Positions 1-64,000 of a stretch of 64,000 nucleotides of DNA are shown here, piece by piece. A model generated the notes under the pieces. It worked only from the letters and a program-made list of their open reading frames with translations, had not been told where the DNA came from and made no database searches. A program made the translations under genes and the position numbers. Within the stretch, counting starts at the first letter, position 1; every line of letters starts with the position of its first letter. The stretch lies in IMG/VR virus record IMGVR_UViG_3300045971_000674, positions 62,001 through 126,000 of that record; one strand, given 5' to 3'. This DNA comes from a virus.

Positions 1-602
1 GCTGCCGGCTCTTGCGAGACTTCGTCAGCGGTTCCGTTGGTGCGGTCTACACCGTCGTCGTCAGCAGTTCCGATGACATCCATCTCGTCATCATCTTCAT
101 CAGGTTCAGCATCATGGGCTGGGTCGCCCACATCGGCTTGATCATCCATGTTGACAGCATTGGGATCTTCAGCATCGGCTGCAGCGTTGGGGCCTTCGCC
201 CTTTGGCCAGATCACGTCAACGATGTCGAACCGGCCAGCCAGCTCATTGATGGCTTCTTCAATGTCATCTTCCATGCCGAGCAGCTTCTTCATCTCGGCT
301 TCAAAGGCATCGGCTTGGGTGGCATTCACGTAGACCTTGACGATCTTGCCGTCATCGGTCTCGAGGCCGTACAGCACGCTGTCAACTTCGTCGTTCAGGT
401 CCTTGGCCTTCTCGAGGTAGTTGGCAACATCAGAGCCAGAGATCTTGCCATCGGCATTGATGGTGTTGCGCATCAGCGAGAACTTGACGTCAGTTTGTAT
501 TCCACCGGCTTTCTTGGAGACATCTCCCTTGCCAGCATCCGAGCCATCGCTACGCGATAGATCGGTTTGGCTGACGAATTCGAGCAGTGAACGGTAGGTC
601 AT
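1..602 (-). CDS. Acidic hypothetical protein, 3' end cut by window edge
   Basis: About 200 residues are visible from an ATG at 602; the end lies outside the window. The N-terminus (MTYRSLLEFVSQTD) is short and hydrophobic/basic, like the peptides that start other late genes here. The body is charged and helical, and beyond about residue 145 it becomes a very acidic Asp/Glu/Ala-rich tail. It starts 2 bases after the stop of the upstream gene, so the two are co-transcribed. The family is not recognised; an internal head or prohead-core role is only inferred from context. Confidence 0.75.
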   Translation of the reverse strand, partial: MTYRSLLEFVSQTDLSRSDGSDAGKGDVSKKAGGIQTDVKFSLMRNTINADGKISGSDVANYLEKAKDLNDEVDSVLYGLETDDGKIVKVYVNATQADAFEAEMKKLLGMEDDIEEAINELAGRFDIVDVIWPKGEGPNAAADAEDPNAVNMDDQADVGDPAHDAEPDEDDDEMDVIGTADDDGVDRTNGTADEVSQEPA

Positions 603-604
603 GG

Positions 605-3238
605 TTACTTGTCCTTCTTCATGTCTTTCGGTGCCTCAAACTTTACGTGCTTGAAGGTGCGGCGGCGCTTGACAATTTCGCGGCCCGTTCCTGGTACGAC
701 GTAAGAGCCAATGGCTCCAGCATTGGTTGCGGCGGCGTTCTGTGCTTGGGCAAGTGGGGCGGTTCCAATCGGCGCAGAGCCGGGTGTTGGGATAGGACCC
801 TCACCATCCTCCGTGATCTTCGAAATGCTTTGCAGCAGCTTCATCTCTTGCACCATGTCTCCGTTCTGTGCTGCTTGGTCGCCGGCTGCCAGCAGTGTGG
901 CGCTCATGATAGCCCGCAGTCTAGTCAACAGCGGCGAGTTACCAACAAACTGGGAAACCAGGTAGAACAGCTTCGTTTGAAACTTCACCTTCTCGTCAAA
1001 GGTCAATTCGTCGTAACGCATCATCCCATCGAGTAGAGTATTTATGCGCTCGACATTCAGACCTGGCGCAATCTGAAGGATACGGAAGACCTTGCGATGA
1101 TCTTCCCATTCGATTGGTGTCTCACGACCGTAGCTCAGGTCAATGTGAATGAACTTCCAAAGCTGAGGCGGAACGCGTCGCGTCACACTGAACAGCTGCT
1201 TGGCAACCTTCGGCCCAAGCAGCTTCTTGACGGCTGGAGTTCCAGAGCGCCACACTGGGTAGCCCCAGAAGTTGAGTGCGCCCATGTCCATGTCGAACTT
1301 CTGCAGCCGCATGTGCGTCTTGTCACGTAGCAGCCGCATGCCTGGCTTGTCCTTCTCACGATAGATCAGGCCAGCCATGAGATATGAGGCGATGTAGGTG
1401 CAGAGGATGTTCGCAGCATCTCTGCCCTTGTACATCGACATGTCCGAGTGTTCACGCTTCTCGGTGATCAGGTCTTCCTTCAACGAGACATTACCACCGT
1501 ACTCGATGTCAGCATCAGCGAGGACATTCCAGATGTCATCCTCGTCAAAGTCCTTCTTGGTGGTCAGCTCGAATTCAAAGCCACCACCCTCTCCGTCTTC
1601 ATCGAAGAGGCGAACGAGCTTTACCTTGCCAAGCTTCTTCAGCTGCTGGACCATCAGCTCTTCTTGCTCGGCCTGATCTTGAATGCCTTCATCAGGATGC
1701 AGCGTGATGGACCAGACTTGGGATTCTGTCAAGCTCTCAGCAACTTTCTCTTCTTCCTCCGGCGCTTCGTGCACTGCCTTGGCAGTACGACCGTAGAGCA
1801 GGGCAACCAGCTGTGGCAGATTCTGGGTCTTCCCAATCTTGCCGCCGAGTTCGTCGAGATCCCGCTTGGCCTCTGCAAATGCGAGCAGAGTGCGGCGGAT
1901 AATCTCGGCGCTCAGACCAATGGTGCGACCACCCTTGAGCTTCAGCTGGAACTGGTCCTTGTTAGCCTTGAAGTCCTTGAGCGAGGCAAGCAGCTTCTGC
2001 CTGGTGGCATCGATCAGCGCGATGATCTTCGTGCGGGTGCTACGATAGTCTTCGTTGCCATGCAGTTCGTTGGCGACATTGCGGACAGTCTCTTCTGGGG
2101 TCTTGCCCTTGACCGTCTGGAAGATCTTCTTGGCTGGACCACCACGAGCGAGGTCGATGTTGCCAAGTAGGTCGGCGATCGTCAGCTTCAGTTCACCAAG
2201 CAGACCACCACGGGCTTCGATGCTGGCCTGTGGATCAGTAGTCTTGACCACACCAGAGATGGAGGATCGAACCGCATGGTTGAAGGTGTTGATCGTCGTG
2301 AAGGTGTCCTTGTCGACGATCTTGATCTGCTCGCCATTTTCGGGATCCTTGAGCACAACGCCCTCGATACCGATGTCTTCATCCTGAGTCAAGTCGTCAG
2401 AAGCGAGGGGAGACTTCACCTTGCCAACGAACTTGTCGAGCAGCTCCTTCTTGATCGGCAGCTTGAAGTCGGTCATGATGGTGGCCAACACCTGGGCCTT
2501 GGCCAACTTGGCAGCTGCACGCTCTGTCTTGTCGAACGAACCAAGAGAGGCGGTTGCCAGATCGAAGTTCGTCATCGTCTTCAGACCGATGGTTGTCTTC
2601 GTCCGCAGGAACCGCTGCAGGTTGTCGAGCTGCTTGGAGACGTCGGTGGCCTTCAGGTGGGTGGTGTCAATCTTCTGGACACCAACGAATTGGAAAGTGA
2701 CTTCAGTCGGGAGGAGCTTGAGGTTCTCACCATCGACGGTGTCGACAGTCTGGACTCGAACCGAGGCGATGTGGTTTGCCAGTCGGTTTGCGAGCTGATC
2801 AACGAGCATGTCAGGAGTAGACTCCAAGCCGCGAAGGAAGGCGATGTAGTTCTTGCCACCTGCACCGTAGGTCACAGCATTTGGTTGGCGACCGTACAGA
2901 ACTTCTATCTCGACCATGTCATTTGGTCGGATGACTTGCTTGATCTCGGCCTCAACAGACTTCAGGGCGGCGTGTGCAGCACGGAAACCGTTGTAGGCAG
3001 CGAAGTACGGGTAGTCCGATTCGTTGTAGACTGGCTCAGCACCCTTCCGCTTGGCGGCACGGGTGGTGTAGAACTTGCCATCCTTGTCCAACCCGAAGGA
3101 TAGTTCGGCTCCATCGAGCTTCTCAGTCGCCTGCATCTTGGTGATGTTGGCAACTGCCCTGACAAAAGCAGAGACGTCCAAGTCTTCCAGGTGGGTGATA
3201 CCTTCAGACAAGAGTGAGATTGTGCGCAGTTGGGTCAT
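605..3238 (-). CDS. Ligase-like nucleotidyltransferase with probable capsid-targeting N-terminus
   Basis: 877 residues. The first ~350 carry the signature of covalent nucleotidyltransferases (ATP-dependent DNA/RNA ligases): motif I TEKLDG with the candidate nucleophile Lys40, a motif III-like VEIEVLYG, motif IV IEGVVLK and a motif V-like QIKIVDKDTF. The remaining ~500 residues have no recognised domain. Residues 9-13 (LLSEG) fit the T4 prohead protease site L/I-x-E|A/G. A late octamer lies 4 bases upstream of the ATG and there is no Shine-Dalgarno; an in-frame TTG at 3256 is a weaker alternative start. Ligase, capping-like or regulatory activity cannot be decided from sequence. Confidence 0.75.
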   Translation of the reverse strand: MTQLRTISLLSEGITHLEDLDVSAFVRAVANITKMQATEKLDGAELSFGLDKDGKFYTTRAAKRKGAEPVYNESDYPYFAAYNGFRAAHAALKSVEAEIKQVIRPNDMVEIEVLYGRQPNAVTYGAGGKNYIAFLRGLESTPDMLVDQLANRLANHIASVRVQTVDTVDGENLKLLPTEVTFQFVGVQKIDTTHLKATDVSKQLDNLQRFLRTKTTIGLKTMTNFDLATASLGSFDKTERAAAKLAKAQVLATIMTDFKLPIKKELLDKFVGKVKSPLASDDLTQDEDIGIEGVVLKDPENGEQIKIVDKDTFTTINTFNHAVRSSISGVVKTTDPQASIEARGGLLGELKLTIADLLGNIDLARGGPAKKIFQTVKGKTPEETVRNVANELHGNEDYRSTRTKIIALIDATRQKLLASLKDFKANKDQFQLKLKGGRTIGLSAEIIRRTLLAFAEAKRDLDELGGKIGKTQNLPQLVALLYGRTAKAVHEAPEEEEKVAESLTESQVWSITLHPDEGIQDQAEQEELMVQQLKKLGKVKLVRLFDEDGEGGGFEFELTTKKDFDEDDIWNVLADADIEYGGNVSLKEDLITEKREHSDMSMYKGRDAANILCTYIASYLMAGLIYREKDKPGMRLLRDKTHMRLQKFDMDMGALNFWGYPVWRSGTPAVKKLLGPKVAKQLFSVTRRVPPQLWKFIHIDLSYGRETPIEWEDHRKVFRILQIAPGLNVERINTLLDGMMRYDELTFDEKVKFQTKLFYLVSQFVGNSPLLTRLRAIMSATLLAAGDQAAQNGDMVQEMKLLQSISKITEDGEGPIPTPGSAPIGTAPLAQAQNAAATNAGAIGSYVVPGTGREIVKRRRTFKHVKFEAPKDMKKDK

Positions 3239-3242
3239 GGAG

Positions 3243-3250
3243 TATTTATG
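3243..3250 (-). promoter_or_regulatory. T4-type late promoter CATAAATA
   Basis: One mismatch to TATAAATA. It ends 4 bases before the ATG at 3238, so transcription would begin at or near the start codon. Confidence 0.55.
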
Positions 3251-3256
3251 CCACAA

Positions 3257-3284
3257 AGGGCAGGGAGGTTGCCCTCTCTGCCCT
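3257..3284 (-). terminator. Hairpin after the 84-residue late gene
   Basis: Inverted repeat AGGGCAG(G)GAGG / CCTCTCTGCCCT between two minus-strand genes; the following bases are only weakly T-rich (TTTGTGG), so termination may be partial. Confidence 0.45.
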
Positions 3285-3306
3285 AATCGATCGAAGCGGG
3301 AAGTGC

Positions 3307-3561
3307 TTACTCGGCGGCTGGTTCAGCAGCGGCAGCTTCGGCAGCGGCCTTCTTCTCGTCGAGTTCCTTCTTCACAGCGGCGCTGATCTGGTTGCCGACG
3401 GACTGCATAGCAGCTTGGTTCTTCACCACGTCGAGCTGGGCCTTCTGCAGGTCAGCGGCGAACACGTTGTAGATACCGACGGCCTGTTGGACGCCTTCGC
3501 TGAACTGGGCCACGTCGTAGCTGATGCCGTCGAGGGTGATGGTGCGAGCTTGCTCGGTCAT
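3307..3561 (-). CDS. Small conserved phage protein (DUF6447-like)
   Basis: 84 residues. The start was chosen at the ATG preceded by AGGAG rather than the longer reading. The N-terminal stretch TITLDGISYDVAQFS resembles the short proteins grouped as DUF6447 in myoviruses (recalled, not searched). A helical middle is followed by an Ala/Glu-rich tail. A late octamer at 3617-3624 precedes it, so it is probably expressed late. Function unknown. Confidence 0.8.
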   Translation of the reverse strand: MTEQARTITLDGISYDVAQFSEGVQQAVGIYNVFAADLQKAQLDVVKNQAAMQSVGNQISAAVKKELDEKKAAAEAAAAEPAAE

Positions 3562-3616
3562 TTGAGTATCTCCTGATGGGGATGGTTGGGATGGAAAGGG
3601 AGGTTTTCCCAGCAAC

Positions 3617-3624
3617 TATTTATT
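3617..3624 (-). promoter_or_regulatory. T4-type late promoter AATAAATA
   Basis: Overlaps the last codons of the helicase gene and gives a ~50-base leader to the 84-residue gene. Confidence 0.6.
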
Positions 3625-4999
3625 CGGCGGGGGAAGTCGATTGTTGACCTCCCAGCAGGTCGTTGATTGACCTGCGACGACCTGGGGTAGCTGCCGGAAG
3701 ATCGGCCCCAGATCGTGGTTTCTTGTGCAACTCCAACTGGCTCTTGTCCATGTCAGAGATGATGAGGGATTTCTTGCTCCAAGCCATCTCGATGCGCTTG
3801 CCTGTGGCATCCGAGTTACGGGCCTTCGGGAAGCCGAACCGGAAGATGCCTGCTTCGTGCATGGCCTGCGTCTTCTCCATCGAGATCTGCAAGTCGGCTG
3901 TGTTCGTCTTTGAAGAGCCACCCTGGATGTCGCCTTGGTGGATGATCTTGCCTTCCTCGATGGCTTCAGTGGCATGCTTGCCGAGCTGGGAACCTGAGAT
4001 GCCGATTGAGTTCTCGTCGAAGTTCAGAGCCCGGAACTCTTCAGCCACGAACTTGTCCTTCAGGAACATGGAGTCGCCAGCACCCTTCTGGTCCGGACCC
4101 ATGATGTCGAGGTAGTCGCCAACGATGAAGTCAGGCCGGAAACCGTAACGCACTCGCAGTTCACGGAGATAGGCGGCCATGTCAGATGCGCGGGTCGTAC
4201 CTTCCCGCATCCGCTTCACGTGGAAGCTGACGCCTGTCTGCTCATGGAACTTGTGGATCTCGTGTGCCACTTCAGTCTTGTTGAGGCTGATCATGCCACT
4301 TGCCATCCGAGCCAGCATCTGGTCGGTACGCATCGTGACCTTCTTGTCCTTCATTTCCAGCGAGATGTAGACGCCGCTCAGACCCTGGCGCATCAGGTTG
4401 TGGGCCAGGTTCAGCATGCCGACGGACTTACCACCGCCAGACGGAGCCAGGAAGAGCACGAGTTCCTGACGACCGACACCACCACCGATCAGATCGTCGA
4501 CAGACTTCCAGCCAGTGGAGATGACTTCGTCTTCGCTCTCGTAGGATGCAAGACGCTCTTCGACATTCTCGAAGTAGTTGATGCCGAGGTCGGCAAGCAG
4601 GCCCATCTCGGAAGCTTCCTTGAACTTCGCGACCATCGTGCCGAGGTCGCCCTTCTCGAGGTAGCCACCCGTACCAACTGCACGCTGCACCTGCTCGATG
4701 ACTGCCTTGAAGCGACAGAATTGGGCGATCTGGTTGAGCACGAACTCACCGTCTTCCCGGTTCAGGAGCACGACATCTGTTGGCAGCTTCGTAGCAGCGG
4801 TGAAGATGGAGGTGGCTGGCACTGAATGGTTCTCGGCGAAGTACTCCTTCAGGAACTTCACACCCTTTGCGATGTGGGGATCGAAGAAGGTGGGGCTCAG
4901 CAGGTTCTGCACCCGGACAAACAGATCCGGGTTGTTGATCATTGCATTCACGTACAGACGCTGTGCGTCTTCGTCCATCATTGGCACGTCATTGTTCAT
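3620..4999 (-). CDS. 41: Replicative DNA helicase, DnaB-like (T4 gp41 type)
   Basis: 459 residues. The hexameric 5'-3' helicase that unwinds DNA at the fork with the primase. A helical N-terminal part is followed by a RecA-fold core with Walker A LAPSGGGKS, the ISLEMKD segment after it, a Walker B-like PDFIVGDYLD and the SGSQLGK segment typical of DnaB/gp41. The ATG at 4999 overlaps the primase stop (ATGA), giving translational coupling; a longer upstream reading would run through the primase gene and was rejected. Length fits gp41 (475 residues in T4). Confidence 0.93.
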   Translation of the reverse strand: MNNDVPMMDEDAQRLYVNAMINNPDLFVRVQNLLSPTFFDPHIAKGVKFLKEYFAENHSVPATSIFTAATKLPTDVVLLNREDGEFVLNQIAQFCRFKAVIEQVQRAVGTGGYLEKGDLGTMVAKFKEASEMGLLADLGINYFENVEERLASYESEDEVISTGWKSVDDLIGGGVGRQELVLFLAPSGGGKSVGMLNLAHNLMRQGLSGVYISLEMKDKKVTMRTDQMLARMASGMISLNKTEVAHEIHKFHEQTGVSFHVKRMREGTTRASDMAAYLRELRVRYGFRPDFIVGDYLDIMGPDQKGAGDSMFLKDKFVAEEFRALNFDENSIGISGSQLGKHATEAIEEGKIIHQGDIQGGSSKTNTADLQISMEKTQAMHEAGIFRFGFPKARNSDATGKRIEMAWSKKSLIISDMDKSQLELHKKPRSGADLPAATPGRRRSINDLLGGQQSTSPAE

Positions 5000-5991
5000 C
5001 GATAGGTCCCAAATGTTCCGTTGTTGAGGATCCCGATCCGCTGCATGATCGAGGAGCGTGTGACGTTCTTCATGAGCTGGAAGATGGTTAGCGGCAGTCC
5101 GTACTGCTCCACCATTGCGCTTGCGTCCATGTCTTTCTTGTCGAAGTAGCTGATCTCCCACCCATGCTCAATAGCGAGAGCGGTCAGTGCGTCACCATTG
5201 CCATCAGGATCTTGCACGAAGATGATCCGTCGTCTGCTCTTCTTTAGGATCTCCAGCTTCGCAGCGTTGAGAGTCGATCCAAGAATGCAGACACCTTTGA
5301 GGACGATGGCGTCAAAGACGCCTTCGCACACAAAGAGCGGCGTGGGAGTGTATGTATAGAGGCGGTCGTAGCCGTATAGGATCGCATCACGTGGGTTAGA
5401 TGAATTGAGATACCGCGGCTTGATGTTGTCAATGGTTCTCGACTGCCAGTAGATGATCTTGCCATCACGGTAATACGGAATGATGACACGCCGCAGGTGC
5501 CGAGGATCGAGACTGAAGCATGCACCAATCTCCAGTGGATCGATCTTACGCTTCAGCAGATACTCGATGAGTGGTTCCTGCAACTCGTCATGGTGGTCTA
5601 CTCCAAGCGGATGTGTCCGATCTGGGAGCGCCACCTCAGGCGTAACAAGCTTGACCTTCTTCAGCTCCTCAAGATTGATCTCTGGCTCTTCCTCCTTCTG
5701 TGGCTGAAGCAACGCTGAACGGATGGCAGTGAGGTCATCGCGCGTGATGCCGAAGTCCTCAAGGATACCACGTGCGTTTTTCGTGAACTTGCCGGTGCCC
5801 TCTTCGACATTGAAGGCGGACTTGCAGTTCCAGCACGAATAGACGGTGTGCGTGTCTTCGAACTTGAACCCAGCCCGCACTTGGTAGTCGCTGCAGCAGG
5901 GGCAACGTACCTCGAACCAGCCACGAGCATTCTCTGGGCCAAGGGGAACCTTGTCACGGATGATGTCAGCGAGTGTACGTTGTTCGAGCAT
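4996..5991 (-). CDS. 61: DNA primase, DnaG-like (T4 gp61 type)
   Basis: 331 residues. Makes RNA primers for lagging-strand synthesis with the adjacent helicase. An N-terminal zinc-binding domain shows CPCC and CWNC pairs (residues ~30-56). A TOPRIM-type catalytic region follows: FVCEGVFDA carries the conserved Glu, and VQDPDGNGD the Asp-x-Asp-like metal ligands. The -10-like TACAAT at 5997-6002 is only 5 bases before the ATG and there is no Shine-Dalgarno, so the message may be leaderless. Confidence 0.92.
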   Translation of the reverse strand: MLEQRTLADIIRDKVPLGPENARGWFEVRCPCCSDYQVRAGFKFEDTHTVYSCWNCKSAFNVEEGTGKFTKNARGILEDFGITRDDLTAIRSALLQPQKEEEPEINLEELKKVKLVTPEVALPDRTHPLGVDHHDELQEPLIEYLLKRKIDPLEIGACFSLDPRHLRRVIIPYYRDGKIIYWQSRTIDNIKPRYLNSSNPRDAILYGYDRLYTYTPTPLFVCEGVFDAIVLKGVCILGSTLNAAKLEILKKSRRRIIFVQDPDGNGDALTALAIEHGWEISYFDKKDMDASAMVEQYGLPLTIFQLMKNVTRSSIMQRIGILNNGTFGTYR

Positions 5992-5996
5992 GTTTC

Positions 5997-6002
5997 ATTG
6001 TA
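5997..6002 (-). promoter_or_regulatory. Extended -10 (TGTTACAAT) abutting the primase start
   Basis: TACAAT with an upstream TG; the ATG begins 5 bases downstream. No clear -35. Same arrangement as at 17504, 20142, 57028 and 61925. Confidence 0.5.
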
Positions 6003-6037
6003 ACATGCACGGCCAAGGATAGGACCTGAAACTCGAT

Positions 6038-6658
6038 TCAGCTACGCTTCATTGCAGCAAGCTTGCGCTCGGCGCCGATGGCGTAGTGGTAGTCAGCACC
6101 GACTGCCTTCGCCCCGGTTGGGCCGCGATTGTAGGCATTGAGCAGGTCACGCCCGCGCAGCCCGTATTCGGCAGAGAGAATCGTCAGATACATGGCAGCA
6201 ACGTGAATGTTGAAGCGCTCATTCAGGATCAGGTTTGCCTTGATCTCGTCGTCAGTCTTCGTGTGAAAGCCGTACTCCGAGAACAATGCAGGCCACTTCT
6301 GCAGCACCGTCTTGGCGACAACCAGCTTGATCTGCATGGGACCGAAGTAGGCGTTGGGGCCAGGGTTGGCGACGTTGTAGGATGCAGCCGCGCCGGCCCC
6401 GGTCTCCTGCAGCAGGACTGCCTGCAGAATCTCCGGGCTCTTGAGCTTTGCTTCAACACCGACATCATAGGCCATGTTGAGCAGCTCGTGCTGCTTGTCC
6501 GTCATGTTGGACGGCAGGAGGGTTGCCACACGGGCACCGTCTCCCTGTTCTGCAATGACCGAGTTTCCGATTGGTGTCGGGACGTGCTGATACAGTTGGG
6601 CCGCGCCAAAAATGACGAGCGCGGCAATCAGCGAAAGGGCACTAATGACCTTCTTCAT
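6038..6658 (-). CDS. Membrane-anchored lytic transglycosylase (SLT fold), probable endolysin
   Basis: 206 residues. Cuts the murein glycan at host lysis or during entry. One hydrophobic segment at residues 4-22 has no clear signal-peptidase site, so it could be a signal-anchor (SAR-type) or an uncleaved tether. The catalytic domain shows LLQETG with candidate Glu85, then YFGPMQI and AYNRGP, the motif order of Slt/goose-lysozyme-like enzymes. It has its own sigma70-like promoter ~60 bases upstream and follows a strong terminator. Lysis versus virion role is not settled; no holin was recognised next to it. Confidence 0.85.
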   Translation of the reverse strand: MKKVISALSLIAALVIFGAAQLYQHVPTPIGNSVIAEQGDGARVATLLPSNMTDKQHELLNMAYDVGVEAKLKSPEILQAVLLQETGAGAAASYNVANPGPNAYFGPMQIKLVVAKTVLQKWPALFSEYGFHTKTDDEIKANLILNERFNIHVAAMYLTILSAEYGLRGRDLLNAYNRGPTGAKAVGADYHYAIGAERKLAAMKRS

Positions 6659-6716
6659 GTTCTACTCCAGGTAGGTTGCGGCCTTATCGTTGGCCAAGGT
6701 ATGTTTCTATGATCTC

Positions 6717-6746
6717 ATTCTAACATGAGCTCTACCCGGAGTACAA
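6717..6746 (-). promoter_or_regulatory. Sigma70-like promoter TTGTAC-N18-TAGAAT for the transglycosylase gene
   Basis: -35 at 6741-6746 and extended -10 (TGTTAGAAT) at 6717-6722. It lies directly behind the terminator of the next upstream gene. Confidence 0.55.
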
Positions 6747-6749
6747 CCT

Positions 6750-6778
6750 AAAAAATGAATGGGGCCGCGAGGGCCCCA
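6750..6778 (-). terminator. Strong Rho-independent terminator
   Basis: Seven-base-pair stem TGGGGCC/GGCCCCA (6760-6778) followed on the minus strand by TTCATTTTTT. It ends the late gene at 6805-7236. Confidence 0.85.
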
Positions 6779-6804
6779 TGGTGTACGAAAGTCGGGAACT
6801 GTAT

Positions 6805-7236
6805 TTACAGTCCGGGTGCCAAGCCTGAAACGGTGCCTTGGTCGCCGCGGGTGAACTCGGAACCGATCTGCTTGTCGGAACCGTAGACTTCAACAGAAGC
6901 CAGGCCGCCGCCGAGGACTGCACCGCGAGGACGCTTGACCTTGACGTAGTTCATGTGGAAGAAGTCGAGTGGGTTGACGCCATTGTTCAGCTTGCCCTGT
7001 GACAGAAGTTCCCACAGCGGATACTTGTCAGCGTGAACGGACACGAGGAACTTCTTCAGACGGGCCTTGTCGATGTTGTGAAGCTTGTCGACTTCGATGC
7101 CATAGATGGTGCCATCATTGGCTTCCATGACGACGGCGACTTCCTTGAGGATTCCGTCGTCGTTCCAGTCGATCAGATAGACGTGACGAAGGTTGGTTGG
7201 ACGCTTCTCAATGCGCGGGGTTGCAGCTGTAGCCAT
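6805..7236 (-). CDS. Probable late (virion) protein, unknown family
   Basis: 143 residues; the start is fixed by AGGAG upstream of the ATG. It has its own perfect late promoter (7334-7341, ~90-base leader) and its own terminator, a monocistronic layout typical of abundant late products. Mixed alpha/beta composition with a Gly/Val-rich C-terminus; no catalytic motif, signal or membrane segment. The virion role is inferred from regulation only. Confidence 0.8.
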   Translation of the reverse strand: MATAATPRIEKRPTNLRHVYLIDWNDDGILKEVAVVMEANDGTIYGIEVDKLHNIDKARLKKFLVSVHADKYPLWELLSQGKLNNGVNPLDFFHMNYVKVKRPRGAVLGGGLASVEVYGSDKQIGSEFTRGDQGTVSGLAPGL

Positions 7237-7333
7237 GCTTGTTTCTCCTAGCAGGTTGAGGGAATGCGTGAGACGCTTTAGAGACCCGAGGGTCAGACCC
7301 ATTAACGTGTCGACGGGATGTCAACCACGCACC

Positions 7334-7341
7334 TATTTATA
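7334..7341 (-). promoter_or_regulatory. T4-type late promoter TATAAATA (perfect)
   Basis: Exact match to the T4 late consensus, upstream of the 143-residue gene. Confidence 0.8.
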
Positions 7342-7361
7342 CTGGAGAAACGGGCAGATTG

Positions 7362-7604
7362 CTACTGGAACCACCAGAAACAGGCGGTCATGCATCGCAC
7401 AGTACCACGCTTCTTGATGATGGCCGTGCGCCAGCTGATGACGCGAAAGACTTGTTCGTCATCATCCAGCCACTTCTGATACATGAAACGCCAAGTGCTG
7501 GTAACTGGTTTCGACTTGCTGACGCGAACCCTGACATCATTTTGCCATGTCTTGAAGTTGTCCAACAGAATGCCAATGGCAAAGAGATATCTACCGTCCT
7601 TCAT
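7362..7604 (-). CDS. Small hypothetical protein
   Basis: 80 residues, basic, Trp-rich, no recognised domain. The start was chosen at the ATG overlapping the stop of the SemiSWEET-like gene (ATGA), which implies coupling with it. The C-terminus contains two Cys and ends in CFWWFQ. Confidence 0.6.
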   Translation of the reverse strand: MKDGRYLFAIGILLDNFKTWQNDVRVRVSKSKPVTSTWRFMYQKWLDDDEQVFRVISWRTAIIKKRGTVRCMTACFWWFQ

Positions 7605-7858
7605 GTCCCTATTCTCCGCGGGCAAATCTTGAACCACACGATGACAAGTAGCAGCAGAAAATTGACGAGATAGTTGACCAACAGCGGAAGTTTGCCTGTC
7701 GGCCACACGTACACCACCATCAGCAACTCACCGCTGCCCCACATCCAAAGCATGAACTTGTCAATGCCTTCCGCATGCCCTTTGCGTAGGCAATCAATCA
7801 CCTGTGGTACCACACACGTAGCCAGCAGGAGTCCGCCAATCCAACCAATTGCTTCCAT
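7601..7858 (-). CDS. PQ-loop (SemiSWEET-like) three-helix membrane protein
   Basis: 85 residues with three predicted membrane helices. The first contains the Pro-Gln pair in CVVPQVIDCLRKGHAEGI, the pattern of PQ-loop/SemiSWEET proteins, whose length (about 85-100 residues) it matches. Such proteins dimerise to move sugars or other small solutes across the inner membrane. It is coupled by overlap to the RNase H gene upstream and the 80-residue gene downstream. The substrate cannot be inferred. Confidence 0.72.
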   Translation of the reverse strand: MEAIGWIGGLLLATCVVPQVIDCLRKGHAEGIDKFMLWMWGSGELLMVVYVWPTGKLPLLVNYLVNFLLLLVIVWFKICPRRIGT

Positions 7859-8868
7859 CAGAACACCAGTGTTGACTTTCGCTTCTTCTCTGCATTGAGC
7901 GCCTTGGTCTCTTCCTTCAACGGAGAGTTGCGACCTGTGCTGGAGAAGAGCTCAACGAAGTGTTGGGCCTCATCGGCGATCTTGCGAAGGCCAAACTTGG
8001 CACAGAACTTCTGAAAGTGGAAGAAGCTGAAGGCACCGTGATGAAGGATCTCGTGCTCGACCATCTCGGTCATGAGCGCACGGATATGTGGTGGCTGACG
8101 CTCGAGGTTCATGAGGGTCTGGTTCTCTTCGAACAGATCGCCAACTCGCAAGGTGCGCTTCTCGCCAGTCTCTGGCTCGCTGAACACCCACGTGTGGTTC
8201 ATCATGTTGGTACGCTCGTACTCGTCCGTGTACGCCTTCTGGATCTTCGTGGAGAAGACACGTGGATAGGCAGTGAGAACGTTGTCGCCGCTGTCGCCAC
8301 GAATTGCCTTCTCGAACATGAAGTACTCGGGATCAATCTTGTCGCCTGTCTCCTTGTCCCAGCCACGTAGCTTGCCGTCGTCTGGATTGACGATCGATAC
8401 ACCCGGATTCTTCAGCAGTTGGATGAAGTCCTTGTCACCTGAGAGCACGACAACCTCGTCGCCCTTGGCAGAGAAGTACTGGACATAGGCAGCGATGCTG
8501 TCATCGCCTTCCAGCTCGGGCCGTGAGAGGCATACAAGGGAGGTATGGTTGCGTGCCAGATCCTCGAAGGCAGCGATCAGTTCGTAGAAGGCGGCCTTGC
8601 TGTCGTCAGTGACGCGGTTGCCCTTGTAGTACCGGCGCGATACGCAGGTCTCAGCCTTCGTGTAGGCCTTGCGCCAATTGTTCTTGCCCTCGAAAGCAAC
8701 TGCCACTTGGTCCGGTTGGATCTTGCGGTAGTGCGACTTCAGGGTGTTTAATGCCATATGCATCGCGAGACCCGCTTGGTCTGCAGGATCCCCACCTTGG
8801 TTGTACTTGCCATGGGCAGATGCAACCCGAAAGAGGATGTTGGAGGTGTCAACTACGAGACGCTTCAT
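7858..8868 (-). CDS. rnh: 5'-3' exonuclease / RNase H (FEN-PIN fold, T4 rnh type)
   Basis: 336 residues. Removes RNA primers and 5' flaps from Okazaki fragments. Acidic metal ligands are visible in order: VVDTSN (Asp7), ELEGDDSIAA, LSGDKDF and RGDSGDN, the pattern of phage T4 RNase H and FEN nucleases. Length is close to T4 RNase H (305) with an extra C-terminal tail. It sits in the replication region between clamp and helicase and overlaps the next gene by one base. Confidence 0.9.
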   Translation of the reverse strand: MKRLVVDTSNILFRVASAHGKYNQGGDPADQAGLAMHMALNTLKSHYRKIQPDQVAVAFEGKNNWRKAYTKAETCVSRRYYKGNRVTDDSKAAFYELIAAFEDLARNHTSLVCLSRPELEGDDSIAAYVQYFSAKGDEVVVLSGDKDFIQLLKNPGVSIVNPDDGKLRGWDKETGDKIDPEYFMFEKAIRGDSGDNVLTAYPRVFSTKIQKAYTDEYERTNMMNHTWVFSEPETGEKRTLRVGDLFEENQTLMNLERQPPHIRALMTEMVEHEILHHGAFSFFHFQKFCAKFGLRKIADEAQHFVELFSSTGRNSPLKEETKALNAEKKRKSTLVF

Positions 8869-8876
8869 GGTGTGCC

Positions 8877-9209
8877 TTACGTGTTCCGGTGTGGGTGGGC
8901 TGCGGGCGGCATCATCCCGTAGAACATGTCATCTACATTGTCGCCGCGCATCTTGCCCATTTCGACAGCTGCATTGAGCAGAGGCTGCCATGAAGGTAAG
9001 CTGCGCTGACGCGAGAAGCTCGTGCGCAGATACATTGCCAGTTCGATGGTCTCGAACGATTGGCGACCCTGCATCACCTCCTGTAGCCGTGTCTCCAGCG
9101 CTGACATGTTGCCGACGCTGTCATCCAGAAAGCTGAAGATGTCTGGGGCAGCAATGAGGCCCATGACCTCCTCGGCAATTTCCTGCAGTCGTTTGGAGCG
9201 TGCGCTCAT
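8877..9209 (-). CDS. Hypothetical protein
   Basis: 110 residues, helical, Met-rich C-terminus, no recognised family. The ATG overlaps the stop of the upstream gene (ATGA), so it belongs to the replication operon. Confidence 0.7.
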   Translation of the reverse strand: MSARSKRLQEIAEEVMGLIAAPDIFSFLDDSVGNMSALETRLQEVMQGRQSFETIELAMYLRTSFSRQRSLPSWQPLLNAAVEMGKMRGDNVDDMFYGMMPPAAHPHRNT

Positions 9210-9565
9210 CCCACCCTCAGCTCGTTCTGGATCTGGCTGAGTTGGGGATGTGTAGACGACTGCACTGCATCGTCCTGCGGATCTCCAGCCAGGTGAGTGG
9301 GGCGCATTGACGACGTGTAGAAGAACAGCTGCACCGTGTCTTCGTCCGTCTCTGCTTCGAAACCCAGGCCCTTGATCTTCTCAATGAAGGTCTGGTTCCA
9401 GTTGAACTTGATCTTGATGCGGCCATCATCCTCGAAGCCGCCTACCTCGAAGGAGGCCCACGGCTTGTCAGATGCTTCCTTCTCGGCCAGATACTCAGCC
9501 TCGTGATCGACTGCGACTGGTCCGAGGTTCCCGAAGTAGTTCTTGATGGCGTCCCAGAACTTCAT
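9206..9565 (-). CDS. Hypothetical protein
   Basis: 119 residues. The start was set at ATG 9565 (MKFWDAIKNYFGN), just after the preceding stop, rather than an earlier in-frame codon inside the upstream gene. Acidic alpha/beta protein of unknown function in the replication operon. Confidence 0.68.
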   Translation of the reverse strand: MKFWDAIKNYFGNLGPVAVDHEAEYLAEKEASDKPWASFEVGGFEDDGRIKIKFNWNQTFIEKIKGLGFEAETDEDTVQLFFYTSSMRPTHLAGDPQDDAVQSSTHPQLSQIQNELRVG

Positions 9566-9569
9566 GATG

Positions 9570-9926
9570 TCACCACTTCCCAGCACTTGCGACGCTTGCG
9601 ACTGCACGTTGTGCCGCCTCAATCTCAGGCCGAATGACGGCAGCAAGATGATCGAACACGAGGTTCTTCATCACGGCGTCAGTGACGGTCGATGTCGACC
9701 AGTTGATGTCGTTGTTGATCAGCGCCGCATTTGGCAATGCAACGGTCACTCGCTTGCCGCCGAAACCGACGGTGACACGAAGGATATTGCCTTCATTGGC
9801 GGTGGCCACGATCGGCGTCCACTTGTCAGCCATCGGCTTGGCTTCACCAAGCAGACGGGTCAGATGGCGGACCTGTTCCTCCAGGCTCATCACGTATTCG
9901 TTGCGGGTCTTGTCGATGTCTTGCAT
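9570..9926 (-). CDS. Hypothetical protein
   Basis: 118 residues. A short helical N-terminus (possible coiled coil, residues 14-30), a beta-rich middle (NILRVTVGFGGKRVTVALP) and a helical end. It starts 2 bases after the clamp stop codon. No family recognised. Confidence 0.7.
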   Translation of the reverse strand: MQDIDKTRNEYVMSLEEQVRHLTRLLGEAKPMADKWTPIVATANEGNILRVTVGFGGKRVTVALPNAALINNDINWSTSTVTDAVMKNLVFDHLAAVIRPEIEAAQRAVASVASAGKW

Positions 9927-9927
9927 A

Positions 9928-10653
9928 TCAGTCCTCGTTGTACTCGTTCATGACCAAGAGCGAGTAGCCCTTGACCAAGGTGGTGATGGAACCCGCCTGG
10001 CCAAACACCAGATCGATGGTCTCATCATCGCGTTTCAGGTCTCGAACGCCCACGTCAAGTACCGTGGTGAGGTACGGTGCTGCATAGGTGAAGAGAATGG
10101 CCTCAGCTTCATCGATGAACTCAGCCGGCTTTTCAGTGCCTGTCGAGAACTGGTCGTTCGTGCTGTCGACGCATTCAATATGTACATCTCCCGCGGAGGA
10201 GATTTTGAAGATGATCGTCTCGGCGCCAAAGATCTTGGCAGCCTTGGTGAGGGTGCTCACCTCAGCCTTGGTCATCGTCAGGGCCACCAACGGAGGATCT
10301 TGGTTTTCCTTGGGGTGAAGGACCATCGACGTGGCGCTGCAGCGGAACTGGGCCTTCGTCTTGCCAGCAGCGATGGTCATACGGCCGATTTCGCCGTTCT
10401 TGGCAACATCGCCGGTGATAGAGACCGAGCCAGTGAAGAGACCAAGCCGCTTCTCAAGGTCAGAGAGGCGGCCAATGCCAACGGGAACCGTGGGATCGAT
10501 CGAGAGCTTCGTCTCGGAGATGATGGCTACCTTCTTGTTGGACATGGCACCCATGACCTTGCCACCAGCAAGGACGCAGCCATCGATACCGACGGTCTTG
10601 CAAAGGGCGAGGATGGCGCGGAGTTCATCCACATCGGAGGGGCTAAAGTTCAT
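9928..10653 (-). CDS. 45: Probable DNA sliding clamp (T4 gp45 type)
   Basis: 241 residues (228 in T4). Position next to the polymerase, size and alternating strand/helix make-up with two similar halves fit gp45, the trimeric processivity ring that in T4 also activates late transcription. Identity to T4 gp45 is low by eye, so the call rests partly on context; a structure prediction would settle it. A TACAAT element at 10684-10689 could give it a separate transcript. The ATG overlaps the upstream stop. Confidence 0.62.
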   Translation of the reverse strand: MNFSPSDVDELRAILALCKTVGIDGCVLAGGKVMGAMSNKKVAIISETKLSIDPTVPVGIGRLSDLEKRLGLFTGSVSITGDVAKNGEIGRMTIAAGKTKAQFRCSATSMVLHPKENQDPPLVALTMTKAEVSTLTKAAKIFGAETIIFKISSAGDVHIECVDSTNDQFSTGTEKPAEFIDEAEAILFTYAAPYLTTVLDVGVRDLKRDDETIDLVFGQAGSITTLVKGYSLLVMNEYNED

Positions 10654-11024
10654 TTGACGACCACTTCGTATTCATGTTGACCCATTGTAACACGTTGGGT
10701 TTTCGGTTGCAGCAGCTTTTGCAGGTGGACGAGCGTGACTTTGAGCCATCGGGATCCATCCCAGATGGCCATCATGCCAGCAAATGGTTCACCCACCATA
10801 TCTCCGACAGTTGGCAGCGCTGCAGTCGGATCCATCATGCGAAGGGCATGACAGTTCTGGATGATCCAGTCTTCCTTGTAGTACTCGAACTCCTGCTGGC
10901 CATCCTTGTTGATTGGATGATCATCGAACTCAGCGAAGTTGATCTCGATGTGATCAACGTCGGATGGTTGCTGTTCGACGGGTTTCTCTGGCAGCTTCTT
11001 GCCGCGCTTGCTGATGATGGCCAT
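10650..11024 (-). CDS. Hypothetical protein between polymerase and clamp
   Basis: 124 residues. Starts at MAIISKRGKKLPEKP, 2 bases after the polymerase stop. Basic N-terminus, acidic middle, and a C-terminal beta-rich part. In T4 translational regulators and clamp-loader genes lie near here, but no such similarity is visible. Confidence 0.7.
   Translation of the reverse strand: MAIISKRGKKLPEKPVEQQPSDVDHIEINFAEFDDHPINKDGQQEFEYYKEDWIIQNCHALRMMDPTAALPTVGDMVGEPFAGMMAIWDGSRWLKVTLVHLQKLLQPKTQRVTMGQHEYEVVVK
10684..10689 (-). promoter_or_regulatory. Possible extended -10 (TGTTACAAT) ahead of the clamp gene
   Basis: Lies inside the end of the 124-residue gene, ~30 bases before the clamp ATG. The -35 is poor (TGCAAC-like). 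Confidence 0.35.
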
Positions 11025-11026
11025 TG

Positions 11027-13843
11027 TTAGAACCTCAGGATGCTGTTGACATGGGTATTCTGTGGGGTGGGGACTTCCCAACCGATGGCGCCGAAGATGC
11101 CCTTCAGCTTGTTGTCGAACATCTTCTCTTCAGTGAGCTTGCGGTCTACCTCAAACTCACCAGTGAACCAATCAGGAAAGCGCTCGAGTTCGGCAGGGAT
11201 GCCAATGGATTTCCACCCGTGGGCATTGCCCTTGAGATAGAAGATGCGGACCTTGTCACCACCGCGAATGAGCTTGGCGCCCTCTTCAAAGGTGGGTGCA
11301 ATTTCGTTGTAGTGGATGGCAGCACGTACTTGACCAGGAACTGACGTGCCTGTGTAACCTGGACGATCCATCTCGCTGGGCAGCATGACCTTGCCGGCTG
11401 ATGGGCGACCCTTGCGAACCCATGCAGAGTAGTACTCGTCGAGATTGTTGGCTTGCTTCGCCACACCCATCGCGAAGATGTCGCCGTTCTTGCCAGCAAG
11501 AATCTTGCGCTGCTGATTGACGAACTTCTCAATGGATGGGTAGTCATCGCCAGACAGAATGCGGCTCATCAGATCCTTGAGGAAGGCCTGAATGATCTTC
11601 GGGGTGTCCGACTTCTTGATTTCGGAACCCTGTGACTTCAGCTTGTAACCGCCAGATGGGGTCACACCTTCATTGTCAACGACCTTCAGCACGTACTTCT
11701 TCTTGGCTTGGAAGAGGCCGCGTTCAGCAACAACTTCGCGACCAGCCTTCATGCGACCGTTGAATGATGGCTGCACGTTGAAGCGCTTCGCCATGAACTC
11801 GGTCCATCCGGCGTTTACGTGTGCTGCCACCTCGTCAGCGATCTTGATCGCATCAGCCTTGTTGGTAGCCTTCGTGCGAAAGTAGCACGAGTCGGTGTCA
11901 CCATAGATGATGACGTCGCTGTCGATGCCATATGCGTTGGTGACAGTGCCATCCTTCTCCACCTCAGTCGTCTTGACCAGGCGCTTGAAGTTCTTCTCGA
12001 TGTACTCGTGAATCGTCTGCATCATGTGCGTGGTGGTGCCACGGCCGCATGCAGTCACTGACGCGCCCATCTCCATACGACCGAAGCGGAACGCAATGTT
12101 GAGCAGAGCCCCGTAGGTCGAGTTCAGCTGGATCTTCTTGGTCAGCTGGAGCAGGTCGTAGTGGGCTTCCTGCTTCTCGTACTCTGCCTTCTTGACAGAA
12201 TCGGTCTCCTCACGAGCCAGCTTGCCGTACTTCTTCTTCTCGCCTTGTAGCCGCTTGCGCTCGGCAAACCAGAATGACAGCACTTCGGGTACGAGACCCA
12301 TTTCGCCAGATTGGTCGAAGATGGTGCCGTAGGCGGTGAGCGCCCACTTCTGTTCGATGAGAACAGCGCGCCACTCTTCGGCTGTGGCTTCCATGAAGTC
12401 GCCGTCGTCTGTCTCCAGGCGGTAGAGGATGTCCTCGGCCACTTCCTTGCCGTCGACGTCTTCGCCGAACATGATGCCGAACCATGCAGCATCGCACTCA
12501 GCGAACTGACCACGGAACATCTCGGGCGAGATGTTGAGCGACATGATCTCGGTCGGGTACAGAGACACCAAGTCGACTGAGCCCAGAAATTCGTGCAACC
12601 CGATCTTCGGGGTCAACACGATGGCACCCTCAACCTTCGGGTGCTTGATCAGTGGAGGCTTGTCAGGAACGATGACCTTCTTGGCCGTGTGGGCGAAGTT
12701 GGTGATGCCAGTCTCAACGTAGCGCACCGTACCCAGCATCGCGCTGTAGTTGACAGTGTTCTCGTGCGCCATCTGGTTCACCATCGTGATGAACCGGAAC
12801 TTGGCTTCCAAGTCAACCATGCCGCTGACGTCACGGAAGTTGTAGGCGCAGAAGGTGGGGAAGTCGTTGTGGTAGAGCTGCTCGAGGGTGCCCTCGTAGT
12901 GCAGCTTGCCGTGGTCTACCTCTTCAGCCAGGATGTTGGCAAGGGCGTACGACTCACGACCTTCGAACGTGAACTTCTCGAAGAGGTCCTTGTAGTCCAG
13001 GTGAGAACGACCGAAGATCGTGTACGTGATCTCAGGTGAGCCGAACTTGTCGACTTCACCTTGGCGCGGCTTCTTGCAGCCAACGAAGCACATCTTGTGA
13101 ACGAGCTTGGACCACACCAGCTCGAGGCGCTTCATGATGTATGGAAGGTCGAAGAACTCCGAGTTCCAGCCGCTGATGATGTCAGCGTCCTCGATGTCCA
13201 TGAGCATGTGATGAAGGAGCTCGCCCTCATTGGCACAGATCACGATCTCGGGGTAGATGCCCTTGGCAAGGTTGCCTTCTTCCATCAGGCGAGTGAACTC
13301 AGCCTTGATGTCCTCAACGGTGCCGTTCCATCGAACACCATCATTGATGGGCGGAATCACGTACTGCTTGTACGTCTTCGTCCACGACTGATAGATCGTG
13401 ATGGCGTTGATGATGGCATACGGGTTCTTGGGGCCCGCAAAGCCGATCTTCGACTTGTAATCGACTTCGATGTCGAGGAAGGCGAAGTTGACCACTGGCG
13501 TGGGGAGGTCCACGTAGTGGTTCATCAGGATCTTCAGCTCGGTCGGGATGTCCGACTCATGCAACGTTCCCTGCGGGAAGTGGCGACGGCCCTCTTCGAA
13601 GTCCTTGCGGGTATCGAAGTCGAAGCGCAGCAGCTTCTTGCCGTAGAGCGAGGTGTAACCTGCAGACACGTCGCAGTATGGCACGCCATCGCCAACTGAA
13701 CGAGCAATCTCCTCTGGCACATAGAAGTAGTGCTCAGCCTTCCATCGGCGTAGGACGCGTTGTCCGTCAGGGTCGCGCTCCCACACGAGGACCTTGTCAC
13801 TGTCCCAGTCGTAGACTGCGCCGATGTAGTTATTTGTCGTCAT
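11027..13843 (-). CDS. 43: DNA polymerase, family B (T4 gp43 type)
   Basis: 938 residues (898 in T4). Replicative polymerase with proofreading. Exo I FLDIEVD, Exo II ISGWNSEFFDLPY and an Exo III-like YNFRD motif lie in the N-terminal half; polymerase motif A DLVSLYPTEI, motif B QLNSTYGALLN and motif C YGDTDS in the C-terminal half. All catalytic acids appear present. The ATG at 13843 was preferred over an upstream in-frame codon; it overlaps the zinc-ribbon gene by 14 bases. Confidence 0.97.
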   Translation of the reverse strand: MTTNNYIGAVYDWDSDKVLVWERDPDGQRVLRRWKAEHYFYVPEEIARSVGDGVPYCDVSAGYTSLYGKKLLRFDFDTRKDFEEGRRHFPQGTLHESDIPTELKILMNHYVDLPTPVVNFAFLDIEVDYKSKIGFAGPKNPYAIINAITIYQSWTKTYKQYVIPPINDGVRWNGTVEDIKAEFTRLMEEGNLAKGIYPEIVICANEGELLHHMLMDIEDADIISGWNSEFFDLPYIMKRLELVWSKLVHKMCFVGCKKPRQGEVDKFGSPEITYTIFGRSHLDYKDLFEKFTFEGRESYALANILAEEVDHGKLHYEGTLEQLYHNDFPTFCAYNFRDVSGMVDLEAKFRFITMVNQMAHENTVNYSAMLGTVRYVETGITNFAHTAKKVIVPDKPPLIKHPKVEGAIVLTPKIGLHEFLGSVDLVSLYPTEIMSLNISPEMFRGQFAECDAAWFGIMFGEDVDGKEVAEDILYRLETDDGDFMEATAEEWRAVLIEQKWALTAYGTIFDQSGEMGLVPEVLSFWFAERKRLQGEKKKYGKLAREETDSVKKAEYEKQEAHYDLLQLTKKIQLNSTYGALLNIAFRFGRMEMGASVTACGRGTTTHMMQTIHEYIEKNFKRLVKTTEVEKDGTVTNAYGIDSDVIIYGDTDSCYFRTKATNKADAIKIADEVAAHVNAGWTEFMAKRFNVQPSFNGRMKAGREVVAERGLFQAKKKYVLKVVDNEGVTPSGGYKLKSQGSEIKKSDTPKIIQAFLKDLMSRILSGDDYPSIEKFVNQQRKILAGKNGDIFAMGVAKQANNLDEYYSAWVRKGRPSAGKVMLPSEMDRPGYTGTSVPGQVRAAIHYNEIAPTFEEGAKLIRGGDKVRIFYLKGNAHGWKSIGIPAELERFPDWFTGEFEVDRKLTEEKMFDNKLKGIFGAIGWEVPTPQNTHVNSILRF

Positions 13844-14057
13844 TGATGTAGTGCCGGCCAGGACCGTCAAGGATGTCCCGCCGTTTGACCCATGCGTTTG
13901 TCAGAAGCGATTGTACCACACTGCCATCGCTGCTTACGTCCCAAAGACGATTGCAACGATCGCAGTTCTCGCCTCGCTTGTCACCAGCAGGAACAAGCAC
14001 GGTGGCCCGGTGGCCACACATGCAAGTGAAGGCGACTGCTACTGCCTTACTCGTCAT
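13830..14057 (-). CDS. Small zinc-ribbon protein
   Basis: 75 residues. Two cysteine pairs (CMC near residue 12, CDRC near residue 33) suggest a single zinc-ribbon fold. Located directly ahead of the polymerase and overlapping it, so probably part of the replication operon. Function unknown. Confidence 0.65.
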   Translation of the reverse strand: MTSKAVAVAFTCMCGHRATVLVPAGDKRGENCDRCNRLWDVSSDGSVVQSLLTNAWVKRRDILDGPGRHYINDDK

Positions 14058-14388
14058 CAGACGGGGTGTGGGTCAGCGCGATGCCGGCGTCGGTCATCAC
14101 GATCTCGACCAAGGTCAGCTGCTGCTCAAGGCCTTCCTTGCGCTGCTGGTAGTCGTTGTTGAAGGTCATCGCCACGAAGTTGTTGAAGATGGCTGGCTTG
14201 AGGCCGAGTTCTTCGAGACATGTGTCACGCAGCACCTTGATGTTCTGCTGCTCGTAGGCGATCTTGCCCTTGCACTTGACGGCTTCGTCGACAGCATTGG
14301 TCAGCTTGGCCTTGGACTTCGGGTCGCGCATGATCTCTTCGATCGAGCGAAACTTCTTGGCCTTGGGTGCGAGTTCTTTGGTTGCCAC
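14047..14388 (-). CDS. DsbA-like DNA-binding protein
   Basis: 113 residues, GTG start with GGAG 6 bases upstream. Helical and charged. The segment CLEELGLKPAIFNNFVAM recalls the ELGVDGKMFNRLLA region of T4 DsbA, a double-stranded DNA-binding protein that acts at late promoters. Similarity is from memory and modest. It has its own -10 (TACAAT) at 14425-14430 and overlaps the zinc-ribbon gene. Confidence 0.5.
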   Translation of the reverse strand: MATKELAPKAKKFRSIEEIMRDPKSKAKLTNAVDEAVKCKGKIAYEQQNIKVLRDTCLEELGLKPAIFNNFVAMTFNNDYQQRKEGLEQQLTLVEIVMTDAGIALTHTPSDDE

Positions 14389-14424
14389 TATGGTCTCCGG
14401 TGATGGAACAGTTACGATACATTC

Positions 14425-14430
14425 ATTGTA
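14425..14430 (-). promoter_or_regulatory. -10 TACAAT (TGGTACAAT) for the DsbA-like gene
   Basis: A CTGTCA hexamer lies 17 bases further upstream as a possible -35. The leader is ~30 bases with a good Shine-Dalgarno. Confidence 0.45.
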
Positions 14431-14464
14431 CCACGGAACCCGATGGCTGACAGCCTCAGGTAGG

Positions 14465-14866
14465 TTAGTTTACGAGTCGGATTGTCTTAGGACGTTCAGT
14501 CGAAAACACGCGCGCTTGAGCAACGGCATGGATCTGTCCGACCTTCTCCATGGCTTCGTCGAAGATCCAGAGGCGTGAGACCTCTCCTGCATCCCAATCC
14601 TTGGACAAGGTGGCCTGTCCGTTGTTGTAGACTGGGTTGACCTCAGACGACAGCTTGAAGGTCTGCTTTTCCGCGGCGGCAGTAGCGATGTGTGCCTTCA
14701 TGTCATCCATGAAGGACTTGCAGGATGCAAGACACTCGTCGTAGTTGGGGAACTCACGTGACGAGACGTTGATGTCAGAAGCACCAGGATACTTGTCCTT
14801 GAACACGGTAACTTGCTGTGTGCCGTGAATGAGCTTGACGGCTGCGGTGAAAGTGAATGCCTGCAT
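14465..14866 (-). CDS. Hypothetical protein
   Basis: 133 residues; ATG overlapping the upstream stop (TGATG). Beta-rich with a central charged helix. No recognised family. Last gene of the 14.5-17.5 kb minus-strand run. Confidence 0.7.
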   Translation of the reverse strand: MQAFTFTAAVKLIHGTQQVTVFKDKYPGASDINVSSREFPNYDECLASCKSFMDDMKAHIATAAAEKQTFKLSSEVNPVYNNGQATLSKDWDAGEVSRLWIFDEAMEKVGQIHAVAQARVFSTERPKTIRLVN

Positions 14867-15333
14867 CAATTTAACACCGTACTCTTGTTGGATTGCACGA
14901 TGTCGCTGTAAGATGGGATCTCGAACTGACGGTACTCGATCTTGGCGGCGATCATGGTGTCATCGCCATCCTTGACCTCGATGATCTTGAGGGTGTATGG
15001 GTTGCCATTCATCCCGACGAATCGAATGTTGTCATGACGTGCATCAAGGTTGAGGGTCTCGTCGATCAACGCCATCTCGCCTGGCACGTACAGTGGGTTG
15101 TAGGTTGCCTTGACATCGAGCCGATCGGCAGCAATGCATGACAAGCCGGTGATGTGGTCCATCGATGTGGTCAGACTGGCATCAGCATTGACGTCACTCT
15201 CGAAGTCAGCCGACACGAGCACCACGGCTTCGATGTCGTTTGCACTGCGAGGCGCAAACTCAGCGACGGCTTGCTGAGCAGCTTCGCCTTCTGCGCGCAA
15301 CATGAAGAAGCAAGAGGTTGGTGCAGTGATCAT
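14866..15333 (-). CDS. Hypothetical protein
   Basis: 155 residues, acidic, alpha/beta, starts with an ATGA overlap to the 398-residue gene and is followed by a TGATG overlap, indicating one operon. No motif recognised. Confidence 0.7.
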   Translation of the reverse strand: MITAPTSCFFMLRAEGEAAQQAVAEFAPRSANDIEAVVLVSADFESDVNADASLTTSMDHITGLSCIAADRLDVKATYNPLYVPGEMALIDETLNLDARHDNIRFVGMNGNPYTLKIIEVKDGDDTMIAAKIEYRQFEIPSYSDIVQSNKSTVLN

Positions 15334-16526
15334 GCGTCAGGCCCCACGATGAGTTGACCGTCAATAGTCAACTGTTCAGTTTCACCGATAACGATTTTCT
15401 GGGTCACTGCGATGATTGGATCTGGATCGAATCGGCCACCAGTTGAACCCAATGGTAGGCGAGCTGGCGGATAGAATGCCACAACAGAACTCTGTGTGAC
15501 ATCGAGAACTGCGGTGCTGCTCACGACATGGTACTTCAGGTAGTCGCGATCTGTGCTCATAGTGTCCAGTGAAACCATTAGATTGAGATAGCGATCCAAT
15601 GGAGAGTACGGCTTGCGCGCCAACATGAAGCACGCCTTCGTTTGTGGCAGCGTGATTGTTCCACTTCCAGTGTTCACGATCAGGTCGCCATACGGAGACA
15701 TGATGGTATTGAGGTCAATGGCTGTCGTGTCGAGAATGTCGAACTTGAAGATGTAGTAGCGGGTCCAGACACCATTCACCAGACGTTCGAAGAAGCTCAC
15801 ATTCTCCCATGCACCAGCGAAGGTGCGGGATGGAGTGTCCACGTTTCGAACGAAGGTCAGAATCTTGGTCGTTTGGGCAAGAGCCTTCGACACCACCACG
15901 TCTACCTGTGTGGTGCCAGGTAGGCTGACTGGAGAATTGAACGAGACGATGTTGTCTGGCACGGAGGACGAGGCAGATCCATCATTGATCTGGAACTGAT
16001 CTGCAGCAGTGCCGCGCTCTAGCTTGACGCCATTGAGATAGACCTCAATGAGATCAGGATCTAGACCGTACGCCTTGAAGCGCAACGTCTTCTTCTCTGG
16101 GCCGTTTTCGACACCAGCAACGGAGGCGAAGGTGGTATCGAATCGGAACGTGTACTGCCTGAAGCTCTTTGGCGTGTCAGTGCGAACAGCAAGCTCCAGA
16201 CGAGCGGTGGCTGAATCTGCTGGAGGTACAGCAAGAGCAAGAGCCAACACGAGCTGACCGTAAGATCCGGTGGCAGTGTTGATTAGCGAAACCTCTGGCA
16301 CCATCGGGCCAACTGTCGTCTCAGTAGTCGTGCGTTGGTGCCAGTCAGTTACCCCCGACGCCGAAGCTGCAGTGATCTGGCCATTGGACAGATACTGGAC
16401 GGGCACAAGACGACCACCACACTGATACGTGATCGTGCACTTATCAGGGCTGATATGAGAATTGTCGACGAGCTTGTCGATTGTCCGTTTGCAGGTAGTG
16501 CAGCTGAGTCGGAGGAATTTCTTCAT
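15330..16526 (-). CDS. Probable virion-associated protein with N-terminal zinc-finger-like segment
   Basis: 398 residues. The N-terminus has CTTCKR and a later KCTITYQCGG, a possible four-Cys zinc site. The rest is rich in beta strands, Thr, Ser and Gly with little helix, as in phage tail or baseplate proteins. No known family recognised. Coupled by overlap to the small genes on both sides. No late promoter was seen close by, so a virion role is only a suggestion. Confidence 0.55.
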   Translation of the reverse strand: MKKFLRLSCTTCKRTIDKLVDNSHISPDKCTITYQCGGRLVPVQYLSNGQITAASASGVTDWHQRTTTETTVGPMVPEVSLINTATGSYGQLVLALALAVPPADSATARLELAVRTDTPKSFRQYTFRFDTTFASVAGVENGPEKKTLRFKAYGLDPDLIEVYLNGVKLERGTAADQFQINDGSASSSVPDNIVSFNSPVSLPGTTQVDVVVSKALAQTTKILTFVRNVDTPSRTFAGAWENVSFFERLVNGVWTRYYIFKFDILDTTAIDLNTIMSPYGDLIVNTGSGTITLPQTKACFMLARKPYSPLDRYLNLMVSLDTMSTDRDYLKYHVVSSTAVLDVTQSSVVAFYPPARLPLGSTGGRFDPDPIIAVTQKIVIGETEQLTIDGQLIVGPDA

Positions 16527-16762
16527 TGAGACGTTACCGTGCGGTACCGCCTGAGAAGCACGTTGACATCAGCACAACCGTATGCGTGGCCGTTCTCGTA
16601 GTTGACGACCTTGACGCAAGCGCCTGCCTTATCCTGGTGCACCTCAGGCAAGAGCCTGTTGTCGATGTACCAGCTATTTATGGCGACGAGAACAGCCACC
16701 AGGACTGACATCGTGATGGCAAGCCCGAAGAGCTGAAGGGTTGAAAGGGTGACAAAGCGCAT
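16523..16762 (-). CDS. Small membrane-anchored protein
   Basis: 79 residues: one membrane helix (residues ~8-27) followed by a soluble part with two Cys (GACVKVVNYENGHAYGC) and a basic end LLRRYR. The two Cys could form a disulfide in the periplasm. Starts with TGATG coupling. Function unknown. Confidence 0.65.
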   Translation of the reverse strand: MRFVTLSTLQLFGLAITMSVLVAVLVAINSWYIDNRLLPEVHQDKAGACVKVVNYENGHAYGCADVNVLLRRYRTVTSQ

Positions 16763-16953
16763 CACTTTTCCTTGGCTGCGACGATGCTGAAGAGCGTGGT
16801 CGGATTGACCCACTTCTTCCATGTGCCATCGTCTTGGTTGACAGGAGTGACTTCACACATCACAAGCTTCTTACCGCCTGGCATGGGCTTCTCGGCCATT
16901 CTACCAGTCTTCTTCACCTCGAATTCACCGAGGACGAATGTTTCTTCAGTCAT
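16762..16953 (-). CDS. Small hypothetical protein
   Basis: 63 residues starting at MTEETFVLGEFEV, with its ATG overlapping the stop of the receiver-domain gene. Beta-rich and basic; no recognised domain. Confidence 0.65.
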   Translation of the reverse strand: MTEETFVLGEFEVKKTGRMAEKPMPGGKKLVMCEVTPVNQDDGTWKKWVNPTTLFSIVAAKEK

Positions 16954-17498
16954 TTCTGGAGCGCCTTCACGCGATGGATATCGCATTTGATGTCATGTGC
17001 CTTGCAGAATCCTTCCCACAGAAGATGGAGATTTTCAGCGCCCTTGATGTTGGCTGAATGGATGCGAACTCGCCGAATTGCCGTGCAGTCCCACGTTTCA
17101 TCGAGATGACCGTTGATGAGCCACCACATGAACTTCGTGGAAACCGGTTGGTCTTGGCCGAGATCGTGGTCGTAGCTGATGTCGCATGGCAAACCATGCT
17201 GTTGAACCAAAGCTTGCGCTTCGTGGACAGACCGAGCAATGAGCACGGCTGTGGCACCCAGCACGTAGTTGGCATCTGCAGGCGCTCGCTCATCATCGAG
17301 GAACAACGCCCATTCTTTGCCGTTACTAGAGGACAGAATCAACCACTTTGGGTGGGCATAGATGTACATGCACCCATCGATGGTGTTGAAGTAGCAGTCG
17401 CCCTGTGCTGGATTTGGGGGCGGAGTCGTCGACGCTTGAAGCATGTTCATGCCCGCCGCCACGTGTGTCTGCCAGTTCATACCCGGATTGATCGTCAT
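16950..17498 (-). CDS. Cyclic-phosphate-processing receiver-domain protein (cREC) with fibre-like N-terminus
   Basis: 182 residues. From residue 65 it shows LFLDDERAPAD and later ISYDHDLG, the signature of the cREC receiver-fold family linked to RNA end or cyclic-phosphate processing. Asp68, Asp69, Asp110 and Asp112 are the likely metal ligands. Residues 1-60 differ: a Pro-rich linker and GDCYFNTIDGCMYIYAHPKW, like the small beta modules of phage fibres. A -10 element ends 5 bases before the ATG with no Shine-Dalgarno. Confidence 0.68.
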   Translation of the reverse strand: MTINPGMNWQTHVAAGMNMLQASTTPPPNPAQGDCYFNTIDGCMYIYAHPKWLILSSSNGKEWALFLDDERAPADANYVLGATAVLIARSVHEAQALVQQHGLPCDISYDHDLGQDQPVSTKFMWWLINGHLDETWDCTAIRRVRIHSANIKGAENLHLLWEGFCKAHDIKCDIHRVKALQK

Positions 17499-17503
17499 GG
17501 TCT

Positions 17504-17509
17504 ATTCTA
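17504..17509 (-). promoter_or_regulatory. -10 TAGAAT abutting the cREC gene start
   Basis: GATAGAAT then 5 bases then ATG; no convincing -35. Possible leaderless start. Confidence 0.4.
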
Positions 17510-17536
17510 TCACAACGACCAACCTGCGGGGATCTG

Positions 17537-18160
17537 TTACAGTTGGATCCCGAGGCTCTCTGCCCCAGCCGTGCACAGCGCTTTGATGCTTTGAAGTACC
17601 GTGAGGGTCAACTCGGCATCAGAGAGGGCGTTGTGCTTGTCGCGGCGTTCACCGCAGAAGATCTCGAAGACGTCATTGGAGCGATACTTGCCGATCGCGA
17701 CGAACGAAGTGCCTGACGTATCGATCACGACGTGGTACAGATCAGGCATGACGCCGTGCTTCTCGAGCAGTTGGCGCATGGCTTCGATGTCGAAGTACGG
17801 GTTGTGACCGGCGAACATCACCTTGCCAGTACCGAAGTGGGTGAGGATGAATTCAGCAAGGGTGGCTGCAGCTTCTTCATCGTCCAGACCTTCAGCTTCG
17901 AGCTGCTCGCGTGACAGGCCGTGCACCTTCTCAGCGCTCTCAGACCACTCGTACTTGGTGCCGTCGAACTTGACGGTGAAGTAGAGCTTGGCAATGGGTT
18001 GGAAGGTCAGGTTGTCAGCAACGATGGCACCGAACGACACGGCTTGGTACTGCTTGAAGGTGTCTTCATAGCTGCCGAAGCTGGAACCTGAGGTCTCGGT
18101 GTCGAGGATCAGGATGTTCTTGCCAGGGCCGTGGCGCGAATAGGTTGGTGGCTTAGTCAA
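17537..18160 (-). CDS. DnaQ-like DEDDh 3'-5' exonuclease
   Basis: 207 residues. Motif Exo I ILDTETSG (Asp20, Glu22), Exo II FAGHNPYFDIEAM and Exo III HNALSDAELT with the His-x4-Asp spacing of the DEDDh class. Likely degrades or trims nucleic acid 3' ends; T4 DexA is a functional analogue. The start is a TTG at 18160 with GAGGA 8 bases upstream, inside the end of the preceding gene; no ATG lies before the catalytic motif. Confidence 0.85.
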   Translation of the reverse strand: MTKPPTYSRHGPGKNILILDTETSGSSFGSYEDTFKQYQAVSFGAIVADNLTFQPIAKLYFTVKFDGTKYEWSESAEKVHGLSREQLEAEGLDDEEAAATLAEFILTHFGTGKVMFAGHNPYFDIEAMRQLLEKHGVMPDLYHVVIDTSGTSFVAIGKYRSNDVFEIFCGERRDKHNALSDAELTLTVLQSIKALCTAGAESLGIQL

Positions 18161-18431
18161 GGGATTGGTCCTCGATGGTTGGGAATGGCCAAGCCGGCTT
18201 CGGTTCTTTGACCTTGGTCGGCTTCGGTGGGTTGAGCTTCACAGCCTTGGGTTTGTTGACGTGCTTGACAATGCTGAGCACCGGAATGTTCAGTGGTCCA
18301 TCCATCTCTGCCGAGATCATGAAGGCCGTCTTGCCATCATCAGCGAACAGCACCACGTGGTTGATGCAGCTTGCATCCACCCGACCAATGGTGAAACCCT
18401 TGAGCTTCTTGAAACCGCGATCTTTGGTCAT
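18153..18431 (-). CDS. Hypothetical protein
   Basis: 92 residues; N-terminal alpha/beta part and a Pro/Lys-rich tail (PPKPTKVKEPKP). ATG overlaps the stop of the kinase gene. No family recognised. Confidence 0.68.
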   Translation of the reverse strand: MTKDRGFKKLKGFTIGRVDASCINHVVLFADDGKTAFMISAEMDGPLNIPVLSIVKHVNKPKAVKLNPPKPTKVKEPKPAWPFPTIEDQSLD

Positions 18432-19048
18432 AGTGTGAGGAGGAAGTCGGAAACTTGTTTGACCCGTTCCGGGATACCCTTCTCGGTGATGGTCAATTTG
18501 CGGGTGGTCAGGAACCTGGAGCTCTCGAGGAAGCGTTCCACATCCTCGTAGACGGCATCGACTGTGGCCCGTTCAGCACGATTGGGGTCGTCTTGCCAAG
18601 GCACGCTGTCCATGTACGGAAGCAGCATGACGGCATCGTAGCACTTTTCCTGCGCCCCATTGCAGAGACTCAGGTAGCGCGTCAGCCAAGGGCTGGCTTC
18701 GCGAACATCCCACTTGTGCTCATCGAGCAGCCGCCATGTCCACTGGAGAGTGTAGGCGGCGATGTCAGCGAAGGTGCGTTCGGTGACGATGAGGTAGGAG
18801 ACGCCTTGGCCTTCTTGTTCCTTGAGATAGAGGTCACGCTCGTACTTCTGGCGGTATACCTCCATCTGGAATTTCGTCATGGTGTCTGGGTGTTCCATGA
18901 CCCGATTGAGACTGTCCCAGCCAAGTTGGGCTTGCACTGCACGCGAAACCCGGAAGCTGTCGACAGACCAACCTTGACTCATGAGACCCGTCAGGATGGA
19001 GCTTTTGCCGGCGCCTTGTGCACCGGAGAGACCGACGACCTTAGCCAT
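18428..19048 (-). CDS. P-loop nucleotide kinase-like ATPase (AAA_28/NadR-like or dNMP kinase)
   Basis: 206 residues. Walker A GLSGAQGAGKSSI at residues 6-18, a central VTERTFADIA segment like the Asp/Glu-Arg switch of nucleoside/nucleotide kinases, and a LID-like DDPNRAER. T4 has a dNMP kinase of similar size (gene 1), but the NadR-type AAA_28 proteins look closer by eye. Substrate not assignable. Overlaps both neighbours. Confidence 0.75.
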   Translation of the reverse strand: MAKVVGLSGAQGAGKSSILTGLMSQGWSVDSFRVSRAVQAQLGWDSLNRVMEHPDTMTKFQMEVYRQKYERDLYLKEQEGQGVSYLIVTERTFADIAAYTLQWTWRLLDEHKWDVREASPWLTRYLSLCNGAQEKCYDAVMLLPYMDSVPWQDDPNRAERATVDAVYEDVERFLESSRFLTTRKLTITEKGIPERVKQVSDFLLTL

Positions 19049-19397
19049 AGATCAGCTTGCTCAGAGGCTTCATGTCGCGCTCGAGCTCCTTTGCTGTGAG
19101 ATCCTTGGCATGGAAGCCAAGATCGTCTTGATCGAATTGCTTGAAGGTGAAGGTCAGAACCTGTTTGGGCTCCTGAGTCAGGAACATCATGGGCGTCGTG
19201 GACCAAGCACCGTCGTGGCGCTCGTTCAACTGAAAGCTCGTGATCCCTCGATTGCACAAGAAGGCAGTGACGAAGTCAATGAGGGTTTGACCGCGCTTCA
19301 GGTTGGTGATCCCCTTACTGGTGAAGGTCTCCAACCTGCCGCCTTCAACTCCGGTGATGGAGGATCCGACAACTTTGATGAACTGGCGTTGTTTCAT
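19041..19397 (-). CDS. Hypothetical protein, first gene of a divergent minus-strand transcript
   Basis: 118 residues. ATG 19397 was chosen because the -10 at 19424-19429 would start transcription just upstream of it, excluding an earlier in-frame start. Alpha/beta protein, basic, no recognised domain. It overlaps the kinase gene by 8 bases. Confidence 0.68.
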   Translation of the reverse strand: MKQRQFIKVVGSSITGVEGGRLETFTSKGITNLKRGQTLIDFVTAFLCNRGITSFQLNERHDGAWSTTPMMFLTQEPKQVLTFTFKQFDQDDLGFHAKDLTAKELERDMKPLSKLIYG

Positions 19398-19423
19398 GGA
19401 GGGCAGTGTAGTGTAACTGTTCC

Positions 19424-19429
19424 ATTGTA
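19424..19429 (-). promoter_or_regulatory. -10 TACAAT (TTGTTACAAT)
   Basis: Divergent from the plus-strand late promoter 50 bases away; leader of ~20 bases. -35 not clear. Confidence 0.4.
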
Positions 19430-19476
19430 ACAACTTCTGGAAACAATTCCCGGGACCTTCAGGTTAGCATACCGCG

Positions 19477-19484
19477 TATAAATA
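19477..19484 (+). promoter_or_regulatory. T4-type late promoter TATAAATA (perfect, plus strand)
   Basis: 29 bases before the ATG of the 156-residue plus-strand gene. Confidence 0.8.
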
Positions 19485-19512
19485 GGTCGTAAAAATCCCC
19501 AGGATTCCAGTC

Positions 19513-19983
19513 ATGCAGAAGATTTCCTTCAAGCAGTTTCTCGAGTACCAACACGTCGCTGCAAACGACCTTCCTTGCCCAGAGACCCTGGACGAAGGAC
19601 TGCTGGACTTCATCAAGGCAAAGCTTCAGAAGTCTGCCAAGCTCACTGACAGTGAACTTGCAAAGCTCTTCAAGGTTGCCAAGGAAGGCGATGCCGCTGC
19701 CAAGCGCACGCTCAAGAACTACGCAGCTCAGCTCGAAAAGAAGGGCGAACAGACTGGCGCCATCAAGAAGATCTTGGCCTCACTGCAAGATCAAGAAGAT
19801 CACAAGGAAAACGAGTTCCAGCGCTCACGTGCCGAGGCAGAACAGGCAGAACAAGGTTCCTCACGCCGCAGCCGAGCCGAAGCAGGTTCAGTCAGCAAGC
19901 GTGCCGAACCAACTTGGAATCCAAAGACCAAGGAATGGGAACGTGGAGCCAACGCCTGGGCCCACGTAGGCAAGCACAGCTAA
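19513..19983 (+). CDS. Late, basic helical protein with head-targeting-like N-terminus
   Basis: 156 residues with an AGGA Shine-Dalgarno and a perfect late promoter. N-terminus MQKISFKQFLEYQ resembles the short amphipathic peptides (T4 MKTYQEFIAE) that direct internal proteins into the prohead, though the exact L/I-x-E|A/G cut site is not present. Helical Lys/Glu-rich core, then a Gln/Arg/Ser-rich low-complexity stretch. An internal head protein is a reasonable guess. Confidence 0.78.
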   Translation: MQKISFKQFLEYQHVAANDLPCPETLDEGLLDFIKAKLQKSAKLTDSELAKLFKVAKEGDAAAKRTLKNYAAQLEKKGEQTGAIKKILASLQDQEDHKENEFQRSRAEAEQAEQGSSRRSRAEAGSVSKRAEPTWNPKTKEWERGANAWAHVGKHS

Positions 19984-20132
19984 GGATATCGGGCCAGAAT
20001 TCGCCTGGCTTGGTAGCAAATCCAAACCAATCGCACGTTGGTGATCGCCAACCCGATGTAGAGTGGTAGCAACATGATGGCTGCTTTCAGGTATGCCATG
20101 AAGCTGGGCTTGGATTTACGAGATGTCTTCAT
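19980..20132 (-). CDS. Small single-pass membrane protein
   Basis: 50 residues: basic N-terminus (MKTSRKSKPS), one hydrophobic helix at residues ~14-34, basic tail. Its -10 (TGTACAAT, 20142-20147) ends 9 bases before the ATG and there is no Shine-Dalgarno. A longer in-frame start at 20174 lies upstream of that -10. Convergent 4-base overlap with the plus-strand gene before it. Function unknown. Confidence 0.58.
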   Translation of the reverse strand: MKTSRKSKPSFMAYLKAAIMLLPLYIGLAITNVRLVWICYQARRILARYP

Positions 20133-20141
20133 GACAAATTG

Positions 20142-20147
20142 ATTGTA
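20142..20147 (-). promoter_or_regulatory. Extended -10 TGTACAAT for the 50-residue gene
   Basis: Upstream sequence TTGTCAACAC gives a loose -35 at 17-21 bases. Confidence 0.4.
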
Positions 20148-20184
20148 CACTGTTGGTGGGTTTCGTGTTGACAATAGTGTAACG

Positions 20185-20204
20185 ATCCTCCCCGTAGGGA
20201 GGAT
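20185..20204 (-). terminator. Hairpin after the Thg1 gene
   Basis: Perfect 8-bp stem ATCCTCCC/GGGAGGAT with a 4-base loop, 8 bases after the stop codon. No T tract follows, so it may protect the 3' end rather than terminate. Confidence 0.5.
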
Positions 20205-20211
20205 GTAACCA

Positions 20212-21063
20212 CTACCACTTGAGCAATTCAGCCCTCGTCAGGATCTGAGTCATCAGCGGCTTGGCATCACCGAAGAGGATGTCCACGGCTTCCTCTTCTT
20301 TCGACAGCCACACGTCCATCTCCTTGATCTCGGTGCGCGTGATTTCCTTGGTCGCCCTGAACTGCTCCCAGTACGCCTCAGGCACGCGCTCGAAGTCTGC
20401 CGTCTCGATCGGTCTGGTCACCGTGATCCGCTTCACGAAGGTGCCGCGCTTGAAGAATGGCGGGTAGTCGTTGAAGTTGATGCCCTTCTCCTTGAACATC
20501 TTCTCCTGCATCTCGGGCCCATGCAGCCCCTGCAGCGACTTGTGCGAGAACATCGACTGAGCAGCCATGGAGATGGCGTTCTTGGTTGCGTCCTGCTGCC
20601 GCCACAGGAAGGCGTGGTAGGCTTCCTTGATGTTCGGCACCACGAAGGAACGTGCATCGAAGATCGGCAGCTTGTCAGCCTTCTCAGGAATGAGGGTGGG
20701 AAGCAGACGGTTGAAGACTGCTGTGGCATAGGCTGCGAGCAGGCTCTCGAGCTTCTGGAACCGACCCGAGAATGGGTACTCCGTGGTCTCATGCGGAGCG
20801 GAGTACCAAGCGAGGGTGATCTCGTCGGACTGCGTGTAGCCCACCTTGGCTTGGAAGTGATCGACCAGTGCGGTCGTGACCTGCACCATGAGCTTCGAAA
20901 GGCGCTCATCGTAAGGCCGCTTCAGGCCCTTGCAGAAGGTGTGGAAGCTCTTGCCGTCCAGGCGGACGATCAGTGGCTGGCCCTTGAATGCGACACGGGA
21001 TGTCGTGGGCTGCTCGTACGACTTCATCCGGTCGCCAAGCGTAGTTTTGTCTGTAGCTGACAT
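20212..21063 (-). CDS. thg1: tRNA-His guanylyltransferase family (Thg1-like 3'-5' polymerase)
   Basis: 283 residues, close to the eukaryotic/bacterial family length. Thg1 enzymes add G-1 to tRNA-His; Thg1-like proteins repair 5'-truncated tRNAs by 3'-5' synthesis. Catalytic elements are present: LGDRMKSYE, RLDGKSFHTF (Asp36) and TQSDEITL (Asp80, Glu81). Driven by the best sigma70 promoter in the window (TTGACA-N18-TACAAT) with a ~45-base leader holding a small hairpin. Which substrate it uses is not known; repair of tRNAs damaged by host defence is plausible. Confidence 0.92.
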   Translation of the reverse strand: MSATDKTTLGDRMKSYEQPTTSRVAFKGQPLIVRLDGKSFHTFCKGLKRPYDERLSKLMVQVTTALVDHFQAKVGYTQSDEITLAWYSAPHETTEYPFSGRFQKLESLLAAYATAVFNRLLPTLIPEKADKLPIFDARSFVVPNIKEAYHAFLWRQQDATKNAISMAAQSMFSHKSLQGLHGPEMQEKMFKEKGINFNDYPPFFKRGTFVKRITVTRPIETADFERVPEAYWEQFRATKEITRTEIKEMDVWLSKEEEAVDILFGDAKPLMTQILTRAELLKW

Positions 21064-21116
21064 GGTCTCGTTCTCCGAGGTAGTGGAAAGAACCCTCTCG
21101 TGAAGGGTGTAAGTGT

Positions 21117-21146
21117 ATTGTAACCCGTTGAACCCGAAGGTGTCAA
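21117..21146 (-). promoter_or_regulatory. Consensus sigma70 promoter TTGACA-N18-TACAAT
   Basis: -35 at 21141-21146 and -10 at 21117-21122, upstream of the Thg1 gene. The leader contains ACCCTTCACGAGAGGGT, a short hairpin. Confidence 0.75.
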
Positions 21147-21152
21147 CAAAAA

Positions 21153-21566
21153 TCAGGTTAGAACGCGGTTCGCTCTGTTCAGAACGTAGAAGTACTTGGT
21201 GCTGTCGTCCAAGCTGAAGGGGTCGAGGTCGATCTGGGCTTGCATCAGGAAACAGACGAGGGCCGACATGTTGGCCCAGTACTCATTCAGCACATCAAGT
21301 TCCATCTCATCCCGAGACAGTGGACTTGGAATCCCCTTCTTCCAGGCTTCTAGCACCGAAGCCATCTTGGTTGGCAGGTCACCTAGCTGGCCGATGCAGA
21401 AGTTGAGCTCTGCAGTTCGCATCTCATCTGCTCTCGACTGCATCGGGTATCGCTCAAGGTAGAAGACGGTGTGCTCAAACAGGAGATCAACCTGTCGTAA
21501 CAACCCGATGTAAGCAATCTCTGCCTGAACTATGAGCTCAGATCGAAGCTGGTGGTTTGTGTGCAT
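21153..21566 (-). CDS. Late hypothetical protein
   Basis: 137 residues, helical, acidic. The second ATG (21566) was chosen because GGGAG lies 7 bases upstream. A late octamer CGTAAATA precedes it. No family recognised. It forms a divergent late pair with the plus-strand MoxR operon, the two octamers being 21 bases apart. Confidence 0.72.
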   Translation of the reverse strand: MHTNHQLRSELIVQAEIAYIGLLRQVDLLFEHTVFYLERYPMQSRADEMRTAELNFCIGQLGDLPTKMASVLEAWKKGIPSPLSRDEMELDVLNEYWANMSALVCFLMQAQIDLDPFSLDDSTKYFYVLNRANRVLT

Positions 21567-21584
21567 GCGGTCTCCCATGTGTCA

Positions 21585-21592
21585 TATTTACG
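21585..21592 (-). promoter_or_regulatory. T4-type late promoter CGTAAATA
   Basis: Leader ~18 bases to the 137-residue gene. The same CG variant recurs at 43827 and 54170. Confidence 0.6.
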
Positions 21593-21613
21593 CCCTCCAT
21601 ACCCATCCAACCC

Positions 21614-21621
21614 GATAAATA
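21614..21621 (+). promoter_or_regulatory. T4-type late promoter GATAAATA (plus strand)
   Basis: 30 bases before the first gene of the plus-strand MoxR/VWA operon. Confidence 0.65.
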
Positions 21622-21650
21622 GGTGGTACAATCCCACCCAGGAAGTTAGA

Positions 21651-21914
21651 ATGAAACTTCATCACTTCATCACGGCGCAGCCTTCCGAAGCAGCTAACCG
21701 TGTGCGAGATTTGGGCAAGGCGCTTTCGCCTGCCAAGTTGCCAGTTGTCTCTCTGCCAGAGCCAGTCGTTGAAACTCAGGAAGATCCTGTTGAAGACACC
21801 GGTCCAGTTGCTGAACCACATGAGAAGGAAGCACATCGCCGCCATGCTCATGAACAAGCCAAGGGCAGCAAAGCTTGCCATCACGTGCATGTCATGTACG
21901 ACAACTACAGCTAA
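21651..21914 (+). CDS. Small late protein with head-targeting-like N-terminus
   Basis: 87 residues. Starts MKLHHFITAQPSEAAN, close to the start of the late protein at 36231-36617 (MKLHQAIISEAPI); cleavage at SE|A would fit T4 logic except for Pro at the third position. Middle Pro/Val/Glu-rich, C-terminus His-rich. Ends 9 bases before the MoxR gene, with which it shares the late promoter. Confidence 0.7.
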   Translation: MKLHHFITAQPSEAANRVRDLGKALSPAKLPVVSLPEPVVETQEDPVEDTGPVAEPHEKEAHRRHAHEQAKGSKACHHVHVMYDNYS

Positions 21915-21923
21915 GAGAGCAAC

Positions 21924-24473
21924 ATGAGAAAACTCGAAGTAGCTGCCCTTGACGTCAGCGGCAAAATCAAGACCCTCGAGCATATCTTTGACGATATGCA
22001 CACACGGTCTCGTGGTCTCGGCCAATCTGGTTACCTTCTCGGTGGCGACACCGGTGTGGGCAAGACTTCATTCGTTCGTGACCTAGCACAGCTGCTCGGC
22101 CTCGAGCTGGTGATGATCGAAACACCACACATCGTTGAAGAACACATCATCGACATCCCATTCATCGTGGTCAAGCCAAATGGCGAAGCCTCGACGAAGC
22201 GTGAGGTTGTCGATACCAAGTCGTCTCGCGCTGAGTTCGACATCAAGTTCGCCAAGTCGCACCTGTTCACCACTCTCGTGGCCTCGAAGCAAGCGCCTGA
22301 TGCAGCTCTTCTGGCCCAAGTGCAGAAGCGTCAAGACCTCTTCATGATCTGGGAAAAGCTTGGTGGCACCGCTACCACAATCCCTGACGAGATCAAGCAA
22401 CTGCGCGCCAAGTTCAAGACGATCTTGTTCCTGGACGAATACTTCCGCCAGACTTCGAACTCTATCCGCAACATGCTGCGTTCGATCCTGAACGGTCGCA
22501 TCGGTCAGAACACCATCCCTGCTGACATTTACGTTCTGTTTGCTTCGAACCTGGTTGACAGCGGCGTTGGCGACATCCTCGAGAACGAGGACTTCGTCAT
22601 GATGAACTTTGACACGCCGAACTTGGACGAGTGGTTTGCGTACCTCATCACGAAGTACAAGAACAACCCGAAGATCAAGCTCGACGAGGAACTGCTGCAC
22701 GACTTCTACAAACTGATGAAGAAGAATGCAGGATCGTTGTCCACTGACGACATGGCTGCGGACGTTCGCGTCTCGCCACGCCGTTGGGAACAGCTCGTGG
22801 TGTACCTGTCAACTGCCCTTCCGGTCAAGGACCAGCGCGATGCTGACTTGCTGCTGAAGAACGTTGCTGTCAACTTCCAGAACTACGTCGATGGCAAGCA
22901 GGCCGAAATCGCCAAGGACGTTCTCAAGACCGTCAAGGACCTGATCAAGGAACGCCAGGAAATCACCGGTGACGAGAAGAACGTCAAGGACCACGACTGG
23001 CGCGAAACCCTCGAGCATCAGATCAAGACACGCATGAAGGCAGGCGAGGCACGCAAGTACGTGCCTGTCATCGCTGGCCCTCCTGGTGCTGGCAAGACCA
23101 AGCACATCAAGGACATCGCTACTGACCTGAACCTGGTGCCGATCGTCATCGACGTTCAGAATGCTTCTCCTGAAGAAGCCATCGGCGTTCCACTCGCCAA
23201 GGAAGGCAAGAACGACAGCATCGAGGTGGCATTCTCCAAGCCGCCAATGAACGATGACATCCAGAACCAGATGAAGGAAGGCGAGAAGCACCTCAAGGAA
23301 CGTCTCATCAAGTTCCACGGTGCAGATGCAGGTGGCAAGATGTTCGCTGCTTGGCAGAAGTCCGACACGAAGTACCTGATCTTCTTCGACGAATTGAACC
23401 GCACGAACGTCAAGGTGTTCAACGCCATGCGTAAGGTGCTGCTCGAGAAGGAGTTCAACGACGAGTACAAGCTGCCACCCGAATCGATCCTCGTGGCCGC
23501 CATCAACCCAACGGGTAAGGGCGTCATCGAACTGACCAAGCACGTTCGCGACGTGTTCGACGTCATTCCGGTTGGTTTGGATTGGAACCAGTTCCAGAAG
23601 CACCTCGGCACGATCAACCTCGGTGTAGACCCAGTCGTTGCTGACTTCTCCCGCAATGTCATCACTGCATTTGCAGATCGCTTCAAGCTCAAGGGCGGTG
23701 CCCCAGGCAACATCGATCCACACTTCTACCTGAGCATCGGCCCAACGCCGCTGTACATCTCAGGCCGTGAGTACAACAAGATGCTGGTGCTTGTGGCCCA
23801 GGGTGCTGAACGCGCCTACCAACGGGAAGTGGCTCACCTCGGTGAACCAGGTCACGAAGTGGACAAGAGTGAAGCCAAGGTCCGTGGTGCAATCGCCGAC
23901 AAACTGATCCATGCCCTCGACCACATTATCAAGAACAAGCACGGCGTTGACGCGCCCGAGTTCAATGGTGACCTGCGCGAATGGGCTCTGACCACTGACG
24001 GCTTCTCACTGGGCGACGCCTTCAAGAAGAAGGTCAAGACCATCAAGAACCTGTCTGCTCTGCTCGACCGCTCGTTCGCTGACCAAAGCGAAGACCTGTT
24101 CAACGAGCAGGAATTCATCAACTACGTTACGTCTGTCGACGCCACGGTCTTCAAGGAAGACCTGACCGAGTTCATGACCAACGCTGTGATGAAGGATGCC
24201 AAGAACGCCTTCGCCAAGTTCGGCAAGGAGAAGACCCTGGCAGGCACAAAGGCCAAGGTTACTGCCAAGGAAGTGTCCAAGCTGGAGTTCATCACACGCG
24301 AAGTGCTGCACGCCCTCAAGCTGCATGACATCTCCAACAAGATGATGCAGATGGTGAAGGTCGCTGTTCGTGACACCCTCGAGAAGGTTGCTGACGCTGA
24401 GTCAGACACCATCATGGACGTCATGAACTTCAGCCGCGAGATGAACGCCTACATCAAGAAACTATCAGTGTGA
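21924..24473 (+). CDS. MoxR-type AAA+ ATPase with two AAA modules
   Basis: 849 residues. First P-loop GDTGVGKT (41-48) with FLDEYFRQTSNS as Walker B region; second P-loop GPPGAGKT (385-392) with FFDELNRTN. The pattern of dynein-related/MoxR ATPases, which act with VWA partners to remodel or assemble protein complexes. It overlaps the next gene by 4 bases (GTGTGA), and the three genes form one late operon. Two AAA copies in one chain is unusual for MoxR, whose members usually have one. Target unknown. Confidence 0.85.
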   Translation: MRKLEVAALDVSGKIKTLEHIFDDMHTRSRGLGQSGYLLGGDTGVGKTSFVRDLAQLLGLELVMIETPHIVEEHIIDIPFIVVKPNGEASTKREVVDTKSSRAEFDIKFAKSHLFTTLVASKQAPDAALLAQVQKRQDLFMIWEKLGGTATTIPDEIKQLRAKFKTILFLDEYFRQTSNSIRNMLRSILNGRIGQNTIPADIYVLFASNLVDSGVGDILENEDFVMMNFDTPNLDEWFAYLITKYKNNPKIKLDEELLHDFYKLMKKNAGSLSTDDMAADVRVSPRRWEQLVVYLSTALPVKDQRDADLLLKNVAVNFQNYVDGKQAEIAKDVLKTVKDLIKERQEITGDEKNVKDHDWRETLEHQIKTRMKAGEARKYVPVIAGPPGAGKTKHIKDIATDLNLVPIVIDVQNASPEEAIGVPLAKEGKNDSIEVAFSKPPMNDDIQNQMKEGEKHLKERLIKFHGADAGGKMFAAWQKSDTKYLIFFDELNRTNVKVFNAMRKVLLEKEFNDEYKLPPESILVAAINPTGKGVIELTKHVRDVFDVIPVGLDWNQFQKHLGTINLGVDPVVADFSRNVITAFADRFKLKGGAPGNIDPHFYLSIGPTPLYISGREYNKMLVLVAQGAERAYQREVAHLGEPGHEVDKSEAKVRGAIADKLIHALDHIIKNKHGVDAPEFNGDLREWALTTDGFSLGDAFKKKVKTIKNLSALLDRSFADQSEDLFNEQEFINYVTSVDATVFKEDLTEFMTNAVMKDAKNAFAKFGKEKTLAGTKAKVTAKEVSKLEFITREVLHALKLHDISNKMMQMVKVAVRDTLEKVADAESDTIMDVMNFSREMNAYIKKLSV

Positions 24474-25669
24474 AGCCAAACGAAAAACGTCTGCGCCAGC
24501 TCTTCGCTGGTACACATCGTCTGACCGAAGACAACGTCAAGCGGGCTATCGGCAGCGGGGTGCTTCCCACCTCGTCACTGTCTGACCCGCACATTCGTAA
24601 GATCATCGATCACATCCACAAGACCTCGAAGATCTCCGTGGCTGACATCGAGGATGAGATCAGCAGCGAAGTTGCACGCATTGCCAAGCAACATGCCAAG
24701 TCGCCATTGCTCTTTGGTTCGATGATGGCCAATGCTGTTGAGGCCGCGCTCTTCGACATGTTCTCTCCGAAGGCAGCCCGCACGAAGCCTGAGCACAACC
24801 TTCGCAAGCGCAAGAACAATGCCGGCGAAGACGAGATCGTGCCAAAGATCCAGGCGGTTCCCAAGTCAACCGTGCCAAAGTGGGATCCGGTCATCTTCTC
24901 GGCACTTGTTCGTCGCATCAAGGCTGAGAACCAGTCCATCTTCCCGCTGCGTAACTTCTACAACAAGAAGCCGATCATCTCTCCGCGCATCATCTATGTG
25001 CCGAGCAAGCATGAGGTAGATCAAAAGCAGTTCGGCGACATCGACACCGCTGCTGCCACGCCGAAGGGTGAGTTCATCTTCAATCTGCACTTCATGCAGC
25101 AGTGCATGGACTTCTCCCACACCAAGGGCATCAAGCCGAAGGGCAAGAAGTACGTGAGCAATGGTGGTGAGTTCCCCGATGAATACTGCATGATCGAGTT
25201 CCTGATCCTGCACGAGTTCTTCCACTACACCCATGCCGACTTCCACTACCACAAGGTGCTGAAGGACGACGAGGGCAAGAAGGCTGTTGGCAAGATCATC
25301 AACTGGGTCGGCGACTTCCGCACCAACTACGACTTGATCAAGGCTGGTCATGAAGGCATTCCGATGGGTCTGTACAACGAGCTGGTCAACTACGACCGCC
25401 AGTACACCTACGAAGAGATGTACAACCTCGTCAAGAACGAGTTGAAGAAGCTGAAAGAGAAGAAGGTGCCGAAGGTCGGCGACCTCGTCAAGGATCTCAA
25501 AGGTAAGGGCTACCACATCGTCACTGCTGTCGACATGGTCAAGGGCGAGGTTGATGCTCGTCCAGCCACGCAGGCCGAGATCGATGCTGTGTTGAAGCCA
25601 GCACCCGCCCCACAGATCGTTCAGGTAAAGGGTGGGCCAGCTCCCGCCAGTTCAGCAGGTAATCCATGA
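24470..25669 (+). CDS. HExxH putative metallopeptidase of a MoxR/VWA operon
   Basis: 399 residues, GTG start coupled to the ATPase stop. ILHEFFHYTH contains a zinc-peptidase HExxH (His248, Glu249, His252), followed by an acidic/His stretch and GDFRTNYD that may supply a third ligand. This resembles the peptidase-like N-terminal half of VWA-like DUF2201 proteins, here a separate gene. Cells often encode this trio next to each other. Whether it cuts protein is untested; C-terminus is Pro/Ala-rich. Confidence 0.72.
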   Translation: MKPNEKRLRQLFAGTHRLTEDNVKRAIGSGVLPTSSLSDPHIRKIIDHIHKTSKISVADIEDEISSEVARIAKQHAKSPLLFGSMMANAVEAALFDMFSPKAARTKPEHNLRKRKNNAGEDEIVPKIQAVPKSTVPKWDPVIFSALVRRIKAENQSIFPLRNFYNKKPIISPRIIYVPSKHEVDQKQFGDIDTAAATPKGEFIFNLHFMQQCMDFSHTKGIKPKGKKYVSNGGEFPDEYCMIEFLILHEFFHYTHADFHYHKVLKDDEGKKAVGKIINWVGDFRTNYDLIKAGHEGIPMGLYNELVNYDRQYTYEEMYNLVKNELKKLKEKKVPKVGDLVKDLKGKGYHIVTAVDMVKGEVDARPATQAEIDAVLKPAPAPQIVQVKGGPAPASSAGNP

Positions 25670-26814
25670 GCAAGTTCACACTAGACGAGATTGAAGTTGT
25701 CGAAGGCCCTTCGAAGAAGAAAAAGAAGGGTCAGGGCGGTGGTGGCGGTCAAGGCGAACCACAACCCGGTGGCGGTGGTGAACCCGGCGACGAAGAGGGC
25801 GACGGTTCTGGTGGTGAGGGTGAAGGCGAAGGTGAAGAGGGCGACGAAGAGGGTGAAGGCGCTGGCGGTGAAGCTGGTGAAGAACTCGACCGTCGTTCTG
25901 GCGATGACCACAGCACCCACCATGGCGAAGATGAGGATGATCCTGATGGTGAAACACCATCCAAGGAAGACCTAGAGAAGCATAGCAAGAAGGTCTCCAA
26001 GGCCACTGGCGAGAAGGACGAAGGAGCCAAGGCCGGCAAGGCTGGTGACGATCGTCCTGGCGAGAAGAGCGGCCGAGGCGGTCCTGGTTCCCACACCAAT
26101 CTCCAACCGCATGAGGTCGATTGGGCTTCCATTCGTCCACGCTACAACTGGAAGGATCTGTTGGCTCGTCTGATCCACGCATCCGACTCTACCGAAATCA
26201 CCTACCAGAAGGTGCACCGTCGTGCTGTCACTTCGATGCACACGGCTGCTCAGACCGGCGCTGGCGTAGTTCGCCCAGGCGAGAAGGACTTCCCAGCCAA
26301 CCTGGTGAAGCTCTGCATTGTCATCGACTCATCTGGCTCCATGTCGAGCGCCATCAAGACAGTGTTCGCGAACATCTCCAAGCTGTTCACTGAGAACTCG
26401 GCTGGCATTGCAAAGGAGTTCGCAATCGTCGAATTCTCAGGCAACTTCCACCCGTATGCGTGCACGCTGAATGGCAAGGCAGGTACTGCTCGAGCCATCA
26501 CGGGTGTAGAGGGCATGAAGGGCGCGGGTGGCGGGGAGCGTGTCGATCTGTCTGTGATCCTGAGTCGCCATGAGGGCGGTGGTACCAACTTCGACGAGCC
26601 GCTGGTGACTTGCCTGAAGGGGTTCGTCAAGGAGAAGTACAACGTGCTGGTCCTGACAGACCACGACATCACATCAGGTGGCAATCGTGAGAGCTTCTTG
26701 GACCTCTACGCATCCAACCACCAGCAGGTCTTCCTGATCCTCGACAGCAAGGAGACCTTCGTGAGTGTGATCAAGAGTCTGAAGCAGGCATCTGCCAACA
26801 TCAGCCACATGTGA
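25666..26814 (+). CDS. VWA-domain protein with low-complexity acidic N-terminus
   Basis: 382 residues, overlapping the metallopeptidase stop (ATGA). Residues 17-145 are a Gly/Glu/Asp/Lys-rich disordered region. The VWA domain begins near 212 with a complete MIDAS: DSSGS (Asp221, Ser223, Ser225), Thr307 in GGGTNFDE and Asp332 in LTDHD. VWA partners bind the MoxR ATPase and present the substrate. Ends in a bidirectional hairpin terminator. Confidence 0.88.
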   Translation: MSKFTLDEIEVVEGPSKKKKKGQGGGGGQGEPQPGGGGEPGDEEGDGSGGEGEGEGEEGDEEGEGAGGEAGEELDRRSGDDHSTHHGEDEDDPDGETPSKEDLEKHSKKVSKATGEKDEGAKAGKAGDDRPGEKSGRGGPGSHTNLQPHEVDWASIRPRYNWKDLLARLIHASDSTEITYQKVHRRAVTSMHTAAQTGAGVVRPGEKDFPANLVKLCIVIDSSGSMSSAIKTVFANISKLFTENSAGIAKEFAIVEFSGNFHPYACTLNGKAGTARAITGVEGMKGAGGGERVDLSVILSRHEGGGTNFDEPLVTCLKGFVKEKYNVLVLTDHDITSGGNRESFLDLYASNHQQVFLILDSKETFVSVIKSLKQASANISHM

Positions 26815-26820
26815 TCCTAC

Positions 26821-26853
26821 ACCAGACAAAACAAAAGGGCCTCCGGGCCCTTT
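26821..26853. terminator. Bidirectional terminator between convergent transcripts
   Basis: Stem AAAGGGCC/GGCCCTTT at 26834-26853. On the minus strand it is followed by TGTTTTGTC; on the plus strand it follows the VWA stop codon. Confidence 0.75.
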
Positions 26854-26907
26854 GTGGTGCTATCTAGCAATGCCCAGGCAGCGCGGTGCGCTATCTTGAA
26901 GCTAATG

Positions 26908-27168
26908 CTATTCCGGGAGCGGCTGATAGCGGGGAGAGTGGTGATACCTCGAGCGCAGATCACCGACCGATATCTTGAACGGCGATCTGTTGACGTGATT
27001 CTCATCTGCGTGCATTCCGATTTCAGCAGCTTCGAGTTCGACATCGAAGCAGCTGACTGATCGGATCTTCACGAAGGCGTCATGGCTGTTGGCACGCCAG
27101 ATATTCCCTTCAATGAGAGGATAGTTGCAGGTGCGAATAGCGGGTTGGGGGCGAAAAACGGTATTCAT
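26908..27168 (-). CDS. Hypothetical early protein
   Basis: 86 residues from ATG 27168, with GGAAAG upstream and a TATAAT promoter ~40 bases ahead. Alpha/beta, His- and Asn-rich; no family recognised. It ends ahead of the bidirectional terminator. Confidence 0.6.
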   Translation of the reverse strand: MNTVFRPQPAIRTCNYPLIEGNIWRANSHDAFVKIRSVSCFDVELEAAEIGMHADENHVNRSPFKISVGDLRSRYHHSPRYQPLPE

Positions 27169-27204
27169 TTCAAGCACTTTCCAATCAATTTAAGACACAA
27201 GATC

Positions 27205-27246
27205 ATTATATCATGGTCCTGGAAAGTGTGTAGGAAATAATGTAAC
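27205..27246 (-). promoter_or_regulatory. Early promoter, TGATATAAT with upstream GTTAC box
   Basis: Extended -10 TATAAT at 27205-27210; a GTTAC box at 27242-27246 as in the other early promoters here. Confidence 0.55.
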
Positions 27247-27252
27247 GCCGCG

Positions 27253-27462
27253 TTAACGACGTGACGATCTGGGTGGCCCGTAATCTTCCCTACGCTCCAC
27301 GCCGCTGAACGTGTAGTGGAACATGCCCTCGCCATCATCGCAGTCGACGAAGTCATGCAGCACGTGGTCGCCGTTGCAGATTGTGGTGTACCACTTGCCT
27401 TTGAAGAGAACCCACTTGCCGCCCTTCCACCAGCGGTAGAGCTTGAAATTAGAGAGCTTCAT
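27253..27462 (-). CDS. Small hypothetical protein
   Basis: 69 residues, very rich in Trp and aromatic residues (RWWKGGKWVLFKGKWY), beta-rich, basic. It overlaps the end of the 264-residue gene by 14 bases. No family recognised. Confidence 0.62.
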   Translation of the reverse strand: MKLSNFKLYRWWKGGKWVLFKGKWYTTICNGDHVLHDFVDCDDGEGMFHYTFSGVERREDYGPPRSSRR

Positions 27463-28243
27463 AGCGCGCCTTGATGTCTGCGGAGAGTGCGTTCTCGGGA
27501 GCAGCTTGCCAAGAACCCGGAACTCGGCCTTCAGGTTGCAGGAATTGAATGGCGCTGAATTTGGTGTGACCCTTGGGGTCGTAGGCCATCTCGTGACAGA
27601 GGATCTGCGTGGCCATCTTCGCGTGTTCGCCGCCCAGCAATCCGCCGAACATGGCGAGTTCGCGGGTGGCCGCGTGAATGCGCTGATACAGAACCGCCCG
27701 CAGTTGGTCGGCACCAGCCAGGTAGATGTTCGTGTGATCGCTCCAACGCACCAGCTCGAAGATCACCGTCAAGGCGTTCATGCGAGTGCAGGTCTGGTAG
27801 TAGTTGTTCAGCGAGTTCGTGAAGGCGCCCAAGCAGGTCGGGTTGCCCTCTTGGCTCTGCCAGATCACATCGACACCGTACGTATCCTTGAACGCTGCAA
27901 GCAGCACCTTGTCGCTGAAGTTGGGGCAGGCGCCAATGTGGTAGCGCGAAAAGCGTTTTGCCTCTTCAAACGCGTCGATCACGCGCTTGACGCGGTCATC
28001 GACCGTGCAGTACCGGTTGCGCAGCTTGGCCGGGATCTCCACCAGCCGGGCGAAGTGCTCGCCCATGATGGCTTTGACGACGTTCTTGAACTCTTCACCG
28101 TGTGGAACTTCGGCCCGCGGATCGTACTGATCACGACAGCCCTCGACCACGTAGGTGCAGAGCTCAGTAACGATCTTCCACCGGGCCTGCAGCTCCTCGA
28201 GCGGGTAGGTCTCGATGAAGAAGGGGCAGAACTCAGAAGTCAT
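27449..28243 (-). CDS. Hypothetical protein
   Basis: 264 residues, mainly helical, seven Cys. ATG 28243 (MTSEFCPFFIETY) overlaps the preceding gene by 11 bases. No catalytic motif recognised. Cys and His are spread rather than clustered, so zinc binding is not evident. Confidence 0.72.
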   Translation of the reverse strand: MTSEFCPFFIETYPLEELQARWKIVTELCTYVVEGCRDQYDPRAEVPHGEEFKNVVKAIMGEHFARLVEIPAKLRNRYCTVDDRVKRVIDAFEEAKRFSRYHIGACPNFSDKVLLAAFKDTYGVDVIWQSQEGNPTCLGAFTNSLNNYYQTCTRMNALTVIFELVRWSDHTNIYLAGADQLRAVLYQRIHAATRELAMFGGLLGGEHAKMATQILCHEMAYDPKGHTKFSAIQFLQPEGRVPGSWQAAPENALSADIKARYEAL

Positions 28244-28661
28244 GATCGAGGTCTCCGAAGTTGCTGTCGTTGTCGCCTTCGTTTGTGTTGATCTCGAGGA
28301 AACCGAACACGAGGACACCGTTGACCTCGAAGCACTCGAACGGCCGGGAGAACTTGATCAGATGCGTGGTTGCATCCAGCTCCTTGCCATCGAGATGTTC
28401 CAGCGGGATGATGCCGATGGTGCCTGAATCCACGAGGAACTTGCGCTTGCCTGAGCTGTACTCGCCGTCACCGAACTTGGTGTAGAAGGCGACGACAGAA
28501 CCAGGAAGCCCGTTGGCGCGTGTCCAGGTCGACTGACATTGGTGTTTGAAGTTCCCGCAGTTGTCCAACACTTCATCCCAGTTGTCGTCGGGGATGTTGT
28601 AGGCGGGATCTCCCACGACGTAGGAGCCAGCCGGCAAGGTCACGCGCATGGGGTTGGTCAT
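28233..28661 (-). CDS. Hypothetical beta-rich protein
   Basis: 142 residues. SYVVGDPAYNIPDDNW near the N-terminus and LVDSGTIGIIPLE in the middle recall a small family seen in phages and bacteria with a GDPxY start; function of that family unknown to me. Acidic C-terminus. Confidence 0.7.
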   Translation of the reverse strand: MTNPMRVTLPAGSYVVGDPAYNIPDDNWDEVLDNCGNFKHQCQSTWTRANGLPGSVVAFYTKFGDGEYSSGKRKFLVDSGTIGIIPLEHLDGKELDATTHLIKFSRPFECFEVNGVLVFGFLEINTNEGDNDSNFGDLDHDF

Positions 28662-28663
28662 GA

Positions 28664-29098
28664 TCAGCAGACGATGTCGAAGACGGTTTCCGACACCGGC
28701 ACGATCTTGCAGGTGCTGGCGGGTTGGTAGTCCTTGTTGCCGGCCAAGCGCTGAGCGGCGACTTCGGTCATCGTGTTCGACTTGCCGGCCGTCACGACCT
28801 CGAGGGCGCGCTGTGCAGCATCGACAGTCTGGGCGCGGCGCTCAACGTGATTCGGCATGCCGATGATCTTCGGCACCTTGCGTTCGGGGGCGGAGGCAGA
28901 GCCGTCGGGTTGCAGGATGGGATTGACGGGGTGCATCTCGTCTTCCAGCGGTTGCGGCAGCGAGAGCGCGTACTTCTCGGCTTGATTCTTCGCAAGGATC
29001 GTGGCACCGCCAGCGGCGATCCATGCCGGTCCCATGGCGCAACCTGAAGCCAGTGCGATGGTGGTCAGAGCGGCGAGAGTGGTCAGAGTGCGCTTCAT
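28664..29098 (-). CDS. Predicted lipoprotein
   Basis: 144 residues. Signal peptide with lipobox LASGC at residues 16-20, so the mature protein should be lipid-anchored on the periplasmic side. It has a strong early promoter, so it is made soon after infection; superinfection exclusion or envelope modification are possible roles, neither shown by sequence. Two C-terminal Cys. Confidence 0.78.
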   Translation of the reverse strand: MKRTLTTLAALTTIALASGCAMGPAWIAAGGATILAKNQAEKYALSLPQPLEDEMHPVNPILQPDGSASAPERKVPKIIGMPNHVERRAQTVDAAQRALEVVTAGKSNTMTEVAAQRLAGNKDYQPASTCKIVPVSETVFDIVC

Positions 29099-29130
29099 GA
29101 TGGACCTTTCGGTTGTTGGGTTGATGATTG

Positions 29131-29173
29131 ATTATACATCAACCTGCGCCCACGTGCACATCTAAAGTGTAAC
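29131..29173 (-). promoter_or_regulatory. Repeated early promoter (copy 1)
   Basis: 20-base block GTTACACTTTAGATGTGCAC (29154-29173), 17-base spacer, TATAAT (29131-29136) with TG before it. Same layout at 31385 and 39452. Confidence 0.75.
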
Positions 29174-29183
29174 GCCGTGTATC

Positions 29184-29627
29184 TCAGTAGTTTTCGGTGT
29201 AGGTCGAGCACCATGCGGTCTTGTCACCGAGATCGATGTCGAGCTTGATGGCGAGTTGCGCCAGTTCGTAGGTTGCTGCGCAGTGCTTGACCAGCGCCTT
29301 GGCCTTCGAGGTGCCCCACACGGAGAGCGTGACGTCCGTGGTGTACGAGTAGCCCTTTTGGCCGACCGGCATCACGGTGACGTCGAGGTAGGCGAGGAAG
29401 CTTTCCTTGCCGTAGATCGGCTGGAGCTTCGAGTTCAGGAGGATCTTGATGGTGTCGTAGAACTTCAGACGGATCTGCGAACCGTTGGGGAAGGTGACTT
29501 GATGGATGTAGGGAGTGCGACCGACGACGAAGTTGCCCTTGAGCAGCTCCAGCACTTCATCCTTGCGGAAGGCACGCTTGAAAGCGTCTTGATCGGGAAG
29601 GAGGGCCTGCAGTTCGTCGAGGTTCAT
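29184..29627 (-). CDS. Hypothetical early protein
   Basis: 147 residues, alpha/beta, starts after AAGGA. Own early promoter at 29655. No motif recognised. Confidence 0.7.
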   Translation of the reverse strand: MNLDELQALLPDQDAFKRAFRKDEVLELLKGNFVVGRTPYIHQVTFPNGSQIRLKFYDTIKILLNSKLQPIYGKESFLAYLDVTVMPVGQKGYSYTTDVTLSVWGTSKAKALVKHCAATYELAQLAIKLDIDLGDKTAWCSTYTENY

Positions 29628-29654
29628 GAGGAGTCCTTGGGAGTTGATAGGTCC

Positions 29655-29698
29655 ATTATATCATGCTGGCCCGGGCATGACACAGAAGATTGCGTTAC
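29655..29698 (-). promoter_or_regulatory. Early promoter GTGTCA-N17-TATAAT
   Basis: TGATATAAT at 29655-29660; GTAAC box at 29694-29698. Confidence 0.6.
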
Positions 29699-29985
29699 TC
29701 GCGCACCCAGCTCGCCAGGTCTTCAGTCGAATCGAGGACGTTGCCCTCTTCGTCCAGAATCTGGAACTCGTGACAGCACATGCAGCGGCAGTTCTGTGCG
29801 ATGTTGTACTCGAGGCGGGCCATCGTTGGCGACTCATCGAACACCGTCATGATGTAGTTGCTCAGCGTGGTGACCGCGCCCTCGGCAAACCAGTTGACCA
29901 TGCGAGCGATCTGCTCGGGTGTGACGGGCTCGCCGTAGTCGACGAGATACTGGCGAATGCGATCGGCGGAAACGTAGTTCAACAT
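29695..29985 (-). CDS. Hypothetical protein with Cys cluster
   Basis: 96 residues from an ATG with AAGGA upstream. A helical first half and a CRCMCCHEF cluster near residue 65 that may bind metal; acidic C-terminus. Overlaps the preceding gene by 7 bases. Confidence 0.66.
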   Translation of the reverse strand: MLNYVSADRIRQYLVDYGEPVTPEQIARMVNWFAEGAVTTLSNYIMTVFDESPTMARLEYNIAQNCRCMCCHEFQILDEEGNVLDSTEDLASWVRE

Positions 29986-30254
29986 TTGGCTTTCCTTCGT
30001 TCGTCGCAGGTCTTGCAGACACAGCGACCATGGCTGGCTTGACGAGCAGAGTGCCAGAGCACGCGATCGCAGAAGTCGATCCACTCGGCGTTCATCTGGA
30101 GCACGACGCGTTGTTCGTCTGTCGGCTTGCCCTTCAAGGTCTTGCGGTACGCCATGGCGTCGTCATACGCCATCTTCCACTTCTTCCAGTCCTCTTCGCC
30201 GAGGAAGTCACGAGCATCGTATTCGCAAAGCTGCTTGGGCGAGAGAGCCGTCAT
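29979..30254 (-). CDS. Small protein with C-terminal zinc-ribbon-like motif
   Basis: 91 residues. Charged helical body and a C-terminal CVCKTCDERRKAKC. ATG overlaps the upstream stop (ATGA). Function unknown. Confidence 0.66.
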   Translation of the reverse strand: MTALSPKQLCEYDARDFLGEEDWKKWKMAYDDAMAYRKTLKGKPTDEQRVVLQMNAEWIDFCDRVLWHSARQASHGRCVCKTCDERRKAKC

Positions 30255-30502
30255 TTCGGCGCCGTCCAGCGAACTTGGTTCAGAGGCTCCGACTCGTAGC
30301 GGATGTTGTCGACCTCGATCACGCTGACGTCGTAGATCACGACCGCTACGAGCATGTCCTTGATGCGGTGCCCACGGTACTTCTCGATGCAGGCAGCGAT
30401 GATGGCTGCACGGCTGCATCCGTCGTAGCGGCACTTGTCGATGGTCGGGAACGGGTCCCAGACCAGACACTCGACATGGGTCTGCATCGGCAGGTATTTC
30501 AT
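30251..30502 (-). CDS. Small hypothetical protein
   Basis: 83 residues; ATGA overlap with the gene before it. Three Cys in the N-terminal half and an alpha/beta C-terminus. No family recognised. Confidence 0.65.
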   Translation of the reverse strand: MKYLPMQTHVECLVWDPFPTIDKCRYDGCSRAAIIAACIEKYRGHRIKDMLVAVVIYDVSVIEVDNIRYESEPLNQVRWTAPK

Positions 30503-30900
30503 GATGGGTTCTTCTCGAAGACTACGAGGTTGCGAACGTCGTCGTACTCGGCATTCCACGAATGACCGGTGATCTTGGACAGATCCTCGATCCAGTCGGC
30601 GACGTTCACGTTGTAGTGAGCACGCGTATGGCACTCGATGCGGTAGCGATCGCCCCAAATCGGCTTGACGTTCTCGTGAATGTCGACCCGTTCCAGGATG
30701 TCGTTCGAGTACTGATCGCGCTCGAGAACGACAGGGCCGAAGCCGGGAATGCTCTTCTTCAGGAGCCAGTAGCCGCGCGTGTAGCTGCCATTCTTGCCAG
30801 GAATGATCTCACGTTCACACGTGTAGGCGTGTTCACCGTCAACGAGGATGGAGAAGCAGACGTTGCCGTCATCATCAACTCGTTCGATCTTCTTGGTCAT
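30499..30900 (-). CDS. Hypothetical protein
   Basis: 133 residues; ATG 30900 has AGGAG upstream, so a longer in-frame reading from further upstream was rejected. Beta-rich, no recognised motif. First of four coupled small genes. Confidence 0.7.
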   Translation of the reverse strand: MTKKIERVDDDGNVCFSILVDGEHAYTCEREIIPGKNGSYTRGYWLLKKSIPGFGPVVLERDQYSNDILERVDIHENVKPIWGDRYRIECHTRAHYNVNVADWIEDLSKITGHSWNAEYDDVRNLVVFEKNPS

Positions 30901-30921
30901 GGCTTGTATCTCCTGCCCGCA

Positions 30922-30939
30922 AAGGGCCCGAAGGCCCTT
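30922..30939 (-). terminator. Hairpin with TTCG loop
   Basis: AAGGGCC/GGCCCTT stem after the 114-residue gene; no T tract, so partial termination or mRNA protection. Confidence 0.45.
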
Positions 30940-30962
30940 ATTGGGAAGATCTCGCGAGGAGA

Positions 30963-31307
30963 TCATTCGGCCGTTGCGGCACCGGCGGGAGCGGCTTCGA
31001 CTTCGGCGCTGGCTTCGGCGGCAACCGGAGCTTGCGAGGCTTCGTAGTCGGCTTCCAGCTTGGCGGCGACCTTGGCGCGCAGGGTGGCCAGCTTCAGCTT
31101 CTTCAGATCGCTCGGGGCGCCGGCCTTGAGGATGACGGCGTGGGCGAGCAGCTTGGTTTGGTCGGTGGCCTTGCCGGCCAGGACAGCGGCGGTCCAGGTC
31201 GGGCCGAACGAGAAGCGCTTGCGGCTGGCGCGTTGGGCGACAGACTTCGGGGTGGCGACGGCTTGGGTTTCGACGGCGACGGTGGTGGTGGTGGTTTGAG
31301 CGGTCAT
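30963..31307 (-). CDS. Ala-rich early protein
   Basis: 114 residues, Thr/Val-rich start, basic middle (RASRKRFSFG) and Ala/Glu tail. The repeated early promoter at 31385 drives it through a ~70-base leader. Function unknown. Confidence 0.7.
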   Translation of the reverse strand: MTAQTTTTTVAVETQAVATPKSVAQRASRKRFSFGPTWTAAVLAGKATDQTKLLAHAVILKAGAPSDLKKLKLATLRAKVAAKLEADYEASQAPVAAEASAEVEAAPAGAATAE

Positions 31308-31384
31308 TTGGAAATCTCCAGGTGGTTGACGAAGGGTTTGAACTTTGGTCTCGATCAGCTTTTGTTTGTTTAGCCGATAGATAG

Positions 31385-31427
31385 ATTATACATCCACCAC
31401 CAACGATGTACACAACTAGAGTGTAAC
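31385..31427 (-). promoter_or_regulatory. Repeated early promoter (copy 3)
   Basis: GTTACACTCTAGTTGTGTAC (31408-31427), 17-base spacer, TATAAT (31385-31390). Confidence 0.75.
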
Positions 31428-31445
31428 AGTCCTCAACCTACGCGG

Positions 31446-31955
31446 TCAACTTGTAACCTCTTCCCACTTGAAGAAGCCATGGCCACTGATCTCTTCGTAC
31501 AGCTGGCGCATCACCCGAAGGGTGGCTTCCCGTTCATCAGGCGTGCAGCCACAGCCGATGATTTGGTCAGGGTCCCGATCAAGGCCGAAGTCGTGGCGGT
31601 AGCGCAGGGCCATAGAGTAGAGCAGGCCCGCAGGTGGCTCTACTGGTAGACCCTGCGGCAACCGCGCAGATCCGTTGAGGCGCTCAGCCAACTTCAACGA
31701 GTAGGCCAGACGAGAAGCGTCATCGTAGAAATCTCCGCCGACCTTCAGCATCACGTCATGGTCGAAATTGTCCGATGAGATGTGCCGACCATCAGCTGAC
31801 ACCTGCCAAGGACCAGTATCGACCTCCACCTGCGTTCCCACGAGGGCCTCGCATCCAGCGCGAATGCGGTTGAGAGTACCGTAGCGAAGGTTGGGGTTGC
31901 GATGAACGTCGACAAGAATCTCGACGTCCTTCATGATGTCATCGATTTCCTTCAT
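31446..31955 (-). CDS. Hypothetical protein
   Basis: 169 residues, helical, acidic; ATGA overlap with the gene ahead. No family recognised. Confidence 0.7.
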   Translation of the reverse strand: MKEIDDIMKDVEILVDVHRNPNLRYGTLNRIRAGCEALVGTQVEVDTGPWQVSADGRHISSDNFDHDVMLKVGGDFYDDASRLAYSLKLAERLNGSARLPQGLPVEPPAGLLYSMALRYRHDFGLDRDPDQIIGCGCTPDEREATLRVMRQLYEEISGHGFFKWEEVTS

Positions 31956-32443
31956 TGAGACATCTTCTGTTCGACCCAGCGAACGATTGCTTCGCGCAGC
32001 ATGGGCTTGAGGTCTTCCTTGGAGAGGAGGGTGCGCTCAGCGAACACCAGCTTGCCGTCAGCATTGACGTCTGCAGTGCCATGCGATGCGATGCAGTCGA
32101 TCAGATCGGCAGTGGCATGGTCCATCGCCTCGTCGTAGTCGATGTTGCCGATCAGGTTTGCGAGTGCGTCCTGTGCGACCTCGGCCTGATGGCTCATCAT
32201 GATGAGCTCGGCCGTCAGCATGCCGACCTGCAGCTGCTGGATCTCGACTGTGCGTTCGTACGTGTGGAGGATCGCCTCTGTCTGATCGATCAGGTCTTCG
32301 AGGTTGTCACCAACGACGTACAACGCGCCTGAGCCATCTGGGCCAATGGCGCCGCCACTGCACTCGGTCACGATTCCCTGCAGTGTTTCAATGTGTTCGT
32401 CGAAATCTTCTTGATCGTCGGGGCGGCTAGAAATTACGGCCAT
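31952..32443 (-). CDS. Hypothetical helical protein
   Basis: 163 residues starting at MAVISSRPDDQ behind GAGGAG. Long acidic helices, possible coiled coil around residues 60-110. No family recognised. Confidence 0.7.
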   Translation of the reverse strand: MAVISSRPDDQEDFDEHIETLQGIVTECSGGAIGPDGSGALYVVGDNLEDLIDQTEAILHTYERTVEIQQLQVGMLTAELIMMSHQAEVAQDALANLIGNIDYDEAMDHATADLIDCIASHGTADVNADGKLVFAERTLLSKEDLKPMLREAIVRWVEQKMSQ

Positions 32444-32453
32444 CTTCTTCTCC

Positions 32454-32759
32454 TCAGTCTTTGATGAATCCGACCCGAGGAGTGATGTCACAGGCTGGGT
32501 GGGCGAGGGCAACAAGCCCGTCCAACTCTGCCGATGACACGTCCGCCGGATCTACTGGGAGGAATCGATCGATGAAGATCTCGTCCTCCATCATTCCCTT
32601 GAAACCCTGCCCAACGTAGGTCACCGTCTCGCCATTGCGGGCACAGACGATCAGGTAGCTGTTTTTCTCTTCGTCGAGGAACAGCATACCTGGGAGGATG
32701 ATGAGGGGTTTGGTTGCATTCAATTGTAACTCCAGTGGGTGTGAATGTGTAGGAATCAT
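32454..32759 (-). CDS. Small hypothetical protein, start uncertain
   Basis: 101 residues from the ATG at 32759, but TACAAT at 32758-32763 overlaps that ATG and there is no Shine-Dalgarno. An in-frame TTG at 32723 has GGAG 6 bases upstream and would give 89 residues; ATG 32687 is a third choice. Beta-rich, no family recognised. Confidence 0.55.
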   Translation of the reverse strand: MIPTHSHPLELQLNATKPLIILPGMLFLDEEKNSYLIVCARNGETVTYVGQGFKGMMEDEIFIDRFLPVDPADVSSAELDGLVALAHPACDITPRVGFIKD

Positions 32760-32800
32760 TGTAACAACCCATCATCCTCTTGTATACCTACGGTCCTTCG

Positions 32801-35146
32801 TTACGTCACTACAATGCAGGTCGGACGGCTCAGTACATCTTGACCGCCTGCATTGGTGGCACGACAGCTGACACGATACGTACCTGAAGATGACAGCGTC
32901 ACGGTCAGCACATTGCCCGTGTTGTTGAATGTGCCAGAGCCATATGCCCATTCTACCATAGTTGGTGAACCCGTACCATTGTAAGTGAAGGTCACCGACA
33001 GTGGGGCAACACCTGATGTCTGTGATGTGATAAAGCTGGCTACTGGTGGTGGAGTGAAGAACGATGGTGCCCACACTGCTGATGAACCAGTTGCTGGGTG
33101 CTCAACCGACAGCGGCTTCGGGAAGAAGGCTGTGTCTGCACCAAACGTTGACGCGTCACGTACAGTTGAAGCCAACACGGTCGTTGCCCCCGAGAGACCT
33201 CCCACGCCGGTGACTGTCAACCGGATCTGAAGGTAGGCAGTGCCAGCAACACCGTTGCCAGGGTGGGTCAAAGCAGCCACTGAGACCGAATTAGCCCCTG
33301 AAGAAAGCGTAGCCAAAGTGACATGACCCGCACCTGCCGCCTGTAGACCACCGGCAATTACAGCAGCCGATAGCGTGAGCGGCAGTGAATTGCCGAAGAC
33401 ACGGACCTTGTCAGCAGTAAGGCGCCAGGTGTTGTACGTATCCACGAATGCCTTGAATGCGGTGTCATTGGCAGTTGGGCTACCCGGCAAGGTGTAGTCA
33501 ATCTTCAAATCGATTGCGGATCCGCCATTGATGAACCGCTGCTTCTGTTCATCAGCGTCAAAGAAGAGGTTCATGTAGATGAAGGACGATGACCCGCCGG
33601 CGTAGAAGCCGGTGGTCTTACCAACGATCTGTGTAGCAACAGTGTCAGCAAGGGTTGTCACACCAGGAACACCGCTGGTGCCGCTGATCGCCTTCATGTC
33701 ATAGCGACGGCTGTTAGCAGTGGCCAGCACGTTCATGGTTTCAGCATAGAGGCGAGCACTAGAGATAGAACCAGTGCGGCGCTTTGAGGCACGACGATTG
33801 GATGGCTTGCGCACGTCAGAGTAGAGCGCCTGCAGTGGGGGATACGGCCCCATTCCATCCTGTGTGAATGGGCTGTCGCTAATGTCTTGGGCCATGCCAA
33901 TTGGCAGATCAAGACGATCAACTGCCCAACGAGTTGCGGCCAGCAAACGATCCCAATCCTGTGATGTGGGTTCGGCTGCAATGTCCCGTGGGCGGCCTGG
34001 TGGAGCCACACTAGGATCTTGGCCATTGCGTATCCAACGGGCCACCATCGCAGCATCAGCAGTGTTGAGATCCGCTAGATCCAAACCACGAGCTGCATCA
34101 TTGCCACCAAAAGAGACTGGTGCACCAATGAGCGCGCAGAGGCGTTCCAACATGGCATCGTATTCAGCACGAGCACCATGGAATTCAACTGGTGGCCACA
34201 CTTGGTCCCAGCCGCCGATGCCTACTGTTCCACCAGTGGCACACGGAACAAAGAACCCTTCATTGATGACGTGAACAGCAGTGTCCCAGATGGTTGCTGC
34301 GAGCACACCAGGCGCATTCTGGGTGTCATAGCTGCCCACATTGATGGTGCCAATCAGCCGCTGATTGGATGCCGGGGTGAATGCCACCCATGATGTGTTG
34401 TCGTCATATTCCCAGACACCAAGACCTACATGGCGAACAGCACGGAAGGTGGAGGTGCCAACGTCCCACATGATGAAGTGCGAACCTGGTTGGGATGTGC
34501 TAACAGCGCCTCGAGGAATTGTTGCGAGCACTGCATTGTCCACATAGATCTGTCCATCTACATCAGCCTGTGTAGCACCGCTGAATCCATGAATGTACAC
34601 TTCGCTGTAGTTCGAAAGCGTGAAGGTCTGGTAGTTGATCTTTGCCATTGCATACGGTGCTGCGGCTGCAGCCGCAGCCGGAAATGCATGTTCAACATAA
34701 GGGTCCCATGATGTTGTTGGGAAACGACCAAGCCCGGTGTAGACGTACAGCGCTCCGCTGAGGGCACCAGTACGATCGAACCAAATATCACCAAGATTTG
34801 GGAATGATGGTGGCGTGCCAGAAGAAACCTGAATGCCTGCAAGATCTTCCCACACGATTGGGGAGATGGAGGTGCAGAGCTTCAGCACGCCATTGGCATT
34901 GTCATACCAATTCTGGCCGAGAGTCGGGTAGAGCGGAGCAGTCGGGCTGGCGAAGTTCTCGAGCACTGCCAACAGATTCATCTGCTGGAGTTGACCGTAA
35001 CCTGCAGCACCCTTGCCTGTCAGAGTGAGCGAGGAGTTGTTCTCAACGCCTGGAGTTCCCTGGCCTGGCGCAAGGGAAGCGGTGGATGGGACGTTGATGG
35101 CGTGCTTGCCAGCAAGGGTCGGGTTTGTCCACTGGAGAATGTACAT
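32801..35146 (-). CDS. Tail fibre / virion protein with C-terminal PKD-like domain
   Basis: 781 residues, late. The N-terminal ~170 residues contain TLGQNWYDNANGVLK and a related GDIWFDRTGALSGALYVY unit, small beta modules common in T4-like fibres, then an Ala-rich linker. The middle has a helical part, and the last ~85 residues (SGVAPLSVTFTYNG through SSGTYRVSCRATNAG) read as a PKD/Ig-like fold often used for adhesion. AGGA precedes ATG 35146. Confidence 0.8.
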   Translation of the reverse strand: MYILQWTNPTLAGKHAINVPSTASLAPGQGTPGVENNSSLTLTGKGAAGYGQLQQMNLLAVLENFASPTAPLYPTLGQNWYDNANGVLKLCTSISPIVWEDLAGIQVSSGTPPSFPNLGDIWFDRTGALSGALYVYTGLGRFPTTSWDPYVEHAFPAAAAAAAPYAMAKINYQTFTLSNYSEVYIHGFSGATQADVDGQIYVDNAVLATIPRGAVSTSQPGSHFIMWDVGTSTFRAVRHVGLGVWEYDDNTSWVAFTPASNQRLIGTINVGSYDTQNAPGVLAATIWDTAVHVINEGFFVPCATGGTVGIGGWDQVWPPVEFHGARAEYDAMLERLCALIGAPVSFGGNDAARGLDLADLNTADAAMVARWIRNGQDPSVAPPGRPRDIAAEPTSQDWDRLLAATRWAVDRLDLPIGMAQDISDSPFTQDGMGPYPPLQALYSDVRKPSNRRASKRRTGSISSARLYAETMNVLATANSRRYDMKAISGTSGVPGVTTLADTVATQIVGKTTGFYAGGSSSFIYMNLFFDADEQKQRFINGGSAIDLKIDYTLPGSPTANDTAFKAFVDTYNTWRLTADKVRVFGNSLPLTLSAAVIAGGLQAAGAGHVTLATLSSGANSVSVAALTHPGNGVAGTAYLQIRLTVTGVGGLSGATTVLASTVRDASTFGADTAFFPKPLSVEHPATGSSAVWAPSFFTPPPVASFITSQTSGVAPLSVTFTYNGTGSPTMVEWAYGSGTFNNTGNVLTVTLSSSGTYRVSCRATNAGGQDVLSRPTCIVVT

Positions 35147-35209
35147 GATGTGTTCCTTCACCGGCTTGGAGGGGTTTGTCGCAGGGCCGGTATCTGATCT
35201 GCAACCTTC

Positions 35210-35217
35210 TATTTATG
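35210..35217 (-). promoter_or_regulatory. T4-type late promoter CATAAATA
   Basis: Directly behind the PhoH terminator; leader ~58 bases to the PKD fibre gene. Confidence 0.65.
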
Positions 35218-35220
35218 CGC

Positions 35221-35248
35221 AACAAAAAGGGGAGCCACGTGGCTCCCC
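35221..35248 (-). terminator. Strong Rho-independent terminator of the PhoH gene
   Basis: Perfect palindrome GGGGAGCCACGTGGCTCCCC followed on the minus strand by TTTTTGTT. Confidence 0.9.
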
Positions 35249-35271
35249 TGAGATTGCTGCGGTGTCCTCCC

Positions 35272-36051
35272 TTAGGACTGGAGAAGGGATGGGGCTGAAG
35301 AACGGCCGTTCGAGTGGTGGCTTGGCTTCAACTCCGACTTTGGCTCTGGCGCATCGATGAACCGTAGGATGTCCTGAACGATCTGTGATCGGACGCAATC
35401 AGATGCCGTGAATTCAATGACGTTGATATCAGAACTCCTTCCTCGTAGTTTGCGTGTGACCCAATCGAGTCCATTCTCTTTCACCTTCAGGTCCGTCTGG
35501 GACCCGTCGCCATTGATCGCGAACTGACTGCCTTCACCGATACGGGTGATGAACAACTTCATCTGTTCGATCGTCGTATTCTGCGCTTCGTCAAGAATGA
35601 CGTAGGAGAAATTGAACGTTCGACCACGCATGTACGCCAATGGCGCAAACTCGATACGCTTCTCTTCAAGCAACTTCTTGGCCATGGTGGGGCCTACGAG
35701 GTCATTGAGGGCGTCAAGCAGTGGTAGCAGATAGGGGGCGATCTTTTCTTCGAAGGTGCCTGGAAGGAAGCCAAGAGATTCTCCTGCTTCGCACACTGGG
35801 CGTGTGATGACAACCTTCGTCACCTCATTGTTGAGCAGCTTGCCAACGGCAACTGACATGGCGAGGAATGACTTGCCGGAACCAGCTGGGCCGGTACCGA
35901 TGGTGAGTGTGGACTCTTCTAGCGACTCCTTGTAGAGACGCTGCGATTCGTTCTTTGGATGCGGATTGAACTTCAGTCGGATTACCTTGGCTCCTTCTTC
36001 ATTGATCGGTTGTGGATATTTCTGTTTGGCTACTGCCAGCTTTCTTCCCAT
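35272..36051 (-). CDS. phoH: PhoH-like P-loop ATPase
   Basis: 259 residues. Walker A GPAGSGKSFLA and Walker B YVILDEAQNTT with the GDGSQTDL segment typical of PhoH. PhoH ATPases are frequent in myoviruses; a role in RNA metabolism is suspected but not settled. TAGGAGG precedes the ATG. A possible promoter TTGTAC-N18-TACACT lies about 130 bases upstream. Confidence 0.93.
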   Translation of the reverse strand: MGRKLAVAKQKYPQPINEEGAKVIRLKFNPHPKNESQRLYKESLEESTLTIGTGPAGSGKSFLAMSVAVGKLLNNEVTKVVITRPVCEAGESLGFLPGTFEEKIAPYLLPLLDALNDLVGPTMAKKLLEEKRIEFAPLAYMRGRTFNFSYVILDEAQNTTIEQMKLFITRIGEGSQFAINGDGSQTDLKVKENGLDWVTRKLRGRSSDINVIEFTASDCVRSQIVQDILRFIDAPEPKSELKPSHHSNGRSSAPSLLQS

Positions 36052-36193
36052 TGAATCCTCCTACGGGGATGGGAGAACGGAGGTCCGTGTTATGTCACGG
36101 GGCGAAATGAACCAGCGGGGCTAAGGTAGGTGCTTTGAGGGGAACGAATTCCCTTCTCAACTTAGTGTAGGAAGTATGCCCTTGGTCGTACAA

Positions 36194-36221
36194 GGTGGCA
36201 GGGCGCAATGTCCTGACCACC
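36194..36221 (-). terminator. Hairpin after the late 128-residue gene
   Basis: GGTGG-T-CAGG / CCTG-CCACC, 9 paired bases with one bulge, 10 bases after the stop. The rest of the 36052-36230 gap holds no gene I can support, only the possible PhoH promoter. Confidence 0.45.
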
Positions 36222-36230
36222 GTGATTGGT

Positions 36231-36617
36231 TTAGCGCTGCTTCGAGAGAACGTACTTCTGCCATTCCACGAGATCGAGATCTTTGTCGTGGAGGGCACAT
36301 TCACCCGCTGCAATGCAATCTTTGAGGTACTGTGCCAGAGCGACGCTGTCTTCAGGCTTCATTGCCTTCATGGCAGCAACGACGACGGAGCTCGTGGCTT
36401 TTGATTCGAAGTCAAGCGGCACCTCTGATTGGAGGGTGAGCGACTTGAGACCGTTCTTGAAGAACTCGGACAGCTTGGCCATCACGAAGTTCTGATACGG
36501 GTTGGTGACCTTGCCAGCGCGAATGACTTCGTCAAGCGTCAGTGCGTAGGAGACAGGACCTTGACCTTCAATGGTCAGGATCGGGGCTTCAGAGATGATG
36601 GCTTGGTGGAGCTTCAT
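36231..36617 (-). CDS. Late protein with capsid-targeting-like N-terminus
   Basis: 128 residues. N-terminus MKLHQAIISEAPI contains ISE|A, an exact match to the T4 prohead protease rule, after 10 residues, the size of a T4 targeting peptide (MKTYQEFIAE|A). It has a perfect late promoter 25 bases upstream. The remainder is helical, with no enzyme motif. An internal head protein is likely. Confidence 0.78.
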   Translation of the reverse strand: MKLHQAIISEAPILTIEGQGPVSYALTLDEVIRAGKVTNPYQNFVMAKLSEFFKNGLKSLTLQSEVPLDFESKATSSVVVAAMKAMKPEDSVALAQYLKDCIAAGECALHDKDLDLVEWQKYVLSKQR

Positions 36618-36641
36618 GTGGGTACCTTGTTCGTCATGCTC

Positions 36642-36649
36642 TATTTATA
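36642..36649 (-). promoter_or_regulatory. T4-type late promoter TATAAATA (perfect)
   Basis: Upstream of the 128-residue late gene. Confidence 0.8.
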
Positions 36650-36711
36650 CCTGCCTTAGTCCAATACTACCACAACCGGCCAACGATAGATAGATGAAAG
36701 GAGATTGACAC

Positions 36712-36957
36712 ATGGCAACTAACAACTACTTTGACCGTCCCGATGGCGAGACCTTCGCTGATGTACCAACCAAACCGATTCCGCCTGCTGACACTTGGCA
36801 CACACTGTCAGTCAATCAGCTTGTTGAAGTGCAAGTGCTACTTCAAACGCGGGCCTGGGAGTTTCGCAATAATCCTGCGATTGCGAAGGCATTGAACATG
36901 AGTCTACAGAACATCCAAGCAATGGTTTCCCAAAAGCTTTTGGACGGTTCTTGTTAG
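36712..36957 (+). CDS. Isolated plus-strand hypothetical protein
   Basis: 81 residues with a strong Shine-Dalgarno (AAAGGAGATTGACACATG). Helical C-terminus; no recognised family. The only plus-strand gene outside the 19.5-26.8 kb island. Its stop codon overlaps the stop of the convergent gene. No clear promoter ahead of it. Confidence 0.72.
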   Translation: MATNNYFDRPDGETFADVPTKPIPPADTWHTLSVNQLVEVQVLLQTRAWEFRNNPAIAKALNMSLQNIQAMVSQKLLDGSC

Positions 36958-37160
36958 TGGATCTTGTGCCAGCTGAGTACCACTTCTAGGCGCTCAACTA
37001 GCTTTCCACCCTCGTTCGCAAGCCATTGCGGATTGGAACGACTAAGGACTCGAGACAGCAAATTGTAACACTCGTAGATGAGGTCATCTTTGTCCTCATC
37101 GTCAAGCTCACTCTGTGCTGGGATCAATTCCTCTTCAACTTCAATTTTCGGTTGCTCCAT
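36954..37160 (-). CDS. Small acidic late protein
   Basis: 68 residues from ATG 37160 (MEQPKIEVEEEL), chosen because GGAG lies 6 bases upstream and the late octamer at 37190-37197 would start transcription after the earlier in-frame ATGs. Acidic, helical, unknown. Confidence 0.6.
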   Translation of the reverse strand: MEQPKIEVEEELIPAQSELDDEDKDDLIYECYNLLSRVLSRSNPQWLANEGGKLVERLEVVLSWHKIH

Positions 37161-37189
37161 CATGCTCTCCAGTATGTGGTGCATGATAG

Positions 37190-37197
37190 TATTTACC
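37190..37197 (-). promoter_or_regulatory. T4-type late promoter GGTAAATA
   Basis: ~30 bases before ATG 37160. Confidence 0.5.
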
Positions 37198-37235
37198 GGC
37201 CCCGGCTCATCTGCAACCATTTCCCGGGCAGCAGA

Positions 37236-37258
37236 AAGGGTGCAGATCGTGCACCCTT
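37236..37258 (-). terminator. Hairpin after the GNAT-like gene
   Basis: Perfect 9-bp stem AAGGGTGCA/TGCACCCTT with a short loop; weak T tract (TTTCTG). Confidence 0.55.
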
Positions 37259-37284
37259 CGTGATGGTTCTGAGTGAAACCGACG

Positions 37285-37668
37285 TCAAGTTTCGAGCGCT
37301 GTCAGCCCGTTACGTTTCCAGAACTTTTCCGAGCCTTCAAGACCTATGTAGGAGACGATCCCAGCAGGTCGATCCCCAAGAGCCCGAACACATCGAGAAG
37401 CATATCCATTACGGCGCTCACTGTCCTTGCAGAAAGCCATGAGCGTGGGCCGTTCCAATTCTGATTGTCGCCACGGACTCCAATCAGTGATGAAGGCGAG
37501 TGCTACAGGTTCCTTGTCCTTGAAGCACACTGCAAGACGATCTTTGGTTGGATCAGCATTAGTCAATGACGGGCGAAGAGCCCAGCTGGCAACGTAGAGA
37601 CGTGCTTCGAGACAGACATCGACACCCTCGTCAAGTGTGCCGCCTTCGTAGACACGAACCCGAATCAT
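37285..37668 (-). CDS. GNAT-like acetyltransferase
   Basis: 127 residues. The strand PVALAFITDW, then LMAFCKDSERRNGYASRCV (motif A region, R-x-x-G-x-A type acetyl-CoA loop) and a final FWKRNGLTAL match the layout of GNAT N-acetyltransferases. Substrate unknown; host-protein modification early in infection would be one option. Overlaps its upstream neighbour by 4 bases. Confidence 0.62.
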   Translation of the reverse strand: MIRVRVYEGGTLDEGVDVCLEARLYVASWALRPSLTNADPTKDRLAVCFKDKEPVALAFITDWSPWRQSELERPTLMAFCKDSERRNGYASRCVRALGDRPAGIVSYIGLEGSEKFWKRNGLTALET

Positions 37669-38096
37669 GGCTTGACGATCTTGTAGGAGCGGCCGATGGC
37701 CTTACGACCCAGGTGGGGCAGCAGTCGCTTCGCTTGCTCCGGCGAGATCTTGCGACGGCCGGGGTTGCACGTATCGGCAATCTCAGCACCGAACTTCGGG
37801 TGTTTGCGAAGTTGTTCTTCCGACCAGCCAGTCTTGGACATCAACTGCCGGATCTTCCTGGCTTCTGCCTTGCCCGGTACGTGCGGTCGGCAGCGAAGCT
37901 CATTGGACAGCTCAGCGACTGAGGCACGGATGGCCACAGAATTGCCACCCTCGACCAATCGGCAGGCGACCAACGTGCGGACTTCGAAACCATCCTTCAG
38001 CTCGCCTTCACGTTCCAGCATCCGTTCCTCGTTCCGAACGGCGCGGCGGGCGGCCAGGAGTTCCTTCGTGTTCAGATCAGCTAGCGTCGGGTTCAT
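37665..38096 (-). CDS. Hypothetical basic protein
   Basis: 143 residues, helical, Arg/Glu-rich. A possible helix-turn-helix-like stretch near SKTGWSEEQLRKHPKFG is noted but not convincing. ATG overlaps the upstream gene by 20 bases. Confidence 0.66.
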   Translation of the reverse strand: MNPTLADLNTKELLAARRAVRNEERMLEREGELKDGFEVRTLVACRLVEGGNSVAIRASVAELSNELRCRPHVPGKAEARKIRQLMSKTGWSEEQLRKHPKFGAEIADTCNPGRRKISPEQAKRLLPHLGRKAIGRSYKIVKP

Positions 38097-38298
38097 GGCA
38101 TTTCTGCTTCAGCAGGTCGTCGAGTGGTGAGGTGATGCCAGGCTGCATGGCCTTTTCGGCAGCAGCGCTAGCAATGGCCAGTTCGATCAGCTCTGTCAAC
38201 TTCATGCTGTATTTGGCAGCACCAGGACGACGATGGCGTTCTTCCATTAGAAGATGCGTGAGCATCTTCGCCACGACATCCCGGTAGTCGACGTTCAT
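38077..38298 (-). CDS. Small helical protein
   Basis: 73 residues, all-helical by composition; ATGA overlap with the RNA ligase stop. Function unknown. Confidence 0.65.
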   Translation of the reverse strand: MNVDYRDVVAKMLTHLLMEERHRRPGAAKYSMKLTELIELAIASAAAEKAMQPGITSPLDDLLKQKCHEPDAS

Positions 38299-39428
38299 AC
38301 GTTGATCTCCACCACCTCCAGCGACCAGTCGTTGTCCAGATGGTTCTTGGCGTACCAGTCCATCCAGTCGACTTCACCACCACGGAAGGTGCGCATGATC
38401 TGACCGAAGAGCTCATGGCCCTTGTGGCGCTCCGCCATCTCCTTCGGCGTGCACTTGTCAAGGTGGCCATCGGCCGCCATCAACTCGACATACGCCTTCG
38501 GTTCGGCGATCGACTCCTTGATCTCGCGCTCCACCTTCAGGATCGGCTCGATCGAACGGCCCGTCATCGCGAATGCGCCCTTCAGGTCATCCGACTGGTC
38601 TGCAGCGACCGTGCGGGCGATGTCACGCCACCGGGTGAAAGTCACTGCATGGTGCAGATCCATGTACCACTTCGTCTTCACCTTGACCATGTCGCCGTCT
38701 TCGAACTGCACGACCCAGCCTTCGAGACCTTCCATCGTTTCCTGCATCGTCTTCAGGATGTCCCACGACACGAGGTTCGCAGGCAATCCCGGTGGGCAGA
38801 ACTGCATCTTCAGGTTCTTCACCACTGGGAAGGGCGGGTTCAGGAACGTGATCTCGCGCTCCGTCAGGTAACGACCCGACACGTTCTCACGGATGTGGAG
38901 CAACGTGAGCTCGTCCTTGTCGTACTTGAGCACGATCGGGAACTTCGGCGACGTCACCTCGAAAGTTGGCGTCAGGTCAGCACGAAGCAGGTTGCAGATC
39001 CAATGATGACGACCATCGAGCGAACCGAGATCATCGGCAAGCGCCGCTTCCGGCGAACCGAAGGTCTTCTTGGTCTTCATCTTCCAGTTTGCGCCGCTCG
39101 GCAGCATCACGGGCGTGACCATCGAGCCGTCACGCTTCTCCATGATCCGGTCGACCTTGCCCCACGAGATGTTGTGCGGTTGCACCGACTCGTGTTCGCC
39201 GACGTTGAAGAACTTGTGAAGACAACGTCCTGCGATCTTGCCGTCCGGATGGAAGGTGATGCCGCGGCATTCGACCGCGAACTGGAGGTCGGTGCCGGCG
39301 AAGGTGTCTTCATCCTGCACCATGTACGACACGACCGTGTGACCGGTCGATTCGACCTTGGCACGAATCTGTTGGTTGTGCTGGATGTGCGGGAGGAGGT
39401 CGTCGATGTGGGCGATCTGCGGGAACAT
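38295..39428 (-). CDS. rnlA: RNA ligase 1 (T4 Rnl1 type)
   Basis: 377 residues, as T4 Rnl1 (374). ATP-dependent sealing of broken RNA, in T4 the repair of tRNA cut by the host anticodon nuclease PrrC. Motif I EKRDGS has the candidate adenylated Lys98 (Lys99 in T4), preceded by ECRGITF; motif IV EGWVVQF and motif V VKVKTKWY follow, with the C-terminal domain retained. It sits under the strong repeated early promoter, fitting a need early in infection. Confidence 0.93.
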   Translation of the reverse strand: MFPQIAHIDDLLPHIQHNQQIRAKVESTGHTVVSYMVQDEDTFAGTDLQFAVECRGITFHPDGKIAGRCLHKFFNVGEHESVQPHNISWGKVDRIMEKRDGSMVTPVMLPSGANWKMKTKKTFGSPEAALADDLGSLDGRHHWICNLLRADLTPTFEVTSPKFPIVLKYDKDELTLLHIRENVSGRYLTEREITFLNPPFPVVKNLKMQFCPPGLPANLVSWDILKTMQETMEGLEGWVVQFEDGDMVKVKTKWYMDLHHAVTFTRWRDIARTVAADQSDDLKGAFAMTGRSIEPILKVEREIKESIAEPKAYVELMAADGHLDKCTPKEMAERHKGHELFGQIMRTFRGGEVDWMDWYAKNHLDNDWSLEVVEINV

Positions 39429-39451
39429 GGCAGTCCTTGGTTGTTGATGCT

Positions 39452-39494
39452 ATTATACATCAACCTGACGGAGTGTACACAGCTGAAGTGTTAC
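39452..39494 (-). promoter_or_regulatory. Repeated early promoter (copy 2) for RNA ligase 1
   Basis: GTAACACTTCAGCTGTGTAC (39475-39494), 17-base spacer, TATAAT (39452-39457); AAGGA follows before the ATG. Confidence 0.75.
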
Positions 39495-39688
39495 GCGGCC
39501 TCGAGGAGGCTGATACACTTTCGGATCTCGCGAAGCGCGTTCTGGTTCGTCTGATCCGCCATCTTCGTACCTTCGCGCTGGTCAGGCGTCTTCGCTGCGT
39601 ACTTCATCGTGTCGATGATCTTCTCCATCCGCTCGAGATGAGCAAGGTAGTCACGAAGCCGGTTCAGGGCAAGTTGAACGTTGTCCAT
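39491..39688 (-). CDS. Small helical protein
   Basis: 65 residues from ATG 39688, 2 bases after the preceding stop. Probable coiled coil. Its end overlaps the upstream block of the RNA ligase promoter. Unknown function. Confidence 0.62.
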   Translation of the reverse strand: MDNVQLALNRLRDYLAHLERMEKIIDTMKYAAKTPDQREGTKMADQTNQNALREIRKCISLLEAA

Positions 39689-39690
39689 GA

Positions 39691-40011
39691 TCAGCAGCCT
39701 GCCGGATGCCAGCCGACCCACGCGAACGTGAATGCTGGCTCAGAGAACGTGGATGACTGCCGCGCGACCGGGTCCCACACGTTGTGATGGCACTTCCCGA
39801 CGGCCTGGCCGAGCTTCTTCACGCTCATGATCGCATACGAAACATCGGCGGCAGAGATGTGGCCGAGCTCGTCGCCTTCATGGCTGAACACGTCATACCC
39901 ACCACCGGTGATGGAGTGCTGACGGAATGCGACACCGTCGTACATCAACTGGATGACTTGGGCGATGTGCAGCCCAGCTTCGGCACGGGCACGTTGAATC
40001 AGAGGGTTCAT
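39691..40011 (-). CDS. Hypothetical protein
   Basis: 106 residues starting MNPLIQRARAEAG, 2 bases after the upstream stop. Mixed fold, His-rich; no family recognised. Confidence 0.65.
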   Translation of the reverse strand: MNPLIQRARAEAGLHIAQVIQLMYDGVAFRQHSITGGGYDVFSHEGDELGHISAADVSYAIMSVKKLGQAVGKCHHNVWDPVARQSSTFSEPAFTFAWVGWHPAGC

Positions 40012-40013
40012 GA

Positions 40014-40214
40014 TCAGTCCTTGTCTGCGACGTAGTAACAGTACGTGGTGTCCGGAACTCGCCGACACCGGAACCGCTGAGGGCATCGGATCTCACCGGC
40101 GTGCGCTCGCTTCTCGCAGATCAGATGCCGACCCGGCCCTGGACTCTGCGGCACGATCGTGCACCCGACCAGAGTCAGGACAGCGAGGATCGCGACGTGG
40201 CGACGAACGCTCAT
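40014..40214 (-). CDS. Small lipoprotein (tandem copy 2)
   Basis: 66 residues. Signal peptide with lipobox LVGC; mature part CTIVPQSPGPGRH, four further Cys, and the end YCYYVADKD. Nearly the same frame of motifs as the adjacent upstream lipoprotein, so the pair arose by duplication. ATGA overlap. Role unknown; envelope-directed. Confidence 0.75.
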   Translation of the reverse strand: MSVRRHVAILAVLTLVGCTIVPQSPGPGRHLICEKRAHAGEIRCPQRFRCRRVPDTTYCYYVADKD

Positions 40215-40408
40215 GGCTTGTCCGCGACGTAGTGGCAGTACGTGACCAAGATAACGTTCTGCCGCTGGCATTCCGTCTGCGCGCACAACGGGGCGTAGTT
40301 GTACGTCTCCTGCGTGTGGCAAGTCTTGTGCCGACCGGGACCAGGGCTCTGCGGCACCGTGGTGCAGCCGGCCAGGAACAGGCCGAGGATCAGAATCGAA
40401 GTCTTCAT
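40211..40408 (-). CDS. Small lipoprotein (tandem copy 1)
   Basis: 65 residues. Lipobox LAGC; mature part CTTVPQSPGPGRH and C-terminal YCHYVADKP with further Cys between. Early promoter at 40448. Paralogue of the next gene. Candidates are superinfection exclusion or a small outer-membrane lysis factor; early expression favours the first. Confidence 0.75.
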   Translation of the reverse strand: MKTSILILGLFLAGCTTVPQSPGPGRHKTCHTQETYNYAPLCAQTECQRQNVILVTYCHYVADKP

Positions 40409-40447
40409 GATCAGTCCTTGAATACGGTCTTTGACGCTCATGTCGCC

Positions 40448-40498
40448 ATTATACACCAACCTGCGATTACAGGTTGACGAAGTTGCAACTGTTACAAC
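40448..40498 (-). promoter_or_regulatory. Early promoter, TGTATAAT with upstream GTTGTAAC
   Basis: TATAAT at 40448-40453; GGTTGGTG directly before it parallels GGTTGATG in copies 1 and 2. Confidence 0.6.
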
Positions 40499-40669
40499 TT
40501 ACAGGAAGTGAAGCGCGAGGGTCAGAGCAACGTTGAACACGAAGGACGCTGCAAGCCAGAGGCGCAGGCTGTCGATCTGCTTGGATTGCTTGGTATCGAC
40601 TTGGTCGATTGAAGCCAAAACGTTGGTGATGTCAGTGGACGTGACAGCTTGATCACTGTAGATCTTCAT
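40499..40669 (-). CDS. 56-residue C-tail-anchored membrane protein
   Basis: 56 residues from ATG 40669 with AAGGA upstream. Soluble helical N-terminus, one hydrophobic helix at residues ~36-56 reaching the C-terminus. Follows the late gene at 40682 closely (12-base gap), so it may be co-transcribed with it. A holin or tail-anchored role cannot be decided from one helix. Confidence 0.65.
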   Translation of the reverse strand: MKIYSDQAVTSTDITNVLASIDQVDTKQSKQIDSLRLWLAASFVFNVALTLALHFL

Positions 40670-40681
40670 GATGTGTATTCC

Positions 40682-41320
40682 TTACTCGTAGACAATCTCG
40701 CCCTTGACCAAGCGAACTGGCAGCTCGTGCTTCAATTCAACAAGCTTCTTGGCCTTTGGCTTCTTGGGTTCGACAGCCTTGATCGGCTTGTCCATAGCTG
40801 CATGGGCGGCTTCACGTGCAATGATCGGCTGGTACTCGACCTTGACAGGGGCCGATGGGGCGGTCAGGCTCTTGAAGAAGTCTGGTGGCAGGGTGATCTT
40901 GCGCTGGACAACTGGGGGCGGTGATTGAACCACCGGTTCTTCAGCAACAACTTCAGCAGGCGCTTCGACTGCGGCTTCTTCAACCTCTTCTGGTTCTTCA
41001 TGGCGCACATCTTGAACAGGCGGCCGCGCTGGTTCCGGTGTTGGGTTTGGTGCAGCAACAACCTCAGGACCGAAGAGTTCAACTTGCTTGGTGAGCGGTG
41101 TGAAGTGCCGGTTACCAACCATGACTTCAACGCGTAGATCATACTTGCCGCTTGCTACGCTTGCTGGAATGTCCAGCTCGGCAGCCCATTCATCGCCCTG
41201 CTTTTCAGCTGGGAAGGACAGTTCAGGTTTCGTACCAAGGATCACACGCACCTTTGGATCGGCGCTGGTGCCCATTACGTTCACCTTGAACTTGATGTTG
41301 GTTGTTTGACCGATTAGCAT
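40682..41320 (-). CDS. Late protein with N-terminal Ig-like and Pro/Glu linker
   Basis: 212 residues. Residues 1-85 are beta-rich (SADPKVRVILGTKP, YDLRVEVMVGNRHFTP) like an immunoglobulin-type virion domain. Residues ~90-140 are a Pro/Glu/Val-rich disordered linker; the C-terminus is basic. Late octamer TGTAAATA precedes it. Probably structural or prohead associated. Confidence 0.7.
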   Translation of the reverse strand: MLIGQTTNIKFKVNVMGTSADPKVRVILGTKPELSFPAEKQGDEWAAELDIPASVASGKYDLRVEVMVGNRHFTPLTKQVELFGPEVVAAPNPTPEPARPPVQDVRHEEPEEVEEAAVEAPAEVVAEEPVVQSPPPVVQRKITLPPDFFKSLTAPSAPVKVEYQPIIAREAAHAAMDKPIKAVEPKKPKAKKLVELKHELPVRLVKGEIVYE

Positions 41321-41325
41321 GGTGT

Positions 41326-41766
41326 TCAGATGTTGAAGTCAGAGATATTTACAGAGACGGGATCATCAAAGTCCAGGTCACTGATCGTAACCATTGGGCC
41401 CGTGTCGAAGTCCAAATCACTCACACTGACCATCAGTGTGGGCTCAATTGCAAGCCCGGTGACCGTAACGAAGTGGGCTTGCGGCTGGTTCTCGAGTGTC
41501 TGCGATCCAGTCTTGCCATGCAGTTCGACAGAAACCGTGATGAATGGCTGTTCGAACGTGAGAACTGGCTGCTCTTCGTACTCGAATGGGCGAGCAATCT
41601 GGAACTGATTGCGAATGTTCTGTACGTTGCCACCACGAGTGATGGCTGCTGGTGGTGGTGCAACTGGGTACTTCTCATCCAGCAACCGACCGAGAACAAC
41701 CTGCCTGCGCGAACCGCAGAAGCTGTTGATCGTTGATCGGTTGATTGAACAGAAGTTGATGGACAT
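41326..41766 (-). CDS. Probable virion protein with repeated acidic beta motif
   Basis: 146 residues. The last 40 residues repeat SVSDLDFDTGP / TISDLDFDDP / NISDFNI; the N-terminus has two Cys in a basic SFCGSRRQVVLG segment. Placed between fibre-module and late genes. No family recognised. Confidence 0.66.
   Translation of the reverse strand: MSINFCSINRSTINSFCGSRRQVVLGRLLDEKYPVAPPPAAITRGGNVQNIRNQFQIARPFEYEEQPVLTFEQPFITVSVELHGKTGSQTLENQPQAHFVTVTGLAIEPTLMVSVSDLDFDTGPMVTISDLDFDDPVSVNISDFNI
41346..41353 (-). promoter_or_regulatory. T4-type late promoter TGTAAATA
   Basis: Inside the end of the 146-residue gene, 26 bases before the Ig-like gene. Confidence 0.5.
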
Positions 41767-41769
41767 AGA

Positions 41770-42432
41770 TTAGTGGCGGACCTCGTACACAATCTCGAAG
41801 TCAGGGCAGTCGTAGAACATCTGCGGTGTCAGATTCTTCTTCTTGGCGATCATCGCTTCAAGGTTTGCGAAGTCAGTTGCGTAGTTCGGCTCTTGGCTCA
41901 GGATGTCACGAACGAGTTCCACACATGACAGGTTGCTGTCAGAGGCGAGGTTGAACAGGTTGTCGTACGGACGACCGGCGTACTGTGCGGCTGCCTTGTC
42001 AAGGATCGCAGTGAAGTCCTCAAGGTTCATTGACTTCGGCTTCAACAGTGCGATTGCATTGCAGAAGGTGACCTCTTCGAACGTGCTGTACTTCACGCCA
42101 GCTGCAACGGCTTCAACGAATCGGAAGTCAGCATCCGTTTCAACACCGTCTTCCAAGTTCATGAACACATGGCCCCAGTAGCTGAACTTCCCAGTGAGGA
42201 AGAAATTGCCGAGAGCGACCATGAATGACGAGAAGTGGTTCTTGTTCTTCGACACGAGAATGAAGTAATGCTTCGTGAGCTTTTCACGAAGAACATTCTT
42301 CTCATACTCCTGGATGCGATCTTCAGGGGCTAGTCGCCAGTGAATACTACCGAGAGCCTCAATACACAGCTCCAGAAACCAGGCGACTGGCTTCAACTTT
42401 GTAAGCTTTGACAGTGCAGTAGCAATGCTCAT
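41770..42432 (-). CDS. YiiX/permuted NlpC-P60-like cysteine peptidase
   Basis: 220 residues from ATG 42432 (GGAG upstream). SYWGHVFMNLEDG, a conserved VEAVAAGV strand, then AGRPYDNLF and LSCVELVRD give the His...Cys order of permuted papain-like (YiiX/DUF830) enzymes. Such proteins cut peptidoglycan peptides or amide/thioester bonds. Its place at the end of the fibre operon suggests a virion-associated or lysis-related hydrolase. Confidence 0.66.
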   Translation of the reverse strand: MSIATALSKLTKLKPVAWFLELCIEALGSIHWRLAPEDRIQEYEKNVLREKLTKHYFILVSKNKNHFSSFMVALGNFFLTGKFSYWGHVFMNLEDGVETDADFRFVEAVAAGVKYSTFEEVTFCNAIALLKPKSMNLEDFTAILDKAAAQYAGRPYDNLFNLASDSNLSCVELVRDILSQEPNYATDFANLEAMIAKKKNLTPQMFYDCPDFEIVYEVRH

Positions 42433-42434
42433 TT

Positions 42435-42932
42435 TCACTCTCCAAACGTGAGTGGCCACCCGGTTGAGTAGTCATATGTTGATGGGTTCGGCGATGCATT
42501 CATCATCGCTCTGTGGTATTCTGCTCTAGCGAAGATCGCCATGTCCTGAGCACCAGTCGCCTGAAAGATTCCGACTGCAAGAGCAGGTGTCATCTGAATG
42601 AACGTGTCAGTCATCGTCTTCCACATGATTCCGGCTGGCATCGAAGCGCCCATCAGCATCAGACCGATCTGCTGAATCCGCGACGAGTCATCTGAGTGGA
42701 ACCAGCTCGTGCCGACCTTCACACCGTTGAACTTCCGACGATCACGCTCTGCCTTGATCTCTTCCCACTTCTGAAGCTTCGTCAGCGCCAGCATGAACGT
42801 GTCCATCTCGCTCTTTGGCGGGAGCGGAAGACCATCATCAGCTATCAACAGCGAGTAATCGGTGCCATCACCATCAGCATGGATCTTGCGACCAGGATAG
42901 TGTGTCTGAACGACTTCAATGTAATTGGCCAT
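42435..42932 (-). CDS. DUF4376-like tail fibre assembly protein
   Basis: 165 residues. The C-terminal ~105 residues (from IKAERDRRKFNGVKV through SWFHSDDSSRIQQIG and MWKTMTDTFIQMTP to YDYSTGWPL) match the DUF4376 pattern usual in phage fibre chaperones encoded right after the fibre they fold. It follows the tip-protein gene with a 1-base overlap. Confidence 0.78.
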   Translation of the reverse strand: MANYIEVVQTHYPGRKIHADGDGTDYSLLIADDGLPLPPKSEMDTFMLALTKLQKWEEIKAERDRRKFNGVKVGTSWFHSDDSSRIQQIGLMLMGASMPAGIMWKTMTDTFIQMTPALAVGIFQATGAQDMAIFARAEYHRAMMNASPNPSTYDYSTGWPLTFGE

Positions 42933-43795
42933 TACAGGATCTCCATGATCGTGTATTCAGTCGCAAGCGCACCGCCGAGTGTGACTGTGTTTGTTTGATT
43001 AACGTACCAAGTCGTAGTCGTAGACCCGCCGAAACGTGCTTGTACTGTTACCGGTGTTGTGTTTCCTGGCACAGTCACTGATTGGAATGACATCGCGGCT
43101 GACGCGTTGTTCGCAACGATACGGCTAATTGCTGCACCAGCGAGAGTTGCTCCATAGAACACTGAGCACAAATTCGTAGTCGAAGTGTTTGAATTCGAGT
43201 GTGACAGCGAGAACGAAATGATGATACGAGATGCTGCCGAAAGCGGCGTGAACGTTGTGCTCCAGATCGCCGTACCTTCTGTAATCAGTGGTGTCGTATT
43301 GTCGAATGGAATTGCTGTTGCACCAGTCGCTGCAGCAATTGTGCCAGACACGACCTGAAGGACTCGGCCCTGCGGAATCCATGTGGCACCGTCAAAGAGT
43401 TCGTGATACCCAAGTGTGGTGTTCCAACGAGTCTGACCTGTTGGTGGAGAGACTGCACGATCAGCGGTGGCGCCAGATGGTGGTGTGTAACCCGCAAGAC
43501 CTGGTAGAATTGGGTTCGATACGAGACTGATTACGGAACCTGAAATGCCGATCTGATTCGCTGTTCCGGTGTAAGTACCGGCAGATCCGACTGAATCCCA
43601 AGTTGCACCATTATCTCGGTACATCACCTTTGTTGTCGTGTCAACAAACAGGCGCCCAACAGTTCCTGCGGCGGGCCGGTTTGCCGTAGTGTCAGATAGA
43701 ATGGAAGGAGTTCCACCCGCATTTAGCATCACGCCCAAGCCATTCACAGTCGGAGTGTCGAGGAATGAGAGATTGCCGAGTACTTCAGTTGTCAT
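42932..43795 (-). CDS. Fibre protein with C-terminal jelly-roll-like tip
   Basis: 287 residues. N-terminal part resembles short fibre segments (RPAAGTVGRLFVDTT); the last ~130 residues (GTAIWSTTFTPLSAASRI... to ATEYTIMEI) look like the compact beta tip used for receptor contact. Late octamer 32 bases upstream inside the LamG gene. ATGA overlap with that gene. Confidence 0.72.
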   Translation of the reverse strand: MTTEVLGNLSFLDTPTVNGLGVMLNAGGTPSILSDTTANRPAAGTVGRLFVDTTTKVMYRDNGATWDSVGSAGTYTGTANQIGISGSVISLVSNPILPGLAGYTPPSGATADRAVSPPTGQTRWNTTLGYHELFDGATWIPQGRVLQVVSGTIAAATGATAIPFDNTTPLITEGTAIWSTTFTPLSAASRIIISFSLSHSNSNTSTTNLCSVFYGATLAGAAISRIVANNASAAMSFQSVTVPGNTTPVTVQARFGGSTTTTWYVNQTNTVTLGGALATEYTIMEIL

Positions 43796-44520
43796 TGGAC
43801 TGGCCTGATGTTCGAATTCGCTAGGCTATTTACGTAGGTATGGGTGATCGCCGTGGACACCCCAGTGAGCGTCAGGGTGTGACCGTTTCCAGTGAGATCG
43901 ACAATCGAGGAGGCGGTTGATCCGCTTGACAGTTCGTCGAACTCGTATCGGCAGATCAAGCCATTCATGATTCCATGACGTGCCCCGCCAGCGTAGTACA
44001 TCGTTTCTATCTCATCGGCAGCAAGACCTCGGCGGTACAGATTGTACTGGTCCACGTAGAATGCTGCGACCTCTGAGGTGGTTCCACCCGGGTACCCGTT
44101 GATGTACACCTGATTCAGGTACCCGGTGATCTGCGGGTTCACCGTGTCGAGTTGTGAAGCGGCGAGCGTGCCGTTCAGGTACAGTCGGTGCGTCGTTCCA
44201 TCGAACGTGTACACGACGTGAACCCAGAGATTATTGAACGGCGTCATCACCCCGACAGCAGTCCCGACAAGCGTTCCACCACCCCAGGTCCAGCACGTGA
44301 GTTCGCCGGCGCCGTTCGAGGTTCCGATCTGAACGCCAGTGAGTGGTGCCCCGAGAGCGACGTCCGTCAATGGTCCGTACACGCCGACGAGGGAGCGTCG
44401 TGAACCTGGGTTCCAGACAGTATTGATCCAGACGGACACCGAGAACGCGGAGCGCGCAAGCAGACCCATCGTCTGCGAAGAACGAAGGTGCACGTCAGCG
44501 GCTGTCGTTAGAATAGCCAT
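43792..44520 (-). CDS. LamG/concanavalin-like virion protein
   Basis: 242 residues. FSVSVWINT, WVHVVYTFDG, HRLYLNGTLAAS and VAAFYVDQYNLYRRGLAADEI are the strand sequence of a laminin-G-like jelly roll, common in phage carbohydrate-binding proteins. Translation is coupled to the long fibre gene ahead and the tip gene behind by overlaps. Confidence 0.82.
   Translation of the reverse strand: MAILTTAADVHLRSSQTMGLLARSAFSVSVWINTVWNPGSRRSLVGVYGPLTDVALGAPLTGVQIGTSNGAGELTCWTWGGGTLVGTAVGVMTPFNNLWVHVVYTFDGTTHRLYLNGTLAASQLDTVNPQITGYLNQVYINGYPGGTTSEVAAFYVDQYNLYRRGLAADEIETMYYAGGARHGIMNGLICRYEFDELSSGSTASSIVDLTGNGHTLTLTGVSTAITHTYVNSLANSNIRPVQ
43827..43834 (-). promoter_or_regulatory. T4-type late promoter CGTAAATA
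   Basis: Within the end of the LamG gene, serving the tip-protein gene. Confidence 0.5.
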
Positions 44521-47500
44521 CAGTAGAACTCGACTGTCAATTCGGCTAGTAGGAATGCTGAGCCGAGGTTTGTGCCAGTCACGCCGGCGACTCGACGTGT
44601 CAGTTCGAACTGATACAGACGATCAGCAGTCAGGCTGAGTGTTGTCAGAGCGATCGTCTGCGTGCTGTACTGGAAGAAAGCGTTTGTTGGGATTGAAACA
44701 TTCGCGAGTTCAGAAGCTGCGCTCCAGGCCCCGACTGCCGCGTTGTTCGGGAGCAGTCGAGAGTACAGACGCGGCTGAACAACTGAGACTGCACCAGGTG
44801 CAGTCGTCGCACGGCCACGGATCTTGAACGTTATTTGCGTACAGCCCGGTGGAATCGACAGGGTGAACCCGACGCCTTGTTCGACTGTATTGCTGAACGA
44901 GCGAACGTTCAGTGCAGTGTACGTCGGATCGGTAGTGACTGGCGCCAGAGCGTTCACAGCGAAGTCGGCGTTGTTCGGTGTGTCCAGGGAGTTCGCGAAG
45001 TAGCTGAACCGACTGATCAGGTTCAGGTTCGTCTGACCGGAGCCAGCATCTGACACGACCACCGGACCAGTGAAGTTCAGGGTCGTTGTCGTGGCGCCAA
45101 TAACAGTCGCGTCCTTCGCCACTGCAAGAGAACCTGAGCCACCACCACTACCAACTGACAAGCCATTTGCGACTGCCACAACACGGAGTGTCTTTGTATT
45201 GCCAACAACCTGAACACGAATTGTGTTTGTATTTGACAGAACGACTGAGTCAGGAATCACGATCGCGTTCGTAGCACTGTCGAACACCGTTATCACGAGG
45301 TTGTTCGTTGCCAGGTTATGTGCGAAGTCAGCTGAGTATCGCGTTCCAGAGACGAGTGTCCATGCAGCAACACCAGCTTGACCAACACCGATCAGGCCAG
45401 CAGCAGAGCCAGCTGATGCAGCAGTGTTCACCCAGTTCGTGCCATTGAATGACAGAATGTTCCCAGAAGCTGGCGCTGTCAGAACGACATCTGACAGTTC
45501 GTCAAGACCAACAGTTCGGAATGTTGGTACACCACCAGCAAGCGGTGCCACGAAGAATGTGCCAGCAGCCTGCGAAGCAAGAGTGCCGGTCAGTACACCT
45601 GTACCTGTGACAGGAGAGCCCGTGACTGTGAAGATCGATGGCAGAGCCAGACCGACAGAGGTCACGGAGCCAGCACCAGTCGCCGAGATCGTGATGTTCC
45701 CAATGACGCCATCAGTATTCGAAAGCGAGATGCCAGAACCAGCCACGAACGCACGAGTGGTCCAAGTTGAAGTGCCAGTGCGAACAGCAAAGCCTGCAGT
45801 TGCAAGACCTTCAACAGCTGCAAGGTCATCTGCGAGAGCGAGCGTGATGTTGCCAGCGGTGGTGACCGGTGAACCGGAAACCGTAACACCTGATGCAGGA
45901 GCCGTGATGCCAATCGATGTGACCGTGCCAACGTTGACAATTCCGGTCAATCCGTTGACAGAGAGAACGGAATCGGTTGGCGTCAGAAGCAACTGCCAGT
46001 TCGAGAATACGGTAGCGGGAGTCGCGCGCAGAATGAATGACTGATTCGCATCAGTGCGAACTGCAACATCACCAACTTCGGCTGTGAGGGCCAGCATTGC
46101 TGCTTGGGAGGCGACGACGAAAGTATCGGTGATTGCAATTGCTGGCAGTTGCGTCAGCGTGAGTTTGCCTGCATTGTCGAGAGTTGCAAGACCGTTCACC
46201 GCCCCAACGAGAGATGTGTTCACTGCATCGGTGATGCCGTAACCAGCGATAGTCGTTGGGTTTGTACCGGCAGTCACACGGCCGTAGACGTCGGTTGTCA
46301 CTGAGCGATAGGTGCCAGCAGAACCAACCGTTGCAAGGTCGATGCCTACGTTGTTTGCGGTGCCGAGCGGGTTGGTGATTGTGATCGTGCCATTGCCTGA
46401 CACTACAGAGCGGGTCGTGTAGGTGCCTGCTGTCGTGCGGGCAACAAAGCCTAGTGTAGAGAGACCAGAAAGACCTTGGAGTTCGGTGCCCAGTGTGAAG
46501 GTCAGAGTGCCAGAGCCAGTGATAGGTGAACCACCAACCGTGAGACCCGTAGATCCCGTTGCAGCAACTGAGGTGACTGTACCTGAGGTGTTGGCAGTTA
46601 GGAGAATGCCACCGGCAGAGTGTGTGACCGTGATACCAGAGCCGGTGAGAGTCTTGTACTCGGCTGCAGTGCCGAGTGAATTGACACCGAAGATCTGATT
46701 TGCAGCGCCAAGCGACGTGAGACCTGTACCGCCCTTCGTAGCAGTCAATGTACCAGAGAGGTTGTCGAGTGCAAGGTTGGCTTCTACGACATCGATTGTT
46801 GGATTGCCTGCAATGCCGTCACCATTGGCTACCGTGATCTTGGTCGATCCAGCAATGATGGATCGAACCAGCGCTGTTGTTCCGTTCCGTACGACGATGC
46901 CATTGGTAGCCAAGGCTGCCACTGATGTGAGATATGCCGAAAGCGGCTGAGCATCGGTGATGAAGTATCCAGCGAGGGTGTTTGGATTCGAGCCTGCAGT
47001 GACACGGCCCTTGGCATCCACCGTAACAGATTGATACGTACCAGCGCCCACACCGGTGTTGCTGAGCGTCGTGTTGATCAGCGTAGTGCCAGTGCCAGCC
47101 ACATCACCTTGCAGCGTGATGTTCTGGTTTGTGGTCAGGTATGCAACGTTCGAGCCAGAGACAACTTGACCTGAGGCATTTGTTGTGACGTTGTTGTACG
47201 AGCCAGCAGTGCCAACTGGAGTGATGCTGATCGTGTTGATTGATCGTGTCAGGCCAGTACCGACTTGGATGTCCGCGGCGCTTGAGAACTGGACCCATGG
47301 AATGGCGGTAGTGCCTAGAGTACCACCTTGGTTTGCAGTGCTTATCCAAGCGGTGTCGGCTTGAGTACCATCTTCGATGAACACGAAAGCGGATGGGACT
47401 TCAGCCCATGCGTCGAAGTCGGCTGCTCGGGTCCAAGCACTTGCTGATGCAAGATACACGCCGTTCGTAGCCGGGGCGGTCTGATTCTTGACCAAAATTC

Positions 47501-49049
47501 GGTCGCCATCTACCGTCAGCACACCATCGATTGTCTGAAGACCAGACAGCGTGATATTGGCGGTGGTGCCGAGGCGTGCGGATTGCTTCGGTGCAATTCC
47601 CTGAACAGCAGCATCAACGTACTGCTTGGTGGCCAACTGAAGTGGCAGCGTTGGGTTTGCAGCAACAGTGACAGATGCAAACGTAGGAGTCGATGCAGTG
47701 CCGATTGACTGTGGCAGCGACAAGGTGATTGAGCCAGTGGCTGCAGTGGCAATCACCTGGTTGGCAGTGCCAGTCACTGAGAGGACGCCAGTGTTCGAGA
47801 TGGTGATCTGGCCACCAGTGAATGCAAGGCCAATACCAGTACCATTGGCAAGTGTCTTGTACTCAAGGCCAGTTGCTGTGGTGTTTACACCGAGCAGTTG
47901 ATTTGCTGCGCCAATCGATGAACGGCCCGTGCCGCCAAACTGGGTGCCAACAATGTCGCCCTGCCAGGTGCCAGTGCCAATCAAGCCAAGTGTCGTGATC
48001 GATGTTTGGCCAACGTACGTTGAAGCGATGTCAAACACGGGATCAGCAAGGATGCCGTCACCGTTGGAAACAGAGAGACGATTCGTTGTGCCTGTCAGAG
48101 TTCTCGTCGTCCACGTATCGGTTGCGGTCCGTGCCGAGAAGCCCAACGTGAGCAAGCCCTCAACACCAGCCAGATCGTTGGCAAGTGCAAAGGTCAACGT
48201 ACCGCTCGTTGTGATTGGTCCACCAGAGACCGTGAGGCCTGAGGCAGGTTGTGCTGTAGCGATGGAGGTAACGGTGCCACCAGTAGAAGCTACCAGCGAA
48301 ATCCACGCAACACCATTGTAGTACTCGAGCTGCGTTGTCGTGCTATTGAATCGAATTGTCGCGATGGTTGCGATTCGCTGCGCCGTAGTGCCAGTTGGAA
48401 TGATCACGCCCTGGGTACCAGGGAATGTCAGTGCAGTAGCAGGGAACGAGAACGTTGGGTTGCCTGCAACGCCAGTGCCGTTCGTGATTGTGATCTGGTT
48501 GGCACTGCCAGTGAGAGTGCGGTTCGCGTAGGTGGTTGCGGTGATCTGCGTGAGCATGCCAGTCGTTGCGAGTGCAGCAACGGCAGTGAGGCGCGCATTC
48601 AGTGGCTGTGCGTCAGTGATGCCGTATCCAACCAACGTCGTTGGATTGGTGCCAGCGGTGACTTGGCCGTAGTTGTTCGTCGTGACTGACTTGTAGGTAC
48701 CAGCCGTTCCAACAGTAGTCAGACCGAGAACAATGTTCTCGTTGGCACCTGCATTCTGGGTGGTCTTTGTGAGAGTGCCATCAACTAGTAGTTTGGCATT
48801 GAGGTAGCCTGAGGTCGTATCAGTTGCAGAGACCTTGACAGCTTCGCCAACGCCCTGAGCAAAGCTCAACCAGTTAGTATCAAGTGGGCCAACTTTCTGG
48901 TAAAGTGAGCCATTGCTACGGATGAACAAGGAGCCGATGGGCGCTGCTTCGCCGACAGTGCTGGGATCTGTGACGCCAGCAAAGATACCAACGAGGTCGT
49001 CGAGGTTGATGCCACTTTCTGGCTGGAATGCTTCGTTGATATTTGCCAC
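44520..49049 (-). CDS. Long tail fibre protein with repeated modules
   Basis: 1509 residues, GTG start, own late promoter. Residues 1-70 form an anchor module (NINEAFQPESGINLDDLVG, GSLYQKV) shared in outline with the 466-residue gene. The shaft is built of repeats of the type GTYKSVTTNNYGQVTAG-x-NPTTLxGYGITDAQPL, GTVTSIxxxxPxSGLTVSGxPIT and TSLGAANQIxGVN, plus a KQSARLGTTANITLSG module common in fibres. Low helix content; the last ~150 residues form a distinct beta tip. Confidence 0.9.
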   Translation of the reverse strand: MANINEAFQPESGINLDDLVGIFAGVTDPSTVGEAAPIGSLFIRSNGSLYQKVGPLDTNWLSFAQGVGEAVKVSATDTTSGYLNAKLLVDGTLTKTTQNAGANENIVLGLTTVGTAGTYKSVTTNNYGQVTAGTNPTTLVGYGITDAQPLNARLTAVAALATTGMLTQITATTYANRTLTGSANQITITNGTGVAGNPTFSFPATALTFPGTQGVIIPTGTTAQRIATIATIRFNSTTTQLEYYNGVAWISLVASTGGTVTSIATAQPASGLTVSGGPITTSGTLTFALANDLAGVEGLLTLGFSARTATDTWTTRTLTGTTNRLSVSNGDGILADPVFDIASTYVGQTSITTLGLIGTGTWQGDIVGTQFGGTGRSSIGAANQLLGVNTTATGLEYKTLANGTGIGLAFTGGQITISNTGVLSVTGTANQVIATAATGSITLSLPQSIGTASTPTFASVTVAANPTLPLQLATKQYVDAAVQGIAPKQSARLGTTANITLSGLQTIDGVLTVDGDRILVKNQTAPATNGVYLASASAWTRAADFDAWAEVPSAFVFIEDGTQADTAWISTANQGGTLGTTAIPWVQFSSAADIQVGTGLTRSINTISITPVGTAGSYNNVTTNASGQVVSGSNVAYLTTNQNITLQGDVAGTGTTLINTTLSNTGVGAGTYQSVTVDAKGRVTAGSNPNTLAGYFITDAQPLSAYLTSVAALATNGIVVRNGTTALVRSIIAGSTKITVANGDGIAGNPTIDVVEANLALDNLSGTLTATKGGTGLTSLGAANQIFGVNSLGTAAEYKTLTGSGITVTHSAGGILLTANTSGTVTSVAATGSTGLTVGGSPITGSGTLTFTLGTELQGLSGLSTLGFVARTTAGTYTTRSVVSGNGTITITNPLGTANNVGIDLATVGSAGTYRSVTTDVYGRVTAGTNPTTIAGYGITDAVNTSLVGAVNGLATLDNAGKLTLTQLPAIAITDTFVVASQAAMLALTAEVGDVAVRTDANQSFILRATPATVFSNWQLLLTPTDSVLSVNGLTGIVNVGTVTSIGITAPASGVTVSGSPVTTAGNITLALADDLAAVEGLATAGFAVRTGTSTWTTRAFVAGSGISLSNTDGVIGNITISATGAGSVTSVGLALPSIFTVTGSPVTGTGVLTGTLASQAAGTFFVAPLAGGVPTFRTVGLDELSDVVLTAPASGNILSFNGTNWVNTAASAGSAAGLIGVGQAGVAAWTLVSGTRYSADFAHNLATNNLVITVFDSATNAIVIPDSVVLSNTNTIRVQVVGNTKTLRVVAVANGLSVGSGGGSGSLAVAKDATVIGATTTTLNFTGPVVVSDAGSGQTNLNLISRFSYFANSLDTPNNADFAVNALAPVTTDPTYTALNVRSFSNTVEQGVGFTLSIPPGCTQITFKIRGRATTAPGAVSVVQPRLYSRLLPNNAAVGAWSAASELANVSIPTNAFFQYSTQTIALTTLSLTADRLYQFELTRRVAGVTGTNLGSAFLLAELTVEFY

Positions 49050-49074
49050 GTGGTGCTCGCCTAAGAGGATAGCC

Positions 49075-49082
49075 TATTTATC
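49075..49082 (-). promoter_or_regulatory. T4-type late promoter GATAAATA
   Basis: 26 bases before the long fibre start, just after a terminator. Confidence 0.7.
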
Positions 49083-49094
49083 GCCGGAAAGCAA

Positions 49095-49118
49095 GACGGG
49101 CTCCCGAAGGAGCCCGTC
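49095..49118 (-). terminator. Terminator hairpin with TTCG loop
   Basis: Perfect 10-bp stem GACGGGCTCC/GGAGCCCGTC followed by TTGCTTTCC on the minus strand; ends the 466-residue gene. Confidence 0.75.
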
Positions 49119-49140
49119 AAAGTCAGAGCGAGAAGCCTGA

Positions 49141-50541
49141 TTACATGATCACGGAAGCGCGACGTACTTCAACGTCGACAGCGCCGGTCGAAGCGACCTT
49201 GAGCTGGAGGGCACCAGCGGCGAGGTCAGCAGTCACGACCAAACCTGGGATCGATGCGCCAAGCTTGAGGGTGGCGTAACGGGTGAAGTCAGAAGACGTG
49301 CCGTCTGTGACAGCGTAGACTTCGGTAGCGTACACGCGGGTTGGGTCAGACACGAGCGAAGCGCGCACGAACCACTTGGCAGCCAGAGCACCAGCAACAG
49401 AGTCGATCACTTGGACAGACGTGACGTTGGTAACAGAGACTTGCTTGGTGACGGCGGTCAGGGCGGTGTCAAGAGCTTGAACGTTTGTGTTCGTGCTGTT
49501 GGCTGCCAGGATGTAGCCACCGTTGGCAACTGCTGCGCCGAGAGCTGAGTCAAGAGCTTGGATGTTCTGTTGGACCTTGACGGTGCCGAGAACGAAGTTG
49601 CCATTGACGAGGTTCGGACCGATTGCTGTGTCGAGAGCAGTAACAGCACCGGAAACCGTCTGGTTCAGGGTGATGTAGTTGCCAGCTGCGAAGTTGACAC
49701 CGAGGTGGGTGTCAAGAGCTTGCAGGTTGCCATTGATCTTGTTGGCTGGGGAGATCCAACCACCAGCGGTAACGTTCGCGCCGATCTCGGTGTCGAGAGC
49801 TTGGATGTTGGCGTTGATCTTGAACGATGGATCGATGAAGTTGCCAAGAGCAACGTTGGCACCGATTTCAAGGTCAAGAGCGGAAACAGCCGATTCAAGC
49901 GATGACAGAGCCGAGACGAAGTTCGTCGAGGTGTAAGCTGGCATTTCCGAACCAGCAGCGTCCTTGCCGATGAAGGCGCGGATGAAGCCAAGTTCGTCGA
50001 GTGATGATTGGTCAGATTGGACCCATGCAGAACCGTTGAAGATGTACGTCTTGCCAGCGGAGGTGCCGCCCTGAACGAAGACTGCATCGCCGCTGGATTC
50101 AGCGTTGATGTCTTCTACGAAGGTGCCAGTTGCCTGGTTGTAAACGTAGATGTTCTTGCCATTGCCGCCTGCGATGGCAGAGAAGAGAACGCGGCCGCCG
50201 TCGAGAACGGATACGCCGTCAACGATGACTGCTGCTGTTGGGGTGCCAACTGGGAGGGTCGTTGCAACGTTCTCGCGAACAGCTACAGGTTCACGCCAGG
50301 AAACGGTAGCGCCGAGGGCGTTGTTGACATAGGCTTCGGAAGCGAGCTTCTGCCACTTGTCAGCGCCGGTGCCGCTTGCGAGCTTCGTGTAGATGGAACC
50401 AGTTACATTGTCGGTGTAGACGGAACCAACGAGGGCGGCAGCGGTATCACCACCAAGACCTGGGACGCCAGAGCCTTGCAGATACTGGACGAGTTCGTCG
50501 AGCTCAAGGCCACGTTCAATGCGGAAGAAGTCGAGTGACAT
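49141..50541 (-). CDS. Fibre-like virion protein with 27-residue repeats
   Basis: 466 residues, strong Shine-Dalgarno (AGGAGACACTATG). Anchor-like N-terminus (LELDELVQYLQG, GSIYTKL) resembling that of the long fibre; a beta region; then five exact-length 27-residue repeats beginning ALDxxxG and a C-terminal beta domain. Own terminator. Probably a trimeric fibre or abundant head/neck fibre. Confidence 0.8.
   Translation of the reverse strand: MSLDFFRIERGLELDELVQYLQGSGVPGLGGDTAAALVGSVYTDNVTGSIYTKLASGTGADKWQKLASEAYVNNALGATVSWREPVAVRENVATTLPVGTPTAAVIVDGVSVLDGGRVLFSAIAGGNGKNIYVYNQATGTFVEDINAESSGDAVFVQGGTSAGKTYIFNGSAWVQSDQSSLDELGFIRAFIGKDAAGSEMPAYTSTNFVSALSSLESAVSALDLEIGANVALGNFIDPSFKINANIQALDTEIGANVTAGGWISPANKINGNLQALDTHLGVNFAAGNYITLNQTVSGAVTALDTAIGPNLVNGNFVLGTVKVQQNIQALDSALGAAVANGGYILAANSTNTNVQALDTALTAVTKQVSVTNVTSVQVIDSVAGALAAKWFVRASLVSDPTRVYATEVYAVTDGTSSDFTRYATLKLGASIPGLVVTADLAAGALQLKVASTGAVDVEVRRASVIM
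49477..49881 (-). repeat. Five in-frame 81-bp (27-residue) repeats
   Basis: Units start ALDLEIG, ALDTEIG, ALDTHLG, ALDTAIG, ALDSALG, each exactly 27 residues from the next, followed by a partial sixth (ALDTAL). Protein-level repeat; DNA identity is moderate. Confidence 0.9.
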
Positions 50542-50587
50542 AGTGTCTCCTGTGCTCTAAGAGCGTTGTTTATGCGGAAGATGCCGG

Positions 50588-50595
50588 TATTTATT
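50588..50595 (-). promoter_or_regulatory. T4-type late promoter AATAAATA
   Basis: ~47 bases before the 466-residue gene. A weaker CATAAACA lies at 50567-50574. Confidence 0.55.
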
Positions 50596-50601
50596 GAAAG
50601 G

Positions 50602-51468
50602 TCAGGGCAGGTGCTGAATTCTAGTGCACATCACTTCAACAGGCACAGGCTCGAGGTTTGTCCAAACAAGATCCAATTGCTTGGTCGTCTTATTTAGAAT
50701 GATGTCGACAGAGCCAGCAAAGTTGAATCCGACACGGGCGGTGCGGTTGAAGCTAACAGTCTCCGCATTGCCTGCAATGTTGCCACTCACGTTACCAAGA
50801 ACTTCAAAGGTAGACGATTGGTGGCCAATTGGATTGTACAGCGTGACGAAGAACTTGAACCCGCGCTGGTACTGAGAATAGCCAGCGTTGGATGTAGATG
50901 TGGTTGCGGTGTTGAGGACCGTGATCGGTGTCAGGGTGTTTGCACCTTGAATGACCGTGGCACTGCTAGACCCGCCTTGAATGTCGATCGTCTTGGTGGA
51001 GCCTGCTCCAACTACTGTGACACCTAGACCGGTGAAGTTCAGCGTGGTGGCTTCAGCACCAACAGCAACGCCTTCCTTCTGCACACCGATACCAGTGATA
51101 CCACCGGGTGGTACGACTGGTGCTTCAGGCAGAAGCATTGCCTGACGCATCGTCTCAGCAGTAACGCGGTGATCAACGAGAGTGTCGTTGCCAATGGAGG
51201 CACTCCACGCCAGGGCTGGTGTACCTTCTCGGCCGCGAGTAAGGTTGGTGAAAGTATCTCCGTATCGAGCACCGACACGAATGATCTCACGAACAGATGC
51301 CGCTTGGTTTTCTAGGGTGATAAGGAAGAAGTCAGCGCCGTTGTTTGTCGGCTGCGGAAACATCGCACCATGCCCAGCCATGACGGTGAGCATGATATCA
51401 CTTGCACCGATTGGCGCAGCCAGCAACGAGACTGCATTGTTGGCAAAGAGTTGTGTTGGCCCTGCCAT
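50602..51468 (-). CDS. Probable tail/baseplate virion protein
   Basis: 288 residues, beta-rich. N-terminal ~110 residues (FANNAVSLLAAPI, FFLITLENQ, REIIRVGARYGDTF, RGREGTPALAW) match a module common in phage tail proteins at baseplate-fibre junctions; the middle GVAVGAEATTLNFTG strand is also found in the long fibre gene. Overlap-spaced behind the 69-residue gene. Confidence 0.72.
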   Translation of the reverse strand: MAGPTQLFANNAVSLLAAPIGASDIMLTVMAGHGAMFPQPTNNGADFFLITLENQAASVREIIRVGARYGDTFTNLTRGREGTPALAWSASIGNDTLVDHRVTAETMRQAMLLPEAPVVPPGGITGIGVQKEGVAVGAEATTLNFTGLGVTVVGAGSTKTIDIQGGSSSATVIQGANTLTPITVLNTATTSTSNAGYSQYQRGFKFFVTLYNPIGHQSSTFEVLGNVSGNIAGNAETVSFNRTARVGFNFAGSVDIILNKTTKQLDLVWTNLEPVPVEVMCTRIQHLP

Positions 51469-51472
51469 TGGA

Positions 51473-51682
51473 TCAGCCCTTTACCTTGCCACCGACCGCC
51501 TCAACAAGAGTGACGATAGATGCCTTCTGCTTGTCCTTGAGCTTTGAGAACTGCTCCTCAAACGTCTTGACGGTTTTCACAGGCACGAGAACCTTCAGCT
51601 GCTCAATGCCATGCTGAATGGTATAGGTCTGATATGCTTGCTTGCCCTGAATGGCTTCTAGCTGATTGATGAAGGAGCTCAT
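51473..51682 (-). CDS. Small hypothetical protein
   Basis: 69 residues, basic, helical C-terminus (KLKDKQKASIVTLVEAVGG). TGATG overlap with the gene ahead; an in-frame TTG one codon earlier is less likely. Late operon member. Confidence 0.65.
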   Translation of the reverse strand: MSSFINQLEAIQGKQAYQTYTIQHGIEQLKVLVPVKTVKTFEEQFSKLKDKQKASIVTLVEAVGGKVKG

Positions 51683-52173
51683 CAAGATCCCTTGTAGTCT
51701 TTGTAGTACGACAAGAACTTGTCACGCGAGAACATGTCATTGCCGATATCACGCTCGAGATCTACGATCTGCGTGAGACGAACTTCCAGCTTCTCTTCGC
51801 TGTCCTTCTCATTGCCAATGACAAGCAGGCCCTTGGCGAGTTCATCGCGCTTATGCAGCTTGAGCCCAGTGACAGTGATAACGCGGTTACCGTCCTTGAG
51901 TTTGGCTGTGAGAGTGTCATTGAGCTGTGGCAACTGCCACTTACGCTTCAGCTCGCCAGTCGTCTTGAAGACTTTGGCGCCCGTTACGAACTCGACAGTC
52001 TTGCCGTTGATCTTGCTGATGTCGAAGAAGTAGACAGCGTCAGATGGAACGCCGGCTGTATGCTCCACATAGACAGCAGGGCCCTTGGGCCGGTAGTTGC
52101 TGAACGACAACACGGTGAACGTGACACCGTCTTTCGTTTCGATTTTGTCACCTTTGAGGGGTACCGCGAACAT
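51682..52173 (-). CDS. Late hypothetical protein
   Basis: 163 residues, AGGA before ATG, own late promoter. Beta-rich N-terminal half with an SH3-like feel (PLKGDKIETKDGVTFTV), Lys-rich C-terminus. No family recognised; likely virion or assembly. Confidence 0.7.
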   Translation of the reverse strand: MFAVPLKGDKIETKDGVTFTVLSFSNYRPKGPAVYVEHTAGVPSDAVYFFDISKINGKTVEFVTGAKVFKTTGELKRKWQLPQLNDTLTAKLKDGNRVITVTGLKLHKRDELAKGLLVIGNEKDSEEKLEVRLTQIVDLERDIGNDMFSRDKFLSYYKDYKGS

Positions 52174-52194
52174 GGCTGCTTCCTGTAGTAGCTC

Positions 52195-52202
52195 TATTTA
52201 TC
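52195..52202 (-). promoter_or_regulatory. T4-type late promoter GATAAATA
   Basis: 22 bases before the 163-residue late gene. Confidence 0.65.
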
Positions 52203-52219
52203 CCAGAAGGGATGGGTTG

Positions 52220-52405
52220 TCAAACTACTTTGGAGTCATCTGTACCGAGGTCTACCTCGAGAAGGTCTTCTTCCAGCTCACGGACGTAGTTCTTGAAGCT
52301 CACCCGACGCAGGCGCGCATCACGATCCTTGTTCTCCGCGAATTTCCGACGTGGCGGCTTTGACTTGCGGTCGGCGTGCTTGTCGTAGATTTCGTCGTGT
52401 TTCAC
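52220..52405 (-). CDS. Small charged protein
   Basis: 61 residues, GTG start with GAGGA 8 bases upstream. Basic first half (KHADRKSKPPRRKFAE), acidic C-terminus; RRVSFKNYVRELEEDL is a clear amphipathic helix. ACTAAATA at 52453 may drive it. Unknown. Confidence 0.62.
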   Translation of the reverse strand: MKHDEIYDKHADRKSKPPRRKFAENKDRDARLRRVSFKNYVRELEEDLLEVDLGTDDSKVV

Positions 52406-52452
52406 TCAATTCTTCCTCTGTTTCCTCAGACTTGCGGCTCTGAGTAGACCAG

Positions 52453-52460
52453 TATTTAGT
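52453..52460 (-). promoter_or_regulatory. Possible late promoter ACTAAATA
   Basis: Overlaps the end of the preceding gene; two mismatches to consensus. Confidence 0.35.
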
Positions 52461-54165
52461 CCTTCAGGGCGTCAAGCTTACGTTTGACTTCCCACAGGTC
52501 ACTCAGTAGGTCGGCATTCCGTTCGGCCGTTCGGATTGTATCTGCGATCAGGTGTGCGGCAGCCTGTCGATTCTCAGGAACAGGTTCACCGATGAACTCA
52601 CAGAAAGCAGGAATGATCTTGTTGATCTGATCTTGTTGGACTTTACCAGAGGCGCGGTGGGCATCTTTGATTCGTGGTAGACCGGCCATACTAGCAATGT
52701 CGTTAATCTTGTTGCTCGTGTTCCAATCTGTGTATCGGACTGGGCTGACCATTGGGCCTACTGCTTCGCGAGCAGAGAATGATGTGGTACCGTCCCATAG
52801 CTCTTGGCCAGTTAACTCATGCCGCGGAACATACTTCTTGCGGCCCTTGCTGGCAGAATACCGTTCGTCTGGCATGGTCGGGTGTGGCTTGGTATTGGCC
52901 ATGAACTCGTGCAGTTCCTTGGCAACCAAAGCCGCCTTGCCGTATTCGGGATCGGCAGCAAGGGAGTTCATCTGGCTCTCAGGCACATCCTTGATGAACT
53001 TGTTGTAGAATTCGCGGAGGACGTCATAGGCCTTGGTGATCTTAGCAGTCGCTTCTGGCTTGATCAACTCTAGGAAGCTGGCCTTACGAGCTGGGGAATC
53101 ACCACCACGATCCATGCTCGTGAACTCTGGATCTGGGTACGGGAGCTTGAAAATCCGGGCGAACATCATCAGACTATCAGCAACCTCAGTTGGTGCGTCG
53201 GCTGGCTTCTCATTTGGATCCACCTCACCTTCAGGTGTCCACTTGTGGACAATGCGACTAGTGTACTTGCCAGCCTTGAGCACCACCACTGCTGGATCAT
53301 GCTTGACCTTTGGCCCAAGCATGTCGGTGTCGACGACAATGTCAGACGGCTTGGCAAGCACGGAGATGACAAAGCCCAGTTCACCCTTGATCTTCGGGTT
53401 CTTCTGCTCCCAGCTGTTGTCAGAGAATGCATCTCGCTGCGCTTGTTCCTTGCTGCGGGTCCAGATGGTGGCGAATGCATTGTCGATATCAACGACGCGC
53501 TTGCCTTGGCGAACGGATCGCAGGAACTTCAGGCCTTCACCAACTTCCATAGTGCCGTAGCCAGTGTCCTTCTCCTTGAGGCTACTCTCGTAGAAGGCTA
53601 GACCCTTGTAGAGGCGCACCGGCCCTTCTGGTCGGACTGCTGGAAAGGTCAGCAACTCACGAACTGCATGGTAGCTGAGATCACCGCGGTAGCCCTTGGC
53701 ACCGCTCAACCACTGCCACAGGGTGCTCATAGTGTCACCCGTGATCGTGAGGTTGGTAACTGATGTCACGTCCCGGAAAAGGTTGCTGACGAACTCCTGG
53801 ATGTCAACAACGCCTTGTTGAGTGAGGTGGTCAGGCAGAATCTTTCGGATGGAACTTAGGTCCCAAGCACCTAGACGCTGCGATCCTGGGCTGCGGCTAC
53901 CAGCCACACCTGGGCGGGGTGGTGTGGCTGTCCGGTTTCCGATCGACCCAACGAATGCCAGCACGTTGCGATTGTTCAACAGATGGTAGCGCAGCGTCTT
54001 GACGAACTCGACAGGATCCTTGATCTCGTCAAGCTGTAGGTTCTTGGTAAAGACTTGCTTGACGCGCGGATCCTTCTGCAGAACCTTCTTCAGGTCTGCA
54101 AGGGAGACGTCAGATGCTTCATTGAGCTGAGCGATGAGCTGCATTGGGGAGGATGGAGATGCCAT
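52456..54165 (-). CDS. Late ADP-ribosyltransferase-like protein with capsid-targeting N-terminus
   Basis: 569 residues. MQLIAQLNEASD near the start contains LNE|A, the T4 prohead protease rule; ATG at residue 8 could be the true start. The middle has VRLYKGLAFYESS (Arg motif), a TIWTRSKEQA segment in place of STS, and FVISVLAKPSDIVVDT, the strand order of ADP-ribosyltransferases such as T4 Alt. The canonical Glu-x-Glu is not visible; KHDPAVVVLKAGKY occupies its place, so activity is doubtful. Late octamer 4 bases before the first ATG. Confidence 0.6.
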   Translation of the reverse strand: MASPSSPMQLIAQLNEASDVSLADLKKVLQKDPRVKQVFTKNLQLDEIKDPVEFVKTLRYHLLNNRNVLAFVGSIGNRTATPPRPGVAGSRSPGSQRLGAWDLSSIRKILPDHLTQQGVVDIQEFVSNLFRDVTSVTNLTITGDTMSTLWQWLSGAKGYRGDLSYHAVRELLTFPAVRPEGPVRLYKGLAFYESSLKEKDTGYGTMEVGEGLKFLRSVRQGKRVVDIDNAFATIWTRSKEQAQRDAFSDNSWEQKNPKIKGELGFVISVLAKPSDIVVDTDMLGPKVKHDPAVVVLKAGKYTSRIVHKWTPEGEVDPNEKPADAPTEVADSLMMFARIFKLPYPDPEFTSMDRGGDSPARKASFLELIKPEATAKITKAYDVLREFYNKFIKDVPESQMNSLAADPEYGKAALVAKELHEFMANTKPHPTMPDERYSASKGRKKYVPRHELTGQELWDGTTSFSAREAVGPMVSPVRYTDWNTSNKINDIASMAGLPRIKDAHRASGKVQQDQINKIIPAFCEFIGEPVPENRQAAAHLIADTIRTAERNADLLSDLWEVKRKLDALKD

Positions 54166-54169
54166 CCCC

Positions 54170-54177
54170 TATTTACG
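54170..54177 (-). promoter_or_regulatory. T4-type late promoter CGTAAATA
   Basis: Ends 4 bases before ATG 54165, the same spacing as at 3243. Confidence 0.55.
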
Positions 54178-54178
54178 T

Positions 54179-54643
54179 CTACTTCAGGGTCCAGAGCGTG
54201 GTTTCAGGCCCAATACGGTGCTCAATGAGGGCTGCCACTACAGGCCAATGACCGCCACCAAGATCAGAACCGAGCAGCGGCTGATGAACATCTGCGCCAG
54301 TCGGATTGAAACCTGAGAAGTCCATCCAATTCCTGACGGTTTGGAGCCCGTCATCGAGCGCATCGTAGGACGTGTAGCGCACCGGGTGGCGCCCTGCAAA
54401 TCGTTGGCCGACAATGTTGACCACCCACAGACCAGGTTCCACTAACACCGGCAAGACCTTGCCCATGCGATCGATGTCTCGCTGGAAGGTACATGACCAG
54501 CGATGGAACTCGGTCTTGACGATTGGCCACTTCTCGTAGACAGCCTTGGCGAAACCTGAGCCCATGGCATTCTGGGCATTCACCTGCTGGAGGATGATGC
54601 CCTGCTTGACGTGTTCAAGCAGGTTTCCGACTTCATGCTTCAT
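54179..54643 (-). CDS. Macro-domain protein (ADP-ribose / Appr-1''-p binding)
   Basis: 154 residues from ATG 54643. IILQQVNAQNAMGSGFAKAV is the ADP-ribose loop and HQPLLGSDLGGGHWPVV the second phosphate loop, as in Poa1p-like macro domains that hydrolyse ADP-ribose-1''-phosphate or bind ADP-ribose. Lies four genes downstream of KptA, which makes an ADP-ribose cyclic phosphate. ATGA overlap with the upstream gene. Confidence 0.83.
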   Translation of the reverse strand: MKHEVGNLLEHVKQGIILQQVNAQNAMGSGFAKAVYEKWPIVKTEFHRWSCTFQRDIDRMGKVLPVLVEPGLWVVNIVGQRFAGRHPVRYTSYDALDDGLQTVRNWMDFSGFNPTGADVHQPLLGSDLGGGHWPVVAALIEHRIGPETTLWTLK

Positions 54644-55140
54644 GCGTCCGCCGGGCCGTAGGAGGCGTAGATCGAGGCCATCTCCATGGCACGAGCTGCA
54701 GTGATCCACACCTGCGCCTTGGCAATCTCGCGGGTATTGTGCAGCATGATGCGCTCGAGTTCGTCTGCCAGACCCATCCACTCGATGGTCATGTAGCGCA
54801 CGATCAGCGGGTGCTCGACCTTGGAACTGAACTGCCATGCCCTGCACTTGTTGATGATCGCCATGGTCAGAACATCTGGATCTTGGGTGTATGGAATGCC
54901 GCCCATGATCTCGATGAGCCGCCCGTCTGTGACGGCAGCAGCAGCTCGCTTGTCGGCGATCAGTTTGGCCACATCCTTCTTGAAATGGTCATCACGATGG
55001 CACCTTGCGTACGTGAACCACAGCGTACTGTCTGCACCTTCTTCGAATCGCAAGCAGACACCACCGTTCGACAGTGTGTCGAACTCGAAGGTGCGATCGT
55101 TGAACTTGCGGGGTCTGATGTAGCGGTAGAAAGTTTTCAT
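54640..55140 (-). CDS. Hypothetical protein
   Basis: 166 residues from MKTFYRYIRPRKF; overlaps both neighbours by 4 bases. N-terminal part beta-rich (FEFDTLSNGGVCLRFEE), C-terminal part helical. In small phage proteins this start often heads unknown host-takeover genes. No family assigned. Confidence 0.68.
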   Translation of the reverse strand: MKTFYRYIRPRKFNDRTFEFDTLSNGGVCLRFEEGADSTLWFTYARCHRDDHFKKDVAKLIADKRAAAAVTDGRLIEIMGGIPYTQDPDVLTMAIINKCRAWQFSSKVEHPLIVRYMTIEWMGLADELERIMLHNTREIAKAQVWITAARAMEMASIYASYGPADA

Positions 55141-55481
55141 TTGGTTTCCCATGGGCGAACTACCTTGAGGATGTTCTTGAGTTCGAGCAGATCCGCCCGT
55201 GCCTGCTCGACGGCTTGTTCACAGGCCTTGCGTGCGCCCTTCTCGGCATTCGCTCGCGTCTTGTAGATGGTCTTGTTCATGCGTGAGATGCGAGGATTGA
55301 CTGGAATGGGTCCGTACGCCGCCTTGAACACAGAGTGGGTTTTGTCATATTCCTCCACGGTTGTAACCGTAAAGTTGTTGTTGATGAGCCAACCCGTCTC
55401 AGGCAATGGGTCGCTATGCTCGCAAGTGCAGCGGAGATTACCGCACTTATCACACTGCATCTCGGCTGCGTAGTGACCCAT
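55137..55481 (-). CDS. Small protein with N-terminal zinc motif
   Basis: 114 residues. CDKCGNLRCTC at residues ~10-20 is a compact metal site; the C-terminal half is helical and charged. Two bases separate it from the thymidylate synthase stop. Confidence 0.66.
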   Translation of the reverse strand: MGHYAAEMQCDKCGNLRCTCEHSDPLPETGWLINNNFTVTTVEEYDKTHSVFKAAYGPIPVNPRISRMNKTIYKTRANAEKGARKACEQAVEQARADLLELKNILKVVRPWETK

Positions 55482-55483
55482 GA

Positions 55484-56452
55484 TCAGGCACTCATGCGAG
55501 CAGCGATCGCTGGATGCGGATCGTAGCCCATCAGATTGAAGTCGTCCATCTTGTAGCCGTCGAACTCAAGACGGTCAGTCTGGAACTGGAGGATCGGCGG
55601 CGTGCGAACATAACGCCCGAGCTGCTCGCGAACCTGGTCGAAGTGGTCCTTGTAGATGTGCGTGTCGCCGAGGACCATGTGCAGATTGCCAAGATCAGCG
55701 CCGATCGAATGGGCGATGAGATACGTGAGCAGTGCGTACGAGGCGATGTTGAACGGCAGACCAAGGAACGTGTCGATGCTACGCATGTACATCTGGCACG
55801 AGAGCTTGTTATTGTTGCTCAGATAGAATTGGGCGAACATGTGGCATGGTGGCAGGGCCATCAGGTGCAGTTCGCCAGGGTTCCAGGCCGACATGATGAT
55901 GCGGCGATCGGTTGGGTTGGTGCGAAGCTTGTTCACGACATCAGCAAGCTGATCAACCCGCGTCTGCTGGACCTTGGCACCGAAATACGTGCTGGCATTC
56001 TCATCGTGATGCAGATAGTCGTCATACTCGATGATCTGTGTCGACAACCAGTTTCGCCACTGCACGCCATAAACCCGACCCAGATCTCCTGGGAACTTGG
56101 GCACGTACTTGGCACCGGTGGTTCCTGCTGCATTTGGAGACCAGATCGTCTTCTTCATGGGATCACGGGTGCCGTGCAGGATCTCAGCAAGACGGCGCTC
56201 ATCACCGGAACCCTCGATGAACCACAGCAGCTCGGACGCCACTGCCTTGAACGGCATCTTCTTGGTGGTCAGGAGCGGGAAGCCGTCTAGTAGGTTGATG
56301 GTCAGCTTCTCGCCGAACACTGCACGTGTTCCCGTACCAGTGCGATCTGCTCGGTCTTCGCCATGCGCCATGATGCGGCGAAGAAGATCGAGATACTCGT
56401 GTTCAAAAGTCGGTGGCAGAAAATCGAGATGGTCTGGATTGTGGTCGATCAT
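55484..56452 (-). CDS. thyA: Thymidylate synthase (ThyA type)
   Basis: 322 residues. Makes dTMP from dUMP with methylene-tetrahydrofolate. Catalytic Cys203 in ALPPCHMFAQF, RRIIMSAWNPGEL, MRSIDTFLGLPFN with Asn235 (dUMP-type; dCMP-hydroxymethylases have Asp), and GDTHIY near the end. A ~40-residue insertion between VYGVQWRNW and the RIIMSAW strand lengthens it over the 264-residue E. coli enzyme. A dUMP hydroxymethylase is the main alternative. Overlaps KptA by 4 bases. Confidence 0.9.
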   Translation of the reverse strand: MIDHNPDHLDFLPPTFEHEYLDLLRRIMAHGEDRADRTGTGTRAVFGEKLTINLLDGFPLLTTKKMPFKAVASELLWFIEGSGDERRLAEILHGTRDPMKKTIWSPNAAGTTGAKYVPKFPGDLGRVYGVQWRNWLSTQIIEYDDYLHHDENASTYFGAKVQQTRVDQLADVVNKLRTNPTDRRIIMSAWNPGELHLMALPPCHMFAQFYLSNNNKLSCQMYMRSIDTFLGLPFNIASYALLTYLIAHSIGADLGNLHMVLGDTHIYKDHFDQVREQLGRYVRTPPILQFQTDRLEFDGYKMDDFNLMGYDPHPAIAARMSA

Positions 56453-57021
56453 GCGTGTTCCTTGAGGTACTTGGGCGGCACATGGTCAACCAACCACACA
56501 CCATTTTCAGAGATGAAGAACTTGTGGCCGACGGCCAGCATCTGCTTGGCGTCGATGGCGAGGACGGTGTGGCCCGATCTGCGACGACCGCCAACCATCT
56601 GCGCCGTTTCAACGTCAGCTGAGAGGTGAACATGATGGCGCTTCTGTGGTGTCAGGCCTTCCTTCATGATGATGCCCATGAAGCGGTCGTCAGCACCGTG
56701 GTAGAGAACAACCGGCGGAACGGCCACTTTGAAGTGCATCTTGACTGACTTCGTGCTGTGACCCTGGTTGGCGCGGATGTGAGTGGGCTCTCGAATGACT
56801 TCGAGGTCACTGCCACAATGCGCCATCTCCCAGTACCGAATGGAGTACCGGCCCTTGGCATCGGTCTCGGTGATCTTCTCGAGCTCTTCAACCGTGAAGT
56901 CGGTGTTCGTGATGAGCTGGGTGATGTCACACCAGCCCTCTTTGTCGAGGGTTAGGTTGGCAGTCTCTGGCTTGTGTCGCAGGAGAAGCGACAGGTACTT
57001 TGATCGTTGTTCGGTGGTCAT
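56449..57021 (-). CDS. kptA: RNA 2'-phosphotransferase (KptA/Tpt1)
   Basis: 190 residues, full family length. Moves an internal RNA 2'-phosphate to NAD+, releasing ADP-ribose 1'',2''-cyclic phosphate and nicotinamide. Family marks: YLSLLLRHKPE, LTLDKEGW, RANQGHS, LYHGA and HVHLSAD. The -10 TACAAT ends 6 bases before the ATG with no Shine-Dalgarno. Heads an operon with ThyA and the macro protein. KptA family members in bacteria can also ADP-ribosylate RNA or DNA ends. Confidence 0.93.
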   Translation of the reverse strand: MTTEQRSKYLSLLLRHKPETANLTLDKEGWCDITQLITNTDFTVEELEKITETDAKGRYSIRYWEMAHCGSDLEVIREPTHIRANQGHSTKSVKMHFKVAVPPVVLYHGADDRFMGIIMKEGLTPQKRHHVHLSADVETAQMVGGRRRSGHTVLAIDAKQMLAVGHKFFISENGVWLVDHVPPKYLKEHA

Positions 57022-57027
57022 GAGATC

Positions 57028-57033
57028 ATTGTA
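57028..57033 (-). promoter_or_regulatory. Extended -10 (TGTTACAAT) abutting the kptA start
   Basis: TACAAT, 6 bases, ATG. -35 unclear. Confidence 0.5.
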
Positions 57034-57043
57034 ACACGACCCG

Positions 57044-57592
57044 TCAGTCGGCCACCTTCACTACCAGGTTGTCCTTGTCCAACCTGGAGAAGATCTCCTT
57101 GAGGATGGCCACCGACAACTCGAAGAGGGCGATGTTGTGCCGCTCGTCCCGATGCCCAGCCACGTTCAGGGTGCCGATCTCCTGCTCCTTGATCCAGCAG
57201 ACAGCGTCATGGATCTTGGCCTCGATGGCTGCGTCAAAGGCAGCGCCCTTGGCCTCAAGCGGTAGGAAGAACTCGAAGAGCGGTTTGCCATTCGCAAGTG
57301 TCTGGTTGATGGTCAACCTGGTGCCAGGCGTCTCACGATCGTAGTAGATGATGAGCGTGCCATCAGCCTGTTTGATGTTCTTGATGGTGCGGGGACGGTA
57401 GTCGCTGTCACCGTCTTCGAGCAGACCAAAACACTGGAGGAGCGGGTTGGCGCCGCGATCTGTCTTCCAGCCCTTCGGAGCATGTCCGGCCGTGGAGATG
57501 CCAGACTGGAAGGCAGCCACGAGAGCAGCTTGATCCACACCAGTCTGACCGCCAGAGATGACCTCGCTGAGGCCGTAGTACTTGAACTTCAT
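57044..57592 (-). CDS. SLOG-family protein (YspA/putative molybdenum carrier type)
   Basis: 182 residues. [17 protein letters not shown] (residues 11-27), [15 protein letters not shown] and the later [15 protein letters not shown] match the Rossmann-like SLOG proteins once annotated as molybdenum cofactor carriers. SLOG members bind or process nucleotide-derived signals, including NAD/ADP-ribose products. It lies just upstream of kptA. ATGA overlap with the DnaJ stop. Confidence 0.8.
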
Positions 57593-58509
57593 ACCTTCAC
57601 ATCGATCTTCTCGGGGCCAGGGCGGGTGATGGCCTCGAGATCCTCGACCTTGGCGCGGTCTAGTTTGTCGGGTGTCGTGAAGATTGGGTCGACACGTACG
57701 TAGAGGTCGGCGCGACCATTCTCTGGCCGTTGGTACTCGTGCAACCAGTTGAAGTACCCCTTGCCCTTGACGCGTAGGCGTTGCACTGGGTTGAAACCAC
57801 CAGGAAGACGGACCTGGTACTCATCACCAAGGAAGTCCTTGACCTTGATCCAACCGCCGAGGATCAGATCAAGCGCATCGGTCTGGACAGACGTTTCGAC
57901 ATCGCCCGTCTCGAGCACTGCCACCTGCTTGCCGTCGATGACCTTGACATTGAAGCCGCACTCAGTCGGGTCCTTCACTCGGAAGTTCGGATCGACGATG
58001 CGAGTGATGACGATGATCTGCAGGTTCTCGTCGATGTCGTGCACAGTCTTGAACCCGGTCGGCGTGCCGGGTTTGACCTTGAGCTGCATCTGCTTGCCCT
58101 GCATGTCGATGGAGACCTCGAAGCCCTTGTAGGCATCTGCGAGGGTGACACGTGCGTTGAACTCGGCCTGCTGCTTGAACTGCCGAAAATGGCCGTCCAT
58201 GCCACGCGCCCGCCGAAGCTGATCGAGGATGTCACTCATCTCAGAGGGGTTGGCTTGGCGGAAAGCGGCTTGCTGGAAGCCATGGCCATGCTGGTCGTAT
58301 GCAACCCTCTTTGGTCCATCCGAAAGTATCTCGTAGGCCTCCTTGGCCTCCTTGAACTTGGCTTCGTGCTTGTTCTTCTCGTCATCAGGCAAGGATTGAT
58401 GCTTGTCCGGGTGATGCACAGACGAAAGCTTGCGATAGGCCTTCTTGATGTCTTCTTCGGTGGCCGTCTTGGTTACACCGAGGACTTCATAGAAATCTCG
58501 TTTGGTCAT
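57589..58509 (-). CDS. dnaJ: DnaJ-like co-chaperone without zinc finger
   Basis: 306 residues. J domain [20 protein letters not shown] with HPD in SVHHPDKHQ, a short Gly/Gln/Phe linker, and C-terminal substrate-binding strands, including [10 protein letters not shown] and RLRVKGKGY. No CxxCxGxG repeats, as in CbpA-type proteins. Likely recruits host DnaK for phage protein folding or to hijack it. Confidence 0.93.
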
Positions 58510-58510
58510 G

Positions 58511-58816
58511 TCAGATCTCGATCGTGATGGTCTTGTTCACCTGAACAGGTTTCATCAGGACGATCTTGAACGCCTTCGGCGTATGCCACTGCGACTCCTT
58601 GGACTTCTCCTCCGCCCTGAGCCAGGCAAGAGCCTCTTCCCGAGTTCCGAGCCGTACGATCTTGATCCATGGAGATGTGCTGAAGCCGCCACCCTCGCGC
58701 TCGGAGTAACCATCGTGTGTGGTGACGGTGTCGTTCACGAGCGCGTAGTAGCACTCGGCATCATCGAGAAGTTCCACCTTGTTGGGGTTCTCTTTGTAGA
58801 ATGTGTCCATGCTCAT
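58511..58816 (-). CDS. Hypothetical protein
   Basis: 101 residues (start at 58816 or, two codons later, 58810). Beta-rich with a helical [16 protein letters not shown]. One base behind the release-factor-like gene stop spacing. No family assigned. Confidence 0.66.
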
Positions 58817-58817
58817 G

Positions 58818-59231
58818 TTAGCGTCCCGCTGTCAGGTTTTCAGGATCGATGTCCAAAGGACCGTCTAGAGGATATTCTACCCACTTTCCGTCCTGTCGGA
58901 CTTCCATCCGCAGGTTCCATGGGTTCATGCCATCCTCGACGGCACGGTCAATCTCGTCCAGCACGCCGAGCTTCTTCCAGCACTCACGACGGTGCCATTC
59001 CTTGAACACCTTGGTCCCGCACATCTTCACGAAGGCGTCGGACTTGTTGTCCTTCTGGCTGCGGCCATCTTGAGAGTAGGCCGTAGCTCCACTCGCCTTG
59101 TGCGTGCAGTGAACTGCGGTCAGTGACTTATTGCGTGCCTGCCCACCTGCGCCCTGCCCATGGGAGTATGCCCAGGTGCAGTCTGCTGCAGTGACCGAGA
59201 ACAAGAGCTCGCGCTTCTTAGTAGTACTCAT
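58818..59231 (-). CDS. RF-1-domain (GGQ) peptidyl-tRNA hydrolase-like protein
   Basis: 137 residues. SHGQGAGGQARNKSL (Gly29-Gly30-Gln31), AVHCTHKASG and DGRSQKDNKSDAF match the catalytic domain of release factors and of ArfB/ICT1/PrfH-type ribosome-rescue proteins. There is no codon-recognition domain, and the C-terminal tail is acidic rather than the basic ArfB tail. Probably frees peptides from stalled or damaged ribosomes. Confidence 0.82.
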   Translation of the reverse strand: MSTTKKRELLFSVTAADCTWAYSHGQGAGGQARNKSLTAVHCTHKASGATAYSQDGRSQKDNKSDAFVKMCGTKVFKEWHRRECWKKLGVLDEIDRAVEDGMNPWNLRMEVRQDGKWVEYPLDGPLDIDPENLTAGR

Positions 59232-59346
59232 ACTTGTTGATGAACTCGTGCTTGGTGTCAGGGTCAGCCCACCAACTGTATAGGGTAAACGCCAAGCCGA
59301 TCAAACAGCCGACAACGATACCAAAGAGGATGACGTCGTGGGTCAT
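59218..59346 (-). CDS. 42-residue membrane protein
   Basis: Single hydrophobic helix at residues ~5-25 and a charged tail ending KHEFINKYEYY. ATG overlaps the upstream stop; its own end overlaps the GGQ gene by 14 bases. Confidence 0.6.
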   Translation of the reverse strand: MTHDVILFGIVVGCLIGLAFTLYSWWADPDTKHEFINKYEYY

Positions 59347-59798
59347 GTGAGGTGCTTTCGGATTATGGCGTAGATCTCGGGCTCGATTTCTTTCCAAGCC
59401 TCCCACGCCTTGATGAGGCTCTCGTGTTCCTGCTTGATGTGCTTGAGGGCGACTGGCGTCTTGCCATCCTCTTGATAGATGATTATATCACCATCGCGCC
59501 GATAAGACATGGGCTTTGTGCTGATCGTGTAGGTCTCTTCACGGACTTGGTCAAGGATTGCCCCAGGGTCCTTCAGTGACAAGTCAGGTAGGCGATCAGG
59601 GCCTTGCTTCAGCCCACGCACAAAGGTCAGGGGCTTCTCACTGTCCCTGTAGGAGTACGTAAAGCCAACCACTGGTAGGTATTGCTCGGAACTGAGGTAC
59701 CATCGCTCGTTGAAGAAGGGATCGCCCACCTCTACAAGCTGCGATAGATCAAGCCGCTTGCCCATGAATGTGGCATGCCACAGGGGGGAGGAGATCAT
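59343..59798 (-). CDS. Hypothetical protein
   Basis: 151 residues from ATG 59798, overlapping the gene ahead by 4 bases. N-terminal WHATFMGKRLDLSQL and a C-terminal helix; no recognised family. Confidence 0.66.
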   Translation of the reverse strand: MISSPLWHATFMGKRLDLSQLVEVGDPFFNERWYLSSEQYLPVVGFTYSYRDSEKPLTFVRGLKQGPDRLPDLSLKDPGAILDQVREETYTISTKPMSYRRDGDIIIYQEDGKTPVALKHIKQEHESLIKAWEAWKEIEPEIYAIIRKHLT

Positions 59799-60256
59799 GG
59801 GATGAACGTCACGCCAGCAGGGTAGGAGCCGAGAGATGGTGTCCAATGGGCCGAGGCGCCCTCCTGCCGGACTGGGACCTTTCGTCCAAGCCTACGCAGC
59901 TCGGTGATCGCCTCATCCTTCGTGATGCGGATGCGGAAGTACTTATCACAGCGCTCGCCGTTGAACCGACCCGGCTCTGCCCTTTGACGCTCCCACATCA
60001 CTTGCGTCTTCGCGAGTTCTGAAAGGCAGCGCTGAACGTGGCCACGCCGACCAAGCGACGAGGGCTTCTTCTGGCCAGCGCCAGACCAACTCCACCGGCG
60101 AGTGATCTGCTTGATTTGCGGATTTCCGAGGACCTGCGGTGCGTCGATCGCAAGTGTGATTCGGCTAAGCGCGACCACGGTGCGGCCGAGCGCCGCATAC
60201 TCGAGAACGTACACGCGGACTTTCTCGAGCAGGTCAAGGGGACGGCGGGCGCTCAT
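59795..60256 (-). CDS. Hypothetical basic protein
   Basis: 153 residues, Arg-rich. A possible winged-helix-like stretch (LGRRGHVQRCLSELAKTQV) suggests nucleic-acid binding, unproven. Overlaps both neighbours. Confidence 0.66.
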   Translation of the reverse strand: MSARRPLDLLEKVRVYVLEYAALGRTVVALSRITLAIDAPQVLGNPQIKQITRRWSWSGAGQKKPSSLGRRGHVQRCLSELAKTQVMWERQRAEPGRFNGERCDKYFRIRITKDEAITELRRLGRKVPVRQEGASAHWTPSLGSYPAGVTFIP

Positions 60257-60570
60257 ATGAAGGGGCGAGGGTTGGGTTGGGACTCGTACGTGTAGCTCTT
60301 GCCGATGGTGATGCCAAGGAAGGTCACGCTCTGCAGCGTGTGGCCGTCGTAGTAGGTGTCCTCATACCCGAACCAACCGAAGATCTTGGGCTGGAAGCAG
60401 GCGAAAACTTCCCACTGCTCGAGGATCTCCCACTCCTGGTTGTCGAAGTGCTCGTTGTTGAACCGCTCCCACTCCCATTTCCAGATGAAGTGGAGCCGGC
60501 CGAAGTGCGTGTAAAACGACTTCTGCGGTAATTCCAGCGGACTCAGCGGCAGGGGCAGCGGCTTAGACAT
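60253..60570 (-). CDS. Hypothetical aromatic-rich protein
   Basis: 105 residues, very rich in Trp, Phe and Tyr (FIWKWEWERFNN). Pro/Leu-rich start. Overlaps the topoisomerase gene by 8 bases. Unknown function. Confidence 0.68.
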   Translation of the reverse strand: MSKPLPLPLSPLELPQKSFYTHFGRLHFIWKWEWERFNNEHFDNQEWEILEQWEVFACFQPKIFGWFGYEDTYYDGHTLQSVTFLGITIGKSYTYESQPNPRPFI

Positions 60571-61918
60571 TGATCGCCTTCAACTCGCGGCGGTACATGT
60601 CGGTCGCGGTATCGGACTCCATCGCGGCGAGCTGGGCCTTGAGGTCGGCCAGCTTGGACTCGAGCTCAGCGATCTTGTCCTTGGTCAGGTTCCAGATCGC
60701 CATGGCCAGCAGGCGCTCGTAGTCGACGAAGTCGTTCTCGAGCATGATCGCGATCAGGTCCTTCTTGCCCGTGTCCTTGAAGCGCTGTGCATTCTTGAGG
60801 TAGAAGCGGATGAAGCGCACGACTTCGGAGGCGAAGCGGACTTGCTCCTTCAGGTCAGCGATGATGTGCTGCCGACGCTTCTCCATCATCTCGAGCCGCC
60901 ACGGAATGAAGGCCTCGACGATGGCTTCGGCGGACTCGAACCGTTCGAGCACTCCGTCGACGTTCCACAGCGTGAAGTTCTCGGTGTCGCGGGACACGAT
61001 GCCGAACTTCTTGTAGAGCTCCTCGATGGGCAGCGCCGTGGTGGAGCGCGGGCACTGAATCTCGAAGTCGAATGCCTCTTCGGTCGAGCGGTCGTCGTAG
61101 CCCTTGATGAACTCGAGGTCCTCGAGCTTGTTGAGGCGTGCCTTGTACTGGTCGAGGAAGGTGCCGATCGGCAGCTCGGTCACTCGGATCGTGGTGCTGT
61201 TGACCACCTCAAGCTTGCCCGTGATCACGATCTGGCCTTCGGCATTGCGCTCGATGGTGCCGTTGAAGCCGTTGAACCACGGTACCAAACTGCCGGACTT
61301 GAGGCGCTTGCCGTCCAGGACTTGGAGGCAGGCCTTGACGAGGTCCTTCGGGTTGTAGGCCATGATCAAGCACGCGTGGCCGGTGCCGGTACCGACTGCA
61401 CCATTGAGCAGCGGAATCGGCAGCAGGGGTGCGTACGTGATGGGCTCGATCTTCTCGCCGTCGGTCTCGTGATGTTCGAGGATGGCGTCATCGGCCTTGG
61501 GGAAGAGGGTGCGGAAGTGGGGCGAGAGCTTCGTCTCGATGTAACGTGCAGCAGCTGCATCGGGTGTGAGGCGCGAACCGAACTGTCCTTCCGGCAGGAA
61601 CACGTTCATGTTGTTCGAGCCGGGATACTTGTTCGCGAGTCCGACGATGGCACCTGCCATGGAGCCGGTACCGTGGTGGTAGTCGGTGGATGCCGCGATC
61701 GCAGCAGCCAGACGTTCGACGGAGAGCAGACCCGCGTTCTCGCCACGGAGGAGAGTGCCGTAGATGGCCTTCCGTTGGGAGACCTTCAGACCGTCGGTGA
61801 TGATGGGGATGGAGCGACGGTTGTCAGCGAGCGAGAACTCCTTGAACGCTGTGTTGAAGAAGTGTCGAGCCGGAATGCGGCGGACCTTGAGATTGCCGGT
61901 GTCGGTAGTGTGCTTCAT
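60563..61918 (-). CDS. 52: DNA topoisomerase II medium subunit (T4 gp52 type)
   Basis: 451 residues (442 in T4). The DNA-cleaving subunit: SIPIITDGLKVSQRK at the start, the catalytic tyrosine in AAARYIETKL, and a C-terminal coiled-coil-rich part. Works with the large subunit encoded at the window end to relax and untangle phage DNA. The TATAAT at 61925-61930 is 6 bases before the ATG, with no Shine-Dalgarno. Confidence 0.95.
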   Translation of the reverse strand: MKHTTDTGNLKVRRIPARHFFNTAFKEFSLADNRRSIPIITDGLKVSQRKAIYGTLLRGENAGLLSVERLAAAIAASTDYHHGTGSMAGAIVGLANKYPGSNNMNVFLPEGQFGSRLTPDAAAARYIETKLSPHFRTLFPKADDAILEHHETDGEKIEPITYAPLLPIPLLNGAVGTGTGHACLIMAYNPKDLVKACLQVLDGKRLKSGSLVPWFNGFNGTIERNAEGQIVITGKLEVVNSTTIRVTELPIGTFLDQYKARLNKLEDLEFIKGYDDRSTEEAFDFEIQCPRSTTALPIEELYKKFGIVSRDTENFTLWNVDGVLERFESAEAIVEAFIPWRLEMMEKRRQHIIADLKEQVRFASEVVRFIRFYLKNAQRFKDTGKKDLIAIMLENDFVDYERLLAMAIWNLTKDKIAELESKLADLKAQLAAMESDTATDMYRRELKAINV

Positions 61919-61924
61919 GTTGCT

Positions 61925-61967
61925 ATTATACCACGCTTAGGACGTGGCGTGTTGCAAGAGTTGTAAC
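61925..61967 (-). promoter_or_regulatory. Early promoter abutting the gp52 start
   Basis: TATAAT at 61925-61930 and a GTTAC box at 61963-61967; the ATG follows after 6 bases. Confidence 0.6.
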
Positions 61968-62155
61968 CGACGGGAAGACCAGCCCGAGCCAGGGCTGACC
62001 CATTGACCGTTCTCCCACACGTGCCAGATATCCGTCTTCTGCCAGCATTCCACGGGGTGGTCGATCACCGTGTTGTAGTGCAGGCCGTGTGTCAGCCTGT
62101 AGTAGTCGACCTGTCCATAGAACTCGGCGTGATGAGTCGCATCTGTTGGAATCAT
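61937..62155 (-). CDS. Small hypothetical protein
   Basis: 72 residues from MIPTDATHHAEFYG, 2 bases after the preceding stop; rich in His, Tyr and Trp. Contains the upstream part of the gp52 promoter in its last codons. Unknown. Confidence 0.64.
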   Translation of the reverse strand: MIPTDATHHAEFYGQVDYYRLTHGLHYNTVIDHPVECWQKTDIWHVWENGQWVSPGSGWSSRRLQLLQHATS

Positions 62156-62157
62156 GG

Positions 62158-62874
62158 TCAGTTCGGCGCAGCGCCACCAGTGCCTTGCCACTTGTACAGA
62201 GGAACGAGCTTCCGGCTGGCGCCGTCCCAGTTCACACTGTGACACCACTTTGTGGTCTCAGGCGTGCTCGGCTTCGCGCACGCGGTCACGAACTCGGCCT
62301 CGATCGCCTTGATGCGGGCACGAAGAGCCAGGCTCCGATCTTGCGCGTCGGTGAACGCTGCGAAGTTCCGCTTCATCTCGGCGTCGATCTGGGCGATCCG
62401 CGCGTTCTGCTTCAGGATCACGGCGTTCACCGGATCAACGTTCACTTTGTTCCAGTCCTTCGTGAACTGTTCCCACCAAGCGATCTTCGCGGTGCGCCAG
62501 ACATCAAGGTTCGCCTTGTCAGACACGCACCTGTTGTACTGGTCCATCTCGGTCTCGCGATTGAACTGGCGACCACAGCGGGTGTTGTACTCGGCGACGG
62601 CGCCCGCCACTTCCTGCTCGAGCGGCGCCTTCACTGTCCGTTCGACGTTCGCGATCGCAGTTGCCAGCGCGGTCTTCTTCTGCGTCTGGTCGGCGATGTA
62701 CACGTCGTACTCCTTCTTGAGTCCGATGTTCGCGTCAGTCGTTGCCGACATCGTCGCGTTCAGACCAGGCAGCTCAGCGACAGCCGAGTCGAGTTCGGAA
62801 CCAAGGCTGGCGAGACCCTGTGCGTGTGCCGAGACTGAGAGCAGCAGGGCCGCAAGACCAACAGAGAGCTTCAT
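62158..62874 (-). CDS. Exported coiled-coil protein
   Basis: 238 residues. Signal peptide of ~18 residues ending SAHA|Q; mature protein is mostly long helix with heptad-like pattern, four Cys, and a C-terminal globular end. Predicted periplasmic. Overlaps the upstream Pro-rich gene (ATGA). A spanin-like or envelope role is possible; no spanin partner motif is clear. Confidence 0.78.
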   Translation of the reverse strand: MKLSVGLAALLLSVSAHAQGLASLGSELDSAVAELPGLNATMSATTDANIGLKKEYDVYIADQTQKKTALATAIANVERTVKAPLEQEVAGAVAEYNTRCGRQFNRETEMDQYNRCVSDKANLDVWRTAKIAWWEQFTKDWNKVNVDPVNAVILKQNARIAQIDAEMKRNFAAFTDAQDRSLALRARIKAIEAEFVTACAKPSTPETTKWCHSVNWDGASRKLVPLYKWQGTGGAAPN

Positions 62875-63098
62875 TGGTTCACCTTTTCAGGCACGAGGCG
62901 GATTGGCGTCGAGGCAGCGCGTGCCGGCACTGCTTTGATTGGCTTCACGATCACTGGGATCGGGGGCGGAGGGGGCGGAGGTGGTGGCGGAGGGAGGATC
63001 GTCACACAGCCAGGTGCGTTCGGGCAGATCAACACGGGTTGAAGCGTCTGCGCGTGCGCTGTGCCGACGAACAGAACACAGAGGATAGCCAGCTTCAT
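62871..63098 (-). CDS. Exported proline-rich protein
   Basis: 75 residues. Signal peptide ending TAHA|Q, two Cys in the mature N-terminus, then eleven consecutive Pro and a Pro/Val/Ile tail. The rigid polyproline rod in the periplasm could span from the membrane to the wall. Coupled by overlaps on both sides. No named family. Confidence 0.75.
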   Translation of the reverse strand: MKLAILCVLFVGTAHAQTLQPVLICPNAPGCVTILPPPPPPPPPPPIPVIVKPIKAVPARAASTPIRLVPEKVNQ

Positions 63099-63424
63099 TT
63101 GATGTCGGCCTCGAGGGCGCCCGTGTCAATCATCTGCTCGGCAGGCCGGCCAGCCTTGAAGATCTTGCCGTTCCACAGCGCGTAGCTGTAGCCTGTCTGC
63201 ATGCAGTAGGTGTAGAGCTCATGCGGTTGCATGATCACGCCAGGCACGAAGATCTGCTTCCAGGTTGGGCGATCCATGGTGATCCAGCGATGGCCTTCGG
63301 CCTTTTGTAGGGCACGCTTCGCATCGAGCAGAGCCTCTTCGGCTTGGTATACGGCCTGCTCGGCGGCCTTTACGGCGGACTCGGCCAAATCGAGCTTGGC
63401 TTGATGTTCAGGGGTACGGCTCAT
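63095..63424 (-). CDS. Hypothetical protein with N-terminal coiled coil
   Basis: 109 residues: residues 8-45 Ala/Glu/Lys helix, then a compact alpha/beta part. ATGA overlap with the topoisomerase large-subunit stop. Unknown. Confidence 0.7.
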   Translation of the reverse strand: MSRTPEHQAKLDLAESAVKAAEQAVYQAEEALLDAKRALQKAEGHRWITMDRPTWKQIFVPGVIMQPHELYTYCMQTGYSYALWNGKIFKAGRPAEQMIDTGALEADIK

Positions 63425-64000
63425 GCGGCCTCCACGATGTAGTCTTCGAAGTTGGCGGCAGGCGTTTCGAGCCAGCCCTTGCGGTCGTCAGCGCGTTCGC
63501 CGTTGAAGGCGAGGTCGACGGCCGAGCGGTCTTCATCGTCGTCCATGGTGATCTGGAAGAGGTACTGGTCCAGGTTCTCCATGTAGGGGATGAAGTCGGG
63601 GGTCTTCGTGGTGCCGAGACCCTTGAAGTAGCGATGTGACCAGCCCTTGGTGCGGCAACCGACGGACTCGGACCAATCGTGGAACTCGCGTTCGGTGAAG
63701 AACTCGAGGACGGACTTGTCCTTCAACGTGACCTTCACGGTCGGCGTGCGGAGGATGTGCACGAAGCCAAGCTTGAACAGCTCCGGCCAGAAGGTGTCGA
63801 AGAGGTTCATCAGCAGGCCAGCGATGTGCGAGCCGTCCACGTCGGCGTCGGTAGCGAAGGCGACCTTACCGAAGTTGAGGTCGAGCAGCGACCGGACGGG
63901 CACGCCGATCTGGAGGCCGATGAGCGTGAGAATCTTTTGGATCTCGTTGGGCTCTGCCTTCTTGCCTTCCTTTTCCTTCTCCTTCCGCTTGTCCAGACCC
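63421..64000 (-). CDS. DNA topoisomerase II large subunit, 5' part cut by window edge (T4 gp39/60 type)
   Basis: The C-terminal ~193 residues are visible; the start lies beyond the window. NEIQKILTLIGLQIG is the usual run before the TOPRIM acidic triad, and FATDADVDGSHIAGLL holds the Asp-x-Asp-x-Asp metal ligands. The large subunit binds ATP and the TOPRIM metal. An apparent start at 63903 is an internal GTG codon. T4 splits this subunit into gp39 and gp60; here at least the TOPRIM end is continuous. Confidence 0.92.
   Translation of the reverse strand, partial: GLDKRKEKEKEGKKAEPNEIQKILTLIGLQIGVPVRSLLDLNFGKVAFATDADVDGSHIAGLLMNLFDTFWPELFKLGFVHILRTPTVKVTLKDKSVLEFFTEREFHDWSESVGCRTKGWSHRYFKGLGTTKTPDFIPYMENLDQYLFQITMDDDEDRSAVDLAFNGERADDRKGWLETPAANFEDYIVEAA

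Follow-up and report, generated by a model that had tools for sequence, protein, structure and literature searches.

On sequence homology, the operon at positions 21,614 to 26,814 of the window is a rearranged variant of a known phage gene pair, N4 gp24/gp25 (a MoxR ATPase and a DUF2201 metallopeptidase-VWA protein); we call it a variant because the metallopeptidase and the VWA protein are not fused in the window. What is new is that the ATPase module is doubled in one chain, that metallopeptidase and VWA protein are encoded by two coupled genes (in the window and in the contig L097), and that the operon has a conserved architecture of late promoter and small first gene. The sequence-only reading had recognized a MoxR ATPase and a VWA partner in one coupled operon, which holds, and had overlooked its kinship with the gp24/gp25 type, of which it is a split and duplicated form.

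Organization of the operon and of the phage record

The window is the whole stretch of 64,000 nucleotides analysed, bases 62001-126000 of the 131,025-base IMG/VR record IMGVR_UViG_3300045971_000674 (G000). The features of the operon are the following:

21614..21622, plus strand: T4-type late promoter box GATAAATAG, 36 nt before the small gene (counted from the start of ATAAATA)
21651..21914, plus strand: ORF of a small protein of 87 aa, start MKLHHF, His-rich C-terminus, first gene of the operon
21924..24473, plus strand: 849-aa ATPase with two MoxR/gp24-like AAA+ modules in one chain, P-loops at about residues 40-48 and 385-392
24470..25669, plus strand: 399-aa HExxH protein (HEFFH), homologue of the metallopeptidase part of DUF2201_N/gp25 by profile alignment
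25666..26814, plus strand: 382-aa VWA protein (DSSGSM), with a Gly/acid-rich N-terminus, the end part of DUF2201_N and a VWA domain with full MIDAS

The ATPase, HExxH and VWA genes lie on the plus strand as first described and each overlaps the next by 4 nt. The description of the operon as an island inverted against nearly all other genes is correct within the window and fails for the record, where a large plus-strand block of virion genes is found at ~6-55 kb, outside the window.

The record encodes a T4-like gene set composed of DNA polymerase, gp46/47-like nuclease subunits, topoisomerase II, processivity clamp, tail sheath, RNA ligase/tail-fibre attachment protein and a gp55-like late sigma factor (E 6e-31). 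A portal search ties it to 57 IMG/VR contigs, several of them of 230-350 kb, and the nearest isolates are jumbo phages, e.g. Xanthomonas XacN1 and Stenotrophomonas RAS14 and CM1. These three observations make it probable that the record covers part of the genome of a very large T4-like jumbo phage.

Two minus-strand genes are found upstream of the operon. The gene at 20212-21063 encodes a Thg1-like tRNA-His guanylyltransferase (Pfam 6e-30), which adjoins the operon in the contigs L095 and L097 too (~69% identity). The gene at 21153-21578, divergent from the operon, encodes a 141-aa protein without family match that is kept in L095, in L097 and near the canonical pair of the record G014.

The tandem ATPase

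The ATPase matches phrog_1297 (E 4e-27) and falls below the cut-off of the bpMoxR model. Two complete AAA modules per chain are present in the window and in its three independent orthologues, and a single one is present in G014. At all four loci, each of the two modules retains intact Walker A (GGDTGVGKT and GPPGAGKT), Walker B, sensor 1 and sensor 2 motifs. In profile comparison the modules match the gp24 profile and one another, consistent with duplication of one AAA module type within the chain. The two-module MoxR-type ATPase of the sequence-only reading is confirmed by the intact P-loops and by these gp24 matches. At the usual arginine-finger region, AAA2 contains a HVRD motif conserved in all four proteins, whereas AAA1 displays NEDF followed by R in the three relatives and by V in the window; the arginines of HVRD and NEDF-R are putative arginine fingers. 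A structure model of the ATPase (pLDDT 64, pTM 0.33) matches tandem-AAA proteins and NorQ, with TM-scores that are very low and a large rmsd. The model agrees with the presence of AAA+ modules only and does not discriminate a stacked from an in-plane ring. A sequence search of the PDB with the ATPase or VWA profiles gave no match.

The HExxH and VWA proteins

The HExxH motif and a block N-x-x-G-D-x-x-x-N are invariant in the four loci, and the existence of a separate HExxH protein in the window is borne out. From these motifs we infer zinc binding and peptidase activity. The first part of the DUF2201_N/gp25-type profile aligns with the HExxH protein and the rest with the VWA protein (pairwise E-values, uncorrected for database size). 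Against PF13203, the two fused orthologues described below score 30.8 and 36.5 bits (cut-off 23.2), and the HExxH protein of the window alone is below the Pfam threshold. Its AF2 model has a pLDDT of 54.

The VWA protein matches phrog_1314. Its MIDAS, composed of DSSGSM, the T of TNF and the D of a later TDHD, has all its residues at the three loci that could be compared and does not vary among them, so that the full MIDAS first read in the window is also found in two further loci. Neither the P-loops nor the MIDAS are degenerate in the relatives. The C-terminus [IF]SH[MLF] of the VWA protein is kept while the stretch joining metallopeptidase and VWA domain is cut in two of the four loci. A VWA match in G007 corresponds to an unrelated VWA protein without HExxH.

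Orthologous loci and the split and fused forms

The relatives were found through portal-based and alignment-based searches; when IMG/VR was scanned with the single sequences of the ATPase, HExxH and VWA proteins, none came up. In a tblastn search of a phage collection, the ATPase and the VWA protein had one weak match each and the HExxH protein had no match. The orthologous operons are those of G010 (IMGVR_UViG_3300036781_000418, 343 kb), L095 (IMGVR_UViG_3300025113_000003) and the contig L097, which was assigned to an Omnitrophota MAG in binning yet is collinear with the window phage. All three contain the small gene and the tandem ATPase (59-60% identity to the ATPase of the window), and the order box, small gene, tandem ATPase, metallopeptidase is kept in these independent relatives, which is the conservation across related phages that the sequence-only reading had proposed to look for. 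The small proteins at the matching position are weakly similar to that of the window, and a MKL start is common to all four. The small first protein of L097 (7749-7988, plus strand) has a dockerin/EF-hand-like stretch DMDGDGDVD (Pfam 20.7 bits, cut-off 22.9) that is not seen in the version of the window.

The metallopeptidase and the VWA domain form one protein of 596-599 aa in G010 and L095; they are separate in the window and in L097, with the same 4-nt overlap (the VWA gene of L097 is cut by the contig end). The presence of the fused form in two of the four loci could indicate that the split results from a frameshift or an assembly error in a gene that is really one fusion, which we find hardly credible: the independent contig L097 is split identically, overlap included, and the HExxH proteins of the window and of L097 share an additional C-terminal module (KVGD...GYH[IV]VTAV...ARPAT) that the fused forms lack. 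On these two grounds the artefact was rejected.

The ATPases of L095 and L097 are 74% identical, whereas the metallopeptidase of L097 is 64% identical to that of the window and 48% to that of L095. Since the closest relatives of the ATPase and of the metallopeptidase differ among the four operons, these identities suggest an exchange of the split allele between lineages. The dN/dS ratio is roughly 0.2-0.5 in every pair compared, with synonymous changes near saturation.

The canonical arrangement is seen in G014, where a single-AAA ATPase (426 aa) and a fused partner (440 aa) are encoded close to homologues of some of the same flanking genes. A third P-loop gene is present beside this canonical pair (L083 6428-7426, plus strand; 332 aa, weak AAA match). 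Among 20 portal-related records (of uncertain completeness), only G010 and G014 contain the system, and a PF13203 search detects it in two of the 10 portal-related records larger than 230 kb (also of uncertain completeness). This patchiness indicates that the system is not essential for building such particles.

Late promoters

The presence of a T4-type late promoter is upheld by the enrichment of its box and by the gp55-like sigma gene. The window contains 12 copies of ATAAATA, where 0.41 would be expected; the whole record contains 21 copies (0.17 expected) along with 15 of GTAAATA (0.44 expected; second-order Markov expectation for the record). In the 115 kb of G010 examined, the boxes are GTAAATA (15 against 0.64) and CTAAATA (16 against 0.38; same expectation), and ATAAATA followed by G or C is no commoner there than in the reversed control. 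The sequences [ACG]TAAATA[GC] are strongly enriched and most of them sit 28-42 nt ahead of gene starts, including those of virion genes. A box GATAAATAG or CGTAAATAG precedes the small gene by ~33-36 nt in each of the four orthologous operons, and boxes GTAAATAG are found at matching distance in G010, L095 and L097. Late expression, as first claimed, is predicted from these boxes, and no sign of early, separate transcription of the genes was found. Late expression does not hold for the family as a whole, because the N4 homologues are middle genes (PMC4193335) and no late box is present directly upstream of the gp24/gp25-type pair of the phages XaC1 and phAPEC6.

Other genes lie behind late boxes. 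In G000 and G010, those at window 36231-36617 (minus strand), L089 18789 and L093 479 each come first behind a late box. They have a T4 capsid-targeting-like start with an [I/L]xE|A site (MKLHQAIISEAP, MKTLLELLSMLHEAD and MQTLHELLNLIKEAD) and are candidate internal head proteins. The gene following the box at 13534 (plus strand) of L093, in G010, encodes a second, unrelated VWA-like protein (MKMHLIFLNDHSGSM..., 359 aa) behind CTAAATAG. Outside the window, a late-type box at 14751 (plus strand) of G000 is followed by an ORF with a GIY-YIG endonuclease-like start (MTIYSIYRLTNILTGKVYIGKT), read by eye.

Proposed function

The reading that we favour, and to which we give about an even chance, is that the operon encodes a late MoxR AAA+/VWA/metallopeptidase complex, relative of gp24/gp25, acting on virion proteins in assembly or maturation. 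Among the roles that had been offered from the sequence alone, virion maturation remains the most likely, as a computational prediction. It is favoured by the late box at four independent loci together with the late sigma gene, by the homology of all three proteins to the gp24/gp25 pair with catalytic motifs kept at ~60% identity, and by the XaC1 pair, which adjoins head and tail genes. The gp24 homologue of phAPEC6 (gp265c) was detected in purified virions with 6 peptides and 19% coverage (PMC7247149), although such mass spectrometry traces can be contamination. According to the accessible part of the same source, the gp25 homologue gp264c is not in the virion list; within the same limit, gp265c is the only homologue known from a virion. 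The papers searched give no experimentally established function for gp24/gp25-type proteins.

In the proposed mechanism, the ATPase would assemble into a ring, built as a pseudo-hexamer of three tandem chains or as two rings stacked on each other. The VWA protein would dock on this ring and bind a peptide of the substrate via its MIDAS, ATP hydrolysis would remodel the substrate, and the zincin, held here non-covalently instead of by a linker, would clip it. Since the stretch joining metallopeptidase and VWA domain is cut in two of the four loci, the protease of the split forms, if it works with the ring at all, would need such non-covalent contacts. The product of the small first gene is a candidate adaptor or substrate.

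Midasin and dynein have several AAA modules per chain, and midasin also has a MIDAS domain; these proteins are eukaryotic with six modules, and the MIDAS of midasin is fused to the motor. A more specific proposal is an in-plane pseudo-hexamer of three tandem-AAA chains, whose sites alternate and differ in function, and which would unfold and clip a virion protein with the help of a MIDAS co-chaperone and a zincin recruited separately. The complex would then be a minimal midasin-like ring and a dedicated AAA+ maturation protease of T4-like jumbo phages. AAA1 of the window, without arginine at the usual finger region, and AAA2, with a conserved one, are cited for this arrangement, which we consider quite unlikely.

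A role in host takeover or conflict, where the complex would remodel or degrade host proteins (defence, metabolism, envelope) during infection, agrees with the patchy distribution among close relatives, with the middle expression of the N4 homologues and with the membership of MoxR-vWA pairs in bacterial conflict systems (PMC7159879). We judge it unlikely in view of the late promoter of all four operons, of the homologous phAPEC6 ATPase found in virions, and of the HExxH and VWA proteins, which have no match to known defence families. With PADLOC the ATPase gives weak P-loop matches only and its two partners none; with the bpMoxR score below cut-off, a relation to known defence systems is unsupported. 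The late expression and the same phAPEC6 virion result would also fit a packaged ATPase, with or without its partners, that the particle carries into the next host cell and that acts there on entry. The head-targeting-like start first noticed on the small protein would favour such packaging, but the T4-type [I/L]xE site of prohead-protease cleavage is absent near the N-terminus in all four orthologues, and the head-targeting signal was rejected. Nor was a targeting-like start seen by eye on the ATPase, HExxH or VWA protein, and nothing specific points to the packaged host attack of the sequence-only reading; we judge loading into the particle very unlikely.

That reading had also proposed metal insertion. 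A chelatase-like (CobS/CobT-like) role for a phage or host metalloenzyme has a precedent in MoxR-VWA pairs elsewhere (NorQD, PMC13036017), and the fused orthologue of L095 has a weak match to TIGR02442. We regard this role as highly improbable. The CobN/Mg-chelatase large subunit (PF02514, CobN/ChlH) is absent from the four records G000 (a fragment), G010 (the 343-kb relative), G014 and G021, three of them being fragments or of uncertain completeness; the window proteins have no match to the NCBIfam chelatase models; and the conserved HExxH domain suggests proteolysis instead. The absence of the large subunit and the TIGR02442 score of L095, 24.8 bits against a cut-off of 779, led us to reject a chelatase identity.

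Comparison with known systems

Assembly or maturation of the virion, the favoured role, was already proposed, with proteolysis, by Iyer et al. 2021 for the fused pair of group 2.2 jumbo phages, citing p618/p892 of ATV (PMC7824862). The pair of these T4-like jumbo phages resembles the operon by its homologous ATPase, HExxH and VWA domains and by its neighbouring genes. It has one AAA module and a fused metallopeptidase-VWA protein, whereas the window has two AAA modules per chain, separate metallopeptidase and VWA proteins, a late box and a small first gene. N4 gp24/gp25 belong to the same two families, with a single AAA module, a fused partner and middle transcripts. The p618/p892 chaperone of the archaeal virus ATV, likened by description, also associates a viral MoxR ATPase with a VWA partner and acts in tail development (PMC4124505); p618 is a major virion component and no metallopeptidase is reported for the ATV system.

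The bacterial proteins NorQ/NorD, a metal-insertion chaperone, share the MoxR and VWA combination, and single AAA modules of the window match NorQ weakly in model-based comparison. Unlike the operon, NorQ/NorD serve iron insertion into nitric oxide reductase with a single AAA module and no zincin. The ATPase of NorQD acts on its VWA partner by remodelling a linker of it, and also contacts the C-terminus of that partner (PMC13036017). The variant described here links the gp24/gp25 system to late transcription. Its natural separations (split or fused metallopeptidase-VWA, single or double ATPase) bear on whether the system works as a ring with a covalent linker as in NorQD or with a separately recruited protease, and thereby make the mechanism testable.

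The gp24/gp25-type genes are core genes of N4-like phages (Schitoviridae). Queries from XaC1 match 825 phage records for the ATPase and 746 for the partner. The family phrog_1297 holds N4 gp24-like and phrog_1314 gp25-like proteins, the latter type being composed of DUF2201_N and a VWA-like domain (Pfam). In phrog_1314 and in many phage records (e.g. OR258281.1, XaC1_288) the label given to gp25-type proteins is "HNH endonuclease", probably a propagated misannotation.
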